A stretch of DNA of 64,000 nt from Synechococcus sp. MIT S9220 (GTDB taxonomy: Bacteria; Cyanobacteriota; Cyanobacteriia; PCC-6307; Cyanobiaceae): contig NZ_CP047958.1 of the NCBI RefSeq assembly GCF_014304815.1, positions 1,054,001-1,118,000 on the forward strand, read 5' to 3'. The notes under the pieces are model-generated. The model did no database searches. It was not told where the DNA came from and saw only the letters and a list, made by a program, of their open reading frames with translations. The number at the start of each line of letters is the position of its first letter. The first letter of the stretch is position 1. This document shows, one piece after another, positions 1 to 64,000 of this stretch. The translations under genes and the position numbers were made by a program.

Positions 1-1117
1 AATTCGCTGCTTGTTGTGTCGTTGGCATCATCAGCACCATGGCGTCGCGATGCACCACGACTGGTGAGCCCCCATCGGCTGTGGCATTCGATGACTGCTG
101 GGTCAGCAGATGATTCAACTTCTCGCTGCTCATCGTTGTGAGGCCGCGAGCCACCTCCTGGCCATCCTCATTGAGCAGAAGCACAGCCTGGTTGGCCTCG
201 AACTGTCCGTTCAGCTCTGTGACGCCAACCAGCAGGAGCGAAGCTCCCTTGTTTAGCAGTGCTCGACAGGCTCCGGGGTCCAGGCGCAGCGAGCCTGTTG
301 GTTGCAGTGCATGGGCTAGCCAACTCTTGCGATTGCCCAGCGGTTGAGGGTGGGGATGGAACACAGTGCCGCCTCGACCGCCTCGCAGGATGTTCTGCAA
401 TGACTCTGCTTTCCGGCCATCGCCCAGATGCACTGTGATTCCGCTTGCGGTGGCGATACGAGCTGCTGCAAGTTTCGTGGCCATGCCCCCGGTACCCCAT
501 CGGCCACCGCTACCTGCTCCTTCCTCGAGCTCTCCGATGTGCTCGGGATCATGCACATCCTTGATTGGTGTGGCATTGAGATCACTACGAGGATCTGCTG
601 AATAGAGACTGTCAACATCAGTCAGCAGGATCAATTCATCGGCTTTGACCGCTGCAGCAACGAGTGCTGAGAGGGTGTCGTTGTCACCGAATTTCAGCTC
701 ATCTGAAGACACCGTGTCGTTTCCATTCACCACGGGGAGGACTCCCCAATCAAGCAGCTGATTCAATGTGGCAGACGCGTTGTGGTAGCTCAGGCGGTCT
801 GCCAAGTCGGCGCGCGTGAGAAGCACCTGTGCGACTGGAATGGAATGGCGGGAGAATTCTTTTTCATACAGGCTCATCAGATATCCCTGGCCCACGGATG
901 CGGCAGCTTGCAGGCCTGGAAGGCTGAGGGGCCGTTGAGTCATGCCGAGTCGTTGACAGCCCAGGCCAACGGCTCCAGATGACACGAGCACCGTGCGATC
1001 GCCGCGGCCCATGCTGTCCGCCAGGTTGTTGGACAACTGTGCAATTGCTTCGGCCGTAGACGTCTCTTGGCGTTGTCTCAGCAGGCTTGTCCCCACTTTT
1101 ACAACCCTGAGGGTCAT
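1..1117 (-). CDS. proB: Glutamate 5-kinase, 3' end cut by window edge
   Basis: Phosphorylates L-glutamate to glutamyl 5-phosphate, the first step of proline synthesis, in the cytosol. The protein starts MTLRVVKVGTSLL, the amino-acid-kinase opening, and carries GDNDTLSALVAA and the conserved GTGGMATK segment near residue 165. The last ~100 residues match a PUA-type C-terminal domain, so this is the long form (372 codons visible, no stop before the edge). Its ATG overlaps the stop of the upstream phosphatase gene as ATGA, so the two are probably translated as an operon. Family assignment is firm; only the exact 3' end is unseen. Confidence 0.95.
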   Translation of the reverse strand, partial: MTLRVVKVGTSLLRQRQETSTAEAIAQLSNNLADSMGRGDRTVLVSSGAVGLGCQRLGMTQRPLSLPGLQAAASVGQGYLMSLYEKEFSRHSIPVAQVLLTRADLADRLSYHNASATLNQLLDWGVLPVVNGNDTVSSDELKFGDNDTLSALVAAAVKADELILLTDVDSLYSADPRSDLNATPIKDVHDPEHIGELEEGAGSGGRWGTGGMATKLAAARIATASGITVHLGDGRKAESLQNILRGGRGGTVFHPHPQPLGNRKSWLAHALQPTGSLRLDPGACRALLNKGASLLLVGVTELNGQFEANQAVLLLNEDGQEVARGLTTMSSEKLNHLLTQQSSNATADGGSPVVVHRDAMVLMMPTTQQAAN

Positions 1118-1623
1118 TGCCCCACTGCTCCGAAAAATCTGGCGAGATGCCGTTCCAGCCTTTGCACGCGATCGTGACTGCAGGCTGTGCCGTCGGGGCG
1201 TGGCGGTTTCACCAGCACGGTGTAAAGCCCCAGTCTGTTGCCGGCAAGAACATCGGTGAACACACGATCTCCCACCATGGCGATCTCGGTCGTCGCATTG
1301 GGAAGCGTGCTGATCACGCGACGAATCGCTCCACGGCGAGGTTTTGATGCTGAGCAGGTGTAAGTCACATTCATCTGATCCGCCACTGCCTGGATTCTCT
1401 GGCGCGAAGGGTTATTGCTGATCAGATGAATGTGCAACAAACGCGATGCATCCTTGGCCCAGCGACGCATTGGAGCAGGCAGTTCCACGCCACGCCCTGG
1501 GAGCAGGGTACGGTCCACATCCAGCAACAGAACCTTGATACCCCTCCCAATCAGGGGTTCCAGGGGTAAGTGGGCCAGGGTCAGGCCCGGATCCCAATCC
1601 GGTATCAGCCAGTGACGCGGCAT
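1114..1623 (-). CDS. YqeG-family HAD phosphatase
   Basis: A 169-residue HAD-superfamily (subclass IIIA) phosphatase. The nucleophile motif reads DVDRTLLPG near residue 36 and the acidic motif GDRVFTDVLAGN lies near residue 118, followed by a Gly-Leu-Tyr-Thr-Val-Leu-Val segment typical of YqeG/GEP4 proteins. GEP4 in yeast mitochondria is a phosphatidylglycerophosphate phosphatase; whether this one does the same is inference, but pgsA, which makes that substrate, lies about 8 kb away. Start chosen at ATG because it overlaps the preceding stop as TGATG; a GTG one codon upstream is also possible. Confidence 0.88.
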   Translation of the reverse strand: MPRHWLIPDWDPGLTLAHLPLEPLIGRGIKVLLLDVDRTLLPGRGVELPAPMRRWAKDASRLLHIHLISNNPSRQRIQAVADQMNVTYTCSASKPRRGAIRRVISTLPNATTEIAMVGDRVFTDVLAGNRLGLYTVLVKPPRPDGTACSHDRVQRLERHLARFFGAVGQ

Positions 1624-2165
1624 CACTCAGGAAGCCCCTGCTCATCCAGCTCGGCTTCAATCCGTGGTTGAACGCGGTCGAACTCCTCACCCTCAACAAG
1701 CAAGGCTGCACCGTCGTCCATTCTTGCCACCACGAAAAAGGGATCCAGAGGGATGTACAAGCCATATTCCTGTTCCTCCACGAGAAAGCTCACCAACAGC
1801 TCATAGGTTTCGGATTCATCGTCAACGTCCTCCTCGTCGAGATCGTCAGGATCGGGTTCATCAAGCTCACCGTTCACGGTCAGAGTCACTGCTGAGCGGA
1901 CCAGGGTGAGATCGTGTTCCTGAAGCACCACATCAGCGACCGAAAGGATCGGCTCGCTGCTGGCGATGCTTTCGATCAGTTCGGGATCATCCCCGTCGCG
2001 CAGACGGAACAGACACACAGGTGTATCAACAGGCGTAAGAAGCGCATAATCCTTCTCATCAAGAGGAATGAGCTGCTCAAGAAAACAAAGCAGGTCGTGT
2101 CCGTCACGGTCCTTGACGAGAACGGTGGGCACCTCACCGTTGGAAGCAGGTCCGCTGGAACTCAT
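1623..2165 (-). CDS. DUF3727 domain protein
   Basis: A 180-residue acidic cytosolic protein of the DUF3727 (DUF1292-like) family found in cyanobacteria and plastids. The N-terminal ~90 residues form the DUF1292-like part (VLVKDRDGHDLLCFLEQLIP); a run of Asp/Glu around residues 100-120 links to a second half containing YELLVSFLVEEQEYGLYIPLDPF. Function is not known. It overlaps ruvX upstream by 4 bp (ATGA) and the phosphatase downstream by 1 bp, so it belongs to the proB operon. Confidence 0.85.
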   Translation of the reverse strand: MSSSGPASNGEVPTVLVKDRDGHDLLCFLEQLIPLDEKDYALLTPVDTPVCLFRLRDGDDPELIESIASSEPILSVADVVLQEHDLTLVRSAVTLTVNGELDEPDPDDLDEEDVDDESETYELLVSFLVEEQEYGLYIPLDPFFVVARMDDGAALLVEGEEFDRVQPRIEAELDEQGLPE

Positions 2166-2668
2166 GGCGCTGGAGGAATTAAAGTCCAGGATCTTGCATC
2201 AGCATCCGTTTCGCCACGTTTCGCAGGCGCCATCTGGACTGGTTGTGGTTCAGGCCCATCGGCAAGCCACTGTTCGAGCAGCAGTGCTGCCGCGGCACTG
2301 TCCAGTCGTCCAGTGCGATCTCCATGCAGTTGATGGCGCTCTGCCGCTGCCCAGCTGCTGCTGTGCTCGTTCACAAGGGCCATTGGCAGAGACAGAGCAC
2401 GAGCCAGTCGGACGCCGTAGCGATGACAGTGTTTGGCCTGCATGGTGGGCTCACCCGAATCGTCCAGGGGTAGACCAACAATCAGAGCCTCAACCCGGCG
2501 CGCGTCGCAGAGTGTCTTGATTTGGCTGACATCGTGATCGAAGTCGCCACGTTGCAATGCTTTGAGTGGAGTGACAGTCAATCCAAGGCCGTCGCAGCCT
2601 GCGAGCCCGATCCTTCGACGGCCGACATCAAGGCTGAGTGCTGACCGCGCCTGGGGAGGTGAGCTCAA
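2162..2668 (-). CDS. ruvX: YqgF/RuvX Holliday-junction resolvase family protein
   Basis: RNase H-fold protein of the YqgF/RuvX family, linked to Holliday junction resolution and 16S rRNA 5' processing. Visible are the first catalytic Asp in SLDVGRRRIGLA, the segment VEALIVGLPLDDSG, the Glu in LVNEHSSS, and the closing Asp region DSAAAALLLEQWL. The start is uncertain: a TTG just after the preceding stop gives about 168 residues with a normal-length N-terminus; another TTG at 2743 would overlap the upstream gene by 74 bp. The expected WTT after the Glu reads SSS here. Confidence 0.85.
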   Translation of the reverse strand: MSSPPQARSALSLDVGRRRIGLAGCDGLGLTVTPLKALQRGDFDHDVSQIKTLCDARRVEALIVGLPLDDSGEPTMQAKHCHRYGVRLARALSLPMALVNEHSSSWAAAERHQLHGDRTGRLDSAAAALLLEQWLADGPEPQPVQMAPAKRGETDADARSWTLIPPAP

Positions 2669-2669
2669 C

Positions 2670-3761
2670 TCAGCGCCTCGGGGCCAGGCTCGGTGTTGGC
2701 AGCTGCGGTTGTTGAGGCTGCAGACGACCGAGCATGGATTCAAGCGGACGTAGACCCCCCAGGTTGCGCTGCTGCACGCGCCTCCAGATACTTCGTCCCA
2801 GCATCATTTCCAGGGATCCTTCCCGCCATCCCTGACTTGCGAGTACGTCCTTCAGTTGTTGGTCGTCGTCCGACACCAGAAGTGATGGTGGGGTTTGCTG
2901 GTTGAGCAGCTGCATTAACGCTGCGGGTAATCCAGCGCCAATGCGCTCATCCCACGCCGGTCCCCGCAGCAGTTCAAGACGGGGTGAATCGATCCCCCAT
3001 GGGCGCCTGATCAGCCCCGCTATGACCTGAGGATCTCCCTCTCTTTCAACCGTTAAAACTGTTGAGCCACCACCGCTCAGATCGAGCAGGTCGCCCCATT
3101 GGCGATCGAGGATTTGCCGATGTTGAGGGCTGATGCTCGACTGCTCAAGGGACAAAAGCTGTCGTGCGTTCTCGCGGTTGATGGGATTCCAGCAAAGTCC
3201 CTGCGGAACCTCTCCACTGTTCGTTCGCTCTCCACTGTTCGTTGCGTTCGCCGTCGACGGCGAAACCATGAGCGGCGGATTCCAGATCCTCCCCTGGCGT
3301 AGAGGCTGGAAGCCAAGCTCGCGCAGCAGATCCAGTTGCGGTCGATCCGTGGGGTCGCAGCGAACAAGCCAGCTGCGACAACGAGCGATGTCATCGTTGA
3401 GCGCTTGCTGGATCAGAAGGCGAAGACCTTTTTGGCGACTGAAGTGACGAGGGGTCGCAAGCGACAGAACGTCGAGTTGCCAGCAACTGTTGCGACGGTT
3501 GCTGGAGCGCATCAGCAGCAGGGATTCGATCTGGTCTGCGACTTCTGAGGACGACTCGATCAGGGCCAGCACCCGGGTGAGTCGAGCGTTCAGCGGGTCT
3601 GGCAGGAACTGCTCAAGACGGCTGAACCATGACTGAACCAGCAAGCTCTGCAGAGCGCTGTTATCGATGCTGGAACAGGCATCCACAGTGGAGGCGATCT
3701 GGCTCAAATGACCAGCTTTCAAAGGCTCGACCCGGAGTCGGAATCCAGCTGTCGCTGCCAC
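2670..3761 (-). CDS. GNAT-like acetyltransferase, probably two-domain
   Basis: A 363-residue protein starting with GTG. The N-terminal half resembles the degenerate GNAT proteins of marine picocyanobacteria: FRLRVEPLKAGHL at the start and LDVLSLATPRHFSRQKGLRLLIQQAL around residues 95-120, where an acetyl-CoA loop would lie. A second, weaker half covers residues ~190-330. No clean R-x-x-G-x-G/A loop is visible, so activity is uncertain. An 18-bp tandem repeat adds the hexapeptide TNSGER/TNSGEV between the halves. It sits first in the run leading to ruvX and proB. Confidence 0.5.
   Translation of the reverse strand: MAATAGFRLRVEPLKAGHLSQIASTVDACSSIDNSALQSLLVQSWFSRLEQFLPDPLNARLTRVLALIESSSEVADQIESLLLMRSSNRRNSCWQLDVLSLATPRHFSRQKGLRLLIQQALNDDIARCRSWLVRCDPTDRPQLDLLRELGFQPLRQGRIWNPPLMVSPSTANATNSGERTNSGEVPQGLCWNPINRENARQLLSLEQSSISPQHRQILDRQWGDLLDLSGGGSTVLTVEREGDPQVIAGLIRRPWGIDSPRLELLRGPAWDERIGAGLPAALMQLLNQQTPPSLLVSDDDQQLKDVLASQGWREGSLEMMLGRSIWRRVQQRNLGGLRPLESMLGRLQPQQPQLPTPSLAPRR
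3211..3246. repeat. 18-bp tandem duplication inside GNAT-like gene
   Basis: Two adjacent 18-bp copies differing only at the last few bases. The unit is a multiple of three, so it adds six residues to the interdomain linker without shifting the frame. Confidence 0.85.
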
Positions 3762-3812
3762 GTCAGGCCTCCACCACTGTTCAAATCTATCGCCGCCTTT
3801 CGTTGTTTGAGG

Positions 3813-4979
3813 TCAGGCTGGTCGGACCAGCACCAGTGGAGTGCGCTCGTTGGCATTTCCAGCAGGGTTGGGGCGCAGGGCGCGATGCAACAACGCTTCA
3901 TCGCAGCCGTTGCTGGAGGCCAGCACCTTCACGCGACCAAGATCGTTCACATCAACGATCGCAACGGCGACGCCGAGAGCATCTGCAGCGTCCTGGCAGA
4001 GACGGACCGGGTCAGAGGGGCCAAGGACGATCGTTTGGTCGTAGGGGGGTGTCGTCCCGGTGATGTCATCAATCAGACGCGCTTGTTCGCCTGCGAGTCG
4101 ATAGAACCAGCCCTTCAATCCAACAATTTTGAGTGCCAAGCCGATTGACCAGGCAAGGATGACGCGGGTCGGCCCGACCTGGTCAATCAGTGTTTGTAAT
4201 CCGCATGCGGTGGCGAGGCTGCTGGTGGGGTGGAATACGCGGCAGAGCAAGCGAGCAATCCAGGTCGGTTCGACCATGGAGGGGTGGGTATATCGCCCCT
4301 GGATCACGGCGACAGGGGTTTCCCCGATCGTGAGAATGTCTCCCGGCTGCAACAGCTCACCTGCGTAGTCGCGGAGCACGTCAATGGTGCTGTCGAGAGG
4401 GCCAAGCAAGTGTGTTTTCAAAGGAAGCACTCTGCAGTTCTCCCCGGAGCGGAATTCAGCTTTGCTGGGCTGAAGCACAGCGGGTTTGCTTAGAGGCACC
4501 ACCACGCCCTGGCGACGATCAACGCGTCCAAAGGGTCCGTAGTTCACCCAGTTGACATCCATCCAGACCGTATCGACCCGATCAGCAATGGCAGCACCTG
4601 TCTGACCACGGAGGGTGACGCTGACCTGGATGCGGGTGCTTTTGCGCCCCTTCACGATGTAAGCAGGCCAGTAGCCGTCAGCCCGGGTGTCCTCATCAGG
4701 GTGATGGGGCGTGATCCTGGTTTTGATCGTGACATCGTTGAGATCCGAGCTGCCGATCAGCACTGGGTTGACCTGAAGCTCCGGCACCATCACTTCCATG
4801 CGTTTGTGAGGGTTGCTGATCTCAATCCATCCCTGCAGCTCAAGATCATCTCCCGATGGCCTGACGCTCCAGTCCAGTTGACGGAGCTTCAGCGGCGATG
4901 AGGGTCGCAGACGATGACGCGCTTCGATCCAGAACACTCCCAGGCCGATCAGGAGCAGGATCACAAGCAGAACACACAT
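3813..4979 (-). CDS. CofE-like (F420-0:gamma-glutamyl ligase family) membrane-anchored protein
   Basis: A 388-residue protein with one N-terminal membrane segment (residues 1-18, CVLLVILLLIGLGVFW), then a domain of about 170 residues special to cyanobacteria, then a C-terminal part resembling CofE: GDILTIGETPVAVIQGRY near 235, DDITGTTPPYDQTIVLGPSDP near 310 and VAIVDVNDLGRVKVLA near 345. True CofE adds glutamates to coenzyme F420; marine Synechococcus is not known to make F420, so this is best seen as a CofE-fold protein of unknown substrate. About 60 bp separate it from the gene upstream. Confidence 0.7.
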   Translation of the reverse strand: MCVLLVILLLIGLGVFWIEARHRLRPSSPLKLRQLDWSVRPSGDDLELQGWIEISNPHKRMEVMVPELQVNPVLIGSSDLNDVTIKTRITPHHPDEDTRADGYWPAYIVKGRKSTRIQVSVTLRGQTGAAIADRVDTVWMDVNWVNYGPFGRVDRRQGVVVPLSKPAVLQPSKAEFRSGENCRVLPLKTHLLGPLDSTIDVLRDYAGELLQPGDILTIGETPVAVIQGRYTHPSMVEPTWIARLLCRVFHPTSSLATACGLQTLIDQVGPTRVILAWSIGLALKIVGLKGWFYRLAGEQARLIDDITGTTPPYDQTIVLGPSDPVRLCQDAADALGVAVAIVDVNDLGRVKVLASSNGCDEALLHRALRPNPAGNANERTPLVLVRPA

Positions 4980-5039
4980 GTCAACGTCGGCTGTCTGCCG
5001 GTCTCAATGGCGCGCAGCGTAAGGCGTCCACGTGATTGT

Positions 5040-5576
5040 TCAACGTGAAATCACCTCGGTGTTGAGCTCATTGAAACTGAGGCTCATGCTTTCTCCCTGC
5101 GGTGCGGGAAGTCCGGTTGCCTCACTGATGGCGGCATTGATCTGCTCCAGTGGGACCTGCCCTTCCTCATCGAGTAACAGCTGGCCATCTCCGTTGATGA
5201 CCACCACCTGCGGAACGATTCCGTGCCAGTAGTGCGCAGGATCAGTTCTGTCGTTCTTGGCTCTCCCCTGCAGAGCATCAGTGGTCAAAGGCAGAAGGTC
5301 CACGCTGTTTCCCCACAGCCTTTGAAGTTCCGAAACGGCCGGAGAGAAAGCTTTACTGGTTCTGCTGTCATCGAGGTAGTAAACGATGACGCTGGTGCGA
5401 CCCGCCTGCTGTGAATCAGCCAGGGTGACGGCAGGAGGAACAAGTGAACCGTTACCGGCATACAGCGCGAAAATATTGCCGTCGTAGCTATCGGTTTCCC
5501 GGATGGCCTGAGCCGGCAGTGCAATCAGCATCAAGGCCAGCACCGCGACGATGGAACGGATCAGGAACGCGGTCAT
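5040..5576 (-). CDS. Thioredoxin-fold exported protein, PSI accumulation factor-like
   Basis: About 178 residues with a cleavable signal peptide (MTAFLIRSIVAVLALMLIALPAQA). The mature part contains YDGNIFALYAGNGSLVPP followed by VIVYYLDDSRTSK, where a thioredoxin fold would carry its active site, but no CxxC is present. It matches my memory of the cyanobacterial and plastid thylakoid-membrane photosystem I accumulation factor family, placing it in the lumen or periplasm. ATG at 5576 was preferred over an ATG six codons upstream because it gives a normal signal peptide. Family recall, not a search, supports the name. Confidence 0.65.
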   Translation of the reverse strand: MTAFLIRSIVAVLALMLIALPAQAIRETDSYDGNIFALYAGNGSLVPPAVTLADSQQAGRTSVIVYYLDDSRTSKAFSPAVSELQRLWGNSVDLLPLTTDALQGRAKNDRTDPAHYWHGIVPQVVVINGDGQLLLDEEGQVPLEQINAAISEATGLPAPQGESMSLSFNELNTEVISR

Positions 5577-5630
5577 GGCACCGAAACAGTGCATGCATTC
5601 TGAGCCCTTGTCAGCCGATGCAGCTGAGAA

Positions 5631-7247
5631 TCAGCTGCGCCCGAGACTTCGACCCATCCCCTGAGCAATGCCGCGTCCGATCAGACCGATTGCTCGACCC
5701 ACCACTTGGGTGAGAACCACCACCATCAGGTCCCCGAGACGTTTGACCAAGGCCTGAACCTGCGGTGCGATGGCATCTCGGGCCTCAACAATGAGAGCAA
5801 CCTGTTGTTGCCACCAGCGCAGGCGCTTGAGCTCCTCATCCCTTGGCTCGGTCAACAGCAAGGGTTCAATGCGTCCGGTTTTGAGGCTGAACAGCAATCG
5901 GCGACTCTCGTACAAACGAATTGGACGTTCGATCCAGTCTTGCCAGCGCGACTGACTGTTGAGTTGGTTGCGCAAACGTTCCAGTTCGCGGGTTGAGATC
6001 AGGTCCTGCTGCAGGAGATACCGGCGCAGTTCGGGCCATTCGCCGCAGATTCCGAGCAGTTCGGAACCAATGAGCTCAGCTGTGCGCACCAGCCAGTTGC
6101 TGATCAGGGTCTCAAGCTGCAGTAATGCCCTGGGGTCGTCTGAGGGAAGCAGCTGACCATCCACAAGGACAGGTTGATCCAGCACGAGTGACGCCAGCAT
6201 GGTCTGCGGATCTGGCAGCTCATCATCCGATTGGTGGAGATCGGTGCGATCCACCAGTTGGTCGGCCACGGCAACAAGACTTTCACCTTGGGGAAGGCGC
6301 ACGTAATTGCCTGCGACGCTGCGCAAAGCCTGTTGCTTCACTTCCGTCTGCAGAGACTGCCAACGAGCGCTCAGTGCTTTCTGGTCGCGTGTGCCGACGA
6401 GCTCATCACCGCGCAGGCGAAGAAGAACCTCATGCAATTGCTGTAGAAGCGCCAGTAATAGGTCGCGACGGCGTTCCGGGTGAAGTCCCTCAATGGCGAG
6501 CAACTGGCCTGTGCCGTTGCCCAGTCCACTGCTCACAGCACCTTCGAGTCGTTGCTGAATGGCATTCCAGACGGCCGTTGGTTCTCGGTCGTTCAGGGTT
6601 AGTTCAAGGGTTTTGCTCTGATCATGCAGTGGCATGACATCAGCGAGGCCGGTGTGAAGAGGTCCCCAAAGCCACAGAAGCAGGTTTTTGGCACTGCGCA
6701 GTTCGCGACAGCGACCTTCCAGCATCAGTCGCATCACGAAATGTTCAGGCGGAGGATCGAGCAGTGCTTCGATGACCTGAAGATCCCGACCGATCTGCTG
6801 CAAACCACTGACGAGTAGCCACTGCGCCATGCTCAGACTTGGCTGGCTGGTTGAGGAATGCTCAGAGTGGGGCTTGATTTTCAGCACTCTGCCTCCATTG
6901 AGAAGGGTCTGAACCGCATCCCTGAGTGCTGCGAGGTCTGGATCTTGAAGGATGCCGTCGCAGTTCAACGAGAGCAGAGACTGAGGATCACGTCCGTAGT
7001 CAGCTGGTAAGAGCAGCAACGTGGAAGCAGGAGTCCAGCGCTGTTGCAGCTGAAGAATCTCCCGCTCGAGGATCAGGGGCTGGGTCTCGGTCGGCAATGA
7101 CCAGATCACCAGTGATGGGTGACCCTGCAGCTGATCAGCAGACCGTCTGATGCGAACTGGCAGCTCTTCAGTGGGGATTTCCGCAGCAAGGCTTTCACCG
7201 AGAAGATCGGGAGCGAAAAGGAGAATCTCCCTGTCCTGGTCGATCAC
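5631..7247 (-). CDS. DUF3685 domain protein
   Basis: A 538-residue, Leu/Gln-rich protein of the cyanobacterial DUF3685 family (related to plastid Ycf55). The first ~115 residues look like a response-regulator receiver remnant (ILLFAPDLLGESL, LVIWSLPTE, CDGILQDPDLAALRDAVQTLLNGG) without the full phosphoacceptor set; the rest is helical. The C-terminal tail (LGDLMVVVLTQVVGRAIGLIGRGIAQGMG) may touch the membrane. Function unknown. Start is GTG, separated by 27 bp from the fur-type gene upstream. Confidence 0.75.
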   Translation of the reverse strand: MIDQDREILLFAPDLLGESLAAEIPTEELPVRIRRSADQLQGHPSLVIWSLPTETQPLILEREILQLQQRWTPASTLLLLPADYGRDPQSLLSLNCDGILQDPDLAALRDAVQTLLNGGRVLKIKPHSEHSSTSQPSLSMAQWLLVSGLQQIGRDLQVIEALLDPPPEHFVMRLMLEGRCRELRSAKNLLLWLWGPLHTGLADVMPLHDQSKTLELTLNDREPTAVWNAIQQRLEGAVSSGLGNGTGQLLAIEGLHPERRRDLLLALLQQLHEVLLRLRGDELVGTRDQKALSARWQSLQTEVKQQALRSVAGNYVRLPQGESLVAVADQLVDRTDLHQSDDELPDPQTMLASLVLDQPVLVDGQLLPSDDPRALLQLETLISNWLVRTAELIGSELLGICGEWPELRRYLLQQDLISTRELERLRNQLNSQSRWQDWIERPIRLYESRRLLFSLKTGRIEPLLLTEPRDEELKRLRWWQQQVALIVEARDAIAPQVQALVKRLGDLMVVVLTQVVGRAIGLIGRGIAQGMGRSLGRS

Positions 7248-7274
7248 GGTGCCCTGTAACTGTGCTGATGAGCG

Positions 7275-7760
7275 TCAAGGTAACGGCACTGGCGAGGATG
7301 CTCCAGTGGCAATTTTTGGACGTCCGTTTAATTGAAGGGTGTACGACTCGATGTTGAATCCGGTCCGGCGTTCGATTTCCCTGAGTACATCGTCGGGAAG
7401 TTTCACATCAAGATCTTCAATTGCACCTGTTTCCAGGCAGGTGAGATGGCTGTGTGGATCGCTGCGATATCCATAAAGACGCCCATTGGCTCGATCGAGA
7501 CACTCGATCACACCTGCACTTTGGAGGGCTTCCAGGTTCTGATAAACGGAGGTATGGCCGATTTGTCGGCCTTGCTGATTGAGTTTCTCAAAAATGTCTC
7601 GAGCACTGAGGTGACTGGCTTCGCTCCACAGCAGATCGAGCACCATTCGCCGTTGCCGGCTCAGTCGCATCCCCAGATGTCGGCAACGATCGAAGGCATC
7701 CTGAAGGGTGCGCTTGTCATGGGCTCCCTTGGGTAGAAATGACTCGACCAGCGACTCCAC
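7275..7760 (-). CDS. Fur-family transcriptional repressor
   Basis: A 161-residue winged-helix metalloregulator. The recognition helix segment reads IGHTSVYQNLEALQSAGVIEC, typical of Fur/PerR/Zur. The dimerisation half has DPHSHLTCLETGAIEDLDV and a terminal GFNIESYTLQLNGRP, which is nearest PerR- or Fur-type cyanobacterial regulators. The zinc-binding CxxC pairs of many Fur proteins are missing; only one Cys remains at the first site. The regulated metal or signal cannot be told from sequence. GTG start. Confidence 0.85.
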   Translation of the reverse strand: MESLVESFLPKGAHDKRTLQDAFDRCRHLGMRLSRQRRMVLDLLWSEASHLSARDIFEKLNQQGRQIGHTSVYQNLEALQSAGVIECLDRANGRLYGYRSDPHSHLTCLETGAIEDLDVKLPDDVLREIERRTGFNIESYTLQLNGRPKIATGASSPVPLP

Positions 7761-7820
7761 GGCAGTCGTCGTAACGATTTCAGGTTAGACCCGTTCAGTG
7801 GCCCCGTCTTGATGAGGGCT

Positions 7821-8591
7821 TCAAGCCATGTCCTTCAACAGTCCTGTTGATGGGTCCTGAAGTCGTCCATTGCCAAGGACCTTGAGCGCTTCTCCAAGAT
7901 CGATCCGGCCGTCATAAAGGGCTCGTCCAACGATGACGCCTTCAACACCGAGTGGTTCCAGCGCCAACAGCGCCAATAAGTCAGCCATGCAGCCCACTCC
8001 GCCAGAGGCGATCACGGGAACGCTGCTGGCAGCGGCCATCTGCCTTAAAGCGTCGAGGTTGGGGCCCGCAAGGGTTCCATCCGTGCTGATGTCGGTGCTG
8101 ATGATTGCTGCAATTGCCGCATCACTGAAGCGTGCGGCCAAAGCAGTGGCTTCGGTGTTGCTGTTCTCCAGCCATCCCCTCGTTGCGACCTTGCCGTGGC
8201 GGGCATCAATGCCAACGATGATTCTGCTGGGATGTCGGTCTGCCAGCTGCACGACAAGTTCCGGTTGCTCCAATGCAACCGTTCCCAGGATCACGCGTTC
8301 GAGCCCGCATTCCAGAAGTGCTTCGGCGCGTTCAGCCGAACGCACGCCACCACCGAGCTGAACCGGGATCGACAGTGTCTCTGTGATCGCACGAACCGCT
8401 GCATCGTTGATGGGTTGACCGCTGCGGGCACCGTCGAGATCCACCAAGTGCAGACGGCTAGCCCCCTGCTCTTGCCAGCTCATGGCTTGGGATACAGGGT
8501 CATCGCTGAATCGGGTGACCTGGTCGTAATCGCCTTGGTGCAAACGGACGCAGGCCCCTCCCAGCAGGTCGATGGCTGGAATGATCTGCAT
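7821..8591 (-). CDS. hisA: Phosphoribosylformimino-5-aminoimidazole carboxamide ribotide isomerase
   Basis: HisA, a TIM-barrel isomerase of histidine synthesis acting on ProFAR. Start placed at the ATG giving MQIIPAIDLLGGACVRLHQGD; the upstream extension is not typical. Catalytic Asp is in PAIDLLGG, the second acid in STDISTDGTLAGPN near residue 135; phosphate-binding loops are VQLGGGVRS and VIASGGVG. Length of 256 residues is standard. It is divergent from the epimerase gene with about 75 bp between the starts. Confidence 0.95.
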   Translation of the reverse strand: MQIIPAIDLLGGACVRLHQGDYDQVTRFSDDPVSQAMSWQEQGASRLHLVDLDGARSGQPINDAAVRAITETLSIPVQLGGGVRSAERAEALLECGLERVILGTVALEQPELVVQLADRHPSRIIVGIDARHGKVATRGWLENSNTEATALAARFSDAAIAAIISTDISTDGTLAGPNLDALRQMAAASSVPVIASGGVGCMADLLALLALEPLGVEGVIVGRALYDGRIDLGEALKVLGNGRLQDPSTGLLKDMA

Positions 8592-8671
8592 GGCCGTTGC
8601 GATGGACTGACTCCCATCCTGCACGGGTGGGTTCAGCGCGCTTCAATAACAGCTGGTCTGCCTGGGTGCTC

Positions 8672-9592
8672 GTGCAAATCTTGTTGATGGGTGGAACCCG
8701 CTTTGTTGGCAAGCCTCTGGTCAGCCGTCTGCTTCAGCAGGGTCACAGCCTCACCCTGTTCACCCGCGGCCGTCAGCCTGTTCCTGACGGGGTTGAAGCT
8801 GTTAATGGAGACCGTGGTGATGATCAGGCTCTCGATCAACTCAAGGGGCGCGCTTTTGATGTGATTGTCGATAGTTCCGGGCGCTCGCTCAATGACAGTC
8901 AGCGTGTGGTGGAGCGCACGGGTGCACCCAGCCATCGTTTTCTGTACGTGAGTTCAGCGGGTGTCTATGCAGGCAGCCAGACCTGGCCTCTGGATGAGGA
9001 CAGTCCTCTCGATCCGGAAAGTCGTCATGCCGGTAAGGGCGAAACAGAGCGATGGCTCATGCGTGAAGGGATCGCTTTCACGAGTTTCAGACCCACTTAC
9101 ATCGTCGGTCCTGGTAACTACAACCCAGTTGAGCGTTGGTTCTTCGATCGGATCACGCATGATCGCCCCATTCCATTACCGGGAGATGGCACAACCATCA
9201 CCCAGGTCGGCCATGTCGAAGATCTGGCCGAAGCCATGGCGCGCAGTCTTGAGGTGGATGCCTCCTGCAACCGGATCTACAACTGCTCTGCCAAGAAGGG
9301 GATCACATTCCAAGGTTTGATCGAAGCTGCGGCGCTGGCCTGCGGCCGCGCTCCAGAACGCCTCGATCTGCGCCCTTTTGACCCCTCCGCTCTCGATCCG
9401 AAGGCTCGTAAGGGGTTCCCTTTGCGACTCAGTCATTTCCTCACGGATATCAGCCGTGTTGAACGTGAACTGGCCTGGACGCCTCGGTTTGATGCAATGG
9501 CTTGCATGGCTGATAGCTATCAACGTGATTACGCGCTGTCTCCAACATCCGCACCGGACTTCAGCGCCGATGAGGCGTTGATCGAGGCCTGA
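8672..9592 (+). CDS. NAD-dependent epimerase / CSP41-like protein
   Basis: About 306 residues, SDR extended-type Rossmann fold opening with ILLMGGTRFVGKPLVSRLL. Downstream are DVIVDSSGRS, LYVSSAGVY, and TSFRPTYIVGPGNY; the usual YxxxK is altered, as in the chloroplast stem-loop-binding CSP41 group, which binds RNA and associates with ribosomes and RNA polymerase. It is therefore probably not a sugar epimerase. Start is GTG at 8672 or 8666; the longer reading would overlap hisA. Its last 32 bp overlap pgsA convergently. Confidence 0.8.
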   Translation: MQILLMGGTRFVGKPLVSRLLQQGHSLTLFTRGRQPVPDGVEAVNGDRGDDQALDQLKGRAFDVIVDSSGRSLNDSQRVVERTGAPSHRFLYVSSAGVYAGSQTWPLDEDSPLDPESRHAGKGETERWLMREGIAFTSFRPTYIVGPGNYNPVERWFFDRITHDRPIPLPGDGTTITQVGHVEDLAEAMARSLEVDASCNRIYNCSAKKGITFQGLIEAAALACGRAPERLDLRPFDPSALDPKARKGFPLRLSHFLTDISRVERELAWTPRFDAMACMADSYQRDYALSPTSAPDFSADEALIEA

Positions 9593-10106
9593 GATAAGCC
9601 AAGGCCGACCAGAGCGCCAGCACCAGAGCTGGCCAGTAGAGCCACCATCCCAGTGCATGCAGGATCAGCGTGAGCTGGTTCGCAGACCAGTTCGCCGGCC
9701 AGAGCATCAGAAACAGGCTGAGAAACTGGAGGGTGGTTTTCCATTTGCCCAGCCAGGAGGCTGGAGCTCCGCTGGAGCTACCCGATCGCCATCCTGAGAT
9801 CAGCAATTCTCGAGCCAGCAGCAGCCATACAGCCCATAGGGGCAGTTGTCGCTCGGATGCCAACCAGATCAATGGAGCGCTGATCAACAACTTGTCAGCG
9901 AGGGGATCAAGTTTTGCTCCCCAACTGCTGCCCCCATCAGCTTTGCGGGCCATCCATCCATCTGCCCAGTCGCTCAAGGCTCCGATCAGCAGTAGCCACC
10001 ATGCCCAGCTCTGCTGTCCTGAAGCCAGCAGCAGCAGCAACGGTGCTCCAAGCACGGCACGCAGCAGCGTGAGTCGATCGGCCCACAATCGCCAGGGAGA
10101 GATCAA
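9561..10106 (-). CDS. pgsA: CDP-diacylglycerol--glycerol-3-phosphate 3-phosphatidyltransferase
   Basis: Makes phosphatidylglycerophosphate, precursor of phosphatidylglycerol, the only phospholipid of thylakoids. The CDP-alcohol phosphotransferase signature D-x2-DG-x2-AR-x-G-x3-D-x3-D is present in full (DWADGWMARK to GAKLDPLADK, residues ~46-70). Four or five membrane helices, Trp- and Leu-rich. 181 residues, TTG start; a second TTG lies six codons in. Length fits the family. Confidence 0.9.
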   Translation of the reverse strand: MISPWRLWADRLTLLRAVLGAPLLLLLASGQQSWAWWLLLIGALSDWADGWMARKADGGSSWGAKLDPLADKLLISAPLIWLASERQLPLWAVWLLLARELLISGWRSGSSSGAPASWLGKWKTTLQFLSLFLMLWPANWSANQLTLILHALGWWLYWPALVLALWSALAYLRPRSTPHRR

Positions 10107-10137
10107 GGCTCAGAATGCGTGCAGTTGATCAGGTCCC

Positions 10138-10608
10138 ATGGTGCTCCAGCAGACGGTCGGGGAGGTGATGTCCGCTCCGGTGCTGACGGTGACGGCGGAG
10201 ACCCCTCTTCAGGATGCAGTCAGCCTGCTGAACGATCACCACGTGAGTGGATTGCCAGTGGTTGACGGGGAAGGCGTTTTGATTGGAGAACTGACTGAAC
10301 AAGATCTGATGGTCCGCGAGAGCGGTGTGGATGTCGGGCCCTACGTGATGCTTCTCGACAGCGTGATTTACCTGCGCAATCCTTTGAACTGGGATCGTCA
10401 GGTGCATCAGGTGCTGGGCAACAGTGTTGGTGATCTGATGCACCGCGACAGCCACAGTTGTGAAGTCAGCCTTCCGCTGCCGAAGGCTGCTTCGATGCTG
10501 CATGAAAAGGGCACCCAACGTCTGATCGTCGTTGATGCACAGCGCCATCCCGTCGGGGTGCTCACCCGCGGTGATGTGGTTAGGGCTCTGGCATCAGCTC
10601 AGAGCTAA
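10138..10608 (+). CDS. Tandem CBS-domain protein
   Basis: 156 residues consisting of two CBS motifs (residues ~8-60 and ~95-150) and nothing else. Key segments are VMSAPVLTVTAETPLQDAVSLL, HVSGLPVVDGEGVLIGELTEQDL and RLIVVDAQRHPVGVLTRGDVVRAL. Such stand-alone modules bind adenosine nucleotides and regulate partner enzymes or channels; no partner can be named. The gene overlaps the next one convergently by 4 bp. Confidence 0.88.
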   Translation: MVLQQTVGEVMSAPVLTVTAETPLQDAVSLLNDHHVSGLPVVDGEGVLIGELTEQDLMVRESGVDVGPYVMLLDSVIYLRNPLNWDRQVHQVLGNSVGDLMHRDSHSCEVSLPLPKAASMLHEKGTQRLIVVDAQRHPVGVLTRGDVVRALASAQS

Positions 10609-11807
10609 CGCTGGGCGGCTGGCTGAATCCGGATCGCGATCGGCTTGATCAGACGGAAGTCGACCATGTCGCCCACACTCAAACCAGCAAACACTTCAGC
10701 TTCCAGCTCAGGGCGGATATCGAGCTTGTGAATTTTGCCGAGTGGGCCTCTCAAGGTCACCTTGTGGTCGGTGCGGGAGAGGCGCACAACTTCGGCTGTC
10801 CCAGTGGCCATGGCCACCCGAGCACCTGCCGGCACCGGTCCGAAATCACGACCCAGCCTGCGGTCTTCTCGCTGCAACGTGAGTTGGTTCTGCTGGGAGC
10901 TGCGCAGATCAACCACCAGTCCCTGCAGCATTTCAATGTTCACCTGATCTCCGACCTTGAACCCCGCTGCGCTTGGGTCGATCGCTGAGGTGATCAGCAT
11001 GCTGTGTCCTCGCGCGCCTTTCACCCTGAGCAGTTTTTGGCCAGGGACCAGTCGTTCGATGGTGGCGTTGAGTTGCGCGAGCTCGAAGGCCTCCAGTAAC
11101 TCGCTTTTCAGGCTGACCTCCTGGGCTGCAAGAGGGCTGATCAGCAGCGGTTCTCCGTTCTCCCGATAGTCCTTGAGCGCTTCACCTGTGGAGGAGCGGG
11201 GCAATTTGCGCACATTCACAGCCAGAGGCTGGATCAGTCGAAAATCAACGGTGTCGCCAACCTCGATGCGATCAAAGGGATTGGCTCCATCGGGGATCAC
11301 CACATCAAGGTTGTTGATGCCACCAAGGGGCCCCAGAAGGTCGATGCTGTTGTCTTGCCGATCGATGCTGATGACCTGAGCTGTTCCTGAGGCCAGCGCC
11401 ACCCGCATGCCTTTCTTGAGCTTGCCCATGTCCGCGGGAAGAATGATGTCTTCGCGGTTGAAACTCAAATCCTTGTTCGCACTGGCCTCCAGCTCAACAA
11501 CGAGGCCGTCGAGAATCGAGATTGAAACCTCGTCGCCTTGCTTCAGGCCAAGGGGATCGAGATCGATGCCCACTGTGAGAATTTCCCGGTGACCATGCGG
11601 ATCGATCACTTCAATGACCTTCTCGGCAGGAAGGGATGTGGTCACGGTTGCTTTCATTTCCGTGATCTCAAAAGCCGCTAGTTGTTCCGGAGAGAACCCG
11701 GCTTCGGCTCTCTGTGCCATTCCGCAGGAGACACCGAGAACGGCAGCTGCAATCCACCTGGCTGGACGCTTTCTGAGTGCGGAATGGAACGCCTGGAAGT
11801 GAGTCAC
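10605..11807 (-). CDS. Exported protein with two homologous ~155-residue repeats
   Basis: A 400-residue secreted protein with a signal peptide ending near AQRAEAG. The mature chain is two copies of the same unit, residues ~45-205 and ~240-395: FEITEMKATV / FELAQLNATI, ILDGLVVELEAS / MLQGLVVDLRSS, GTAQVISIDRQDN / GTAEVVRLSRTDH, and VGDTVDFRLIQPLAV / VGDMVDFRLIKPIAI. Each unit looks beta-rich and may hold two small barrels. Function unknown; not a family I can name. The GTG start was chosen because it gives a proper signal peptide; the longer reading frame would run into the divergent L,D-transpeptidase gene. Confidence 0.7.
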   Translation of the reverse strand: MTHFQAFHSALRKRPARWIAAAVLGVSCGMAQRAEAGFSPEQLAAFEITEMKATVTTSLPAEKVIEVIDPHGHREILTVGIDLDPLGLKQGDEVSISILDGLVVELEASANKDLSFNREDIILPADMGKLKKGMRVALASGTAQVISIDRQDNSIDLLGPLGGINNLDVVIPDGANPFDRIEVGDTVDFRLIQPLAVNVRKLPRSSTGEALKDYRENGEPLLISPLAAQEVSLKSELLEAFELAQLNATIERLVPGQKLLRVKGARGHSMLITSAIDPSAAGFKVGDQVNIEMLQGLVVDLRSSQQNQLTLQREDRRLGRDFGPVPAGARVAMATGTAEVVRLSRTDHKVTLRGPLGKIHKLDIRPELEAEVFAGLSVGDMVDFRLIKPIAIRIQPAAQR

Positions 11808-11884
11808 AGGTCTGAGCAACAGTTGTGCGACGGTAGCCGGATCCGTTCTTGGGTCACAATGTCGCCGAATGTGAGTGCCGAGGC

Positions 11885-12358
11885 ATGGTGATGCAATTGA
11901 GGCGGATGGTCGTATCTGCAGGGTTGGCTTTGCTGACCTTCGGCCTGATCCCAGTGCCCGCAAAGGCTGAGAAGGCCATTGAAATCAGCCTCAAAGATCG
12001 CTATCTGACGTTGTTTGATAACGGAAAGGTGGTGGAGCGCTTCCCCGTTGCAATCGGTGCTCCTGAATCTCCGACCCCTGCTGGCAGCTATGCCATCACT
12101 CGCAAAGAGGAGGCCCCGGTGTATCACAAGGGCGGCAAGGTGATTGCACCGGGTCCCAAGAATCCGGTGGGTGTTCGCTACATGGCCTATTTCCAGATCG
12201 GATCAGGCGAATATGCGATTCATGGAACAGCCTGGCCGAATTGGGTGAAGCTGCGTTCTGCAGTCAGCCTTGGATGCATTCGCATGCTGAACAAGGATGT
12301 GGTCACACTGTTCCAACAGGTCGACGTCGGGACTCCTGTCGTTGTGACTCCCAACTGA
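11885..12358 (+). CDS. L,D-transpeptidase (YkuD domain)
   Basis: A 157-residue exported enzyme that cross-links or anchors to peptidoglycan. A signal peptide (LRRMVVSAGLALLTFGLIPVPAKA) precedes a YkuD domain. The catalytic motif HG-T-x12-S-x-GCIRM is complete (HGTAWPNWVKL, then SLGCIRMLNKDVV), with Cys as nucleophile. Minimal form: no LysM or other binding domain. Start at the second ATG, which gives a normal signal peptide. Confidence 0.9.
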   Translation: MVMQLRRMVVSAGLALLTFGLIPVPAKAEKAIEISLKDRYLTLFDNGKVVERFPVAIGAPESPTPAGSYAITRKEEAPVYHKGGKVIAPGPKNPVGVRYMAYFQIGSGEYAIHGTAWPNWVKLRSAVSLGCIRMLNKDVVTLFQQVDVGTPVVVTPN

Positions 12359-12396
12359 TTTCTGTCTTGTTTGCTCTTATTTGCTGCCGCTCAATC

Positions 12397-12678
12397 ATGT
12401 CTATACGTACCGCTTCTCATGTGTTGTTCGGTTCTGTGCTCGCGCTGATCGCCAGTCCGGTGTTTGCCTCCCCGCAAAAGGAGATGCCTGAACAGACCTT
12501 CCTTGATCAAGTAGAAGCACCGGGCCATGTGCTGGTGACCGCACGCGGCGTTGAAGCTGTGAATGCAGAGGCTCGTCGCCAGGGGCTGCGCTTCCCTGCG
12601 GTTGGCTATTGGTCGCCGGAAAATATCTGCTTCAAGACACCCGCGTCAGGAGATTGCAATGGCCTCTTCCTGCGTTAG
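12397..12678 (+). CDS. Small exported protein
   Basis: 93 residues with a clear signal peptide (MSIRTASHVLFGSVLALIASPVFA). The mature part is short, with two Cys (ICFKTPASGDC) near the C-terminus that could form a disulfide. It follows the L,D-transpeptidase by 38 bp on the same strand, so it may share its transcript. I do not recognise the family. Confidence 0.6.
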   Translation: MSIRTASHVLFGSVLALIASPVFASPQKEMPEQTFLDQVEAPGHVLVTARGVEAVNAEARRQGLRFPAVGYWSPENICFKTPASGDCNGLFLR

Positions 12679-13000
12679 ATATCACCAATTGTTCTGAGAG
12701 TTCAAGCGATCTGTTCTCACAAATCATCATCTGCCGGCACAGTTTTAACTCGTTCAGTGTTCCTGCGACTTTGGTGGTAATGAGTGAAGACTTTGCTAAT
12801 TAATCGATGCATTTTTAAGTATTCAGTCTAACTCTCAATGTGTTGCTGTTTGGCCGGTTTCGATGACGCTAATAGCTCTTCCCAATTGCTGTCATTGATG
12901 TTTGCAGGTATGAGTTTAAGTCGACTCCAGCTCTATGGATAAGAAACACTGGCTGATACGGCGTGGTGTTATCGACCCTGGTTGTGTCGTGAAGCTGATT
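12679..13000. other. Intergenic, nothing recognised
   Basis: AT-rich stretch between convergent genes. I see no reading frame with coding character, no tRNA and no clear terminator hairpin with a T-run. Confidence 0.5.
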
Positions 13001-14506
13001 TCAGGGCGCTGGTGGCGGCAGCAAAGGTGGTGGTGGTGCTCCGACCATTGCATCTGTCCGAGACAGGCTTGGCCTCTGATCTTCAGCAGGCTCTGAATCT
13101 TCAAGGGACTCAGTGATTGGTTTTGCTTGGTCCGAGTCTGTAAAGGGAAGTGCTGTGGAGTCTTCGCTGGGCAACGGTTCCGGTGTCAGCAGAACGGGTG
13201 GAGGCAGGTCTGGGGGAAGATCGCGTTCGAACCGAGGAAACACCGATGCAGGTCCTTCAGCGTCCGATTCTTCGCTCGGACGCGGCTGTTCAAGCAGCAC
13301 GAGTGGATCAGCGGTGATGGGGGGTTCCGGTAAAGGCGAACGTTCAGGCTTGCCAGCTGGTTTGTCCTGAGAGAAACCTGGTTTCAGGGGTTGACGCTTC
13401 GGCTTCCAGATCAATCGGGCAACGGGCTCCACCCCTTGCTCCATCACGCGATTCAGCCCAGCAAGGGCCCTGTCCATCAGGCGATGACCAGCAACTTCGG
13501 TGCAGTCCAGTGGGCCTTTGCATTCCACCTTTGAGCGCAGCCTTTCGCTGAGGTTTTCAACCAAGCCGCCTTGCAGATGGAAGCGGCGTTCACTCAGCCG
13601 CAGCAAGTAGGGCACGTGCACAAAACTGGTCGCTCCACCACTGATCCAGTTGGCGTCTTCCTCGGTAAATCCCTTCACTCCGGGAATGATCAGACGACTC
13701 TTGGAGGCGTGATCAGGCATGTAGGCGGCCACCAGGCCCCGACGACGGGCCAGCTCCCTCGTCTGCTCCAGAGTGAGTCCGTCCCTGCTCATCAACATTT
13801 CCAGCCGGCCATCGCTGCGCAGTCCGTAGACCATCCGGATCCTGGGCAGGTAGTAGCGAATGCGCTGGCCCATGCTGATGCTGTACGCACCCTTGTAGCT
13901 GTCGGGGGGGGAGTTCAGGTCGTTGTAGACACTGTGTAAGCCACCCACGAACATGTCGTAGGTCTCGGCACGTTCTGGAGTGAGTTCTCCGTAGCCAAAC
14001 ACCACGGATCCATTGCTCTTGATCCCAACGAACGCTCGTTGTCGGGATGCCGTTCGGTTCCTGCCCAGCCAAACCTTCCGCCCGAATTTCAGATCTCCGA
14101 GTGGAACGGTGATCTCCTGACCACCGTTGTCGATGTGGCGTTCGTACATCGGGCCTGATACGTAGGCCAGAGCCGCGGAATCCTCAAAGGCGTCCTGCTC
14201 GCGATCCCACCCCTCGAGCAGTCCCAAACGCACCTTCCTTGGGTCGAAATCGAGTGCATAGACCTCGTCATCCGACTGATAGCGGAAGGCTCCAAGCGCA
14301 GCTCCACTGGCTTCCTCCTCCAGTGTTGAGATGACCTCAGGCTGTGGAGTTCCTGGGGCCAGTGCGACAAGGGTTGCAAAGATCCCAAGCGGAACACCCA
14401 GAACCAACCAGCGTTTACGCAGTCGTTTCGGACGGGGACGGCGGCGCCGAACCCGTTTCTTGGATGGGGGGGGCGCAGCAGTGGTGGAACGGACCCGCGT
14501 CACCAT
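13001..14506 (-). CDS. Membrane-anchored protein with Pro-rich tail, possible phosphodiester-glycosidase-like domain
   Basis: 501 residues. An Arg/Lys-rich N-terminus (residues ~15-38) precedes one membrane helix (WLVLGVPLGIFATLVALAP), a globular domain to ~350, and a long Pro/Glu-rich tail ending in PPPPLLPPP. The globular part (YVSGPMYERH, FVGIKSNGSVVFGYGELTPE, YMPDHASKSRLIIPG, GGATSFVHVPYLLRLSERR) faintly resembles NAGPA/DUF2233 proteins, but no catalytic set can be confirmed. Start chosen at the ATG overlapping the upstream phosphoesterase stop by 7 bp. A C8 tract lies close behind the start. Confidence 0.6.
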   Translation of the reverse strand: MVTRVRSTTAAPPPSKKRVRRRRPRPKRLRKRWLVLGVPLGIFATLVALAPGTPQPEVISTLEEEASGAALGAFRYQSDDEVYALDFDPRKVRLGLLEGWDREQDAFEDSAALAYVSGPMYERHIDNGGQEITVPLGDLKFGRKVWLGRNRTASRQRAFVGIKSNGSVVFGYGELTPERAETYDMFVGGLHSVYNDLNSPPDSYKGAYSISMGQRIRYYLPRIRMVYGLRSDGRLEMLMSRDGLTLEQTRELARRRGLVAAYMPDHASKSRLIIPGVKGFTEEDANWISGGATSFVHVPYLLRLSERRFHLQGGLVENLSERLRSKVECKGPLDCTEVAGHRLMDRALAGLNRVMEQGVEPVARLIWKPKRQPLKPGFSQDKPAGKPERSPLPEPPITADPLVLLEQPRPSEESDAEGPASVFPRFERDLPPDLPPPVLLTPEPLPSEDSTALPFTDSDQAKPITESLEDSEPAEDQRPSLSRTDAMVGAPPPPLLPPPAP

Positions 14507-15300
14507 GTCTGCTGGGACCCTCTGAATGCCTGCGCGGTGTCGAGCCAAGGAACGATGGTGCCCTCGGCAACCAGCCATTTGCGGTAACCGTGACGGCAGT
14601 CGTGCCCTCCCGTCAACTCTCCGAACGCGGGAATGAGCATTCGCTGTTCCACCTTGTCGTAGGCAAAGCAAGGAAGCCTGAGCCGATCTGATCCCTGACG
14701 CAGCGTGGTTGTGGGGTGAATATGCCCGCAGAGATTCAGGCCCGCCCGACCGTCCATGGGTTGTTCCGGTTCGTGGCTGAGCCAGAGGTTTCCCAGCCTG
14801 AAGGCAGGATGCTGGGGGAAAGCGCTCGAGTGCAGATGGCGGTCATGGTTGCCGCCGATCAGGAGCACCTCAGCGTTTAAGCGGTTGTGCAAGTTGCTGA
14901 GATCAGTCTTCAGGCGCTGGGTGAGCCCGAGTGGGCCATGGATCAAATCTCCAAGGATGATCACACGTTTTGGATTCCACTGCTGGCAGAGTTTCTCCAG
15001 CCGCTGCAATGTGCCCCTGTCGTCATCACTGGGGAGTGGAATTCCGCAGGCTTGGAACACCTCTGCCTTGCCAAGATGCAGATCGGCAACAAGGAGGTCT
15101 TCACTGGATGGTCGCCAGATGGCTTTCTGAGCCAACAGAACTAGCTCTTCGTCTCGCCATTGCCAGCGACAATGCGCAACGGTTGTGTCTTCATGGGCTG
15201 TTGGCTCGCCATCAGCCTGATTGCTGTTGTTTTCAATGTTGATGGCAGTCAACAGTGGAACGGCACAGCAGAGATTTGCACCATTTTGCTTGCAAAACAC
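14500..15300 (-). CDS. pdeM: Ligase-associated metallophosphoesterase, PdeM-like
   Basis: Calcineurin-like phosphoesterase of the PdeM group (TIGR04123), the nuclease-like partner in the ligase-associated DNA damage response set. Metal-binding motifs appear in order: DLHLGK, GDLIHG, GGNHDRH, LSHEPE and CGHIHP. The other three members of the set (helicase, ligase, exonuclease) are in this window between 31.9 and 37.5 kb, not adjacent. The N-terminus is uncertain: GTG at 15300 gives 266 residues, a TTG at 15252 a shorter form; family similarity begins at WQWRDEELVLL. Confidence 0.8.
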   Translation of the reverse strand: MFCKQNGANLCCAVPLLTAINIENNSNQADGEPTAHEDTTVAHCRWQWRDEELVLLAQKAIWRPSSEDLLVADLHLGKAEVFQACGIPLPSDDDRGTLQRLEKLCQQWNPKRVIILGDLIHGPLGLTQRLKTDLSNLHNRLNAEVLLIGGNHDRHLHSSAFPQHPAFRLGNLWLSHEPEQPMDGRAGLNLCGHIHPTTTLRQGSDRLRLPCFAYDKVEQRMLIPAFGELTGGHDCRHGYRKWLVAEGTIVPWLDTAQAFRGSQQTW

Positions 15301-15402
15301 GGAAGTGTTTCAAAAGCATGTCCGCCCTTCATTGGGCTACATGTCATGGCCTCTCAGCATCTGAGGTGGCAACCTCAGAAGGCACGAGCCGATTGACTTC
15401 TG

Positions 15403-15486
15403 ATGACCCTCGCTTTGTTGCTAGCCCTTCTGGGATCACTCATCGCCATGGGGGTGATCGTGAAGCGTCTTGAGAACAACGGGTGA
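15403..15486 (+). CDS. 27-residue membrane mini-protein ahead of channel gene
   Basis: ATG-to-TGA frame encoding MTLALLLALLGSLIAMGVIV then KRLENNG: a single membrane helix with a charged tail that by the positive-inside rule would face the cytosol. Its TGA overlaps the GTG of the GluR0-like gene (GTGA), the usual sign of coupled translation. It resembles the size of small photosystem and cytochrome b6f subunits but matches none I know (not PetL, PetM, PetN, PsbM, PsbX or PsaM as I recall them). Real gene status is inferred from the overlap and composition. Confidence 0.45.
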   Translation: MTLALLLALLGSLIAMGVIVKRLENNG

Positions 15487-16568
15487 AAGGTGTGATCAGA
15501 GTTCCCAGGGTTTCTTTGTTACTCGCTGGTTTCATTTGTGTTGCTGTTCCAGGTGCGGCACTGGCAGAGCCATTGCGCGTTGGAGTCAGTGGTGCCCCGC
15601 CGTTCGTCATGCCGAAGGGTGAACCGGTTCAGGGGATCAGCATGCAGATCTGGGAAGAAGTGGCGAACCGCCTCGACGAACCCTATGAACTCATTTACCA
15701 GCTGAATACGGAGGCCAATCTGCAGGCCGTGGAAAACGGCGATCTCGATCTTGCTATTGGTCCGATCAGCATCACCCCCGACCGATTGGCCAACCCAAGG
15801 ATTGATTTTACCCAGCCTTACTTCCATGGCAGGCAGGGGTTGATGATTCCCGTCAAGACGCCTGGGTTATGGGCAAGGTTCAAACCCTTTTTTGGCTGGG
15901 CGGCTTTGTCATCACTGGGTGGCTTGATGATCCTTCTGTTTTTGGTCGGCAATCTCATGTGGCTGGCTGAGCGTCGTCGCAACGCCGAGCATTTCCCCCG
16001 TCAATACCTGCATGGTGTTGGTAACGGGATGTGGTTCGCTCTGGTAACCCTTACAACGGTTGGCTATGGGGATCGATCTCCCACAACCAGAGCAGGTCGC
16101 ACCATTGCAGGCGTTTGGATGCTGATGTCGCTGCTGGCTCTGTCCTCAATTACGGCAGGCTTGGCCTCGGCATTCACCGTGTCGTTGTCGAGGTTGGAAC
16201 CCTCTGCCATTCAGGACCGCACCGATCTGCGCGGTAAGACTGTTTCAGTGGTGTCCGGGACGACCAGTGGAACTTGGGCCAAAATTTACGGAGCCCGGGC
16301 CCGTGAATCTGTGAGCCTTGACCAGGCCATCGATCTGTTGGCGAAGGGTGAGGTTGCGGCCGTTTTGTTTGATGAGGCCCCTCTTCGTTATTACTTGCAG
16401 CAGAAACCTGAAGCGCCATTCAAAATGGCTCCCTTCGCGCTTGCGAGTCAGACCTACGGGTTTGTGATTCCAATGAACAGCGCCTTGCGCACTCCGATTG
16501 ATGTCGAGCTTTTGGAGATGCAGCGAAGCGGCGAGGTGAAGTCGGTCACTGATCGGCTGCTTAATTAA
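15483..16568 (+). CDS. GluR0-like ligand-gated potassium channel
   Basis: 361 residues with the architecture of prokaryotic ionotropic glutamate receptors: signal peptide (1-28), first half of a periplasmic solute-binding domain (~29-128), membrane helix M1 (~138-162), pore loop with the K+ filter TVGYGD at 192-197, helix M2 (~207-233, SSITAGLASAFTV), second half of the binding domain (~243-350). Arg in ISITPDR (position 101) matches the ligand-carboxylate Arg, and LFDEAPLRYYL supplies the acidic residue that holds an amino group. Synechocystis GluR0 (slr1257) is the known example; here an amino acid ligand is inferred. GTG start overlaps the mini-gene upstream. Confidence 0.88.
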   Translation: MKGVIRVPRVSLLLAGFICVAVPGAALAEPLRVGVSGAPPFVMPKGEPVQGISMQIWEEVANRLDEPYELIYQLNTEANLQAVENGDLDLAIGPISITPDRLANPRIDFTQPYFHGRQGLMIPVKTPGLWARFKPFFGWAALSSLGGLMILLFLVGNLMWLAERRRNAEHFPRQYLHGVGNGMWFALVTLTTVGYGDRSPTTRAGRTIAGVWMLMSLLALSSITAGLASAFTVSLSRLEPSAIQDRTDLRGKTVSVVSGTTSGTWAKIYGARARESVSLDQAIDLLAKGEVAAVLFDEAPLRYYLQQKPEAPFKMAPFALASQTYGFVIPMNSALRTPIDVELLEMQRSGEVKSVTDRLLN

Positions 16569-16610
16569 TCCGCTGCTTCATTGATGGTGAATGCAAGCAC
16601 ATCCCTGGCT

Positions 16611-16847
16611 TCAGCTGAGCGTTCCGTGGCGGCGTAGTCCGTCTTCGATCAGAAAGTTGGCCAGGCTGCTGCAGCTACGACCCTCGGCTAGGGCTTGCTG
16701 CTTCAGGCGACTCATCACCCCGCCTGCCAAGGTCACATTGAGTCGTTCCGACTCCGCAGCATCAGCAACCTGGGCTGCTGTGAGATCGGTTGGCTCGTTT
16801 TGCAGTTGTTCCTGCAGCTCTTCCAGCAAACTTTTCAAAAATGACAC
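16611..16847 (-). CDS. Small ribbon-helix-helix-like protein
   Basis: 78 residues. The C-terminal half (LNVTLAGGVMSRLKQQALAEGRSCSSLANFLIEDGLRRHG) has the strand-helix-helix pattern of CopG/Arc-type DNA binders, in which the strand sits in the DNA groove. The N-terminus (FLKSLLEELQEQLQNE) is a helix. No toxin gene lies next to it, so it is more likely a regulator than an antitoxin. The Grx-fusion gene is divergent, about 90 bp away. Confidence 0.6.
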   Translation of the reverse strand: MSFLKSLLEELQEQLQNEPTDLTAAQVADAAESERLNVTLAGGVMSRLKQQALAEGRSCSSLANFLIEDGLRRHGTLS

Positions 16848-16934
16848 GTTTTCGTCTTGATTGCGTTACTAAAACGTACCTTTTAGGTGCCCGGCAGCGT
16901 GGCGTAATCTGGCTCGGTTTCTTGATCTGTCTGG

Positions 16935-17603
16935 ATGGAGACCCTGCCTCTTGAGCTTGAGCCCGGTCAGGACCTCCATCTGGCCCTATCTGAGCTGGCG
17001 TTGCGGCAGCAGCTGAGTGGTTTTGTTCTCGGGGTCGTCGGCAATCTGTCTCAGGCCACGTTTCGCTGTCCTGGTCAACAGCAGCCAACGCGGATGAATG
17101 GGGAGCTCGAGGTCATCACGCTGAATGGAACCTTCTCTCCCTCCGGCGTTCATCTTCATCTCAGCCTTTCAGACGGCGCCTGTCAGGTCTGGGGAGGGCA
17201 TCTTGAGCCAGGCACCGTTGTGCTCAAGGGCGCCCAGCTTCTTCTCGGCTTAAGCGGTTTGCCCACTGCAAAGACCATTCAGCAGACGGTTGAGGAGTCC
17301 GTTCCCTTCAGTGAGCGCGTCGAGCTAGCAGTGCTCCCCGGGTGTCCATGGAGTCAGCGTGCCAGGCAACTGTTGGAAAGGCTGTCCATTCCCCATCGCC
17401 TGGAAACGATCGAGTCTGACGACCGCTTCGAGGCATTCCGACAACGCAGCGGTATGAACACCTTCCCGCAGGTCTTCATTGATGGGGATGTTATTGGGGG
17501 TTATGACGACCTCGCTCAGCTCGCTTTGCAACCCTCGTTCAGGGCCTTGGCACAACAGGTGAAGCGTGAGCCTTCCAAAGCCAATGAATCGGCGTCTGCC
17601 TGA
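16935..17603 (+). CDS. PPC (DUF296)-glutaredoxin fusion protein
   Basis: 222 residues in two domains. Residues 1-~115 are a PPC/DUF296 domain (GFVLGVVGNLSQATFRCPG, LEVITLNGTFSPSG, VWGGHLEPGTVV, with the family hallmark GGHL at 87-90). Residues ~126-200 are a glutaredoxin: VLPGCPWSQRARQLLERL with redox CPWS at 137-140 (single active Cys plus Ser), TFPQVFIDG with the cis-Pro, and GGYDDL for glutathione binding. PPC domains occur in plant AT-hook proteins and bacterial proteins of unclear role, so the fusion suggests redox control of the PPC part; that is inference. Confidence 0.82.
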   Translation: METLPLELEPGQDLHLALSELALRQQLSGFVLGVVGNLSQATFRCPGQQQPTRMNGELEVITLNGTFSPSGVHLHLSLSDGACQVWGGHLEPGTVVLKGAQLLLGLSGLPTAKTIQQTVEESVPFSERVELAVLPGCPWSQRARQLLERLSIPHRLETIESDDRFEAFRQRSGMNTFPQVFIDGDVIGGYDDLAQLALQPSFRALAQQVKREPSKANESASA

Positions 17604-17627
17604 GGCTTGACGCTGAGGCTTGACGCT
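17602..17627. repeat. 13-bp perfect tandem repeat after Grx-fusion stop
   Basis: Two adjacent identical 13-bp copies beginning inside the stop codon of the fusion gene, followed by a diverged partial third copy. No function is visible; probably slippage. Confidence 0.8.
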
Positions 17628-17678
17628 GGGCTGACGCCGAGGATTGGAATCATTCATCCCTCGGTTGTTCAGCCAAGT

Positions 17679-17945
17679 TCAGTGTGAATCGGGAAGCTCA
17701 GGAAGTTCGATGCATAACTGTTCCACCTCGTGTCGCAGTGCATTAATGCGATCCATGGCTGTCAGTTTTCTGCGGCCAGGGGGCCAGAGCTGATCACTAT
17801 CGAGATCGGAGGCCAAAGCCTCTTCCTCCATGGCTTCGATCAGTTCAGCGAGCTGGGCACGTGCCTCCAGCCATTTGGTGATGCTCAAGATGTTGAGGGG
17901 CCTGAGGCATTGGTCAGATTTAAAACGTAGCCAACCTGATGGCAC
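17679..17945 (-). CDS. Small hypothetical helical protein
   Basis: 88 residues, or fewer if it starts later. The part with coding character is WLEARAQLAELIEAMEEEALASD to MDRINALRHEVEQLCIELPELP: two amphipathic acidic helices separated by PPGRRK. I do not recognise a family. The N-terminal 20 residues look less typical, so an internal start is possible. It converges with the Grx fusion. Confidence 0.5.
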   Translation of the reverse strand: MPSGWLRFKSDQCLRPLNILSITKWLEARAQLAELIEAMEEEALASDLDSDQLWPPGRRKLTAMDRINALRHEVEQLCIELPELPDSH

Positions 17946-18436
17946 AGGTCAGGCTTGAAACAAAGTGATGGAAAGGTTTTCTCGAATACAATGATCCAAA
18001 TTCTTTCCGGTAAAATGAATTTGGGATGTCTAAACTGTTTGTTGTTCAGGGCTTCTTGGCTCCCGTCTTCCTTGCTTCTTTGGCGATTCGAGGAGTCAAG
18101 TAACGATCAAAGCGATTGAAGTCGCCGGAGCGCAGGAGAAGATGCCAAGCAATGTCATGATTCAGTATTGATTAACCGCTGATTTCATGGTGAAGTCAAT
18201 GTGAATTCCGTTGAAGTGTGTTGTCTTCGCTGATATCTATTGCTGCGTTCATGATGCTTGATTGAATGCATCTCTCGATCAGGTGTGTGCTGATGCATGC
18301 TGCGTCTTGGCTGCGAATTTATTGTTTCGTCTGAAGACTCTGGACTTTTATGCAGGATGATCCAATCAGCACTGAACTCACTGCTATGAATCATGGGTGT
18401 ACAGCTCCGTGTTTAAGGAGTCTTTGAGAATCTCCG
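17946..18436. other. Intergenic, no supported gene
   Basis: About 490 bp, AT-rich. A 25-codon frame from 18026 (MSKLFVVQGFLAPVFLASLA) could encode a hydrophobic peptide but has no ribosome site in front of it. Nothing else has coding character and I see no RNA gene. Confidence 0.4.
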
Positions 18437-18649
18437 GTGTCTGATCGTCCTCAACCAGATCTCTGGGCCGAAAAACCCTGGTGGTGTCAGCCCTGGACGA
18501 TCCTTCTCACTGGACTCCTTGCGATCTCAGGCAGTTGGTTGGTTTTGAATCGCCTCTGGGTCACCATCCCGACGGCAGTGATCGTTGTGGCTTGGTGGAT
18601 GTTGTTTCTCGTGATCGCTCCTGCCGCCTACAGGAATCAACCGCGCTGA
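18437..18649 (+). CDS. DUF6737-like two-helix membrane protein
   Basis: 70 residues, GTG start. Opens with PDLWAEKPWWCQPWTILLTG and has two membrane helices (~20-38 and ~45-62), a layout I associate with the cyanobacterial DUF6737 family. Function unknown. It converges with the small gene downstream, overlapping it by 13 bp. Confidence 0.65.
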   Translation: MSDRPQPDLWAEKPWWCQPWTILLTGLLAISGSWLVLNRLWVTIPTAVIVVAWWMLFLVIAPAAYRNQPR

Positions 18650-18834
18650 GCGCTTCTGAAACGCTGTTTCTCTTCCATCAGTTCGGATTCGAGCTGTTCA
18701 ATCAGCTTGGTGACCAGAGCCTGAAATTCTGGCTGGCAGCCTCGAAAAGCCGCCTTATGCCGGATCGGTTCGTTGCGCATGCGCAGATCGGTCAGCATCA
18801 ACTGAAGGGCGTCGATTCTGGCGTTGCTGTTCAA
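18637..18834 (-). CDS. Small hypothetical coiled-coil protein
   Basis: 65 residues: NSNARIDALQLMLTDLRMRNEP, then an Ala/Phe-rich link and LVTKLIEQLESELMEEKQRF. Charged, helical, no Cys pairs or membrane segment. Family unknown; codon use resembles the core genes around it. Confidence 0.5.
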   Translation of the reverse strand: MNSNARIDALQLMLTDLRMRNEPIRHKAAFRGCQPEFQALVTKLIEQLESELMEEKQRFRSAQRG

Positions 18835-18960
18835 GGCTTCAGCCTGCAGGCGAGGCGAGGTTATGACACCGCCTCCCCCGTCAACTAGAAGCGCAAAGTG
18901 GTTTTTACAAGAGCACCGAGCACTTTCAGTCGCTGTTGTGCAGGGGTGTCAGCTCACAAC

Positions 18961-19665
18961 TCAGGAGGTGACACTGTCCAGAAGCCAGATGCAGAGCAGA
19001 CCAATGAAAAAAGCCACATTGACCAGACCTGAATCATCTTCTCCGCGTGCGTGGGCTTCCTTCATCACCTCTTCCACCACCAGGTAGATCAAAGCCGCTG
19101 TACCGAACGCGAGCGCGCCGGTCAGTGCAGGTCCCTGTAACCCATCGGTGATCAACAGGCTGGTGCTGAGGCCGACCAGGTAGGTGACAGCCATCAGTGC
19201 ACCTGACACCGCGCTTCGCCAGCGACTGGCACCGCGGCCAAGCAGAGTTCCAAGTCCGAGCGTCGCCAATCCCATTTCCAGGGCAACGGCCACGGGAATC
19301 ACCCACTGCTGTTCTGCGGCTTCGCTGCTGATGCCCACCACCAGCCCGTCGATCAGGCTGTCCACGAGAAAGGGCAACATCAGCAGCAGCATCGGTCGAG
19401 GCCGATCGTGTTCGGGGCTGTCGTGGGGCTCTTCCAAGACCGTATTAATCACCAGCAACAGCGAGAAGCCCAGGCAGAAACCAATCGCCAATGCAACTGG
19501 ATGACCGCTGTTGCTGGCGGCCGGCATCAGGTCGGCTGCTGCAATGCCCAAGACCAGACCGCCCACTAAATGGGCAACCACCGCTCGAAAGCGTCTGCCA
19601 GGTCTGATGCGGCTGCCAAGCAGGCCGCCAAAGGCCATGCTGATAGCCGGCAGGATCAGAAGCAC
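18961..19665 (-). CDS. ZIP-family metal transporter
   Basis: 234 residues with seven or eight predicted membrane helices. Helix IV/V metal-site features are present: FLVDSLIDGLVVGISSE and VALEMGLATLGLG, where ZIP proteins carry H-N-x-P-E-G and H-E-x-P; both His are replaced by Asp/Glu here, so this is a divergent member. It lies 32 bp downstream of the ABC ATPase gene and probably shares its transcript. GTG start. The substrate metal cannot be told. Confidence 0.75.
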   Translation of the reverse strand: MLLILPAISMAFGGLLGSRIRPGRRFRAVVAHLVGGLVLGIAAADLMPAASNSGHPVALAIGFCLGFSLLLVINTVLEEPHDSPEHDRPRPMLLLMLPFLVDSLIDGLVVGISSEAAEQQWVIPVAVALEMGLATLGLGTLLGRGASRWRSAVSGALMAVTYLVGLSTSLLITDGLQGPALTGALAFGTAALIYLVVEEVMKEAHARGEDDSGLVNVAFFIGLLCIWLLDSVTS

Positions 19666-19696
19666 ATCAGCCTCGTTCGGGCATCTTCAAGCATGG

Positions 19697-20506
19697 TCAA
19701 CCTGGCAAGACCTGGCGGTAACCACCGGCCTGCACAACGGCCAGTGGTGTGTCGAACAGAGCTGAAAGACTGGGTCCCGTGAGTGTGTCTTCAGCTGAGC
19801 CATCAAGGCTCACGAGGCAGTTCTGCAGTCCGACGACTCTTTGAATCTCGGGGATGATGGCATCCACCTGGTGGGTCACCAGCACCAGAGTTGTGCCTTG
19901 CTGGCATAGATCCCGCAGGGTTCTCAACAAGGTGTGTCTTGCGCGCAGATCCAGCGCATTGGTGGGCTCATCGAGCACAAGAACTTCCGGTGCATGCACC
20001 AGAGCTCTGGCAATCAGCAGCCTTCGTCGTTGACCTTCGGACAGCTGTCCGTAGTTCTCGTCAGCCAGGCCATCAAGATCCATCCTTTGGAGTAACGATT
20101 CAGTTCGCGACCACTGATCTGCAGTGGGAGTTCTGTCTCTGCCGAGACCGATGGCACCGAAAAAAGCTGCCAGTAATAGCTCCCGGCCTGTGAGCGATGC
20201 CGGGATGCGCTGTTCAACGTCGCTGCTCACGATCCCGAGCCGTTGGCGCAGTGCCCAGAGATTGACTGTCTCCGAACCGAACAAACGTAGATGAGATCCC
20301 GGTTTGACCACTGGGTAAAGCGACCGGCTGATTAATTTCACGAGTGTGGTTTTGCCAGCACCGTTGGGACCGAGTACAGCCGTTGACTCTCCTCGTACGA
20401 GTCGCAGAGTCAGGTCTTTGACAACCTGATGACCATTGATCCAGGCCTCAACGGCCTGGCAGTCCAGCCAGGCTGGATCGGTGTTACTTGCCTGATCAAG
20501 CTTCAT
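19697..20506 (-). CDS. ABC transporter ATP-binding protein
   Basis: 269 residues, one nucleotide-binding domain. Walker A is GPNGAGKTT (residues ~46-54), the signature reads LSEGQRRRLLIARAL, Walker B is VLVLDEPTNALD, and the switch His is in VLVTHQVD. No permease gene adjoins. Sequence style (single domain, ModF/YlmA-like) suggests a soluble ABC protein rather than half of an importer, but this is not certain. Confidence 0.88.
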   Translation of the reverse strand: MKLDQASNTDPAWLDCQAVEAWINGHQVVKDLTLRLVRGESTAVLGPNGAGKTTLVKLISRSLYPVVKPGSHLRLFGSETVNLWALRQRLGIVSSDVEQRIPASLTGRELLLAAFFGAIGLGRDRTPTADQWSRTESLLQRMDLDGLADENYGQLSEGQRRRLLIARALVHAPEVLVLDEPTNALDLRARHTLLRTLRDLCQQGTTLVLVTHQVDAIIPEIQRVVGLQNCLVSLDGSAEDTLTGPSLSALFDTPLAVVQAGGYRQVLPG

Positions 20507-20540
20507 CAGTTGATTCTGGCCCTATTGAGAAGTCGTGTTG

Positions 20541-20774
20541 ATGTTTGATCGCCGTTGTGCCCGTTGTGGTTCCACCAGCTTTCGTGCTGATCGCTCGCTT
20601 GGTGGCCGCCTGGTGTGTTCCCACTGCGGAGTTCCAGCAGATCAACAGGCACGACGATCGAGCGGAGGGGGACGATTACTTCGCTCGTCTCGAAGCGGTT
20701 CAGGTGGTTTCAGGTTTTGGATTCTTCTCGCTGTGATCGCGCTCGTTCTCGTGCTGTTGTTTCAGTCCGCCTGA
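20541..20774 (+). CDS. Zinc-ribbon membrane protein
   Basis: 77 residues: a four-Cys zinc ribbon at the N-terminus (CARCGSTSF to LVCSHCGVPAD, two CxxC pairs), a Ser/Gly/Arg-rich linker, and a C-terminal membrane helix (FWILLAVIALVLVLLFQ). Layout implies a tail-anchored protein with a cytosolic metal-binding head. The ATG at 20541 is preferred over a GTG two codons earlier. Its end overlaps the NUDIX gene convergently. Confidence 0.7.
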   Translation: MFDRRCARCGSTSFRADRSLGGRLVCSHCGVPADQQARRSSGGGRLLRSSRSGSGGFRFWILLAVIALVLVLLFQSA

Positions 20775-21190
20775 GTGATTTCATCTAGTTTCTCGACCAC
20801 CATCGCTAGCGCTGATGCCAGCGGTCGTTCTTGGTTCAATTTGCTGCTCCAGATCCGACCGCAGCGGATCTGTTCAGAACTGGCCAACGTCATGTCCTGG
20901 CCTTCACGCAGCTGCAGCCGTTGAAGAGGCACGCTGAGCTCGCCTGTAAAGACGTGCACGATGCGCTGCTCATCCTGATGCCGGAACCAGATCTTCAGCT
21001 GATCTGGGCACCAACTGATCTCCTCGTTCAATTCTCGTCGCACAGCGATGAGGGCGGTTTCGCCGTGTTCAAGATGGCCACCGAACAGCCCCCAGCACCC
21101 GGGGGCGACGATCCTGGGGTTCTCATCGCGCAATTGCAGTAGCCATTGGCCTTCCTGCTGCAGCATTGCAATCGCAACTTCAACGGTCAT
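20762..21190 (-). CDS. NUDIX hydrolase
   Basis: 142 residues with an intact Nudix box G-x5-E-x7-RE-x2-EE (GGHLEHGETALIAVRRELNEEI) binding Mg and a nucleoside-diphosphate-X substrate. LFGGHLEHGE replaces the GGxVE start common in MutT. Substrate not predictable; housecleaning of nucleotides is the family norm. Confidence 0.88.
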   Translation of the reverse strand: MTVEVAIAMLQQEGQWLLQLRDENPRIVAPGCWGLFGGHLEHGETALIAVRRELNEEISWCPDQLKIWFRHQDEQRIVHVFTGELSVPLQRLQLREGQDMTLASSEQIRCGRIWSSKLNQERPLASALAMVVEKLDEITQAD

Positions 21191-21433
21191 GGTCTTGTTC
21201 CGTGGATCCCGAGGTGTTCCTTTTGGGCCTGGAGCCTGCCATCACGGCGGAGGAGATGATCAGCCGACCAACAGCTTTCGTTGAAGGGTTGTGGCTTGCA
21301 AAGCTACTGCCAACTGTGTTGATTTCCAGGTCTGATCTGCTCTGGGATGACAGGTCATTGCAACCACAGCTAGATGACAAGCGTTTGCTGCATGCCAATG
21401 ACAAGTGGCCGAGATTCAGCCACTATTCACAAC

Positions 21434-21877
21434 ATGGAATTCGAACAATTCGCCGCAAAAATCAGGAGCCTCGACGCGGACTCCAAAGAGCGCATCGCAC
21501 TAGCCGAGAAATGCCCGGACCACGAAGCTAGAATTCAGGTCGGCTTAGGTCATGCCAAGAACATCCCACTGAAGGGAAATCTCCTGCAGGCAGATTTTGC
21601 AAGCGATGGCAAGGAGTTCACCCAGGACGAGTTGAATTACCTGAGCGATGAACAAGCATCGATGTTGGCCGGGATGGTGTTTATGAAGCTGTTTCCCAAG
21701 GCTGCACGTATCTCTGAGGACGACATTCTTGAAGTCGAAGATGAAGACGAATCATGGTCGGGCACTGTCTATACAGGTGAGGGAAATGGTTGGGTATTCG
21801 CATGGGTGATTGAAAAGAATGATCACGAGCAATACGTCATCTCATTCACTGACTATGAGGATGAAGACGAGGCATAG
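21434..21877 (+). CDS. Acidic hypothetical protein
   Basis: 147 residues, pI clearly low: the C-terminal half has ISEDDILEVEDEDESW and YEDEDEA. No membrane segment, no Cys-rich motif. FTQDELNYLSDEQASMLAGMVFMKLFP suggests a helical core. I do not recognise it. ATG start chosen because the upstream extension lacks coding character. First gene of the looser accessory stretch. Confidence 0.65.
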   Translation: MEFEQFAAKIRSLDADSKERIALAEKCPDHEARIQVGLGHAKNIPLKGNLLQADFASDGKEFTQDELNYLSDEQASMLAGMVFMKLFPKAARISEDDILEVEDEDESWSGTVYTGEGNGWVFAWVIEKNDHEQYVISFTDYEDEDEA

Positions 21878-22593
21878 TGCTTGTTGCAGCAGCAATGATT
21901 GAAAATAGTCCTGTGGTTAATTCTATTTTTTGAATTTTTTATTTTCTCTCACTACTATTGATTCATGGTATTAGATCATTTTCACTGATCAGTATGAGTA
22001 GATAGAGAGCGATGCTTGCTTTGATGTTTTTGCAATGGATTTCATCTCGCATGTTCAGTGGCTTTAGATCGATGCTTCAGGATCGAAGCTATTCACTGGG
22101 CCATGGTGATCGCTTCTTCAGGTTCGACCAAGGATTGTCCAGGTGTTCCGGGGTAAATAGGACGAGCGAGGAGAGTCGAGCGTTTGCTTATCCCAGACTT
22201 CTTGTTCTGGACTTCGTTTTTGGATGTGGCCTGCATTGGAGTAGCAGCGGTTGTTTTGCGGTTTTGATGGGTGCCTTGCCATCCCCCGTGTCAAGGCACA
22301 CCCACAAGAAAAGCCGCCCTCCGTGAGAGGAAGACGGCTTGTCTGAATGTTGCTCAAACCCATTACTCAGTCGGCCGAGTAGGGCGGGTCGAAGCGTCTG
22401 GCTGTATGGCTTGTCGGGCCAGTCAGGCAGCTTCTAGTGGGTGCTCAGTTGGACCGTCGTTACTCATTGAACGCCTCCGAATCCCGTTGATGCGATCACT
22501 ATCCATCAGCGAGGGGGGCTCTGGCATCCGTCGAATCGCTCATTGCTTGATGGCGCGTTGGGTCCCAATGTGGAAACGATCTTTTGTTTGTGG
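21878..22593. other. Long intergenic stretch with one hairpin
   Basis: About 715 bp. The left 150 bp are very T-rich. Several open frames exist on both strands, none with convincing protein character. The only structure I can name is the hairpin near 22311-22340. A small RNA cannot be excluded. Confidence 0.4.
22311..22340 (-). terminator. Possible minus-strand terminator hairpin
   Basis: Imperfect stem closing with AAGCCG/CGGCTT. Read on the minus strand the stem is followed by TTTTCTT, so it may end transcripts from the DUF3104 gene about 250 bp upstream. Confidence 0.4.
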
Positions 22594-22911
22594 TTAAGAG
22601 GCGTCGTCGAATCTCTGTTCATCGCCAATGCCATCGAGTGCGTGAACCACATGAGACACCGCTTCCGCCTCAACCCAGTGCAAAGCCCCGTCGTCAACAT
22701 TCGCTACCTGCAGCAGAGCATGCACTCTGCACTCAAGGACCTCTTCTTCACACCAGAGGATTTGTCCCATCCACCAGTCATCGCTAATGGGCTGAGCAAT
22801 CTGTTGTTGAGCTCTGATGATGACAAAGTTTCCAGGTCTGACAGCCAGGACGCTTGGTGCATGAAGGCTTACGCGTGTTGAGGGAGCCGTCGCTTCATGG
22901 TCGCTGCTCAT
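22594..22911 (-). CDS. DUF3104 protein
   Basis: 105 residues of the short DUF3104 family found in marine picocyanobacteria, often in several copies. Diagnostic pieces are VRPGNFVIIRAQ, WWMGQILWCEEE, LLQVANVDDGALHWVEAEAVSHVV. Probably a small beta-barrel; function unknown. The first ~25 residues (HEATAPSTRVSLHAPS) are outside the family core, so the true start may be later. Confidence 0.75.
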   Translation of the reverse strand: MSSDHEATAPSTRVSLHAPSVLAVRPGNFVIIRAQQQIAQPISDDWWMGQILWCEEEVLECRVHALLQVANVDDGALHWVEAEAVSHVVHALDGIGDEQRFDDAS

Positions 22912-23030
22912 AACCTCGTCTCTGGTACAAGCGTTCTATCTGTCTTGGTGTTGGCATGCAAGCGAAGCCACTAGAAAGCAACAGATTTGCTTGGCTTGCG
23001 ACGCCTATCTTTCATGCATACAGGGAGCCC

Positions 23031-23296
23031 ATGTGGCAGCCAAGCAATCCACCACACAACCCAACTGTCGCTGTTGGGTCTGGTTTAGGGGAGGTTTAGG
23101 GGTCGAGTCGGAGTGGATCAGTGGTTTCTATGGAGCACCATCGATCCTTGGGGGCATCCGCATTGAGAGAGGTGATTATGTTGCCTGCCGTGTGGCTGAT
23201 TGGCGTGTCGTATTTGAAGAACCTGCAGATATCAACGTTGGTCCTGTGATTCCTGAAGATGCTGAATGGAAACTTGTGCCAACGGACCCAAGATGA
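23031..23296 (+). pseudogene. Small gene broken by an 11-bp tandem duplication
   Basis: The frame from ATG 23031 (MWQPSNPPHNPTVAVGSGLG) ends early at a TAG. The rest of the protein (VESEWISGFYGAPSILGG, IERGDYVACRVADWRVVFEE, VPTDPR) is in another frame. At the break stands an 11-bp direct duplication (one mismatch) at 23081-23102. Taking out one copy joins both parts into an 84-residue frame with no stop. A ribosome site (AGGGAG) precedes the ATG. The remaining frame can be read from a distant TTG, but that N-terminus has no coding character. Family not recognised. Confidence 0.65.
23081..23102. repeat. 11-bp tandem duplication, frame-breaking
   Basis: Adjacent copies TGGTTTAGGGG and AGGTTTAGGGG. 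The length is not a multiple of three, so it shifts the frame of the small gene around it. Confidence 0.85.
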
Positions 23297-23326
23297 TCTC
23301 AATGAAGAAGAAAGAAGTGCGACATC

Positions 23327-23572
23327 ATGAGTGAGAAACGTCAACTTCATCCTAAAATACCTACTTATTTAGTGGCTGTTTGTTCAGCGTTTCTTGTTGC
23401 TTTATTCCACCTGGAATATACCGGACACTTTTTGGTTGGTTATTCCTTTTTGGTTGGCCTGATTGCAGGTGGCTTTGGTTGGTTATTGGCATGGGGGCTT
23501 TGGAGATTTTGGATTGTCTTTCCATACAAGCGAGTTTTCAAGCTCAGGGTAAAAGTTTATTTAGAGGATTGA
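23327..23572 (+). CDS. Small two-helix membrane protein
   Basis: 81 residues. Two hydrophobic segments: IPTYLVAVCSAFLVALFHLEY and FLVGYSFLVGLIAGGFGWLLA, with a basic C-terminal tail. Family unknown. AT-richer than the core genes. Same strand as the broken gene 30 bp upstream. Confidence 0.6.
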   Translation: MSEKRQLHPKIPTYLVAVCSAFLVALFHLEYTGHFLVGYSFLVGLIAGGFGWLLAWGLWRFWIVFPYKRVFKLRVKVYLED

Positions 23573-23699
23573 AATATTCTGATTTTGGTGATTGGTGATT
23601 TTGCTCGTATGCATTTTATGGAATGCCAATATAAGCGAGCAACCTTGATATGCTGCCCTACTGTGCTCGTTGCATGCCTGAACAATCGAGGTAGAGGCC

Positions 23700-24077
23700 A
23701 TGACCCTTGAACCCCATCAAATTATCCCTGGGAAAGCTAATGCCCTTGCTATTATCTTAATAGTTTCAACATCGGTGAATTCGTCGGCAGTGGCTCAGAT
23801 CCTCCCTCCATTGGCAGAGGATTTAATCGCAGAAAGCGGTGCCGGGATCAACCTTTTTTCTTTGGGTTATGGTGTAGGAGTGGCGAATTATATGTGCTTT
23901 GAATCGCCGAAAGGTAATCTCGCTAAACCTGAAGGGGATGAGATTTTGACTAAATACAAATTATGGTTTGAAAATCAGACTTCGTATCAATTTGATGTTT
24001 TCGCTAAGGGATATAAAATGGAAATGGAGAGTTTTAATCAAACATTTCAAGATCACGATTGCAATTTTTCTTTTTAG
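23700..24077 (+). CDS. Exported hypothetical protein
   Basis: 125 residues. A hydrophobic segment at ~14-32 (ANALAIILIVSTSVNSSAVAQ) looks like a signal peptide behind a polar start. Mature part AT-rich, with two Cys (NYMCFESPKG, HDCNFSF). Not recognised. Confidence 0.5.
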   Translation: MTLEPHQIIPGKANALAIILIVSTSVNSSAVAQILPPLAEDLIAESGAGINLFSLGYGVGVANYMCFESPKGNLAKPEGDEILTKYKLWFENQTSYQFDVFAKGYKMEMESFNQTFQDHDCNFSF

Positions 24078-24452
24078 CTGCGGACCATAAGCGTCAAGTG
24101 CAGATTGCCAAAGGCGGGTACAAATTGTGCCTTTATGCCTTTGGCGGCTCCAGCACTTGCTGGTCAGGCAGCCATGATGGAGAGCTGTTTTGAGAGAGTA
24201 AGAATTGACTCAGCAGATCAACCGATTTTTCTCACAAAAGAAACAAAAAGAGCACGATCCAGGAAGTCCCAATCAGAAATAATTTGTCTGAGCCCTTGTC
24301 AATATCGAACAGCTCGTGGGGTTCTGGAATCATTGCTTGACCTTTGCGGTGGTGAATCTAGTTGATTTCAGCTGCTCAAGTGATCTCCTCAAACCTCGGC
24401 AGAGACCTTCCCCATCTGTTCTGCAAAACTCATGCTGTTCAGCTGAAAGCTC
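24078..24452. other. Intergenic, nothing supported
   Basis: About 375 bp between convergent genes. An 86-codon open frame exists on the plus strand but has no coding character. No RNA gene seen. Confidence 0.4.
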
Positions 24453-24971
24453 CTAAAAGAAGTCGGAGACTGCCATGTCGTGCCTCTTGAGAAGGGCGAA
24501 TGTCGTTCCAGCATTGCCCCGGCAGATACGCAGCTCGTTCGTCAGTGCGGTGATGTCGAGCCACGCTGGGAAAGACTGATTCACGGTTTTGAACAATTCG
24601 AGCCGTCGTCCACCCGGCAAGGCCGGGCCTCTCCAGCCACCTTTGCGAAATCGAACTCCAACACGATTTGCACCACCAGTGCTTATCTCAGCCTCAACCG
24701 TCACAGCTGCTACCTCCCCCAGAGGACCGGAAAGGCGTAGGAGATTCATCCCCCGTGAATTCACTGGGTCAAGAATCTGAATGTTCTCTAACCAGTTCGC
24801 TTGCTTCAGCCAGGGCTGAGTTGCACTGCTCCAGCGAAGTTCCCAGACACCCTTGAGAAGTGCCAAATCCCTGCTGAGATCAACGTCTGAATTGGCTTCA
24901 GCCGCTAAGACGAGATCGGGGATTCTGCTATCTTCCGGCTGATCCTTTAATCGGCAAATGAGTTCATTCAT
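24453..24971 (-). CDS. PAP/fibrillin-family lipid-associated protein
   Basis: 172 residues. The domain start LLKGVWELRWSSATQPWLKQ and the middle (NLLRLSGPLGEVAAVTVEAE, RVGVRFRKGGW) fit the PAP/fibrillin family of plastid and cyanobacterial plastoglobule proteins, lipocalin-like barrels that bind lipids at thylakoids. The C-terminus DITALTNELRICRGNAGTTF matches the conserved end with an Arg-Gly-Asn triplet. Ligand unknown. Confidence 0.78.
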   Translation of the reverse strand: MNELICRLKDQPEDSRIPDLVLAAEANSDVDLSRDLALLKGVWELRWSSATQPWLKQANWLENIQILDPVNSRGMNLLRLSGPLGEVAAVTVEAEISTGGANRVGVRFRKGGWRGPALPGGRRLELFKTVNQSFPAWLDITALTNELRICRGNAGTTFALLKRHDMAVSDFF

Positions 24972-25008
24972 GGGTCATTTTTGATGAAATTGTTGATGTG
25001 ATCTGTAG

Positions 25009-25170
25009 TCAATCATCATTGATAATAATTAATCTCAATAGGCTGCAGCGAAATTTGTTGCCGCCTTCGACACGAACACCAACTGTCTCGCCGCTTAGGC
25101 CACATTTGCTTTCGGGTCGCCAATTTTTGCTGATCTGAGGAAGCCTGTCGCTTTGACGGGCCCAGCATGG
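25009..25170 (-). pseudogene. Possible gene remnant without start codon
   Basis: A 53-codon frame between stops, lacking ATG or GTG, whose translation still looks like protein: SDRLPQISKNWRPESK, GLSGETVGVRVEGGNKF, CSLLRL. In a neighbouring frame just upstream lies a membrane-like segment (MASIIVLVTWHYALLLLAML). Together they look like two pieces of one gene with a frameshift near 25170. Not recognised. Confidence 0.3.
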
Positions 25171-25476
25171 CTAGGAGGAGCAGCGCGTAGTGCCAAGTGA
25201 CTAGAACAATGATGCTGGCCATGATGTTCACCAAAGACGTTATTCTTGAAATCATCTTTTGCGGAAACAGCAACTCTCTTGCTCTGTTCCGTAGTCTTCT
25301 TCGTATGTCTTGAGGCAAGCCATTGAATGAGAAGGTGAGCTGTCTTTTTTATTCTCATTTGTGGGAGAAGACCCATCAATTACCTTTAACTGTAGACAAA
25401 AGGTACCGATAGGGGGCTCAATTGAACGATTAAATCTTTAACTTGTTCGTAGCCTAATACCATTGACTTTTTTGAT

Positions 25477-25986
25477 GTGGGTATTCCTTCGATCGTTAAC
25501 TGGCTTGGGGATGCCATTGATGATGGCGACGTGAATGCAGCACTTTATGTGGCAGAAATCAATCATGATCCAACCTTGATCACGATTGGCTATTGCGCTT
25601 TGGATCAAGTTGATTACTTGCAATCAAGCTCATTTCTTGGCAGGCTTAGATATCTCACTTCTGCTGACCCTGAAATATGTGCTGCGCGCTCATCTCTGTC
25701 GCTCAAAGATTGTTGGTTGGGTGAACAGTTTCTCCTCTTCCAGCTTTCGGACTATCGTCAAAGTCTGTACAAAATTGAGAATGATGCGGTAGAAAACTAT
25801 ATTGAGACTCTAAAGTTACCTGAAACTGGTGCTTCGAGGTTCATTGAGTGGATTGCCGAAACATCGCAGAAAATCTTCTGTCATCCTCAGTCTGGATACA
25901 AGTTGTGCCTCGATACCCTGGTGACAACATCTAGGCAGCGTCAACTTTACGAACAGGTTAAAATGCAATGGATGATTGATACATAA
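25477..25986 (+). CDS. Hypothetical protein
   Basis: 169 residues. Balanced composition: VNWLGDAIDDGDVNAALYVAE, FLGRLRYLTSADPE, ENYIETLKLPETGASRFIEW. No membrane segment. GTG is the only near start, as an in-frame TAG lies 12 codons upstream. Lower GC than the core. Family not known. Confidence 0.6.
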   Translation: MGIPSIVNWLGDAIDDGDVNAALYVAEINHDPTLITIGYCALDQVDYLQSSSFLGRLRYLTSADPEICAARSSLSLKDCWLGEQFLLFQLSDYRQSLYKIENDAVENYIETLKLPETGASRFIEWIAETSQKIFCHPQSGYKLCLDTLVTTSRQRQLYEQVKMQWMIDT

Positions 25987-26041
25987 TAGGCTGATCTATT
26001 GGATATTTAGATCTCGATCTATAGTTGATCAATAATCTTGA

Positions 26042-26512
26042 TCAAATTAGTTCTGGATGGTCTGGATCTCCCTTGAAGGGGCCTTGAACTGCCGAGCTAA
26101 TCCAGCCTCCGTAGAAACCTCCTGGCTGAGCAGTTACTTGTTCACCATTGAGCCAACATCCATCCATCAAACCTGGATAGAGGGCGAACCAACCCGCAAT
26201 GGCTTGAAAAGACTCCGTGGGAGAAGAGTATCGCCAGACAGCACGGTGAATACGATGTTCTCCAACCATGACATCGAAATAATCAGCTACACCTTTCCAT
26301 TCACAAAAGCTACGTCCAGCAGCGGGAATTAACAGCTTTTGGTTGGTGTTAGCAGGTGGAAGGTAGTACGTCGGTGGATGAAAGGTCTCCAGTACTCGCA
26401 TGCATCCAACGCCATCAAAGAGAACGTCTCCACCGACCCGCACCAAAACATGATCAGGGCTGACCTCCAGCCTTGGTGGTCGGGGATAGTCAGCAACTTT
26501 TTCCGTTGTCAT
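26042..26512 (-). CDS. DUF427 domain protein
   Basis: 156 residues. DUF427 hallmarks: HVLVRVGGDVLFDG, VLETFHPPTYYLPP, SFCEWKGVADYFDV and AVWRYSSPTESFQAIAGWFALYP. The family is a small beta-tent fold; biochemical role unknown, sometimes placed with redox or nucleotidyl functions. Divergent from the lipase gene, 50 bp apart. Confidence 0.88.
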   Translation of the reverse strand: MTTEKVADYPRPPRLEVSPDHVLVRVGGDVLFDGVGCMRVLETFHPPTYYLPPANTNQKLLIPAAGRSFCEWKGVADYFDVMVGEHRIHRAVWRYSSPTESFQAIAGWFALYPGLMDGCWLNGEQVTAQPGGFYGGWISSAVQGPFKGDPDHPELI

Positions 26513-26565
26513 TGAATGGCTCTGCTCTGCGGAGATGATGGCGTTGTTTCAGTGTGATCGGAGCT

Positions 26566-27267
26566 ATGGCATCTGTTGATCCACATCAGCCGGTGGTGAT
26601 TCTCGGAGGTTTTCTGATCACCGAGGAGGTTTACCAACCGATGGCTGATTGGCTGATCAAGCAGGGTGTGACCGACGCGAAGGTTGTCCCAGTAAGCCGC
26701 TATGACTGGCTTCTCACGAGCTGGGGCTTCGGTTGGCGACGAGTGTTAGATCGGGTTGATCAGCATGTGCAGCTTCTTCAGTCGACGTCACCCACGGAAC
26801 GTGTGACCTTGATTGGTCATAGCTCCGGGGGGGTGATGCTCAGGCTTTATCTCAGTGATCAACCGTTTCAAGGTCGTACCTATGGCGGTGCATCTCGATG
26901 TGATCGTTTGATCAGCCTGGGTAGTCCGCACCAAGCGATTCGCGCCACTCCTCTCAGGGCCATGGTTGATCGGAGCTGCCCTGGATGCCACGAGCCTGGC
27001 GTTGATTATGTGGCGATCGCTGGTGAGCTCAACCTGAATAGCACGACTGCTTCTGTCTTCAGTCGGCGCAGTGCCAAAGGCAGCTATCGCGGTATTTCCG
27101 GATCTGTTGATGTCAGCGGTGATGGCTTGGTGCCAATCGACTCCGCCTTGCTTTGTGGTGCTCGTCATCTGGTTCAATCGGACACTGCCCATGGCGGACT
27201 GTTTGGCTCCACTACGTATTTCTCTCCTGCAAGGCTCGAGGCTTGGTGGCGGTTTGCTGCAGAGTGA
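26566..27267 (+). CDS. Alpha/beta hydrolase, lipase-like
   Basis: About 233 residues. Nucleophile elbow GHSSGG near residue 86 (TLIGHSSGGVMLRLYL), acidic residue in VSGDGLVPIDSALL and His in DTAHGGLFG complete the triad. VVILGGFLITEEVYQPMADWL at the start is the oxyanion region. Homologues are cytosolic; no signal peptide here. Likely an esterase on an unknown lipid. Start at the fifth-codon ATG. Confidence 0.82.
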   Translation: MASVDPHQPVVILGGFLITEEVYQPMADWLIKQGVTDAKVVPVSRYDWLLTSWGFGWRRVLDRVDQHVQLLQSTSPTERVTLIGHSSGGVMLRLYLSDQPFQGRTYGGASRCDRLISLGSPHQAIRATPLRAMVDRSCPGCHEPGVDYVAIAGELNLNSTTASVFSRRSAKGSYRGISGSVDVSGDGLVPIDSALLCGARHLVQSDTAHGGLFGSTTYFSPARLEAWWRFAAE

Positions 27268-27269
27268 AA

Positions 27270-27875
27270 TTAGTGCAGCTTTTCGGGATGGGGTTTGGGC
27301 TGTCGACCGTCAATCCGCCAATAACCAAACCAGTCCGGCGTGAGTTCTGCCTCAGGTCTGCCTGGTTCCGCCTTCAGATGGATTTGCCAGTCTTCGACAT
27401 TGAAGATGGGTAAGCAGTTATCAACCGTGCCAAAGCGCTCGAGGCTGTGCAGGTCATCTTTATGGACTTGTAAAGCACTGCCAAGCCATCGCCGACGTGC
27501 ACGTGCTTTGGCTGCTTGCTTGCTGGGAGCCACTACAAGGCCGAATTGATGCAACTCCTGCAGTGAATCTCGGTCGTAACCACCGAGATTGATGAACCAC
27601 AGTTGATCCTTCATTGCTGTTGAGGACGCCTCAAGATGCCCTTTGCTGTCCTCTCGCTGTTTGATCAGCTCAATGGCGTAGCCATCCACATATTGAATGG
27701 CCTTGTAGCTGTCGATGTGAAGGCCACTCTGTAGCCCAAACCATTGTTGCCTCAGGGTCGGGATCGTGTCTTCAATGCTTGTTCCCACCACCCAGCGCAC
27801 GTCATGCAATTCGATGTGGCTGGTCGCGGTACGTCCGCCCAAAACGACGAGAAACAAGTTTGGGTTGGTGCTCAT
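27270..27875 (-). CDS. DUF1543 domain protein
   Basis: 201 residues. The opening LFLVVLGGRTATSHIELHDVRWVVG is the DUF1543 signature and a second similar half, LWFINLGGYDRDSLQELHQFGLVVA, follows, so the protein holds two copies of the fold. Function unknown. It converges with the lipase gene 2 bp away. Confidence 0.85.
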   Translation of the reverse strand: MSTNPNLFLVVLGGRTATSHIELHDVRWVVGTSIEDTIPTLRQQWFGLQSGLHIDSYKAIQYVDGYAIELIKQREDSKGHLEASSTAMKDQLWFINLGGYDRDSLQELHQFGLVVAPSKQAAKARARRRWLGSALQVHKDDLHSLERFGTVDNCLPIFNVEDWQIHLKAEPGRPEAELTPDWFGYWRIDGRQPKPHPEKLH

Positions 27876-27931
27876 TGCTTCATGCTGATGCGTTCAGTCA
27901 TGCTTTTGAAATCAGCAATCGGCTGATCGTC

Positions 27932-29065
27932 ATGGTTGGGTCCCTTCCGCATATGTCACTGGTTCTGGTTCTAGGACTGACAGGTCTCGGCTGGTGGCTC
28001 GCTCAGGTGAACAGCTTGGCTCGCAAGTTCGGGTCGACCATGGTGATCCTGATCCTTGGTCTGTTGCTGGCCAATGTGACCAGCTGGACTCCAGAACCAT
28101 CCGCTGCGTCGTGGGTGAACGGACCGTTGACCTCTTTCGCCATTGCAGAACTGTTGCTGGCGGTTGAGCTCCGCAGCGTGCTGCCTGATGCACGTCGCTT
28201 GTTGTTGCCTTTCATCGCAGCTGTAGCTGGAACTTTGGTGGCTGTTTTGTTGGTTGGTCTATTGCTATCAGGATGGCTTGGACAGTCTTGGATTTCACTG
28301 GCAGGTCTGTTGAGTGCCACGTTCACCGGCGGCAGTTTGAACTTCGTTTCCGTTGCCAGAAGTCTTGAAATACCTCCTTCTCTACTGTTGATTGCCACGG
28401 CGGCAGATCACGTTGCATTCACGGCATGGTTTGTCGTCAGCTTGCTGATCGGCCGTGGTGGTCGGCAGCACAGAGCGACTGACACTCCAGTGCTGAAGAG
28501 TTCAGCTTCAACCCCAACCAACGCGTTTGTGATGCCTTCATTGCGAGAGGTGTTGCTCGGCCTTCTCTGGGGGGGTGCGGTTTTGTTGATCTCCGACCGT
28601 ATGGGGGGGGGCTTGCGTTTGTTGGGGATTGATGTCCCATCAATCCTGGTGCTGACAACGGTCGCGTTGATTGCTGCCCAGTTACCCCGATCGGATTCTC
28701 GGAGTGCTTGCTACGGGCTTGGTCTGGTCTTGATCCAACCCTTTTTCGCTGTGATCGGACTCAGTTCAAGTCTTGGAGATCTCTTTGGTGATGGCCTGCC
28801 AGTGCTGCTCTACGCAGGACTGGTGGTTTTTGTTCAGGCCATTGTTGTGCTTCAAGCACGACGCTGGTTTCGCTGGCCTTTGGCTGAATGTCTGGTTGCC
28901 TCTCAGGCTGCAGTGGGTGGGCCAAGCACTGCTCTGGCTCTCGCAGGAAGCCTTGAGAGACCCAATCTCGTTTTGCCGTCAGTCGCAATCGGGCTCCTGG
29001 GATATTTGCTTGGTACTTACGTCGGTCTGGCGGTGTCAGCCTCGCTCAATGGGCTGATTGCCTGA
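27932..29065 (+). CDS. DUF819-family membrane transporter
   Basis: About 377 residues, ten or more membrane helices, no extramembrane domain. LVLGLTGLGWWLAQ, MVILILGLLLANVTSW, FIAAVAGTLVAVLLVGLLL and LSATFTGGSLNFVSVARSL fit the DUF819 (YjcL-like) family, distantly related to Na-coupled carriers. Start at ATG 27932 or 27953. Two G-runs (seven near 28569, nine at 28603-28611) lie in the coding strand. Confidence 0.8.
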   Translation: MVGSLPHMSLVLVLGLTGLGWWLAQVNSLARKFGSTMVILILGLLLANVTSWTPEPSAASWVNGPLTSFAIAELLLAVELRSVLPDARRLLLPFIAAVAGTLVAVLLVGLLLSGWLGQSWISLAGLLSATFTGGSLNFVSVARSLEIPPSLLLIATAADHVAFTAWFVVSLLIGRGGRQHRATDTPVLKSSASTPTNAFVMPSLREVLLGLLWGGAVLLISDRMGGGLRLLGIDVPSILVLTTVALIAAQLPRSDSRSACYGLGLVLIQPFFAVIGLSSSLGDLFGDGLPVLLYAGLVVFVQAIVVLQARRWFRWPLAECLVASQAAVGGPSTALALAGSLERPNLVLPSVAIGLLGYLLGTYVGLAVSASLNGLIA

Positions 29066-29120
29066 GAGAGGACAGATCTTCACCTCATGGCCTTAGAGTC
29101 CATCGACTCATCGAGCATTA

Positions 29121-29354
29121 ATGGCCTGGGAATACACACAGCTTCGCTTTGTTCCCCGTGGCAAGAGCTGGACTGGAGAAATTGAGGAGCTCTGGCTGGA
29201 TGATAAGCCGTTGATCTCCAGAAACCACCCTCAGCAGGTGAGCCTGGTGGAGCTGATGAATGAACTCGGTGCTCAAGGCTGGGAACTGGTCACCTATGCC
29301 CAACCTTTCACCGGCTATCACGGTGGCTGCTACACCTTCAAGCGCCAACGCTGA
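29121..29354 (+). CDS. DUF4177-like small protein
   Basis: 77 residues. WEYTQLRFVPRGKSW and LMNELGAQGWELVTYAQPF match the DUF4177 pattern of two strands, a helix and a GWELV strand. Cytosolic, function unknown. Confidence 0.75.
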   Translation: MAWEYTQLRFVPRGKSWTGEIEELWLDDKPLISRNHPQQVSLVELMNELGAQGWELVTYAQPFTGYHGGCYTFKRQR

Positions 29355-29401
29355 AGCTCGTTCGGGTGTCCGCAAGTCACTTCACGACGTCCAATCTGGA
29401 C

Positions 29402-29707
29402 CTAATTGACGTCAAACCTCTCCATGGCCAATTGATGCAAGACCGATAGCTCCGCTAAAGCATCTAATTTTTTTTGCGCTTGGCTGAGCATTGCTCTGCC
29501 ATGTGGGGCACAGGCATCGATCAAGGCAACTCCTTCTGAGGCTTCTGCCTTGATGCGTTCCATACAAAGCTCGAGTTGTAAGTTGAGTGGTTTGTTTTGA
29601 TCACTCTGCAGATAGGCGGGTCCAGCAAGAACTGATACGAGTTTCAGAATGGCTCGGCGGGTGTCTGCTGAGCTGACTGTCATGGCACTCAAAGACTTCT
29701 TTGCCAT
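29402..29707 (-). CDS. Small helical hypothetical protein
   Basis: 101 residues from the ATG giving MAKKSLSAMTVSSADTRRAI. Almost all helix: LKLVSVLAGPAYLQSDQN, CMERIKAEASEGVALIDA, LSQAQKKLDALAELSVLHQL. No known motif. Could form a coiled-coil oligomer. Confidence 0.55.
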   Translation of the reverse strand: MAKKSLSAMTVSSADTRRAILKLVSVLAGPAYLQSDQNKPLNLQLELCMERIKAEASEGVALIDACAPHGRAMLSQAQKKLDALAELSVLHQLAMERFDVN

Positions 29708-29907
29708 TCTGACGCAATCCAAGGGCTTATTGCATCAGATTCGTATTCGGCGTAGTACTTGCTTCCTAATCTGATCAGCCATGCCTGGTAAAAACCTTGG
29801 AAGGATATTTTTACGACAGGAAGTCACACCTTCTTGAACGATGATGAGTGAACCTACTCTCGATTGGGCTGCAGGCTTAAAGTACATGTATTAGATCATT
29901 GCCTGAA

Positions 29908-30228
29908 ATGCAGATCCGAGACCTCAATAAACAAATTGCTTTGTTTGTTACAGAGAAGGTAGGCACAATGACCTGTGCTTACTTCTTTGCCTTGCTAGCA
30001 CTGATCTCATTACCAGAAGCCCTGTCGTCAGAAGATCCTTTGGAAATTGTTTCTTGGATCGCTGAGACATTCCTGCAGTTGGTCTTGCTTTCGATCATTA
30101 TTGTTGGTCAGAATATTCAAGGTGATATTGCCGAGCAGCAGGCTCAGACTGATCGAGAGACTTTGGCGGCCATCAAAAAGCTGGCAGAAGAAATCCATGT
30201 TGTTGCTACGCAATCTCAAACAAACTGA
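29908..30228 (+). CDS. Two-helix membrane protein, DUF1003-like layout
   Basis: 106 residues. Two membrane helices (MTCAYFFALLALISL and FLQLVLLSIIIVGQNI) preceded by LNKQIALFVTEKVG and followed by a polar helix with Gln/Asp (EQQAQTDRETLAAIKKLAEE). This is the layout of DUF1003 proteins in short form. ATG preferred to the TTG three codons upstream. Confidence 0.6.
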   Translation: MQIRDLNKQIALFVTEKVGTMTCAYFFALLALISLPEALSSEDPLEIVSWIAETFLQLVLLSIIIVGQNIQGDIAEQQAQTDRETLAAIKKLAEEIHVVATQSQTN

Positions 30229-30253
30229 TTCTCTTTTCATTGTTCCTTATTCT

Positions 30254-30433
30254 TTATCTCAGCATCTCAATGATATTGCCTGCTGGATCGAGCACGCGGA
30301 CAGATCGATTGATCTGCTTGCTAAGAGATTTTGCCCATTTGAGTGCCTCCTCCATCTCAATAGTAGATCCATGCAAATGCCATTCCTGAAATGGATTTAA
30401 CTCTTCGACTCGGTAGGGTTGCAGTTCTTTCAT
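30254..30433 (-). CDS. Small hypothetical protein
   Basis: 59 residues: MKELQPYRVEELNPFQEWHL then EMEEALKWAKSLSKQINRSV and RVLDPAGNIIEML. Its ATG overlaps the stop of a reading frame upstream as ATGA, so the two were probably translated together. Not recognised. Confidence 0.5.
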   Translation of the reverse strand: MKELQPYRVEELNPFQEWHLHGSTIEMEEALKWAKSLSKQINRSVRVLDPAGNIIEMLR

Positions 30434-30672
30434 TCCCAAACCAAGGCTGTCTTGTTAAGTTTATGATCAATTCCTATTGTCTCAGCCCTTTTGGCCATTT
30501 GAAAGATGTGTTTATCGTTTAAACGCATTCTTAGTTGAAGAAACCACTGGCTGATAACAGCTGAACTTCCAGTGACCAGCCAAACAGGAATGATAAAACG
30601 ACCGAAAAAGCCAGGTAAAAATATTGGTTGCTTAGAGGGAAATAGGGTGCCTTGCGTCTGCTCACATTGCTT
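30430..30672 (-). pseudogene. Reading frame without a start codon, coupled to next gene
   Basis: An 80-codon frame between stops with strong protein character (FLPGFFGRFIIPVWLVTG, SSAVISQWFLQLRMRLND, MAKRAETIGIDHK) but no ATG, GTG or TTG before its 49th codon. The neighbouring frame begins with a GTG near 30664 (VSRRKAPYFPLSNQ). The likely reading is one gene (about 75-80 residues) with a single-base shift near 30625. Its stop overlaps the downstream ATG. Confidence 0.4.
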
Positions 30673-30938
30673 CTACTGCAGTCTTCAACCTAAGAGTTAA
30701 CGACTTGGCTTGAGATGATAATTTGGTTAAAACTGTTGTCGACACGAAGCTCATTTGTAACTCAGCGATCAAATGCTACGAGCCTCTCAGGCTGTCTGGT
30801 TACATATAGCATTTATTGGTGATCGGTAATTGGAAAGTGAGGCTGTTGTTACACATGTAAAGCAATTATAACCTCTTTTCATCAATTGGAATACACCAGG
30901 CCTTGCCACTCTGTTGTGATGACTTGATCACTATATTC
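30673..30938. other. Intergenic, AT-rich
   Basis: No gene or structure recognised. Confidence 0.4.
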
Positions 30939-31205
30939 TCATAACGGGTGATCAAATGGGTGTGGGTGATCAGGAAGGCTGACTTTGTAAAGAGTATCTT
31001 CGACTGGTTTCCACTGAACGAGATGAAGAGGATTGATTTTATGTTTGTCTATACAATCCCAGACGTCGTTTCCAGACAATGTCGCCTCTGACCAGTGATC
31101 TCCTTGGCTGATCATCTGTTCCCTCACATAGTCTTTCCACTTTCCCCAGGTAACTTCAGGATAGCTTGCGATGAACTCATCAAGAATCACAATGTGAAAA
31201 TCCAT
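30939..31205 (-). CDS. Small hypothetical protein
   Basis: 88 residues with a good ribosome site (AAGGAG, six bases before ATG). MDFHIVILDEFIASYPEVTW, KDYVREQMISQGDHWSEATL, LHLVQWKPVEDTLYKVSLPD. Cytosolic, one Cys, no known family. Confidence 0.6.
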   Translation of the reverse strand: MDFHIVILDEFIASYPEVTWGKWKDYVREQMISQGDHWSEATLSGNDVWDCIDKHKINPLHLVQWKPVEDTLYKVSLPDHPHPFDHPL

Positions 31206-31399
31206 AGTTGACTCCTTGAATTCATTAGTAATTCACTTAAAGTATTATACTTGTTGGCCGATCTGCTGTGTGATGACGGTGGTTGCTAAGACATGGCCGT
31301 TGAGTTTCATCTCTGCAGCAGAGTATCGAGGATCGAAGGATCCCCGCTTTATCAGTGGATCGGGTCTGCCGATACTGCCTAGCTCCTCTGGTTAGTTCA

Positions 31400-31669
31400 T
31401 TATTCTGTATAGGCTGTGATGACAGTGCTTTCGATGATATGTCCAGCTCCCCGGATCATCTCTTTGTTTTCTTCAAAGATCTTTTGTGCCACCCCAATGG
31501 GTGCTTGTTGAATCGCACAGACCTTCGATGCGTCGTCCTTGGAAACTCCTCTAAACAGTGTTTTGATTCCTACTGATGCATGCATTTGGGTGACGTCATC
31601 GCTGTCATAGATTTTGGCCCACTCTGAGAATGGAACGCTCAGGTTGAATGTCCAGATCGTGGTTTCCAT
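31400..31669 (-). CDS. DUF3764 family protein
   Basis: 89 residues from the ATG giving METTIWTFNLSVPFSEWAKI. The pattern FDSDE/YDSDD, TLFRGVSKDDASKVCAIQQA, GVAQKIFEENKEMI and GHIIESTVITAY is that of DUF3764, a ferredoxin-like small family common in marine cyanobacteria. Function unknown. Confidence 0.75.
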   Translation of the reverse strand: METTIWTFNLSVPFSEWAKIYDSDDVTQMHASVGIKTLFRGVSKDDASKVCAIQQAPIGVAQKIFEENKEMIRGAGHIIESTVITAYTE

Positions 31670-31938
31670 GATTTTGAGCTCCAATATTTTTGATTCTTGC
31701 ACTTAATCCTTGATTTGTACAGCAATCTATGTGACAGTCTATTTGCTCTTGCCGACACGTTTTGCTCCAGTACTTTCAGAACTATTTACTGAGGTACGGG
31801 CTCATTTGAAGTGAAGAATGATCTGTTGAGATGCATTAATCCTCCACTCTTGTTCGTTCAGGTTAAGTCGAGAGTGCATGAGACAGAAATAACTAATTTA
31901 AATGTCATGATTTGGTCGTCTCCTGTTCGAAAGATGGG

Positions 31939-34437
31939 TTAGAACCCTTCCTGGTTCAGTGCTTCCCGTTGCATCCTCTGAATCCGCTCTAGGACGGATT
32001 CATTACTCATGCGGTTGTTCAGTCTTTCCACCAGTAGTGGAAAGGCGAGAGGTGTTGGTCGAGGCGTAGGGCAGTGCAGTGTTTCTCCACGTTGCATTCT
32101 TTTCAGTGCACTACGTAGGCGTGGCAGTTCAAGTTGCTCCTGTAGCACTTCTTGTTGCGCTTGTTTTAGGAGAAGATTGCCTGGTTCATGTTTGTTGAAC
32201 ACCTCCCACAGCAATGAACCGCTGATCTGGAGCTGTCCCGCGCTTTTGTTCTTTCCTGGGAATCCTTGGACAAGCAGCCCGGCAACCTGGGCGATGCTGC
32301 GAAATCGTCGTCGACAGAGTTCGGAGAGATTGAGAGCTTGCTCAAGATCAGTTTCCAGATTGCTGTCATCGAGCAGATCATCCAGATGTTCTTCCAGCAG
32401 GTCATCCATGGGGTATCCCTTTGGTGCCAGCAGTTCAAATCCGTAGTCGTTGACTGAAACCGTGATTGTGCCGCGATGCTGCCTTGTGAGTCGTGTTGCC
32501 CAGAGGAAACCCAGACCCTCATGCACAAAGCGACCCTCAAACGGGTACGCATACAAATGCATTCCTTCCCGGGTTCGACAGGTTTCAATCAGCAGTTGAT
32601 CACTCGATGGCAAGGTCGACAGATCCATCTGACGTTCAAACAGTGGTTCCAATGCTTTGAGCTCAGCGTTGTCCAGTTCTCCACGTCCGGCGCGCGCCAC
32701 TTCTTCACGCAGGTGATGGGTTAACAGATCGGACAGCGACATCTGTCCTCCAGCCCAGGCTGGAACTGCAGTGCTTTTTCTGGTTGTAGTTTTCACGTAG
32801 GCCGTCATGTCGCGAAGCCTCACGAATTCCAGCTGACGTCCTGCAAAAAAGAACACGTCTTTCTGTTTGAGTTGGCTGATGAAGTTTTCTTCGACGTGTC
32901 CCAGAACAGATCCCCGCACGAAACGCACTCGGATCGCTGGAGCTGATGTGATCGTGCCGATGTTCAATCGATGCAGTCTGGCGATTGCGTTGTCACGCAC
33001 CACAAAACGTCCGTCATCTGTGCTGTCCAGTTTTCTGTAGCGGGAGTATGCACCGAGGCAATCCCCTCCATGCTCAAGAAAGCGCAAACACCAATCCCAA
33101 CGCCCCTGTTCGAGTGTTCTGTAGGTGCTCGTGCTGCGAATGGACTCGAGAGTTTCGACAGGTCTGAACCCGGGCCCGCAAGCCAGTGTCGTGAGGTGTT
33201 GCAGCAGCACGTCGAGAGGTTGGTTGGGGGGGCGTCGTTCTTCCACCATTCCGTTCTCCAAGCCTCGGCGAACGGCACTCAGTTCGAGTAATTCCAGGGC
33301 ATTGGTGGGCATGAACAGCACCTTGGATGTTCCGCCGGGTAAGTGTGCTGAGCGTCCTGCGCGTTGCAGCAGTCGTGCCAGATTTTTCGGTGATCCGATC
33401 TGAACAACTCGCTCCACAGGTTGAAAGTCCACTCCAAGATCGAGCGAGCTTGTGCAGACCACCCAGAGCATCGACCCCGCTTTTACAGCAGCTTCAATGG
33501 CCTCTCTTTCACTGCGATCAAGAGCGCTGTGATGCAGTGCCAGTAAGCCCTCCATTTCTGGGCAGGCGTAGCGCAGGCATTGAAACCAGCGTTCAGCCTG
33601 GTTGCGCGTGTTGGTGAACAACAGCGTGCTGGTGCAGGGTTCGAGCTGCCCGATGAGATCTTCGTATCGCCTCAGCCCGAGGTGACCACCCCAAGGGAAT
33701 CCATCAATACTGTCGGGAACGATGCTCGTGACATCGAGTCCTCGCTTGGGAGCTCCCGTGATCAAGCACGGCTCACACCCCTCGCCAAGGGCATGCCGAG
33801 CTGATTCTTCAAGATTCCCGATCGTTGCGCTGATCGCCCATGTTTGGAGTTGTGGGCGCTGTTGCCGTAACCAGCTGAGAGCGAGCTCCGCCTGGATACC
33901 GCGTTTGCTTCCGATCAGCTCATGCCATTCATCAAGAACGACGGTGTCAAGCGTCTTGAACAGTGCTTCGCAATGGCGACTCGCCAGCAGAACGCACAAT
34001 GATTCCGGCGTGGTGATCAGAATTTCAGGAGGTTTTTTGATCTGGCGACTCCTTTCAGCACTTGGGGTATCTCCATTGCGGATCCCAACCCGCAGGGGCC
34101 AGCCCATCGCATCAATCGGTTGCTGTAGCGCCACGGCTAAGTCACGGCCTAACGCCCTGAGTGGCGTGATGTAGAGCAGGCGGATCCCTGCTTGCTCATT
34201 AGCTGCCGCCAGCATCTGCGCGATCGGTCCCATCACCGCGGCGTAAGTTTTTCCTGACCCGGTAGGGACCTGGATCAGACCACTCAAACCCTGCAGGTGT
34301 GCTTCCCATGTCCGCTTCTGAAAGGGAAGCGGCGACCATCCCTGATGTTGAAACCAGTCGTTGATCGGCGAGAGAATCCTCTGCGGATCAGCGTCGCACT
34401 CAGGGCGAGCGCGCTGGTTGTGAGACGTCTGTTTCAC
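31939..34437 (-). CDS. Ligase-associated DEXH-box helicase (Lhr-like)
   Basis: 832 residues, superfamily-2 helicase of TIGR04121. Walker A is VPTGSGKT (residues ~62-69), motif II DEWHELIGSKRG, motif III AISATIG, motif VI QRAGRSAHLPGG; the ~350-residue C-terminal part is the Lhr-type winged-helix and barrel region. Known members work with ATP-dependent ligase in DNA repair. Its GTG overlaps the ligase stop by 4 bp (GTGA), so it is translated from the same message. Confidence 0.93.
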   Translation of the reverse strand: MKQTSHNQRARPECDADPQRILSPINDWFQHQGWSPLPFQKRTWEAHLQGLSGLIQVPTGSGKTYAAVMGPIAQMLAAANEQAGIRLLYITPLRALGRDLAVALQQPIDAMGWPLRVGIRNGDTPSAERSRQIKKPPEILITTPESLCVLLASRHCEALFKTLDTVVLDEWHELIGSKRGIQAELALSWLRQQRPQLQTWAISATIGNLEESARHALGEGCEPCLITGAPKRGLDVTSIVPDSIDGFPWGGHLGLRRYEDLIGQLEPCTSTLLFTNTRNQAERWFQCLRYACPEMEGLLALHHSALDRSEREAIEAAVKAGSMLWVVCTSSLDLGVDFQPVERVVQIGSPKNLARLLQRAGRSAHLPGGTSKVLFMPTNALELLELSAVRRGLENGMVEERRPPNQPLDVLLQHLTTLACGPGFRPVETLESIRSTSTYRTLEQGRWDWCLRFLEHGGDCLGAYSRYRKLDSTDDGRFVVRDNAIARLHRLNIGTITSAPAIRVRFVRGSVLGHVEENFISQLKQKDVFFFAGRQLEFVRLRDMTAYVKTTTRKSTAVPAWAGGQMSLSDLLTHHLREEVARAGRGELDNAELKALEPLFERQMDLSTLPSSDQLLIETCRTREGMHLYAYPFEGRFVHEGLGFLWATRLTRQHRGTITVSVNDYGFELLAPKGYPMDDLLEEHLDDLLDDSNLETDLEQALNLSELCRRRFRSIAQVAGLLVQGFPGKNKSAGQLQISGSLLWEVFNKHEPGNLLLKQAQQEVLQEQLELPRLRSALKRMQRGETLHCPTPRPTPLAFPLLVERLNNRMSNESVLERIQRMQREALNQEGF

Positions 34438-36143
34438 AATGACGACGTTCGCTTCACCACTTGATCGCAGAGCGTTCGAGCATCTTCGATGGTGTTGGCG
34501 CTGTCCGCCGTGCGGTCACTTCGCCATCGCAGAATCCTGGGAAAACGAACGGCGAGGCCGCACTTGTGCCGTCTGGATGTCTGGATGCCTTCAAAGCCAA
34601 TCTCAAAGACCAATTCAGGCTCCACCGAGCGGGTTGGACCGAACCGTTCCCGGGTGTGACTGCGAATCCATCGATCCAGCTCGAGGATTTCGGCGTCTTT
34701 TAAACCGGAATAGGCCTTGGCGAATGTCACCAGCTGAGGGTTGCTTGTTGACTCCGTCTGTGTCTCCCAGAGTGCGAAGGTGTAATCGGTGAAGAGGTTG
34801 GCGCGACGCCCGCGGCCTGCCTGTGCATAGATCAGCACCGCATCCAGGGTCATCGGATCGCGCTTGTGTTTCCACCAATGCCCACGCTTACGACCGCTCA
34901 GATAGGGGGACTGCAGATGCTTGAGCATCACCCCTTCGGCACCCTGTTCCACAGCCTCTTGGCGGAGTCGATTCAGCTGATCCCAATGCTCAAGTTGTTG
35001 TCCGCTGCTGAGTCGGCAACGCATCCCCGCCGTATTGGCATCCATGCGTTGTTGAACAGCGCTGAGTTGTTCAAGTCGTTGCTGAAGTGGAGCTGAGCGC
35101 AGATCTTGTCCATTGCGTTCCAGCAGGTCATAGGCCACGAAACTCACAGGACACTCGAGCCGAAGTTTGCGGCCGACATTTTTTCGGCCGAGTCGTCTCT
35201 GCAGGTCGCTAAAGGGTCTTGGTTGTTGCTCCGATTCCGCCCAACAGATCACTTCGCCATCAAGCACCGTATCGGCCGGTATCGCTAATGCCATCTCGAT
35301 CAGTTCTGGGAATTGTTCGTTGATCAGTTCTTCACCACGACTCCACAGGTATGTTCCGCTCTCGCGTTGAATCAGCTGTCCGCGGATGCCATCCCATTTA
35401 TGTTCAACCCACCAATCGGAGGGTGCGGTGTCCTCGATGGTCTCCGGTTTGAGTGGGCTGGCCAGAAAAAAGGGGTAGGGAACGGGCCCTCTGTTGTCGC
35501 GTTCTTCACTGGCGGTAGCCGTCAGTGCACGAAACCAATGTTCAGAGGCATCGGCTGGCGCCATCAGACGCTCGAGAACCAAAGCCTCCTCCAAGTTGAA
35601 TCCTGTCGCGATCGCTTTTACGACAAGTCCGCGGGCAACACCAATGCGAAAGCCACCCGTTAGCAGTTTGTTGAACAGGAACAGGCGGTCGTGAGGCAAG
35701 GCTTCCCAAATCGCGAGTACCGCGATGCTTTGCTCCTCAGCCTCCATCGCCGCCACGGCCGGTAACAGTTGTTCCATCCACCAGTGCATCGGCGGTGAAT
35801 GATTGAGTTGATTGATCCAGATCGTCACATCGGGGTTGTGGATATGGCCGCCAATGTCGTGTTTGAGTTGTGGCCAGAGCAGTGAGAGGGTTTCTGCTGA
35901 ATCTCCGACGTGGCTCTGACAGTCGTCGAAGAGCCAGTCAGGCATCGCACTCGCCTGCTGAAGAATGTCGCGCAACCGGCGACCGGTGATCAACCGTTTG
36001 CGCCGTTCTCCCATCAGCAGTAATACCGTCCACGCGGCGTCGTGGGCATCGGCTTGCTGCAGATGCACTGCGATCAAATCAATCTTGCGTTTCGTTCCTG
36101 TGCTCTGGTCCAGATCCTCGATCAGAGCCGCGAATGCATCCAT
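34434..36143 (-). CDS. Ligase-associated ATP-dependent DNA ligase
   Basis: 569 residues (TIGR04120). Order: N-terminal DNA-binding domain (1-~205), nucleotidyltransferase with the lysine motif EHKWDGIRGQL near residue 245, motif III DGEVICW, motif IV near FVAYDLLE, motif V EGVMLKHLQSPYLSGRKRGHWWKHK, and an OB domain (to the end, FEIGFEGIQTSRRHKCGLAVRFPR). Seals nicks using ATP; cyanobacteria also have NAD-dependent LigA, so this is the extra repair enzyme. Neighbours are helicase and, one small gene upstream, exonuclease. Confidence 0.95.
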   Translation of the reverse strand: MDAFAALIEDLDQSTGTKRKIDLIAVHLQQADAHDAAWTVLLLMGERRKRLITGRRLRDILQQASAMPDWLFDDCQSHVGDSAETLSLLWPQLKHDIGGHIHNPDVTIWINQLNHSPPMHWWMEQLLPAVAAMEAEEQSIAVLAIWEALPHDRLFLFNKLLTGGFRIGVARGLVVKAIATGFNLEEALVLERLMAPADASEHWFRALTATASEERDNRGPVPYPFFLASPLKPETIEDTAPSDWWVEHKWDGIRGQLIQRESGTYLWSRGEELINEQFPELIEMALAIPADTVLDGEVICWAESEQQPRPFSDLQRRLGRKNVGRKLRLECPVSFVAYDLLERNGQDLRSAPLQQRLEQLSAVQQRMDANTAGMRCRLSSGQQLEHWDQLNRLRQEAVEQGAEGVMLKHLQSPYLSGRKRGHWWKHKRDPMTLDAVLIYAQAGRGRRANLFTDYTFALWETQTESTSNPQLVTFAKAYSGLKDAEILELDRWIRSHTRERFGPTRSVEPELVFEIGFEGIQTSRRHKCGLAVRFPRILRWRSDRTADSANTIEDARTLCDQVVKRTSSL

Positions 36144-36167
36144 GCCAAAGCTGTTCTAGGCGTCTTC

Positions 36168-36518
36168 TCAGTAATTCCAGCGATTGTCCTCATTTGGACC
36201 TGTCACCTGAACATTGCATCCGTTGATTCCAGCTGTCGCACTGTTGAATGCCTTGACATAGCTGGTTGCGTCTCCAGCGTCGGCCACTTCACGCAAAGCT
36301 CCCTGAAGTCGGGCCAGATCGCTCCCAACCTGATCCCGGGTCAGTGCGCCGTTAGCCAGACCCTCGCAGATGGCCTTTGCAGCTGTTGCACCATCAGCAG
36401 GGAACACCACGGTGTTGATCTGCTCAATGGTGATCGTGGTTTGCTGGGCGAGTGCCGGTCCAGCGGTCGCAGCGATCAAAACCATGAGGACGGTCAAGGT
36501 AGAGCTACGGGTCGCCAT
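36168..36518 (-). CDS. Small exported protein inside DNA repair cluster
   Basis: 115 residues. Signal peptide MATRSSTLTVLMVLIAATAG ending at ALAQ; the mature domain holds two Cys (KAICEGL and INGCNVQ) and is acidic and helical. It lies 28 bp after the exonuclease stop and 24 bp before the ligase start on the same strand, so it is almost surely in the same transcript, yet exported. Not recognised. The longer open frame upstream overlaps the exonuclease and is not used. Confidence 0.65.
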   Translation of the reverse strand: MATRSSTLTVLMVLIAATAGPALAQQTTITIEQINTVVFPADGATAAKAICEGLANGALTRDQVGSDLARLQGALREVADAGDATSYVKAFNSATAGINGCNVQVTGPNEDNRWNY

Positions 36519-36546
36519 GGTTCCAGAGAAGGTGCTTGAGGTTAGT

Positions 36547-37524
36547 TCAGTTGAGCTGATCAAGCGGTTTGGCATCAAGACCGTGTCTCTCGCGCAGAAA
36601 GCGCGCCAGCACATCGCTCTGGCCGTGGGTCACATAGACAGATGCAGCTCCAGTGTTCAGCACCGTGCTCACCAACCCATTCCAATCGGCATGGTCACTC
36701 AGCACGAAGCCTCGTTCATAGCCACGCCTCCGCCGGGCTCCCCTCACTGCCATCCACCCGGATGCAAAGGCTGTCTGTGGCGAGCGGAACCGCCTCATCC
36801 AGGCTGAACGATGGGCGGAAGGCGGCGCAAGGATCAGTCTTCCTGCCAGGGAGTCCTTGCGGGGAAGCTCGCTCACAGGCCGACTCGCCGTCATCGCCAC
36901 ACCTGCCTCGCGATAGTGGCGGGTGACGGTTTCAACGGCACCATGGAGAAGCACTTCCTCTTCCACTCCAATGGCTTTCAGCTCGGCTAGCAGACGCTGA
37001 GCTTTGCCGAACGAGTAACAGAACAACAGCGAGGGCCGCTCGCGGTCTCCATGCCACCAGTCTCGGATCTCCGTTGCCACTTGTTTCCCGGTATCCCATG
37101 CATAAATCGGCAACCCGAATGTGGCTTCGGTGATGAGCACGTCGCAGGGCACCACCTCAAACGGTTCGCAGCTCGGGTCAGGGCAGCGTTTGTAATCACC
37201 GGTCACCACCCAGACCTGATCCTCAACCATCAAGCGAATTTGAGCTGATCCCAAGACGTGGCCAGCGCTATGGAACGACAAACAGGCCTGATTGAGCCAG
37301 AACTCTTGGCGATAAGGCATGGAATTCAGAGTGATGTCTCGGCCCAGGCGTTGTCGCAGCACACCTTCACTGATATCCACAGCCCAGTATTCGCCGCATC
37401 CAGGTCTGGCGTGATCAGCGTGGGCGTGAGTGATCAAGGCTCTCGACACGGGCCGTGAGGGATCGATCCAGGCGTCTGCTGCTCTGCAATACAGACCGCT
37501 TTCGGTTCGCTCGAGAACGTTCAT
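36547..37524 (-). CDS. Ligase-associated exonuclease (MBL fold)
   Basis: 325 residues, metallo-beta-lactamase fold of TIGR04122, related to CPSF/SNM1 nucleases. The metal site is THAHADHARPG (residues ~32-42), with GHVLGSAQIRL, TGDYKRCPDPSCEPF and LSDHADW further on, and THGQSD near the end. Family members are 3'-end exonucleases in the ligase-associated repair set. Transcribed first in the exonuclease-ligase-helicase run. Confidence 0.92.
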   Translation of the reverse strand: MNVLERTESGLYCRAADAWIDPSRPVSRALITHAHADHARPGCGEYWAVDISEGVLRQRLGRDITLNSMPYRQEFWLNQACLSFHSAGHVLGSAQIRLMVEDQVWVVTGDYKRCPDPSCEPFEVVPCDVLITEATFGLPIYAWDTGKQVATEIRDWWHGDRERPSLLFCYSFGKAQRLLAELKAIGVEEEVLLHGAVETVTRHYREAGVAMTASRPVSELPRKDSLAGRLILAPPSAHRSAWMRRFRSPQTAFASGWMAVRGARRRRGYERGFVLSDHADWNGLVSTVLNTGAASVYVTHGQSDVLARFLRERHGLDAKPLDQLN

Positions 37525-37577
37525 CCATCAACTTTGGCAAGCCTGAGCTGCTGGCGTGTCTCAGGCTCGTGAGGGCG

Positions 37578-38519
37578 TCACTTGCTCATTTCGAGCATGC
37601 GTCGGATCGGCGCTTCAGCCTTGGAACGAATCGACTCCTCCATGGTGATCTGCGGTGAGAGTGTCTCAAGACAGTCGCGCAGTTTTTCCAGGCTGTTCAT
37701 ACGCATGTATGGACAGGCATTACAGCTGCAGCCATCGAGACCAGGAACATCAAGCAATGTCTTCTCGGGGACCCGCTGCTTCATCTGATGCAGGATCCCA
37801 GGCTCTGTGACAACGATGAACGTGTCGCAGTCGCTGGTTTCGGAGTGAACCAGCAGTTTGCTTGTGGATCCGATGAAATCAGCAAGATCCAGCAGATTTT
37901 CCTGGCATTCCGGATGGGCGATCACTTCAGCGTCTGGATGATCCAGTTTCAGCTTGATCAGTGCTTCTTCACTGAAGGTTTCATGCACAAAACAACGTCC
38001 AGGCCAGAGCGTGAGTTCGCGTCCGCTCTGGCGTTCCACCCAACGTCCAAGATTGCGGTCGGGAGCAAAGAGCACGGGTTGCTCCTCCGGCAGCTGTTTC
38101 ACCAGATCCACGGCATTGCTGCTTGTGCAGATCAGATCGCTTTGGGCCTTCACTGCCGCCGTGCAATTGATGTAGCTCACCACCAGATGGTCCGGATGGC
38201 TTTCACGAAAGCTGGCGAATTCATCGGCAGGGCAGTCGTCGGCCAGTGAGCAGCCTGCATCGATATCAGGCAGCACCACAATTTTTTCAGGGCTGAGGAT
38301 CTTGGCGGTCTCCGCCATGAAGTGCACCCCGCAGAACACGATCACATCGGCATCAGTGTTGGCAGCCTTTCTCGACAGCTCAAGCGAGTCACCGATGAAA
38401 TCGGCGATGTCTTGAATTTCGGGCTCCTGGTAATAGTGCGCCAGGATTACGGCATTGCGTTCCTGGCGGAGCTGGTTGATCGCCGCGACGAGTGCGGTGT
38501 CAGAGCTCATCGGGGCCAT
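37578..38519 (-). CDS. nadA: Quinolinate synthase A
   Basis: Condenses iminoaspartate with dihydroxyacetone phosphate to quinolinate in NAD synthesis. 313 residues, [4Fe-4S] enzyme: ligand Cys are in [32 protein letters not shown] and [14 protein letters not shown]; substrate residues include [14 protein letters not shown] near the start and HPECQ. Divergent from the phosphoesterase gene. Confidence 0.96.
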
Positions 38520-38552
38520 CTGGGGCAGGATGGGACCAGCCTAGAAGTCGTT

Positions 38553-39419
38553 CTGACATCACTCCGTGTTGCCATTGCCGGAGACCTCCATGGTGACTGG
38601 GGGACAGGGGATGTGGATCTGATTGAGCGACTGCAACCGGATGCACTCCTTTTTGTGGGGGATCTCAGCGATGGAGACCTGCGCCTGGTCAAGAGCATCA
38701 CCCAGCTGTCGCTGCCTGTGGCGGTCCTGCTTGGAAATCATGACCGTGGACGCGACAGAAGCGGAGATCTGCTGCAACGGCAAATCACGATGCTGGGAGC
38801 CCGGCACTGTCCATGGCAATTGAGAGCATGGACCCAGCCTGCGCTGGCGGTGGTTGGTGCCCGTCCATGCAGCGCAGGAGGTGGATTTCACCTGTCTCAG
38901 GCGGTGCAAGCGGTGTTCGGGCCAATCACAGAAACACAGTCGGCAGACTGGATCGTTGATGCGGCCACGCAGGCACCTGAGCACTGGCCTTTGATCGTGC
39001 TGGCCCACTCAGGTCCGACAGGGCTGGGGTCAGCTGCGGACAGCCCCTGCGGTCGTGATTGGAAGCAGCCCCATATCGACTGGGGCGATCGTGATCTAGC
39101 GATGGCTCTGGACCGCATGCAGCGAACTCGTCCGGCTGACCTTGTGGTGTTTGGCCACATGCACCATCAGCTCAAAGGACGACGCGGTGAACGGATCACG
39201 TTTCACCGCGATCGTCGAGGCACTTGTTTTGTGAATGCGGCATGCGTGCCAAGAGTTGGTATGGATGAATCAGGCCAGCCGTTGCATCACCTCACCTGGG
39301 TGGAGTTCCTAGGCACTGAACCATCGTTGGTGAGTCACCGTTGGTACCGCCCCAGTGGTGAACTGATCTATGAGCAGACTCTGTTGCGCCAAGCCATCAA
39401 AGGGCAGGCGTCATGCTGA
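38553..39419 (+). CDS. TIGR04168-type metallophosphoesterase
   Basis: About 288 residues of the cyanobacteria-plastid phosphoesterase family. Motifs in order: AIAGDLHGDWG, FVGDLSDGD, LLGNHDRG, VLAHSGPTGLG, and GHMHHQLKG. No ATG, GTG or TTG is in frame between the nadA start and the first motif; CTG at 38553 gives a normal N-terminus (LTSLRVAIAGDLHG). The nearest canonical start, GTG at 38436, would run inside nadA. Stop overlaps the next gene by 7 bp. Confidence 0.82.
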   Translation: MTSLRVAIAGDLHGDWGTGDVDLIERLQPDALLFVGDLSDGDLRLVKSITQLSLPVAVLLGNHDRGRDRSGDLLQRQITMLGARHCPWQLRAWTQPALAVVGARPCSAGGGFHLSQAVQAVFGPITETQSADWIVDAATQAPEHWPLIVLAHSGPTGLGSAADSPCGRDWKQPHIDWGDRDLAMALDRMQRTRPADLVVFGHMHHQLKGRRGERITFHRDRRGTCFVNAACVPRVGMDESGQPLHHLTWVEFLGTEPSLVSHRWYRPSGELIYEQTLLRQAIKGQASC

Positions 39420-40507
39420 TCTACGTGTGCGTGAGTACGCATGGCTATGGCCATGCCGCGCGTCAGGCAGCTGTTCTGATTCAGTTGCATCGACTCCAGC
39501 CGGATTGGCAGCTGGTGATCAGTTCCAGCGTTGATGAGACCTTCCTCGCTCTAGTGCTTCGCCATGTGCCGGTCAGCAGAAGAACAGTTCGCTGGGATGT
39601 GGGCATGCTTCAGGCCGATGCCTTGGGCGTGGATCAGCAGGCCACCCTGCAGGCACTTCAGCAACTCGAGAACGCGCTTCCTCAGCTGGTGCAACGAGAG
39701 GTTGACTGGATTCGCGAGCAGGACAGCCAGTGTGTTGTTCTCGCTGATATCCCGCCTGCAGCAGCCCAGCTAGCTCGTCAGCTTGACGCTCCATTGGTTT
39801 GGATGGGGAATTTTGGCTGGGATGAGATTTATGCGCCCTTAGGCGGCGCTTTTGTGGATTGGGCCAATCAGGCCACAGCGGCTTATCAAAGCGGGGCGCT
39901 GCTGTTGCGCTGCCCGTTGTCCTTGCCCATGAACTGGTCGCTACCTGAACAGGCGCTGGGGCTTGTGTCAGCAGATCCGGAGGCGCTTCCACTCGATCTG
40001 GAGAGGCGTCTTCGCGCTGATGGTCGAACCAAGGTGCTGGTGGGGTTTGGTGGACTCGGATACTCGCTTCAAAGCGACCTTTTCAAACGCTGGCCTCAAC
40101 ATCTATTCCTGATGCCTGCACCCAAGGATTCCAGGCAGCGTGAGCAGCTTGGTCAGATCGCGAATGTGCTGCTGTTGCCCGAAACGATCAGGTTTCTGGA
40201 TGTGATGCCGTTCTGTGAGCGACTTCTGGGCAAGCCAGGATTCAGCAGTTTTTGTGAGGCGATGAGCTGCGGTGTCGCACTTCACGTGGTGGAACGCCAG
40301 GGATTTGCTGAGGCGTCTGTGCTGATGGACGGTTTGCGATCACATTCGGACCACAGGATTCTCAGTCGACAGTCGCTGGAATCCGGGGAGTGGAAACTGG
40401 ATCAGCCTCTGGAGCCTGCTGCTGGTTCGCCCCTGAGCGCTGGCGGCGCAACTCAAGCCGCTGAAGCGATTCGCTTGGTTGCAATCAACACTGTTAAGCA
40501 AGGCTGA
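39413..40507 (+). CDS. GT-B-type glycosyltransferase-like protein
   Basis: 364 residues. Opens MLIYVCVSTHGYGHAARQAA, the HGxGH pattern of MurG-like and L-arabinokinase N-terminal transferases; the second Rossmann half has LVGFGGLGYSL and GKPGFSSFCEAMSCGVAL, the sugar-nucleotide site with Glu. Membrane helices absent. Donor and acceptor unknown. Cotranscribed with the phosphoesterase upstream. Confidence 0.75.
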   Translation: MLIYVCVSTHGYGHAARQAAVLIQLHRLQPDWQLVISSSVDETFLALVLRHVPVSRRTVRWDVGMLQADALGVDQQATLQALQQLENALPQLVQREVDWIREQDSQCVVLADIPPAAAQLARQLDAPLVWMGNFGWDEIYAPLGGAFVDWANQATAAYQSGALLLRCPLSLPMNWSLPEQALGLVSADPEALPLDLERRLRADGRTKVLVGFGGLGYSLQSDLFKRWPQHLFLMPAPKDSRQREQLGQIANVLLLPETIRFLDVMPFCERLLGKPGFSSFCEAMSCGVALHVVERQGFAEASVLMDGLRSHSDHRILSRQSLESGEWKLDQPLEPAAGSPLSAGGATQAAEAIRLVAINTVKQG

Positions 40508-40755
40508 TTTTTACGATCAATTCAGCTTATCTGCGCTTCAAACCATTTCTGTCTCTGGACTTTTGAGCTTGTCCTGACAAAAGCAGCTTGCATGACGATC
40601 CTCCGCCTGTCACAAACCCTCTGTGATCAGCGGCGTCGGTTCGACACAGTTTGCCCGTGTTTTCAAGCACTGGATTCATTGAATCCCACGATTTAGCTCA
40701 CAAATTCACTTCCTAAGTGTCTTTAGAGCTTGATTTTGTTTCTTGACCGATTTGT

Positions 40756-41493
40756 ATGACTTCCCTTGCTTTCACCGCCTGTCGTTGCATTCCAGGCGCT
40801 GTTGCAAGTGTTGTTTCGCTGATCACCATTCTCCCGGCTCCTGCAGTTCGCGCAGCTCTTCCGGCCCTGGAAAGCTCCCGTTCCAGGTTGGTGATGCTCG
40901 AGGAGGATGCTGAAACTTCAGCTCTCCCCTACGTCATTACCCCTGAGCGTCGCGCGATGCTCAACACCATCCGCTTCGCTGAAGGCACCTGGAAGGGTGG
41001 TCACGATCTTGGCTATCGCGTCATGTTTGGTGGCGGTTTGATGCCATCGATGGATCGTCATCCAAACCGGGTGATCTATTCCTCTCGTTATGCAAGTGCT
41101 GCTGCTGGTGCTTACCAGTTCATGCCATTCACCTGGGACATGGTCAAACGCCGTCTAGGCGTTCGAGGGTTCGGCCCAGAAGTTCAGGATCAAGGCGCTC
41201 TATTTCTGATTCAACGTCGCAAAGCGCTTCGTCTGACTGACAACGGTGTGATGACACCTCAACTCGCGGCATTGTTGGCTCCTGAATGGGCATCGTTCCC
41301 CACCCTTCGCGGCAGAAGCTATTACGGACAACCTGTGAAGCGTTTCACCAATCTCCAGGGATTCTTCAACGTGAATCTTGCTCAATTGCGCAAGATTCGC
41401 GACGAGCGGCGTTCAGCTCTTTCTGCTCAGAGTTCCACTCCAACCAAGGTTGATGCCTCAGATTGCCTAGGTCCTGCATTTTCATGCAAATAG
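40756..41493 (+). CDS. Lambda-endolysin-like lysozyme (GH104), exported
   Basis: 245 residues: a signal peptide (to ~33, ending AVRA), a linker, and a lysozyme-like domain from ~62. The motif NTIRFAEGT with catalytic Glu near residue 76, GYRVMFGGGLM, DRHPN, AAGAYQFMPFTWDMV and QDQGALFLIQRR follow phage lambda endolysin R and plant-type homologues of GH104, which cut peptidoglycan as lytic transglycosylases. No holin or phage genes nearby, so probably a domesticated cell-wall enzyme. C-terminal pair of Cys (SDCLGPAFSCK). Confidence 0.8.
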   Translation: MTSLAFTACRCIPGAVASVVSLITILPAPAVRAALPALESSRSRLVMLEEDAETSALPYVITPERRAMLNTIRFAEGTWKGGHDLGYRVMFGGGLMPSMDRHPNRVIYSSRYASAAAGAYQFMPFTWDMVKRRLGVRGFGPEVQDQGALFLIQRRKALRLTDNGVMTPQLAALLAPEWASFPTLRGRSYYGQPVKRFTNLQGFFNVNLAQLRKIRDERRSALSAQSSTPTKVDASDCLGPAFSCK

Positions 41494-41514
41494 CGCTGAA
41501 GCATCCCGCTTGAC

Positions 41515-42327
41515 TCAGCCCTCTTCGCTGGATTCGTTCAATTTCCGTCCGACCGTCGCTCCGGCGATCAGATAGGCACCAATTCCTCCAGCCATGAAGC
41601 CCATTCCGTTGCGGATCAACGGCAGTAGTTCACTGGTGCGTGTGACCACGGGTGCTACTCCGAACACGCCAAAGAGCATCACCCAAAGAGGTGACAGCAA
41701 TAAAAGCCAGCCCCAAGCGATCAGTTCACCCTCTTTGCGTGGATAGGCCGCGAATCCCGCAATCAGGCCACCCAGGATTGAGGTGCTGAGCGTCCAGAGC
41801 CACTGTTCCGTCGGCAGGCCTGGCACAACCTGGCATCCGCCACGGTCCAAGCACAGTTCAACGGCATCCAGTGCCGCCAGGATGGCGCCGTCTTCTCCGT
41901 GATCCTTCACATAGAACTGATTGCCGTAGCGGGTTTGCAGTTCAACCCACCAAGTGCGCGGCATCAGCGCAAACAGGGCATCGCCCACATTGAAGTTGAG
42001 CAGATTGCCCCCACGCGGATCCGCTACCAGCAGCAGGCTGCGTTCGTCTAGTCCCCAGAATTCCTTCACTGCCAATCCTGGAGTGCGCTCGTATTGGGTC
42101 AGCACTCTCAGCTTCCAGCCGCTGCGTTGCTCAAAGGCGTCGAGAGATGTTTCCAGTGACTGGCGCTGCGTCTGGCTCAGGGCCTTCGCAAGATCGATCA
42201 CTGGGGTCGGATGGTCTGGGAGCAGATCGGGATTATCAATGGCTCCAGCAGGCGCTGCGACCATCAGCAGCAGCACCGACAGGCTCAGCAGGGCCTTCAG
42301 GCCACGCATCATTGCTTGGACACCCAT
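41515..42327 (-). CDS. TPM-domain membrane protein, Psb32-like
   Basis: 270 residues: signal peptide (MRGLKALLSLSVLLLMVAAPAGA), a TPM domain (~35-170, VIDLAKALSQTQRQSLETSLDAFEQ, LRVLTQYERTP, SLLLVADPRGGNLLNFNVG) and two or three membrane helices from ~190. Psb32/TLP18.3 takes part in photosystem II repair; the resemblance and membrane anchor suggest the same kind of role, facing the lumen. Divergent from the methyltransferase. Confidence 0.8.
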   Translation of the reverse strand: MGVQAMMRGLKALLSLSVLLLMVAAPAGAIDNPDLLPDHPTPVIDLAKALSQTQRQSLETSLDAFEQRSGWKLRVLTQYERTPGLAVKEFWGLDERSLLLVADPRGGNLLNFNVGDALFALMPRTWWVELQTRYGNQFYVKDHGEDGAILAALDAVELCLDRGGCQVVPGLPTEQWLWTLSTSILGGLIAGFAAYPRKEGELIAWGWLLLLSPLWVMLFGVFGVAPVVTRTSELLPLIRNGMGFMAGGIGAYLIAGATVGRKLNESSEEG

Positions 42328-42359
42328 GATTTAGAGCGAGTGCACGCCATTCTCACCAC

Positions 42360-43583
42360 ATGAAGGCCTTTGATGTGCCCTGCCCCGAATGGCTGCGGGA
42401 GCGATTGCAGCAGCATGGCCAGCGGGTGCCCTTCTCCACCTTCATGGATTGGGCCCTGCATGACCCTGATCACGGCGCCTATGGCAGTGGTCAACTGCAT
42501 GTGGGCACGTCTGGCGATTTCGTTACTTCTCCATCCCTCGGTGAGGATTTCTCAGGCCTGTTGATTCATCAGCTGATCGAATGGCTGGAGTTGCTGGCCG
42601 TTCGCCATCCGGAAGGCCGGCTTTCGATCGTGGATGTGGGGCCAGGGGAGGGGGATCTCATCGCTCAGTTGATCCCCCTTCTTCAAGCTTCTGCAGCTGA
42701 ATGGCTGCCGCGTCTGGAGTGTGTTCTTGTCGAAATCAACCCCGGGATGCAGCAGCGCCAGAGAGCGCGGCTCGAGTCAGTGGGCCAGATTCCCTGCCGC
42801 TGGGTTGGGTTGCAGGAGCTCGCCGCTGAACCGGTCAACGGCATCATGCTTGCCCATGAGTTGCTTGATGCTCTGCCGGTCGAGCGCCTCATCCTGAGGG
42901 GAGGCTCCCTTCGGCGGCAGATGGTCACTCTTGAGGCCTTTGATGGATCTGAGCCCCTGCTCCGATGGGATGAGGATCCTTTGCCTCCACTGCTGGAGGC
43001 TCAGATCCAAAAGCAGGCGGATCGTGATGCCTTGGAGCTTCCGCCAAGGGGGGCGTTGGATGGATGGGCCACGGAATGGCATCACTCCATTGCTCCTTGG
43101 ATGCAGCAGGCATATGCAGCTATGAGCGATGGCATGTTGCTGGTGGTCGATTACACCTTGGAGTCAAGCCGCTATTACGCTCCGCGCCGGAGCGATGGAA
43201 CCCTGCTCGCCTACAAAGGCCAACAGGCTTCAACGGATGTTTTGCGTGATGCGGGTTCTCAAGACATCACTGCCCATCTATGCCTGGAATCCGTTGTGGG
43301 TGCGGCCTCCGAGGCAGGCTGGTTGTTTGCCGGACAGTGCCGTCAAGGAGAAGCATTGCTTGCCTTGGGTCTGGCAGAGCGACTGACCGCATTGCAGCAA
43401 ATGCCCGCTGATCAGTTAGCGGAAGCACTGCGTCGACGGGAAGCCCTGCTGAGACTTGTCGACCCCAGTTGTCTTGGTGAGCTGCGTTGGTTCGCCTTTC
43501 TTCGCAACACGCCAACTGCAGCGGACAACGGACTTCTCGACAGTCGTTTCCTGCGGGAACCGATTCCGCTTGAATCGAGCTGA
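42360..43583 (+). CDS. MidA/NDUFAF7-like SAM-dependent methyltransferase
   Basis: 407 residues, DUF185 family. FSTFMDWALHDPDHGAYG, DFVTSPSLGEDF, VDVGPGEGDLIAQL (SAM-binding loop ~87-95), LAHELLDALPV and VVDYTLE mark it. Mitochondrial NDUFAF7 methylates an Arg of complex I subunit NDUFS2; the cyanobacterial target could be the NDH-1 homologue but this is inference. Ends next to aroB, convergent without a gap. Confidence 0.88.
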   Translation: MKAFDVPCPEWLRERLQQHGQRVPFSTFMDWALHDPDHGAYGSGQLHVGTSGDFVTSPSLGEDFSGLLIHQLIEWLELLAVRHPEGRLSIVDVGPGEGDLIAQLIPLLQASAAEWLPRLECVLVEINPGMQQRQRARLESVGQIPCRWVGLQELAAEPVNGIMLAHELLDALPVERLILRGGSLRRQMVTLEAFDGSEPLLRWDEDPLPPLLEAQIQKQADRDALELPPRGALDGWATEWHHSIAPWMQQAYAAMSDGMLLVVDYTLESSRYYAPRRSDGTLLAYKGQQASTDVLRDAGSQDITAHLCLESVVGAASEAGWLFAGQCRQGEALLALGLAERLTALQQMPADQLAEALRRREALLRLVDPSCLGELRWFAFLRNTPTAADNGLLDSRFLREPIPLESS

Positions 43584-44711
43584 TCAGTTGAGGGATGCAA
43601 GGCAGCGACTGACATCCTCGTTGCTGATTTCGTCACTGATGATCACGTTGCCGATCCGGGTCGGCAGGACGAAACGCAGTCGCCCGTGACGGACCTTTTT
43701 ATCGCCTTGCAAGGTCCGCAGTGCAGCCTGCCGATCCAGGGACGGCCAGGCCACGGGTAAACCGGCCTTCTCGATGAGTTTCAGCTGGCGCTGTTGATCA
43801 GCTTCGCTCCAGAGACCTTTCTGAACGGCGAGGCGACCAACTGCCGCCATGCCGATCGCCACGGCTTCACCATGCAGCCAGGTTCCGTATCCCGTCAGGG
43901 TCTCCACCACATGTCCAAAGGTGTGGCCGTAATTGAGGATTGCGCGCTGGCCTCCTTCTCGTTCATCGTCGGCGACAACGGCAGCTTTGGCTTCCGCGGA
44001 AAGCACAAGGATGTCGTGCAGCAAGGTCGGATCCATGGCTGCAGGATTGGAGAGGTCTGAGGCTTCCTCAAGACGGCTGAAGAGGTCGGGGTCACCGATC
44101 ACTCCGTATTTGATCACCTCCGCCATGCCAGCGCGGAATTCCCTCACAGGGAGCGTGTTCAATGTCAAAGGATCAATCACCACCAAGCGTGGCTGGTGGA
44201 AGGCTCCGATCAGATTCTTTCCCTTTGGATGGTTCACACCGGTCTTGCCACCGATGGAGGCATCGACCATCGAGAGAAGAGTGGTCGGGACTTGGACGAT
44301 GCCAATGCCGCGCAGCCAGCATGCCGCTGCAAAGCCCGTCATGTCACCGACAACGCCACCTCCCAGCGCCAGCATCAGGGAGGTGCGTTCAAGACCCTCC
44401 CGCTGTGCCTTGTCGAGGATCAAGCTCAGTGTTTGCAGGGTTTTTCGTTCTTCACCCGCATCGATTTCCAGTAGCACGGGGTTGAAGCCTGCCGCTCTGA
44501 GTCCGCTCAGGCAGCTGTCGCCATATGGCCTGGCGACGTCAGGATTGCTGACCACAAGAATTTTGGTCCCTGACCGAATGGGTAGATCAGCCAGCGCAGA
44601 ACCGATGTCTTTCACCATCGAACGGCCGATGATCACGTCGTAGGGATTGCGCTCCAGGGACACCGTGATTGTTGTGCGTTCCTGCAAGTCAGCTGCCTGC
44701 ACTGTGCTCAT
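43584..44711 (-). CDS. aroB: 3-dehydroquinate synthase
   Basis: Second step of the shikimate pathway. 375 residues. NAD-binding [12 protein letters not shown] region, [38 protein letters not shown] and the metal ligands Glu in VIKYGVI (upstream AGMAE), His in LNYGHTFGH and His in [10 protein letters not shown]. Start at ATG; longer frames upstream are not typical. Zn or Co enzyme, cytosolic. Confidence 0.96.
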
Positions 44712-44788
44712 GGGCTGATGCTGCGGTTGCGATCCGCGGGGGATTCCATCGACTGACCTTATCCTCAGCCGCAAGCTCTTTGAGTTCG

Positions 44789-45685
44789 ATGAACCCTGCC
44801 TCCAGGCCAGATCGGCGTACAAGCCTCACCGCCTGGGCTTTTCTTGCGCCTGCACTCACGCTGTTGAGTCTTTCCGTGCTGATTCCTGCCGCAATGGCTC
44901 TGTTGATCAGCTTTACGCAGACAGGGCTTGATGTGTCAGAGCCGCTGAAGTTTATCGGCTTGGCCAATCTGCGCAGGCTCGCTGGTGATCCGATGTTCTA
45001 TCGGGTCTTAGGCACCACCCTCATTTACCTCGTGGGAGTGGTGCCTCCGATTGTTCTTGGTGCCCTGGCCTTGGCCGTTCTCGTCAATCGTGTCTTGCCT
45101 GGCATTCATTGGTTGAGAGCTGCGTTCTACACACCCGTGCTGGTGTCGATCGTCGTTGCAGCCATCGCCTTTCGTTGGCTCTATGCAGAGAACGGTCTGA
45201 TCAATGGCTGGCTTGAAGCCTTGATCGGATCAGGTTTCATTCCCATCGACTTCCTGACCAATCCGTTGCTGGCGCTGCCTGCCGTGATGCTTGTGACCCT
45301 TTGGAAAGGACTGGGGTACTACATGGTGATCTTTCTCGGAGGCCTTCAAGGGATTTCCAAGGAGCTGTATGAGGCTGCTGAACTCGATGGCAGTGAGGGC
45401 TGGAGGAAACATCTCGATATCACGCTTCCGCTGTTGCGTCCTTACGTGACTCTGGTTGCAGTTATCTCAGCCATTGCTGCCACCAAAGTTTTTGAGGAGG
45501 TTTTTCTGATGACACAGGGAGGTCCCGCCGACTCAACCAGGACCCTCGTTTATTACGTATATGACCAGGCTTTTGCAGAGCTTGAGATCAGCTATGCCTG
45601 CACTGTCGGTCTTGCCCTATTCCTGATTGTTTTGCTGCTGACGGCGATCAAGTTCGCCTTCAGTGAGGAACGCTCACTGATCTAG
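44789..45685 (+). CDS. Sugar ABC transporter permease (MalF type)
   Basis: 298 residues, six membrane helices, with the EAA loop [24 protein letters not shown] that contacts the ATPase. N-terminus ([33 protein letters not shown]) is MalF/UgpA-like. No partner permease, ATPase or binding protein adjoins, so the rest of the importer is elsewhere; compatible-solute (glucosylglycerol) importers of Synechococcus have such a permease, but the substrate is not proven. Confidence 0.85.
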
Positions 45686-45742
45686 GCCAGGTCCCTTCCA
45701 CGTCCCTGAGGGTTGGATGGCAAGCTTCAGAGGAGGACATCA

Positions 45743-46915
45743 GTGGCTATGGCCAGCGCTGCCGGGACAATTGGAGTTGTTGGGGGTGGTCAACTCGCAC
45801 TAATGCTCTGTGAAGCAGCGAAGTCGCGGGAGGTTGATGTGATCGTGCAGAGCGCATCTGGCCAGGATCCGGCGATGGCTGTCGCTCAGGAGCAGGTCTC
45901 AGGTGCACCAACTGATGTTGCTGCCACGGCTGAACTGTTGAAGCGCTGCCAGCACATCACCTTTGAGAATGAGTGGATACCCGTTGATGCCCTACGGGCA
46001 TTGGAACGTGATGGGGCGGTGTTTTCTCCTTCCCTTGTCAGTCTGCTGCCGCTTGTGAACAAGCTGTCTCAGCGCCGCATGCTGGATGATCTGGCGATTC
46101 CAAGTCCAGCCTGGATTGGGCTGGATGAGATCAACACCGACTCACCGGCTCTTCCCGCCGGCTGGACGTTTCCCGTCATGGCCAAAGCGGCCCATGGCGG
46201 GTACGACGGCAAGGGAACCTGCGTGATCCGTGATCTCAAGTCTCTTCGCAAGCTCTTGAGCAGCGTTTCCGTCGAGGATTGGCTGCTGGAGACCTGGGTG
46301 ACTTACGAGCGTGAGCTCGCTCTGGTCGTCAGTCGTGATCAGCAGGGACGAATCCGTAGCCTTCCACTGGTGGAAACGCATCAGAAGAGTCAGGTTTGTG
46401 ACTGGGTTCTTGCTCCTGCTCCAGCGGAGCAACTGCTGGAAGCCACCGCTTACAACATTGCAGCGTCCTTGCTCACAAGCCTCGATTACGTGGGTGTGAT
46501 GGCGCTGGAATTCTTTTACGGCCCTGCAGGTCTGATGGTGAATGAGATTGCGCCGCGGACGCACAATTCAGGTCACTTCTCGATTGAGGCGTGCAGCAGC
46601 AGTCAGTTTGATCAGCAGCTCTGCATTACTGCGGGTCTGCCGGTTCCGACAACCGGCCTTGTGGTGCCTGGCGCGATCATGGTGAATCTGCTTGGTCTGC
46701 GGTCTGAAGGCGTGGAATCCTTGGAGAAGCGGCTTGCTGCTCTGGAGGCCATCCCCAGCTCTCATCTGCATTGGTACGGCAAGAAAGAAAAGCCTGGAAG
46801 AAAGGTTGGTCATGTGACTGTGCTGCTTGACCAAGCCGATGCCGAAGCGCGTGGCCTGGAGGCTGAACGGCTTCTGAAGCAAATTCGTGAGATCTGGCCG
46901 AATCCCTTAAATTGA
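45743..46915 (+). CDS. purK: N5-carboxyaminoimidazole ribonucleotide synthase
   Basis: Carboxylates AIR with ATP and bicarbonate in purine synthesis. About 390 residues, ATP-grasp fold: GVVGGGQLALMLCEAAK, FPVMAKAAHGGYDGKG, EFFYGPAGLMVNEIAPRTHNSGHFSIEAC. The GTG at 45743 sits six bases behind AGGAGG, better spaced than the ATG two codons later. Followed at once by the 6S RNA gene. Confidence 0.95.
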   Translation: MAMASAAGTIGVVGGGQLALMLCEAAKSREVDVIVQSASGQDPAMAVAQEQVSGAPTDVAATAELLKRCQHITFENEWIPVDALRALERDGAVFSPSLVSLLPLVNKLSQRRMLDDLAIPSPAWIGLDEINTDSPALPAGWTFPVMAKAAHGGYDGKGTCVIRDLKSLRKLLSSVSVEDWLLETWVTYERELALVVSRDQQGRIRSLPLVETHQKSQVCDWVLAPAPAEQLLEATAYNIAASLLTSLDYVGVMALEFFYGPAGLMVNEIAPRTHNSGHFSIEACSSSQFDQQLCITAGLPVPTTGLVVPGAIMVNLLGLRSEGVESLEKRLAALEAIPSSHLHWYGKKEKPGRKVGHVTVLLDQADAEARGLEAERLLKQIREIWPNPLN

Positions 46916-46916
46916 G

Positions 46917-47100
46917 ATTGGACTACCTGGTTGGTGACAGCCTTTCTCTAGTGCTCTGATCTGACTCTCTTTCGACTTGGGGTGACTGTCGTGAAGGTGC
47001 CGTAAACCGGCCTTGCAGCCGGAAACGAATCCTCACTTTGTTGCCCCTTCTGGTAACTCCAGGTCGAACACTGGGGCTCGCACGGTCAGGTGGTCCACCC
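46917..47100 (+). ncRNA. ssaA: 6S RNA
   Basis: The 183-bp stretch after purK folds as a long rod: the ends pair as a 12-bp stem (UGGACUACCUGG with UCAGGUGGUCCA, one G-U or two), then GUG/CAC and AGCC/GGCU inner helices, leaving a central bubble that in 6S RNA mimics an open promoter and sequesters RNA polymerase. In cyanobacteria the 6S gene is known to lie behind purK, which fits exactly. The run ends near a T-tract at 47125. Ends are estimated to a few bases; the sequence centre (CCGGCCTTGCAGCCGG hairpin) is not shown to match a consensus. Confidence 0.8.
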
Positions 47101-47145
47101 ATTCCAAAACAAAGGTGCAGCAGCTTTTTTCAAGGTTCTGCATCT

Positions 47146-47520
47146 GTGAGCGATGTTGGTAGACCACTACCAAACACCACTACCCAAGCACTACTGAAAA
47201 CCAGTCGAGAATTTGGGATCAGTGTGTCAGGCGGAGCTGAAAAAGAACTCGAACGGATTGAGCGAGAGCTGGATTCCAGCCCGCCTGCAGGAAAGCCCCC
47301 GGTCAAGAGAGGCGGTCAATCCGGCTCACCTGATGAGCCCTCAAGAAACAACCACTTTGATGCTGTTGTTGTCGGAGCTGCACTGCTCGCAGCAATCGCG
47401 TTCATCACTTTGGTAGGTGAAAGCCTTAACCCGAAGCAGAAGACCCAGCTCACCGCTGCATCGATGGGTGGCGCCGCAGGACTGCTGGTCGGCTACGGCG
47501 TCGGGCGAATCAAACGCTGA
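47146..47520 (+). CDS. Small membrane protein behind 6S RNA
   Basis: 124 residues from GTG. A polar N-terminal half (EFGISVSGGAEKELERIERE, SSPPAGKPPVKRGGQS) leads to two membrane segments (FDAVVVGAALLAAIAFITLV and TAASMGGAAGLLVGYGVG) and a basic end. The frame is open upstream into the 6S RNA; that part has no coding character. Not recognised. Confidence 0.6.
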   Translation: MSDVGRPLPNTTTQALLKTSREFGISVSGGAEKELERIERELDSSPPAGKPPVKRGGQSGSPDEPSRNNHFDAVVVGAALLAAIAFITLVGESLNPKQKTQLTAASMGGAAGLLVGYGVGRIKR

Positions 47521-47566
47521 CCCACCTGGTCAGTGCAAGCCGGATGGGTGCCCCGAGTACGGGTGA

Positions 47567-47600
47567 GGCATCATGCGCGGACTCGTGCCTGATCCATGCT
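47567..47600. repeat. 34-bp perfect inverted repeat, copy 1 (leader)
   Basis: Identical over 34 bases to the reverse complement of 48923-48956. In both places it ends inside the start region of an exported-protein gene, so it is a shared 5' leader. Confidence 0.9.
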
Positions 47601-48033
47601 CCTCCGTTTTTCCATCGGACTGCTTGCTTCTGTTGTGGGCTGCTCTGTTATGCCTTCAATCGCACATGAGGGGAGAAATGGATCAAACATCTTTTACTTT
47701 GAATGCAAAGGCAGGAGAACACAGGGATCTGGTGTTGCAACAGGCTTCCCAATGAACTATCCAGTTCGTGTTCAATACAAATTGGATCTAGATGCGTCGA
47801 CCCTTACAGAGGTAGATATCGACACTGAACGGTTATCTGCTGGAAACGAGCCAATTGACATCAAAATCTATGGGAAAACACTTACTACAAAGTTCAGCAA
47901 TGACAGGCTGAATAAGGATTATGAGATTCAGATTCGTGGTGATGAGCGCCTGTTCTCGATAACTGTATTTCCGTCGAGTGGATTTGATCCTGACGCTTGG
48001 TATGGACAATGCCTCAATAGCAAATCTCTCTAA
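47596..48033 (+). CDS. Exported hypothetical protein with duplicated leader
   Basis: 145 residues. Signal peptide MLLRFSIGLLASVVGCSVM to ~SIAHEG; mature beta-like domain (FYFECKGRRTQGSG, VRVQYKLDLDASTLTEVDID, YEIQIRGDERLFSITVFPSS) with a Cys near each end. The ATG lies at the end of a 34-bp leader identical to that of the convergent gene 1.3 kb on. Function unknown. Confidence 0.65.
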   Translation: MLLRFSIGLLASVVGCSVMPSIAHEGRNGSNIFYFECKGRRTQGSGVATGFPMNYPVRVQYKLDLDASTLTEVDIDTERLSAGNEPIDIKIYGKTLTTKFSNDRLNKDYEIQIRGDERLFSITVFPSSGFDPDAWYGQCLNSKSL

Positions 48034-48221
48034 AGCATTGACCGACTTAGCAGAGGGGAATTGCGAGCCTCAATAGCCTGCCTGGTTTTAACAGGATGTT
48101 GACAACAAAAGGCCATGGCTTGGTGGCAGATGGAATGTAGCCCAGAGCACATAAGTTATGTAATGATTATTTGGCCTGCAGAGGAAATCACGATATATCT
48201 TCGTTAATTCAAAGGAGGATT

Positions 48222-48374
48222 ATGGAATTGCCCAAATACACCTTTGTGAATAAAGATGCTGGTTTGATTGAAGATTGGGTGAGACAGCGAATCAAAGACT
48301 TGCTTTTGAACAAGCGGTTTCAGGATGCTGACGCGCTTTATCGTGAGTTTGATGTTTGCGAAACTAGCGCATAG
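48222..48374 (+). CDS. 50-residue small protein
   Basis: A strong ribosome site (AAAGGAGG) stands just before the ATG, which decides the start. MELPKYTFVNKDAGLIEDWV, RQRIKDLLLNKRFQDADALY and REFDVCETSA: helical, charged, one Cys. Not recognised; likely real because of the ribosome site. Confidence 0.6.
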   Translation: MELPKYTFVNKDAGLIEDWVRQRIKDLLLNKRFQDADALYREFDVCETSA

Positions 48375-48400
48375 TCCTCGATGCCGAAGTCAGGCAAAAG

Positions 48401-48426
48401 AAGCCCCGCCGAAGACAGGGGGGCGG
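48401..48426. terminator. GC-rich hairpin, possible terminator
   Basis: Stem CCGCC/GGCGG between convergent small genes. On the minus strand it is followed by CTTCTTTT, so it could end transcripts of the exported protein gene at 48.6-48.9 kb; on the plus strand no T-run follows. Confidence 0.35.
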
Positions 48427-48600
48427 AGTTGATCTCTGCCGCTGGACGAGTATTAGCAAGATTTAATAGCAAGAAAATATATTTTTGAATATATGTTATT
48501 GGGGAGGGCTTATTGGAAGACCTTTGAATTTCGGCAGAATCCGCTTTGGATCGCAAAGCCTAACGACATTTCTCGGGAAAACAATGTAATCACTAAGCGC

Positions 48601-48927
48601 CTAAGACTGCATTCGTATTGACATGTCTCTATTTGGGAGATCGTAAATGTCTAGATAATACTGGCTCAAAAGTTCGTCAACAGCGCTAGGTTTTACGATA
48701 CCCTTCGCGACTAATTCACAATTGTAGATTGCAAGTGAAATAACACTGAATATGCCCAAGAATTCAGACACTTCCTTGTCGTTGGAGAATTCAGCCATGG
48801 TGTCTAAAAAGTTTTGATTGAACTCTGCCATCTCTCTATCGCTAGGCGCTCTTTCTTGCGCTCTCAAAGGCAATGAGGAGATAGCAACAGACAAGGTCAG
48901 CAATGCGATCGAAAGGCGGCGAAGCAT
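48601..48927 (-). CDS. Exported hypothetical protein with duplicated leader
   Basis: 108 residues. Signal peptide MLRRLSIALLTLSVAISSLP to LRAQ. Mature part helical: REMAEFNQNFLDTMAEFSND, FLGIFSVISLAIYNCELVAK, VDELLSQYYLDIYDLPN. The first residues resemble those of the convergent exported protein (MLxRxSIxLL), but the mature sequences do not. Shares the 34-bp leader. Not recognised. Confidence 0.65.
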   Translation of the reverse strand: MLRRLSIALLTLSVAISSLPLRAQERAPSDREMAEFNQNFLDTMAEFSNDKEVSEFLGIFSVISLAIYNCELVAKGIVKPSAVDELLSQYYLDIYDLPNRDMSIRMQS

Positions 48928-48956
48928 GGATCAGGCACGAGTCCGCGCATGATGCC
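48923..48956. repeat. 34-bp perfect inverted repeat, copy 2 (leader)
   Basis: Minus-strand copy of the leader at 47567-47600, ending in the ATG of the exported-protein gene just left of it. Confidence 0.9.
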
Positions 48957-49037
48957 GAGCTTTGCTTGGTTATGCCCGCTGCGTCAACGCTGATCTGGTC
49001 AAATGTCATCCCGGGCTGCTAACCCTGCCAGATGCGC

Positions 49038-49175
49038 TTAGAAGATTGGGGCCCGACCTTCATTGGGGACCTGGAAGCCTGACTCGTTGTCATCCGCTAT
49101 CTCTTCCAGCGAAATGACCTTCTCATTTTTTCCCTCTTCAGAGACACCCTCGAGTAGTGATGGCAATGGTGTCAA
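49038..49175 (-). CDS. Possible 45-residue acidic peptide or gene fragment
   Basis: TTG-started frame with protein-like acidic sequence (LLEGVSEEGKNEKVISLEEI, ADDNESGFQVPNEG). A TAA stands directly before the TTG and no ribosome site is seen, so it may be the tail of a broken gene rather than a gene of its own. Confidence 0.3.
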   Translation of the reverse strand: MTPLPSLLEGVSEEGKNEKVISLEEIADDNESGFQVPNEGRAPIF

Positions 49176-49204
49176 TTAGAAAGGAGGCCGTTGGTCCAAG
49201 GTAG

Positions 49205-49537
49205 TCACAGGGGCCGCTTATTGCTGTGCATTTTTAGAAGATGGCCGAGTATTGAGATATCAACATACCTTTGGTCATCAATGCTCATGTTTGTTTCACT
49301 CTCTGAGTGCCAGTCTTTATCCCATTTCCTCTTCTCCACCTTCTCTATCTGTGTGAGTCCATCTACTATCTCTTGTTCATTGTCTGCCATAGAAACAGCA
49401 GTGGCAAACCATTTCTCGGATGCCCTGTAATTCTTGACTGCTCTAACCTTTTCTGCAACTGCTTTGCCTGAGGCGTCTCTCTCGTTTAAGAGCAGCACTG
49501 CTAGGACAAACGAGCTCACCAAAAAGAAAGCAGTCAA
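49205..49537 (-). CDS. Small exported or membrane-anchored protein
   Basis: 110 residues. N-terminal hydrophobic segment MTAFFLVSSFVLAVLLL, then a charged helical part (EKVRAVKNYRASEKWFATAV, NEQEIVDGLTQIEKVEKRKW). Likely anchored by the first helix. Not recognised. Confidence 0.5.
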   Translation of the reverse strand: MTAFFLVSSFVLAVLLLNERDASGKAVAEKVRAVKNYRASEKWFATAVSMADNEQEIVDGLTQIEKVEKRKWDKDWHSESETNMSIDDQRYVDISILGHLLKMHSNKRPL

Positions 49538-49707
49538 ACTTTTTCAATCGATATAGAGGCATTTTAGATGCCTGTCATTTCTTGGAGGACATGAATCCTC
49601 TAAGTATTTTCTCTTAAGAGATTAGACCTAGGTAGTTTATTCCTCGACACAAATTAATTGACCATCGATGGAAAGTAGCTTATAGATCACTAACTCGGGA
49701 GCCAGGA

Positions 49708-49875
49708 ATGTATGAATCAATGCCAGTATCCGGCTCGTCTTCTATTACTGAAAGATGGGATGCACTTGAAGAATATTTTGTTTGCATAACTGAATGCGAT
49801 CTCAATGATGAAAACTGCATTACTAGCTGCCTGATGACTCATTTGAAAATCAATGACGGATCAGAAGCGGCATAG
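49708..49875 (+). CDS. 55-residue protein with twin CX3C motif
   Basis: ATG frame with four Cys in two CX3C pairs spaced by six residues (CITEC-DLNDEN-CITSC) in the middle, preceded by SSSITERWDALEEYFV and followed by LMTHLKINDGSEAA. Twin CX3C hairpins make disulfides or bind metal in small helical proteins such as mitochondrial Tim chaperones; relation is only by pattern. AT-rich. Not recognised. Confidence 0.45.
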   Translation: MYESMPVSGSSSITERWDALEEYFVCITECDLNDENCITSCLMTHLKINDGSEAA

Positions 49876-49899
49876 TCCAGTCTTTGCTCACAAGCTGGC

Positions 49900-50317
49900 T
49901 CAGTAATAGTCCACCCACAGCTCTCTGTCGGTCTTCAGCAGTGCAGGCTCACCGCCGGGCATCGGTCTGCCGTGATCGGCAAACGCGTGCTGATCTTTGC
50001 CCCAGGTGCTTGATGGATCTCTGTGAAACCGGTCACACCAATAGTCGTTCGGATCCGTGAGTCATCCGTCCATACCCCCCTTTCTTGCTCTTGAAAGAGG
50101 GATTCTCCGGGTCTTGCTCCTTGATCTGTCCCTTTCTCTCGCCATCAGCTGAGTGGTCGTTGGAGCAAGGCAAGAGGACGTTCTGAACCTGCTCCTGATC
50201 GTTTGCTGCAACAGCTCCGAGACGTGGCTTCTCCGGTTTTGTTGCACAAAGTGGTTGCCTTAAGCCAACCTTAAGGAGTCGCTTTCGTCTCCTTCTGGGT
50301 TCGGGCCCTGATGCCAT
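49900..50317 (-). pseudogene. Frameshifted small gene
   Basis: Two open frames on the same strand look like halves of one protein. The upstream one (LLPCSNDHSADGERKGQIKE, QDPENPSFKSKKGGYGRMT) runs out into an unlikely tail (HGSERLLV). The downstream one, with no start codon, begins near 50055 (DPNDYWCDRFHRDPSSTWGK, RPMPGGEPALLKTDRELWVD). A shift of one base near 50055 would join them into about 138 codons. Family unknown. Confidence 0.45.
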
Positions 50318-50495
50318 GGCCGCAATTATCCGCTTTGTATCCGGCCCGGAACCGCTATGGCGGCGATGCCTTGAGCGTTGCTGGGTCCTGGAATGCGACG
50401 TTGATCCGCTGATTCTTCAGGCTCGTTGGCTTCACCACCAAGGGCAGCATCACGATGCAACTGCCGTCGAAGAAGAGCTACACCCTGTGTTCTGA
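50316..50495 (+). CDS. Possible 59-residue protein
   Basis: ATG frame just before the lipoprotein gene: MAAIIRFVSGPEPLWRRCLE, VLECDVDPLILQARWLHHQG, ATAVEEELHPVF. Two Cys, one His-rich patch. No ribosome site is obvious. Starts 2 bp inside the edge of the divergent broken gene. Confidence 0.35.
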   Translation: MAAIIRFVSGPEPLWRRCLERCWVLECDVDPLILQARWLHHQGQHHDATAVEEELHPVF

Positions 50496-50507
50496 AACTT
50501 TGCGCTT

Positions 50508-50930
50508 GTGAGACGTCATCATTTGGCGGTCGCAATTGCTGTGCTGATTGTGGCTCCCTCCTGTTCGATGAATTACCCGTCAAGATCTGAAGCGGAGAGC
50601 GCTTGTCGTGAATGGCAGGCGCAGGAATCCAAGGTTGATTACGAGCGCGAGTTATTAGGTTTTGAAAAAAGAACAAAATTTGAACAAGAGAACCCCAGGC
50701 CAGATGCAGCTTTTTGGGACGATCAGATTATTGACTGGGAAAAGCAAAAATTAGCTTATGCTTCAAAGACGATTGTTGAGAGTGTTGCAATGAGTTCTCG
50801 CTACTGCCTGTTGGAGCAAGAAAATTCTCGGTTTTTAGGTTATGAAAATGACACGATCAAAAAAGGGACCTATCGGGATGAAGCGGGAAAAAAGGGCGAG
50901 TGGAGAGTTGTTAAATATTTTCGTTATTGA
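50508..50930 (+). CDS. Putative lipoprotein
   Basis: 140 residues. Signal peptide MRRHHLAVAIAVLIVAPSC with a Cys (APSCS) suited to lipid attachment, then a charged helical domain (ESACREWQAQESKVDYEREL, WDDQIIDWEKQKLAYASKT, SRYCLLEQENSRFLGYE) and a basic end. Not recognised; the two Cys REW/RYC may pair. Confidence 0.65.
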   Translation: MRRHHLAVAIAVLIVAPSCSMNYPSRSEAESACREWQAQESKVDYERELLGFEKRTKFEQENPRPDAAFWDDQIIDWEKQKLAYASKTIVESVAMSSRYCLLEQENSRFLGYENDTIKKGTYRDEAGKKGEWRVVKYFRY

Positions 50931-50970
50931 TACTTTTGCGATTCTCTTATGACGTTTTCAAGCGATGTTA

Positions 50971-51393
50971 TCAGCCTTTCCGCGGATCATTATTCGTTCT
51001 ATCATCGTGAATGACTTGCAAACCCTTTAAGTTAAGACGAGTCCCAACCGTTTCTTCGTCTTTTATCCAATAGCCTGTCTGAACAAAGATGAGTTTTGCC
51101 GTGATCTCGCTATCCATAGATAGCTTCTGATTTTTGAGCGTTTTGTAGTTTTGATCAACGATTTCAGGAGTTTTTTCTTCGTTCCAGGAAAATACTGCCT
51201 GATACCTATTCCCCTCGATTGAATGCCATGGTGCAGGATTGATTTTGCATGAATCAGGGTTGCCGGCTTTTGCCAATTGGTGCTGCAGCTCATCAGTCCT
51301 GTCGTCTTCTAGTCGTTGGACAAGCTCCTTGGGCAAAATTGCCGAATTGCCAGTGAGTGTCACAGGCTCTTTTGTGATCATTACTTGTCTCAT
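50971..51393 (-). CDS. Hypothetical protein
   Basis: 140 residues, polar, no export signal: VQRLEDDRTDELQHQLAKAG, NPAPWHSIEGNRYQAVFSWN, NQKLSMDSEITAKLIFVQTG. Possibly a truncated exported protein, since MRQVMITKEPVTLTGNSAI has no hydrophobic stretch but the gene just ahead has one in another frame. AT-rich. Not recognised. Confidence 0.5.
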   Translation of the reverse strand: MRQVMITKEPVTLTGNSAILPKELVQRLEDDRTDELQHQLAKAGNPDSCKINPAPWHSIEGNRYQAVFSWNEEKTPEIVDQNYKTLKNQKLSMDSEITAKLIFVQTGYWIKDEETVGTRLNLKGLQVIHDDRTNNDPRKG

Positions 51394-51670
51394 TGCAGGA
51401 CTCTCAGGTTTGATTCCGTTAATACCGTTGTTGAGAATGCTCGCATGCTTTGTTTCAGCCTATCGATTTGTTCCTTGATTTGAAATAAGTTCTCAGGCTT
51501 GCCTCCTTACTCACCAATGCCAGTGTTGTCATTAAGTACTTTATTGATTTTGAGCGGTATTGCTTCTTTATTTCTTGATGTCTGAGATCTTGAAATGACT
51601 GGTTGATTCATGTTTTCAGAAGGCCCCTAAGAAGTTTTCTTGTCTTGGGTGAGTCTGATTGACGGACAAC

Positions 51671-51946
51671 TTAAGGACTGCTCGTCTTGATGCGCTTCAG
51701 TAGTTCATCTTTGGCGAGTTGCGTTACGACAAATACTTCTTGCGCGCTCGTGCCTTTGCGCGCCAGCATTTTGAAGCCGCCTGTGACCGGTATTGAAACG
51801 CGTAACTGAAGGCCTGAGCTATGACCTCGCACCCTGGAAATCACGCCCGGAGTGATCGTCTGGATCTCCGGATCTCTGGCAAGAACCTTTAGCCAGGGGA
51901 TCAACCCCTCCACATAGGTGCTGTGCGTAATGACCAGGCGCCCCAC
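51671..51946 (-). CDS. DUF2103 protein
   Basis: 91 residues, GTG start. GRLVITHSTYVEGLIPWLKV, ITPGVISRVRGHSSGLQLRV, GGFKMLARKGTSAQEVFVVT: the DUF2103 (COG4031) family of small proteins suggested to bind metal or nucleic acid. Cytosolic. Divergent from the next gene with overlapping 5' ends if the latter's long start is used. Confidence 0.85.
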   Translation of the reverse strand: MGRLVITHSTYVEGLIPWLKVLARDPEIQTITPGVISRVRGHSSGLQLRVSIPVTGGFKMLARKGTSAQEVFVVTQLAKDELLKRIKTSSP

Positions 51947-51959
51947 AGAGAGTTGCTAC

Positions 51960-52253
51960 TTGCTGAACGTTGTGCTGGTCGAAGCTAGTGGATTTGGCTA
52001 CAGAGAAGAGAGAGATCTGCCAGCCATGCTCCGATCTGTCGACAGGCTGCTTTGTGAGGTGACCGGTCCTTTGCAGGACCGCTGCGGTCCCCAGGCCAGG
52101 GTTCTAACGGCGGAGGTTCACGGTGATGAAGTCCGTGGCTTGGCGTTTTGTCCTGGCAAGGTTCTTCGATACGTGTTGGCTGCTCGCAACAGGCGCATCA
52201 AAACAACGGAGATGCTTCGTTTGGCTCGCAGCAGCAGGCAGCCTGCTGCTTGA
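51960..52253 (+). CDS. Hypothetical protein
   Basis: 97 residues from TTG, or longer from 51930. LVEASGFGYREERDLPAMLR, SVDRLLCEVTGPLQDRCGPQ, VLTAEVHGDEVRGLAFCPGK. Balanced composition and core-like base use. The TTG start is preferred because upstream starts would overlap the DUF2103 gene. Not recognised. Confidence 0.55.
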   Translation: MLNVVLVEASGFGYREERDLPAMLRSVDRLLCEVTGPLQDRCGPQARVLTAEVHGDEVRGLAFCPGKVLRYVLAARNRRIKTTEMLRLARSSRQPAA

Positions 52254-52278
52254 ACACCAGCCTCATCAATGGCTTGAT

Positions 52279-53667
52279 TCAGTCGAGCTCACTGGCCAGA
52301 ACCGAGCTGAGTGCTTGTTCGACTTTGGCTTGAAACAGCTTTGTGTCCACGCGTAGAAGCAGCAGACCTGCGGCTAGAAGACCGACAGCCTGAACAACAA
52401 ACACTCCGGCGTAAGCCTCAAAGCTGTTTTGTGATCCAGTGAGTTCTCCGAACAGGCTAAGCAGCGCTCCGCCGCTAATCGTGGCGAGCCCTCGCGCATA
52501 GGCCTGGGCAAGCCCCCAGACACCGATGAAAGTTCCCGCCATCAGTGGCGAGGTCAGACCGAGCATCAACGTGAGGCTTGCATTGGTGCTAATCCCAGCT
52601 CCAACTCCGAACAGAAACAATGCCGCTCGGAATAGTGGAGTTGAGGCCAGCAACCCCGCGACGACCATCATCAGTACAAACAGCGCTGAGAGCACTCCAC
52701 CGGTTAGTGCTGTCCGTTGGGCTCCAAGGCGTGGAGTGATCAGGAACCCTGTTGCAGCAATGCCCAGCAATGTTCCGATGCCCCAGACGGCATTGAGCCG
52801 AGTTGTTGTACAAAGGTCCATGGCGAAAACGGCTCCGCCGTAGGGCTCCAGGACAGCTTCCTGGAGAAACAACGCGAAGGTAAACAGGGACAGAACAGCA
52901 AAGAAATATCCCACCTGTGGAGATCCTTTCAGCACTGTCCATGCGCCACTTAGAGACATTTCCTGAGTGGCTGCTAGTCGTGACTGGTGTCTGCCGATGT
53001 CAGGCTTCAGGCGTGGCTCTACCCCTGCGATTGAAGCCACGACAAGCATGAAGATCACCAGCGGAGCCACCGTGATCAACCGTTCCACTCCGGAGATCAG
53101 ATTGCTCAACTCGGCTGTGGCGCATGAGGAGCCAAGAAACGAACTCAGCAGAATCGCTCCCGCCACGATCCCCACCATCAGCATCGACCACACGATGGAG
53201 ACCAGAGCAGGTCGCTGTTTTTCAGTGCTCACATCAACCAGCAGCGCTGCAAACGGCGTGGAGCTGGCTGCAATGGCCAAGCCGTAGAGCACAAACACCA
53301 GAGCCAGGATCAATCCTCTCCAGATCACATCGGCCTGACTTCCGGATTGGGATGCTGCCGCGAGCCAGAGAACGGTGTGGCCTGCAATCCATGTCAGGAC
53401 GCAGAACGCCGCTGCACCGCCAACAATGAAAGGAGTGCGCCGCAATTGCTTCCAGCGGCAGCGATCCGATTGCTGTCCGAACCAGATTCTTGAAAAGGCA
53501 ACCAGCTGTTGACAGCCCAGAGCCAGGGCGGTCAAGGCGGCAGGCACCTCAAATTCATCGATCAGCAGCCTGTTGAAGATGCCAAGGGTCAGAACCGAGA
53601 GAGCGCCAAGACAAGCCTGAAACAGGCCCAGGCGCAGTGCAAGGACGATGAACCGTGCTGATCCCAC
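52279..53667 (-). CDS. BCD/PucC-family MFS carrier
   Basis: 462 residues, twelve membrane helices, major facilitator fold of the PucC/LhaA group, whose members help assemble light-harvesting and chlorophyll proteins and are related to chlorophyll carriers. Start LALRLGLFQACLGALSVLTLGIFNRLLIDE is the family signature; FSRIWFGQQSDRCRWKQLRR is the loop between helices 2 and 3. In cyanobacteria usually named BCD family MFS transporter. Thylakoid or inner membrane. Confidence 0.85.
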   Translation of the reverse strand: MGSARFIVLALRLGLFQACLGALSVLTLGIFNRLLIDEFEVPAALTALALGCQQLVAFSRIWFGQQSDRCRWKQLRRTPFIVGGAAAFCVLTWIAGHTVLWLAAASQSGSQADVIWRGLILALVFVLYGLAIAASSTPFAALLVDVSTEKQRPALVSIVWSMLMVGIVAGAILLSSFLGSSCATAELSNLISGVERLITVAPLVIFMLVVASIAGVEPRLKPDIGRHQSRLAATQEMSLSGAWTVLKGSPQVGYFFAVLSLFTFALFLQEAVLEPYGGAVFAMDLCTTTRLNAVWGIGTLLGIAATGFLITPRLGAQRTALTGGVLSALFVLMMVVAGLLASTPLFRAALFLFGVGAGISTNASLTLMLGLTSPLMAGTFIGVWGLAQAYARGLATISGGALLSLFGELTGSQNSFEAYAGVFVVQAVGLLAAGLLLLRVDTKLFQAKVEQALSSVLASELD

Positions 53668-53704
53668 GGATTGCAGAAGCGATTCGCTGACCTTAGGTGG
53701 GGCT

Positions 53705-54001
53705 TCAGCAGCGTTCGACTGGAGCCATCGTCAACCCTTCCGAACCAAGCTGTTGGTGATACAGCTCAGCCTGTTCAAGGGGACCACACCAGACCTCGGC
53801 ACGTCCTTCTCCGTCGATGCGTCTGGCCAGAGCCCAGGCCCGATCAGCATTCATGCCGGGAAGGATCTTGCACAGGCACTCCACCACATGCTCAAACGTG
53901 TTGACGTCATCGTCGAGCACGATCACTCGGGCTTGTGGGTAGCGCTGCGTTGTCCCCTGGCGTTCAAGAACCGTTGCTGCACCGGGTGATGACGAAGTCA
54001 T
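53705..54001 (-). CDS. clpS: ClpS adaptor
   Basis: 98 residues; adaptor that brings N-degron substrates to ClpC/ClpAP. RVIVLDDDVNTFEHVVECLCKIL is the family core (usual V-L-N/D-D-x-x-N/T region), and RAWALARRIDGEGRAEVWCG closes the substrate pocket. Divergent from petN. clpP and ftsH follow within 6 kb. Confidence 0.92.
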   Translation of the reverse strand: MTSSSPGAATVLERQGTTQRYPQARVIVLDDDVNTFEHVVECLCKILPGMNADRAWALARRIDGEGRAEVWCGPLEQAELYHQQLGSEGLTMAPVERC

Positions 54002-54073
54002 GATGTCTCGTGAACAGACGGGATGAATCCGCAGGGAAGCTTAGTTACACTGCCGTCAACCAAGAGATCCACA

Positions 54074-54175
54074 ATGCTTTTCACCCTGGGCTGGGCTTCT
54101 CTCGCAGCTGTGTTCAGCTTTTCGATCGCCATGGTGGTGTGGGGTCGTAACGGTGACGGCTCCATTAATTTCTGA
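54074..54175 (+). CDS. petN: Cytochrome b6f complex subunit PetN
   Basis: 33 residues: [20 protein letters not shown] then [13 protein letters not shown]. One membrane helix; identical in pattern to plastid and cyanobacterial PetN, subunit VIII of cytochrome b6f. Too short for automatic calls. Divergent from clpS, which is a common cyanobacterial neighbour. Confidence 0.95.
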
Positions 54176-54176
54176 C

Positions 54177-54311
54177 GTGTACGAGACTCTCCAGTCTCCC
54201 CTGGTCAACCAAGGACTCGCTGTTACAGCTGTAGCACTGCTGGTCTTTGTTAGCGGATCTGTGATTTATCTATCCACCATTGAGTGGAGAGATCGGCGTC
54301 GGCGCCGGTGA
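54177..54311 (+). CDS. 44-residue membrane mini-protein after petN
   Basis: GTG frame starting 1 bp after the petN stop: MYETLQSPLVNQGLAVTAVA, LLVFVSGSVIYLSTIEWRDR, RRRR. One membrane helix with a strongly basic end, thus cytosol/stroma-side C-terminus. Could be a partner of PetN in the same transcript. A DUF3352 gene starts 5 bp after its stop. Not recognised. Confidence 0.5.
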   Translation: MYETLQSPLVNQGLAVTAVALLVFVSGSVIYLSTIEWRDRRRRR

Positions 54312-54315
54312 CAAA

Positions 54316-55764
54316 GTGTTTGATGCTGCTCTCTTGAGTCAGAGGTGGGAGTGTTGTCGCAACCAGCTGTTGCGTTCAACAGCCACACTCGTCGGAATCT
54401 CGCTGCTCGTGGGATCTGGTTTGATCGGGTTGCGGCTGTCGACCAGTCGACTGCACTGGGCCGACAACAGTTCAGCGTCCTCCTTGGCTCAATTGTCCGG
54501 GGCGCTCACTCTTGTTCAGAGTTTCCGCGGCGACCCGAATCGAGCCGTTCCGTCGCTCTGGGCTAAGCGTTTGGGTGTCCAGCCAGCCAGGAATCTTTGG
54601 CGACGTTACGGCCGTGCCATGTGGTGGCAGGGATGGGCACAGGACGGTGGTGCCTATCTGATTCTTGCGTCTTCCACGTTTCCTCCGGAGCTTCAGGGGC
54701 TGCAACGCCAGCGCGTGGGCTCGCTGCAGGTCCTTGCCTCCGATGCATTGCACCGCCAGCAGTTGCTGCAACGCTTGAAAACCAACCAGGTCTCAACGAC
54801 CAGCGTGCAGGCCGACAGCCTTTGGGCTTCTTGTCTTCATGCGCTGTCAGAGGCGCCAGGGGTGATCTGGAACGCTGATGCCCTCGCAACACTCAGCGGA
54901 ACGCTTGCGCCTCTTCTTCAGCAGGGTCGTGAAGGTTGTGTTCAGCTTCGCCTTCAGGCCAATCAACTTCTCTGGGAGGGGGTGATCGGTCGTCGACCGT
55001 TGAGTTCGCTCACCATGCGGAGCTCCTTATCGTCCTCAGGCTTGATCCAAGCCTCATCCACTGATTTGAGCTCCACCGATACAGCATCCAGTGAGCTCAC
55101 ATTGCTTCAGGTTGATGGCGATCGTGTGGATCTGATTTTGGGAACGCTGCTGTCGCGTCAGATCATTCAGGCTCCACTTGAGGAGCATTACGGAATCAAT
55201 GGCGCGATGCGCAGCAAAATCGCTGACCTTCCGTTCTCCTTGAGGCTTCAGAGCCGGGCGAGCGGTGCTTACAAGGCTGGTTTACAGGTTCAATTGCCCT
55301 TGACCGGGAGTGCGCAGCAATGGGCACCGATTCTTAAAGCAGTGTCGGAACGCCTCGACTCCAGGGGGTTCCAGAAGCTTCAGGACGATCGGGTGTCATC
55401 AGAGCGTGAAGCTCCCATCCTTTGGCAGCGACGTGATGAACCCGATCCGACCATCGTCGGTGGCTGGCTGATCATCCAAGGTCAGAAAGTACCTGTCTTG
55501 AGCATCGGATTTGGAACTGAACCTGCTGCTCAGCCCTTCCTTTCAAAACAGATGCCGCAAAACCGTTTGTCGCTCAGAGTTCAAGGCGACCCGCAGCGTC
55601 TAACCCAGATTGGTCTGCTTGAGGGACTCTGGCCTAAGCCTGTGCAGAGAGCATCGAACCTGAATTTAGAAGTCAAGCCACTCAAGATCTCAGCTAGTAG
55701 CCAGCTCGCCAGACAGTCGTGGTGGAGAGTCAGTGGAAGCCTGACGCTCACACCAGACTCCTAA
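54316..55764 (+). CDS. DUF3352 protein
   Basis: About 482 residues with an N-terminal membrane helix (ATLVGISLLVGSGLIGLRL) and a large extracytoplasmic part of repeating, beta-strand-like segments (GRAMWWQGWAQDGGAYLILA, SLRLQSRASGAYKAGLQVQL, LSIGFGTEPAAQPFLSKQMP). Fits the cyanobacterial DUF3352 family, a lipoprotein- or envelope-linked protein of unknown role. GTG start at 54316 avoids overlap with the mini-gene; a TTG at 54280 is also in frame. Ends against thf1. Confidence 0.75.
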   Translation: MFDAALLSQRWECCRNQLLRSTATLVGISLLVGSGLIGLRLSTSRLHWADNSSASSLAQLSGALTLVQSFRGDPNRAVPSLWAKRLGVQPARNLWRRYGRAMWWQGWAQDGGAYLILASSTFPPELQGLQRQRVGSLQVLASDALHRQQLLQRLKTNQVSTTSVQADSLWASCLHALSEAPGVIWNADALATLSGTLAPLLQQGREGCVQLRLQANQLLWEGVIGRRPLSSLTMRSSLSSSGLIQASSTDLSSTDTASSELTLLQVDGDRVDLILGTLLSRQIIQAPLEEHYGINGAMRSKIADLPFSLRLQSRASGAYKAGLQVQLPLTGSAQQWAPILKAVSERLDSRGFQKLQDDRVSSEREAPILWQRRDEPDPTIVGGWLIIQGQKVPVLSIGFGTEPAAQPFLSKQMPQNRLSLRVQGDPQRLTQIGLLEGLWPKPVQRASNLNLEVKPLKISASSQLARQSWWRVSGSLTLTPDS

Positions 55765-56441
55765 TTCTTGGCAGCTTTTTCAGCCTTCTGTCGCTCACGC
55801 TTGCGTCGTTCAGAAGCAAGCGTTTCCTCCATGAGCTCAACGGCCTGAACCATCTTTTCGAGGTTGCTGCGATAGAGCCCCAAATCCTTCTCCAGTCGGG
55901 GGCGAGATAATCCGATCTCCTCACCGATGGCGTGAACGGTATTGCTCAGTTCCTCTGGATCATCACTTTTGTTTCCCTGAGCTTCGGAGAGCAGGCTGAA
56001 TAATCCAACGGCAACCAGACGTGAGTAGTGGAATTCATCTCCGGTCACTGCTGAAAGTCCACTTGCCAGTGGTTCTGGCGCACCTTTCCCCTTTGATTTC
56101 AACCAGGCCTGGACATCGTCAACGGTGTGTCCCTTGACGGCCTTGCTGCTCCCTTGCGCGAGAGCCTTGATTTCATCGCCGTCAAACCCATTGCAGCTGC
56201 AGAGAGCCGCAAACATTGGGTCGAGTTGTGTTTCCGGGCGATATCCCTTCGTGAAGGCCTGGAAGACCTGACACAGGCCAACGGCGAACAACGCATTCAT
56301 CCGGAAGTGAGTTTGATGACTCAGCAGGTGTAGTTCCACCAGAAGCTCATCGGCTGTTCGTCGATACAGCGAAGGAATGACGTAAGGGAAAGCTGTGTGA
56401 AAGGCTTTCTTGCTGTCAGCGATCGTCTGGGACCCAGTCAA
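55761..56441 (-). CDS. thf1: Thf1/Psb29
   Basis: 226 residues; needed for photosystem II repair and, through FtsH, for thylakoid biogenesis. Start TTG is forced because TAG lies three codons upstream. [31 protein letters not shown] is the conserved N-terminus; C-terminal Lys/Arg-Glu coiled coil. Overlaps DUF3352 convergently by 4 bp; clpP diverges 80 bp away and ftsH, its known partner, lies downstream. Confidence 0.93.
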
Positions 56442-56522
56442 GCTCTTCTAAGGCTGTCTTTAAGGCAAGACCATAGCGCTGCTGTTGCCGCCGTTAAGAT
56501 TCAGCAAGTCAGCAGGCCCAAC

Positions 56523-57113
56523 ATGATCCCCATCGTCATTGAGGAATCCGGACGCGGGGAAAGGGCGTTTGATATTTATTCGCGCTTGCTGCGCGAGCGA
56601 ATCATCTTTCTTGGTGAAGCTGTTACCAGCGAGTCAGCAAACAGGATCGTTGCTCAGTTGCTGTTCCTCGAAGCAGAGGACCCCGAAAAGGACATCTACC
56701 TGTACATCAATTCACCGGGAGGTTCTGTCTACGACGGTCTCGGTATCTTTGACACCATGCAGCACGTCAAGCCCGATGTACAGACGGTTTGTGTCGGCCT
56801 TGCTGCAAGCATGGGTGCTTTTCTCCTTTGTGCGGGTGCCAAAGGGAAACGAAGCAGTCTTCAGCATTCTCGAATCATGATTCACCAGCCCCTTGGTGGT
56901 GCAAGGGGTCAGGCCAGCGATATTCGTATTCAGGCCGACGAAATCCTGTTCTTGAAGGATCGTTTGAACAAGGAACTTGCTGACAGAACCAGTCAGCCTC
57001 TCGACAAGATTCAGGCCGACACTGACCGCGATTTCTTTATGTCCCCATCTGAAGCGAAGGACTATGGATTGATCGATAGCGTGATCGATAAGAGGCCCGT
57101 TCATTCAGTGTGA
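56523..57113 (+). CDS. clpP: ClpP protease subunit
   Basis: 196 residues. Serine nucleophile in GLAASMGAF (Ser96), His in IMIHQPLGG (His121), Asp in [10 protein letters not shown]. Complete catalytic triad, so a true ClpP rather than inactive ClpR. Starts [20 protein letters not shown], the propeptide-free form. Likely forms a protease with ClpC/ClpX and ClpS in the cytosol. Confidence 0.95.
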
Positions 57114-57135
57114 CTCTTGTGGTTTCCAACTGAAT

Positions 57136-57161
57136 AAAAAACTCCCTTGCGGGGGTTTTTT
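57136..57161 (+). terminator. Intrinsic terminator of clpP
   Basis: Stem CTCCC/GGGGG with a TTGC loop, extended by A:T pairs, followed by a T-run. The A-tract on the other side would let it work in both directions. Confidence 0.85.
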
Positions 57162-57203
57162 ATTGCCTAATTTTTGAGAGGCTACGAAGTGAATCCAATA
57201 AAA

Positions 57204-57229
57204 ATCCAGGTTCATTTCTGAACCTGGAT
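57204..57229 (-). terminator. Intrinsic terminator of ftsH
   Basis: Perfect 10-bp stem ATCCAGGTTC with a six-base loop. On the minus strand it is followed by TTTTTA, which fits the end of ftsH about 25 bp upstream. Confidence 0.85.
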
Positions 57230-57252
57230 CAAAATATATTGACTAAAAAGAA

Positions 57253-59166
57253 TTAGTTCAGGATCGGAGAGAAGCGTTCTTTCTCTGGGATTGAGGTGTA
57301 ATTAGCGAGAACTTCGCGAAACTCATCACCATCCATGGTCTCTTTTTCAATCAGCAATTCAACGAGTCGATCCATCGCTTCGCGCTGACCCTGAACAAGA
57401 CTCAGGGTTTCTTCGTAGCACTGCATCACGATGCCGCGAACCTGTTCATCGATTTGCTTTGACGTGCCTTCAGAGGTGTCGCTACGCGTCATCAGATCTC
57501 TGCCGATGAACACTTCCTGGCTTCCTCCTTCGGTGGACATCTGACCTAGACCGCTCATTCCATAACGCGTCACCATTTGGCGAGCGATTGAAGCAACCAT
57601 CTGGATGTCTCCGCCAGCACCCGTGGTGACTTCGGCATATCCGAACACCACGTCTTCAGCAGCTCGACCTCCAAGGGCTCCCATGATCCGTGCTTTGAGC
57701 TGAGAACGGGAGACGAGCATCTGCTCTTCATCAGGAGAGAACCAGGTCAGTCCCTGTGCTTGTCCTCTCGGAATCAGGGTGACTTTCTGGACTGGATCGT
57801 GGTCCTTCACGAGGCTGCCGACCAGAGCGTGTCCAACCTCGTGATAAGCGATCAGACGCTTGCTGCGTCCGTCGGTCAGCGGGTGACCTTCCAATCCCGC
57901 GATGATGCGGTCAACGGCATCATCAATTTCAGCAAGGCTGATGGTTTCCTTGCGGCGACGGGCCGTAAGGATCGCCGCTTCGTTCAGAAGGTTGGCCAGG
58001 TCTGCACCCGTGAAACCAGGAGTCCTGCGGGCAATGCTTTCAAGAGATAGGTCTTCAGCGAGTTTCTTATTGCGTGAATGAACCTTGAGAATGGACAAAC
58101 GACCCTTGATGTCAGGGGCGTCGACGGTGACCTGACGGTCGAAACGGCCAGGACGCATCAACGCTGAGTCGAGCACATCAGGGCGGTTGGTTGCCGCGAT
58201 GATGATGATTCCGCTGTTTCCTTCGAAACCATCCATCTCTGTGAGCAGCTGGTTCAGTGTTTGCTCACGTTCATCGTTTCCACCACCGATACCAGCACCA
58301 CGCTGACGTCCCACCGCATCGATCTCGTCGATGAAGATCAGACATGGACTGTTCTCTTTGGCGCGCTTGAACAGATCTCGAACTCTGCTGGCTCCAACAC
58401 CAACAAACATCTCCACGAATTCAGAGCCTGACAGAGAGAAGAAGGGAACACCTGCCTCGCCAGCAATGGCCTTCGCAAGCAATGTTTTACCTGTGCCAGG
58501 AGGGCCCACCAACAAAACACCTTTGGGGATCTGAGCTCCAACGGACGTGAACTTTTCAGGCTGCTTCAGGAATGTCACCACCTCTTCAAGATCTTGCTTG
58601 GCTTCGTTGACGCCTGCGACGTCGTCGAACATCACGCCTGTTTCAGCTTCCATCGCAAAGCGGGCTTTGGTTTTCCCGAATTGCATGGCCTGGCCAGGGC
58701 CACCAGGCATGTTGTTGCCGCGACGTGCCAAGAAAATCAGGGAACCGATTAGCAGCAATGGGAACAGCAGGTTGCCGAGGATGCCAAGAGCAGGGGGTGC
58801 CGTCTTCGGTGGATGAACGTCGAAGCTGATGCCCTCAGCCTTGAGGGTGTTGATCAACTCCGGTGCCAAACCAGGGAGGTCAACTCGCAGACGCTGAACA
58901 CGGTTATCCAGATCCGGATCAACCGCCTCAACCACCGCATCACGACCACCGTCATAAATGTCGACGGATGTGACGCGCCCGGCTTCCACGTAATCGAGGA
59001 AGCGGCCATAGCTCATCCTGGCAACTGCAGTGTTGCGTGGAGCCTCAGTTGGGCCACCTGGCTTCAGGTTGCTCAGCGCTCCGCTGCCGAGGAATTGCAA
59101 TGCCAGCAGCAGAGCAACAGTGATGGGAAGTCCCCAGAGAAGGATCTGCCGCCAGCGCTGATTCAT
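57253..59166 (-). CDS. ftsH: FtsH membrane AAA+ protease
   Basis: 637 residues. Two membrane helices (~9-28, ~129-147) with a lumenal domain, Walker A GPPGTGKT at 221-228, Walker [12 protein letters not shown], second region of homology with Arg fingers, and zinc site HEVGHA near residue 440. Degrades damaged D1 in photosystem II repair. One of four cyanobacterial FtsH proteins; which is not decided. Thf1, known to stabilise FtsH, is nearby. A good terminator follows. Confidence 0.96.
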
Positions 59167-59228
59167 GGCATTGATGAAGATCCGATGATCGTAAGAGCTT
59201 CGGGTTACAAACTGTGCAGTTGTTCTAC

Positions 59229-60458
59229 CTAAAGACTGCGTAAAGCCGTAATCGGATCAAGTCGAGCTGCACGTCGTGCAGGCACAACACCGAAAAACAG
59301 TCCAATCGAACCTGAAAGACCAACTGTCAGAAGCACTGTTGGCACACCGATGGCTGCGGGAAGCGGGGTGAGCACGGCCACCGCTGCGATTGCCCCGTAA
59401 CCGGCTGCCGTTCCAATGACCCCTCCCAGGCTGGAGAGCACCAGAGATTCGACCAGAAACTGACGCAGAACATCCGAGCTGCGTGCACCGAGTGCTTTGC
59501 GCAGGCCGATTTCCTCGGTTCTCTCGCTCACGGAGACCAACATGATGTTCATGATGCCGATCCCGCCGACGAGCAGCGAAACCCCTCCGATGGCGCCAAG
59601 CATCAAGGTCAGTCCACCGGTGATGGTGCCAACAATTGTCAGTGCGTCCTGCTGAGAGCGAACGGCGAAATCGTCATCCCGAAGAATGCGATGCCTTTGA
59701 CGCAGAAGATTAGAGATCTGGAATTTTGCCGCGCTTGTGCTGTTCTCATCCCTGGCCTCTGCACTGATGAAACTGAGGCTGACTCCATAGGTTGGGTCGC
59801 GGCCTGTCAGGCGGCTGACCATGGTGCTGATGGGGATGTAAGCGTTTTCATCCTGATTGGACCCGAACACAGCTCCTTTCGGCGCCATCACACCGATCAC
59901 ACTGAAGCTCTGATCACGGATGCGCAGAGAGCTACCGATGGCTCCGCCGCCTGGAAAAAGCTTGTCGCGCAGATCAGGACCAATGACCACCACGGTTCGT
60001 GCTGCCTGGACGTCCTGGTTGCTAATAAAACGTCCCCGGCCCACTTCAAAACTTCTGACAGGCAGGAACTCCGGCGTTACACCGAAAATGGCGGCAGTAC
60101 TGCTTCTCGCCCCTGACTGCACCACCTCGTTGGCATTGATCTGAGGAGCCACTCGCTTGACGCTAGGGACCTGTTGAGCAATGGCCTGAGCATCCTCCAG
60201 CACCAGAGTGCGCGGGAACGCCACCCCCTGACGCCTTGTGTCGTTGCTGCCTGGAACCACGAACAGCACATTGGCTCCAAGGTTGCTCAACTGACTTTCA
60301 GCGAGATTCTGGGCACCACGCCCAACGCCAACAAGCGTGATCACGGACGCATTGCCGATCACAATCCCGAGCATGGTCAACAGGCTGCGCAACCTGTTGG
60401 CCTTCAGGGTGTTGAGGGCCATGCCGACGGTTTCGGCGATGGGCAGATTGCTCGCCAT
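59229..60458 (-). CDS. MacB/FtsX-type ABC permease
   Basis: 409 residues. N-terminal membrane helix ([21 protein letters not shown]), MacB periplasmic domain (~50-270, with [15 protein letters not shown] and [17 protein letters not shown]) and three C-terminal helices with the FtsX fold ([41 protein letters not shown]). No ATPase gene adjoins. Such proteins export peptides, lipoproteins or antibiotics; substrate unknown. Confidence 0.88.
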
Positions 60459-60474
60459 GGATGAAAGCTCAGGC

Positions 60475-62259
60475 TCAGAGCATCGTGTCGAGTTTCACGG
60501 CCATGTTGCTGCCGGTTCCTCGATGAACGGCACCTTCCTTGACCAGCAGAGTGACAACCTCGCCCTCCAGCAGATCGCGGGTGGCATTGGCAATTCCTGT
60601 AATCACAGGGATACCTAGACGCTGAGCAATCACCGCTGCATGGGAGCTTTCTGCGGGTGTTTCGGTAATCACCGCTGCGGCGTCTCTAATGGCATCGAGA
60701 TAGTCAGCATTCGTGTCGGTTGCCACGAGAACCTCACCGGGTTCGAGCTTGGCGCAGTCACTGGCGCAGGTTGCGATGCGCACTTTCCCGCTGATGGATC
60801 CGCTGCCGAAGCCTGTTCCACGACCCAGTACAGCACTCACGATGCCCACCTTGATCAGATCAGTGGAGCCGCTGACACCTGCCAGCGTTCCAGCGGTTTG
60901 AACGCAGAGGTCGCCGTCCTTGAGAACGCCGAGCTCCTGTGCCACTCCCATGGCGAGCGTGAAGGTTGCGGTGGTGCTCTGCTGAGTTTCGATCAGCAAT
61001 GGGGTCACGCCCCAGACAAGCTGCAGTTTTCTGGCTACTGCCACCTCAGATGTCACAGCGAGGATCGGCGTGGAGGGCCGAAATTTGCTCACGTTGTGGG
61101 CCGTGGCACCACTTTTTGTCAGCGGCAAAATTGCTGCTGCATTCAGTTGTCTGGCAATGCTGCTGACTGCGCCACTGATGGCATTGGGAATGGTGCTTGG
61201 CAGATGCGAGTCGATCGGGCGTTGCGGATAGTCCCTTTCAATTCTTCGGGCAATCGTCGCCATTGTCTCCACCGCTTCGACGGGAAAATCTCCCACTGCA
61301 GTCTCATTGGAGAGCATCACTGCATCGGTGCCATCAAGAATGGCGTTCGCCACATCGCTGACCTCAGCGCGTGTTGGCCGAGGACTTGAGGCCATCGAAT
61401 CCAGCATCTGGGTGGCCGTGATGATCGGAATTCCCAGGCTGTTGGCCTTGTGGATCAGATCCTTCTGCAGCAGAGGCACTTCTTCGGCCGGCATTTCGAC
61501 GCCGAGATCACCTCTGGCCACCATCACGCCGTCGCACAGGGGAAGGATGGCGTCGATCTGATCAATGGCTTCAAATTTCTCGATCTTCGCGACCACTGGG
61601 GTCGAGAAGCCGTGCTTCCTGATCAGTTCACGAATTTCCTGCATATCCGAGGGATTGCGGACGAAACTCAGTGCGACCCAGTCGACTCCCTGCTGCAGGC
61701 CGAATGCCAGATCCTGTCGGTCCTTGGTGGTGAGTGCTCTCACCGACAGCTGAACATCCGGGAAATTCACTCCCTTGTTGTTGGACAACACTCCGCCAAC
61801 CGTGACAATGCAGTGAAGGGTCTGGTCAACCTCATCCACGCGGTCGACTTTCATCTCCACCCGACCATCGTCGAGAAGGATGCGACTGCCTGCTGTGACC
61901 TCCTCCGCCAGCCTGTCGTAGGTGACCGTGGCAACGGTCTGATTGCAACGAACTTGTTTGGACGTGAGAGCGAAGTGATCGCCCTTTCCAAGAGTGATGG
62001 GACCTTCCTCGAAGCGACCCAGTCGAATCTTCGGTCCTTGAAGGTCTTGGAGGATTCCGATGTGAACACCGAGCTCATGCGCCACCTGACGGATCGTGGC
62101 GACCCGGGCGGCGTGCTCGGAGTGGTCTCCGTGCGAGAAGTTCAGTCGGAATGTTGTAGCGCCTGCTTGAACCAATTCCCGAATGCGTTCGGGACTCTCG
62201 GTAGCTGGGCCGATCGTGGCGACGATCTTTGTTCTGCGTGTCAGATCGAGCTCGGCCAT
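60475..62259 (-). CDS. pyk: Pyruvate kinase with C-terminal PEP-utiliser domain
   Basis: 594 residues: catalytic barrel with TKIVATIGPA, RLNFSHGDH, AKIEKFEAIDQ, MVARGDLGVE, and allosteric region; then a ~90-residue extension with the mobile-domain pattern ITETPAESSHAAVIA, as in pyruvate phosphate dikinase. That extension marks the plastid/cyanobacterial pyk type. Last step of glycolysis. Starts ATG; the MazG gene diverges 60 bp away. Confidence 0.96.
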   Translation of the reverse strand: MAELDLTRRTKIVATIGPATESPERIRELVQAGATTFRLNFSHGDHSEHAARVATIRQVAHELGVHIGILQDLQGPKIRLGRFEEGPITLGKGDHFALTSKQVRCNQTVATVTYDRLAEEVTAGSRILLDDGRVEMKVDRVDEVDQTLHCIVTVGGVLSNNKGVNFPDVQLSVRALTTKDRQDLAFGLQQGVDWVALSFVRNPSDMQEIRELIRKHGFSTPVVAKIEKFEAIDQIDAILPLCDGVMVARGDLGVEMPAEEVPLLQKDLIHKANSLGIPIITATQMLDSMASSPRPTRAEVSDVANAILDGTDAVMLSNETAVGDFPVEAVETMATIARRIERDYPQRPIDSHLPSTIPNAISGAVSSIARQLNAAAILPLTKSGATAHNVSKFRPSTPILAVTSEVAVARKLQLVWGVTPLLIETQQSTTATFTLAMGVAQELGVLKDGDLCVQTAGTLAGVSGSTDLIKVGIVSAVLGRGTGFGSGSISGKVRIATCASDCAKLEPGEVLVATDTNADYLDAIRDAAAVITETPAESSHAAVIAQRLGIPVITGIANATRDLLEGEVVTLLVKEGAVHRGTGSNMAVKLDTML

Positions 62260-62319
62260 CCTTGGCGCCGGAAACCAGCGGAATCTACCGTCATGCCCTC
62301 AACCCTCCGCTGACCTTCC

Positions 62320-62649
62320 GTGCTCCTCAACGACTACCAACAACAATCACGCCAGACGGCCCGATACCCGGATGCCGGCAACAATCTCATTTATCCAACT
62401 CTGGGCCTGACAGGCGAGGCCGGTGAGGTCGCCGACAAAGTGAAGAAACTGATTCGGGATCGTGGGGGCGTTGTGGATGAGCGCTTCACCCAGGATGTGG
62501 CCCTGGAACTGGGGGATGTGCTCTGGTACGTGGCGCAACTGGCCACAGAACTTGGTCTCAGCCTTGAGGAGGTGGCGTCAGCCAACCTCAGCAAACTTAA
62601 AAGCAGGTCTCAACGTGGAACGCTCCAAGGAGAGGGTGATCACCGCTGA
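62320..62649 (+). CDS. MazG-like nucleotide pyrophosphohydrolase
   Basis: 109 residues, GTG start. Helical EExxE/ExxD metal site: LGLTGEAGEVADKVKKLIRD and ALELGDVLWYVAQLATELG. Small, single-domain MazG; hydrolyses nucleoside triphosphates, perhaps house-cleaning or affecting ppGpp pools. Convergent with YggT. Confidence 0.88.
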   Translation: MLLNDYQQQSRQTARYPDAGNNLIYPTLGLTGEAGEVADKVKKLIRDRGGVVDERFTQDVALELGDVLWYVAQLATELGLSLEEVASANLSKLKSRSQRGTLQGEGDHR

Positions 62650-62666
62650 GACGCAATGATTGGTGC

Positions 62667-62969
62667 TCAGCCGTACATGCCGAAACCGCCGGCGAAAGCA
62701 AAGCTGGCAGACATCAGCAACTGCTGCATCAGGCTCAGGGCAATGAAGGCCAGGATTGCCGACAGATCCAGTCCACCAAGTGGAGGGATCAAGCCGCGAA
62801 AGGCATTCAGGTAGGGATCGGTGATCGAACTCACAGTGCTGAGCACGGGATTTCCCCAGTCGAGATTGGGGAACCAGCTCAGAAGCACCCGCACGATTAA
62901 AACCAGCGAATAGATCTGGAGTGTCTGGGCGAGCACTTGAAGGACTGTGGACACAAGCTCGGTGGCCAT
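62667..62969 (-). CDS. YggT-family membrane protein
   Basis: 100 residues with two membrane helices; YGGT motif pieces SLVLIVRVLLSWFPNLDWG and TDPYLNAFRGLIPPLGGLDL. Cyanobacterial and plastid YggT (CCB3/YLMG) take part in cytochrome b6f and cell-division processes; the exact role here is inferred. Confidence 0.85.
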   Translation of the reverse strand: MATELVSTVLQVLAQTLQIYSLVLIVRVLLSWFPNLDWGNPVLSTVSSITDPYLNAFRGLIPPLGGLDLSAILAFIALSLMQQLLMSASFAFAGGFGMYG

Positions 62970-62993
62970 GGAAATCGCGGAATTAAAAGAACT

Positions 62994-63542
62994 CTATGCA
63001 GCCTGGGATGGTTCGGAGCCACCGCCAAGGTCTGGAAGGACGGAGAAGGTTCTGTGGAACTTCTCGGAGAGGGTGATCCAGTAGGAGCGCCCTTCACTTT
63101 GACGCTTGCGTTCAATGAAGTTCTGGTTCACCAGTTCCTTGATGTGGTCGTAGGCCCCTGAACCTCTGAGATCCACAAGATCCGACTGGAGAATCCTTTT
63201 TTTGAGTGCAACCGTGGCCAAGGTTCTGAGCGTGGCTGTGGAAAGATTCACGGGAAGCAGATCGCGCACGAGTTCACCCAGACCAGGACGCAACTGCAGG
63301 CTGTAACGACCGTTGCTCTGATTGATCTCCAGAGAGGTGTCTCGCTGCGCGTAGCCAGCAATCAGGATCAGCATTCCCTGCTCGGTCTCCGCTTCGGAGA
63401 GCCCAACCAAGGACGAGAGCTCCTGCAGCGAGACTGGACGCCCTTTCAGGTAGAGGATCGCCTCAAGACGAGCGGGGAGTGATACCAGCAACGCAGCGTC
63501 CTGGGCGCTGTGACTACGTGGTTGATCGCTTCCCTGGTCCAA
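62994..63542 (-). CDS. scpB: Segregation and condensation protein B
   Basis: 182 residues, two winged-helix domains: LPARLEAILYLKGRPVSLQE and LRTLATVALKKRILQSDLVD LRGSGAYDHIKELVNQNFI pattern. ScpB binds ScpA and SMC for chromosome folding. TTG start at 63542 with no better one in frame. About 24 bp after it lies yggT on the same strand. Confidence 0.88.
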   Translation of the reverse strand: MDQGSDQPRSHSAQDAALLVSLPARLEAILYLKGRPVSLQELSSLVGLSEAETEQGMLILIAGYAQRDTSLEINQSNGRYSLQLRPGLGELVRDLLPVNLSTATLRTLATVALKKRILQSDLVDLRGSGAYDHIKELVNQNFIERKRQSEGRSYWITLSEKFHRTFSVLPDLGGGSEPSQAA

Positions 63543-63596
63543 GCCAGCATCCTTGATTCCGATATGCCAAGGTAACGCCCATCCCAGTGAGCGCCA

Positions 63597-64000
63597 TCAG
63601 GGACCCAGAAAAATCCGGTAGGCGGGGTTGGATGTCTCTTCCCAGCTTGGATAGCCAAGGTCTTTGAGGACCGCCTGCCATGACTCGAGATCGTTGGGGC
63701 TGACCAGAACGCCCACGACGATCCGACCGACATCGGCACCATGATTTCGATAGTGAAAGATGCTGATGCTCCAATTGGAATGGAGCGCATTAACAAACCG
63801 CATCAGCGCACCTGGCCGTTCCGGGAACTCAAAGCGGTACAGCAGCTCCTGAGTTGGCTCCTCCGACTTCTGCGGCAAACGACCTCCCACCATGTGACGC
63901 AGATGAACCTTGGCCAGTTCGTCGTCGCTGAGATCCAGGCACTCATATCCATTGCTGCGCAGGGAGGCCAGTAGATCCGATCGGTCCTGGACATCCTTGA
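63597..64000 (-). CDS. ilvA: Threonine ammonia-lyase, C-terminal part only
   Basis: The last ~134 residues of biosynthetic threonine dehydratase, cut by the window edge. It shows the second half of the regulatory ACT-like domain: DLSDDELAKVHLRHMVGG, YRFEFPERPGALMRFVNALH, SISIFHYRNHGADVGRIVVG, and DLGYPSWEETSNPAYRIFL. The catalytic PLP half is outside the window. Feeds isoleucine synthesis; the ACT domains bind isoleucine and valine. Ends 55 bp before scpB. Confidence 0.93.
   Translation of the reverse strand, partial: KDVQDRSDLLASLRSNGYECLDLSDDELAKVHLRHMVGGRLPQKSEEPTQELLYRFEFPERPGALMRFVNALHSNWSISIFHYRNHGADVGRIVVGVLVSPNDLESWQAVLKDLGYPSWEETSNPAYRIFLGP

What the first reader, a model, noticed from the sequence alone, without database searches (positions are those of the whole stretch)
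47567..48956. Two convergent exported-protein genes share an identical 34-bp leader
A 34-bp stretch before and into the start of the gene at 47596 is repeated exactly, inverted, before the gene at 48927. The signal peptides stay partly alike, while mature proteins are unrelated. A perfectly kept non-coding leader next to diverged coding sequence suggests either a functional 5' UTR (small-RNA or protein target) or recent gene conversion. The repeats also frame a 1.3-kb segment that could invert.
Basis: seen in the sequence. Interest (0 to 1): 0.6.

Follow-up and report, generated by a model that had tools for sequence, protein, structure and literature searches.

The report
Shared gene-start cassette on exported proteins
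Two unrelated secreted-protein genes in a marine Synechococcus begin with the same short stretch because both carry a copy of a gene-start cassette (leader plus export signal) that relatives carry in front of various surface and secreted proteins, some of them visibly spliced onto it.

Summary
In detail: 34 identical bases (51 of 58 over the whole repeat) precede two convergent genes with unrelated mature proteins. It is not a private duplication. A sequence model of the leader finds 49 copies (E<=1e-5) in 14 of 31 genomes of the genus (marine Synechococcus). By my reading 21 precede invasin/intimin-like outer-membrane barrels, the probable source; 11 precede other exported proteins (metallopeptidase, metallo-beta-lactamase fold, small secreted proteins); 15 are orphans or pseudogenes; 2 are cut by contig ends. 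A weaker copy precedes an iron-uptake porin. For four captured genes, relatives elsewhere lack the leader, and the captured 5' end is a chimera that switches in a short stretch shared by both parents. The 23-nt non-coding core differs about three times less between copies than fourfold-degenerate sites of the adjoining signal-peptide codons, so it is probably functional. The exact identity in this genome is best explained by gene conversion: in the closest relative the two leaders differ, and 6 of 7 changes in B match A. Inversion has no support. Closest precedent: Borrelia erp genes (common leader, mature parts of independent origin). What the core does is unknown.

The parts
47567..47595 (+). 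Leader A: 23-nt core (47567-47589) and 6-nt spacer before the start codon of gene A
47596..47667 (+). Signal peptide of gene A, type 1 (MLLRFSIGLLASVVG...); cleavage site estimated by eye
47596..48033 (+). Gene A, 145-aa small exported protein; relatives in 7 other genomes of 99 searched
   Evidence: no Pfam or NCBIfam match
47541..47566 (+). Other upstream module (gcaagccggatgggtgccccgagtacgggtga region) joined to leader A in place of the usual upstream block; its like precedes Nif11-type precursor genes in relatives
48928..48956 (-). Leader B: same 23-nt core and 6-nt spacer, before the start codon of gene B
48957..48978 (-). Upstream block of leader B (consensus GCGCAACCAAGCAAAGCCC-like), usual in the family
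48601..48927 (-). Gene B, 108-aa small exported protein with type-1-like signal peptide; full-length relative only in G002 (interrupted by a stop) among 99 genomes
   Evidence: no Pfam match above cut-off, no NCBIfam match

Best explanation
The repeat is two copies of a gene-start cassette of marine Synechococcus: about 50 nt of leader, a start codon and a Sec-type signal peptide beginning MLRRLSIGLLAS. It most likely comes from a multi-copy family of invasin/intimin-like outer-membrane barrels. Bodies of unrelated exported-protein genes have repeatedly become joined to it in frame, at short stretches shared between the cassette and their own start codon or signal peptide, so that each has a new leader and a complete signal peptide. 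Shown: the dispersal, the chimeric junctions, the slow evolution of the 23-nt core. Inferred: that joining is by homology-assisted recombination, and that the core is kept because it sets expression (promoter, translation start or RNA target) of surface proteins. In this genome no barrel gene was found and the cassette survives on genes A and B; gene conversion between the two inverted copies recently made their leaders identical.
For: 49 copies at E<=1e-5 in 14 of 31 genus genomes (the model was built from 18 of the copies), read one by one: 21 barrels, 11 other exported proteins, 2 cut, 15 orphan or broken. Barrel fold: Foldseek best hits invasin 4e1t E 2.8e-6 and intimin 4e1s 1.6e-5. Of 76 barrel rows found by mature protein alone, 19 have the core with <=5 mismatches. 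Relatives of captured genes without the leader: 6 of 7 metallopeptidases, 11 of 12 examined 252-aa proteins, 4 of 7 small secreted proteins, 13 of 14 examined porin rows. Chimera scores beat either parent in four captured genes; in the three tested, no one of 1915-1916 other ORF starts gave as large a gain. Core pairwise difference 0.146 against 0.422 at fourfold sites of the adjoining codons in 19 genes. Conversion: 6 of 7 differences of G000 B from G002 B match A, p 0.007.
Against: Most copies were found through the leader itself, which flatters its conservation; only the barrel set is free of this, and there 52 of 76 rows have no leader. Two of three chimera margins over control are narrow (18 against 16, 14 against 13), the control kept no family structure, and the fourth case was not run in it. 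No structure, Rfam family or known motif explains the core. No expression data were seen. The barrel model has low confidence (mean pLDDT 45). In the two cases compared the captured gene lies at a new locus, so gene body rather than cassette may be what moves. The absence of barrels in G002 may reflect its 80% completeness.
Confidence: 0.7

Rival explanations
1. Plain duplication and decay without function: barrel genes multiplied, decayed and left their 5' ends in front of whatever reading frame followed; leader similarity only reflects recent copying and gene conversion.
For: 15 of 49 copies are orphan or broken; conversion is seen in the window pair; copies cluster in some genomes.
Against: Fourfold sites of the same copies have diverged about three times more than the core, which copying alone would not give; fusions are in frame and complete a signal peptide.
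Confidence: 0.2
2. The leader is the end or target of a small mobile element that lands upstream of genes.
For: Many dispersed copies, some orphan, with different flanks upstream of about -51.
Against: The shared part has no fixed 3' end: it stops at different codons in different fusions. No terminal repeats or element genes were looked for beyond reading these loci.
Confidence: 0.07
3. An invertible switch: recombination between the two inverted leaders exchanges genes A and B, as in Mycoplasma vsp/vpma loci.
For: Inverted, 34-nt identical copies 1.3 kb apart; in Mycoplasma the 5' untranslated region and signal peptide are also shared (PMC2268961 passages).
Against: G002 has the same orientation and the same outer flanks; both genes have their own leader; no recombinase seen by eye nearby.
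Confidence: 0.03

Closest known systems
Borrelia burgdorferi erp (OspE/OspF/Elp) genes with the upstream homology box
   Same: A common upstream stretch and leader peptide in front of exported proteins whose mature parts have many independent origins (PMC10016077 passages; PMC7002432 passages).
   Different: There lipoproteins at allelic sites on cp32 prophage plasmids; here dispersed chromosomal copies in a cyanobacterium, Sec-type signal peptides, and leaderless orthologs that let the junctions be placed.
Mycoplasma vsp / vpma surface-lipoprotein loci
   Same: 5' untranslated region and signal peptide conserved, rest of the genes unlike (PMC2268961 passages).
   Different: Those switch by site-specific inversion with one active promoter and a recombinase; neither was seen here.
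Mobile promoters / horizontal regulatory transfer
   Same: Upstream non-coding DNA spreads or is replaced among genes (recalled concept; only search listings seen).
   Different: Here the module includes the signal peptide and joins unrelated coding sequences in frame.
Invasin/intimin (inverse autotransporter) barrels
   Same: Fold of the probable source family.
   Different: No Pfam or NCBIfam model matches it above cut-off; 335-390 aa in the copies read, no test of secretion.

Membership tests
Common-leader exported-protein families (Borrelia erp kind) | Near-identical upstream DNA and signal peptide in front of unrelated mature proteins | tested here: met
Common-leader exported-protein families (Borrelia erp kind) | Mature parts joined to the common leader by recombination | tested here: met
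   Chimeric junctions against leaderless relatives in four genes
Common-leader exported-protein families (Borrelia erp kind) | Shared promoter and operator giving coordinated expression | not testable with these tools
   No expression data; core constrained
Borrelia erp genes proper | Allelic location on cp32 prophage plasmids | tested here: not met
   Copies at various places of chromosomes and contigs of Synechococcus
Site-specific inversion systems (Mycoplasma vsp/vpma) | Segment found in both orientations | tested here: inconclusive
   Two genomes, same orientation; no reads available
Site-specific inversion systems (Mycoplasma vsp/vpma) | Recombinase gene at the locus | tested here: inconclusive
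   None seen by eye among ORFs of 44000-53000; five ORFs run against Pfam gave none
Known structured RNA leaders (Rfam) | Match to a curated covariance model over the leader | tested here: not met
   Window at gathering scores: only 6S RNA; nine relative loci at E<=1: four sub-threshold matches away from the leader, taken as chance
Inverse autotransporters (source family) | Invasin/intimin barrel fold | tested here: inconclusive
   Best Foldseek hits are these, but TM-score by query 0.39-0.40 and mean pLDDT 45

The most novel reading that the evidence does not exclude
Marine Synechococcus uses a gene-start cassette (regulatory leader plus signal peptide) as a reusable module: homology-assisted joining within signal peptides recruits bodies of unrelated exported proteins into one surface-protein regulon controlled by the 23-nt core, and can release a gene from its old control. 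In G007 (strain UW140) the captured iron-uptake porin lacks GTGTGAGGA, the stretch complementary to the Yfr1 small RNA, which 9 of the 13 other porin rows examined carry upstream.
Probability: 0.4. Interest if true: 0.75.

Novelty: new variant of a known kind. Interest (0 to 1): 0.57.

Why it matters
It would show a simple natural route by which bacteria rewire expression and export together: one recombination inside the signal peptide swaps leader, start and export signal and leaves the mature protein intact. The captured genes are surface or secreted proteins of abundant ocean cyanobacteria, where the surface matters for phages and grazers (general knowledge). Relatives without the cassette give before-and-after pairs, so the question of how a regulon recruits genes becomes directly testable.

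Tried and rejected
Further own-genome places of the leader: inside or at the start of other ORFs, treated as chance. Pattern hits outside Synechococcus: one of 11 stretches in genome contigs (a gammaproteobacterial MAG, inside an exonuclease-like ORF) and the single hit in viral contigs (inside a tape-measure-like ORF), rejected as chance; ORF names by eye. Phage collection, 291 nt of one barrel copy: no match at E<=0.01. One weak BLAST match in another family (G069, E 0.006, query 62-88) was not followed up. RNA structure: consensus fold without compensatory changes; the simple inverted repeat fails at one pair in 16 of 18 sequences; a longer stem is ambiguous, paired cells 78.5% and two doubly changed cells; not claimed. 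Upstream reading frame ATG-CGC-GGA: 19 changes in 4 third positions against 30 in 10 first and second positions; not claimed. Sub-threshold Rfam matches (Leu_leader, CRISPR-DR20): taken as chance. Gene A fold: mean pLDDT 50.8, too low to search. Paper searches listed nothing that I recognised as this cassette; only open-licence papers are held and I saw listings only, so this is no proof of absence.

Full report
Observation. The window lies in a 2.42-Mb single-contig genome (G000). Relatives that carry the repeat are named marine Synechococcus strains. At 47567 and 48956 two identical 34-nt stretches stand inverted before two convergent genes; the similarity runs on into the signal peptides (58 nt, 88%). 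Shuffling excludes chance. The mature proteins show no similarity; gene A matches no Pfam or NCBIfam family, gene B none above cut-off.

Not private to the pair. In the own genome there are two convincing copies. BLAST of 101 nt around leader A against 99 genomes (own included) matched 14: 13 of the 31 of the genus and one weak match in another family. Some of those matches are to an upstream module, not the leader. A sequence-only model of leader plus upstream block, built from 18 copies, matched 17 of 31 genus genomes at E<=0.01 and gave 49 copies in 14 genomes at E<=1e-5. An exact 23-nt pattern in one genome for each of 84,980 species gave 11 stretches, 10 in Synechococcus and one by chance; near relatives of the window may be left out of that list.

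What follows the 49 copies (my reading of the frames). 21 precede barrel proteins, some truncated: 13 with signal peptide type 1 (MLRRLSIGLLASAVAIAPLPLKAQ; two of them divergent barrels), 8 with type 2 (M[HQ][RQ]SLRLSLSLSGVAALALA, one with ATA in place of the start codon). 11 precede other exported proteins: genes A and B in G000 and G002 (B interrupted in G002), a 252-aa protein, a 107-aa protein, a metallo-beta-lactamase-fold protein and a metallopeptidase-like protein (Pfam), and three small proteins with a third signal peptide (MLRSAITSAASLLAIALTNPLLTANA). 2 are cut by contig ends. 15 are orphans or broken. A weaker hit (E 9.7e-5) precedes a porin (NF033921 iron uptake porin). Six other rows with E above 1e-5 were not counted.

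Source family. The barrel was found in 21 of 31 genus genomes at E<=1e-8, up to 21 matches in one, none in G000 and G002 (G002 is 80% complete). Its model resembles invasin and intimin barrels (4e1t E 2.8e-6, 4e1s 1.6e-5) at low confidence (mean pLDDT 45). To avoid finding leaders by leaders, I looked upstream of 76 barrel rows found by mature protein and starting near its first residue: 19 have the core with <=5 mismatches, 5 with 6-8 (one of these at an unlikely place), 52 none; a few rows have little upstream sequence. Type-2 barrels of G012 and G006 often have a diverged form at the same distance (GCCATTCTGCGCTCAATAGATCC). Of the 13 type-1 rows listed, mismatches to the 23-nt core were 0,0,1,1,1,1,1,2,2,2,4,6,10; my filter dropped three similar rows with 8, 8 and 11.

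Capture. I compared relatives of captured genes. Metallopeptidase: 1 of 7 close relatives has the cassette (G003); G024 and G016, 92% and 91% identical in the mature part, begin MKRW..PLPALA without leader. 252-aa protein: 1 of 12 examined of 14 matches (G001); G024, 89% identical, has MQTLLSLPTLLASALANAFVQAQ. Small secreted protein: 3 of 7. Porin: 1 of 14 rows examined of 20 (its leader has 6 mismatches). Metallo-beta-lactamase-like: 1 of 2, the other with a similar signal peptide. Gene A: 2 of 8 a close leader, 3 a decayed one (6-8 mismatches), 3 none. Gene B: nothing beyond G000 and G002 except a signal-peptide match. The 5' ends of four captured genes are chimeras; matches to cassette alone, native alone and best chimera: 252-aa 49, 63, 80 of 90; metallopeptidase 60, 51, 76 of 93; porin 46, 66, 80 of 90; small secreted 46, 59, 81 of 90. 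The switch lies in short shared stretches: nt 24-32, 46-59 and 23-27 of the coding sequence, and around the start codon for the fourth. Against 1915-1916 other ORF starts as 5' parent the cassette gave the largest gain in the three cases tested: 25 against at most 15 for the metallopeptidase, but only 18 against 16 and 14 against 13 for the other two. In the two cases compared, similarity to the ortholog begins inside the signal peptide and ends at or shortly after the gene end, while two leaderless orthologs share flanks. So these captured genes sit at new loci, and the gene body rather than the cassette may have moved.

Constraint. In 19 genes with type-1 signal peptides the 23-nt core differs by 0.146 on average between pairs, against 0.422 at fourfold-degenerate third positions, 0.184 at first and second positions and 0.480 in the 22 nt upstream; in 11 barrels 0.116 against 0.336. 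Conversion would lower both classes alike, so the contrast points to selection on the core, with the reservation that these copies were found through the leader.

Why the two are identical here. G002 (Synechococcus AG-673-F03) has the same locus in the same orientation, 94% identical. The 29-nt leader A is the same in both genomes; leader B is not. Over 58 nt, G000 B and G002 B differ at 7 positions and G000 B equals A at 6 (binomial p 0.007 at one in three). At three positions (18, 19, 50) G000 B has the state of A and G002 B that of the family consensus. I read this as gene conversion of B by A; the numbers are small.

Function of the core. Unknown. No Rfam family, no supported hairpin. It mostly ends 6 or 7 nt before the start codon. 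The captured porin gives a hint: 9 of 13 other porin rows carry GTGTGAGGA upstream, complementary to nine bases of the ultraconserved Yfr1 sequence ACUCCUCACAC (PMC2190773, passages); one more has TGTGAGGA; three of the 13 and the captured gene have neither. That Yfr1 acts on such porins in Prochlorococcus is recalled; PMC6974561 passages report predicted Yfr1 targets enriched in outer-membrane-protein genes in Nostoc and direct interaction with 11 candidates in E. coli assays.

Known precedents. Borrelia erp genes are described as arising from one leader sequence with the remainder of independent origins (PMC10016077 passages; UHB also in PMC7002432 passages). Mycoplasma vsp and vpma genes share 5' untranslated region and signal peptide but switch by inversion (PMC2268961 passages).

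Verdict. A real, dispersed leader-plus-signal-peptide cassette with repeated in-frame joining to unrelated exported genes: a new variant of a known kind. The inversion idea has no support.

Noticed in passing
window 47540-47566; L071, L072, L073, L074, L075: The stretch just upstream of leader A (ccggatgggtgccccgagtacgggtga) is another shared upstream module: a close form precedes Nif11-type RiPP precursor genes in G024 (two) and G016 (one) and another place in G001 and G002.
   Followed up: partly
L042, L053, L057, L059, L065, L066: An 80-nt repeat upstream of or near several leader copies looks like the 3' end of another multi-copy gene family (...RRMLRHNAIEAWETMQKSGGWKRCQPRW*).
   Followed up: partly
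window 46917-47100: 6S RNA gene (RF00013, 95.2 bits) just upstream of the locus.
   Followed up: no
G012 and other genus genomes: Invasin/intimin-like barrel family with up to 21 matches per genome; the three members run against Pfam and the one run against NCBIfam matched no model above cut-off.
   Followed up: partly
L040, L051 (G015:C51, C53): Two leader copies are fused to a frame ...PLGQPLLLVSTAALATVA... that runs off the contig end: perhaps a further captured family.
   Followed up: no
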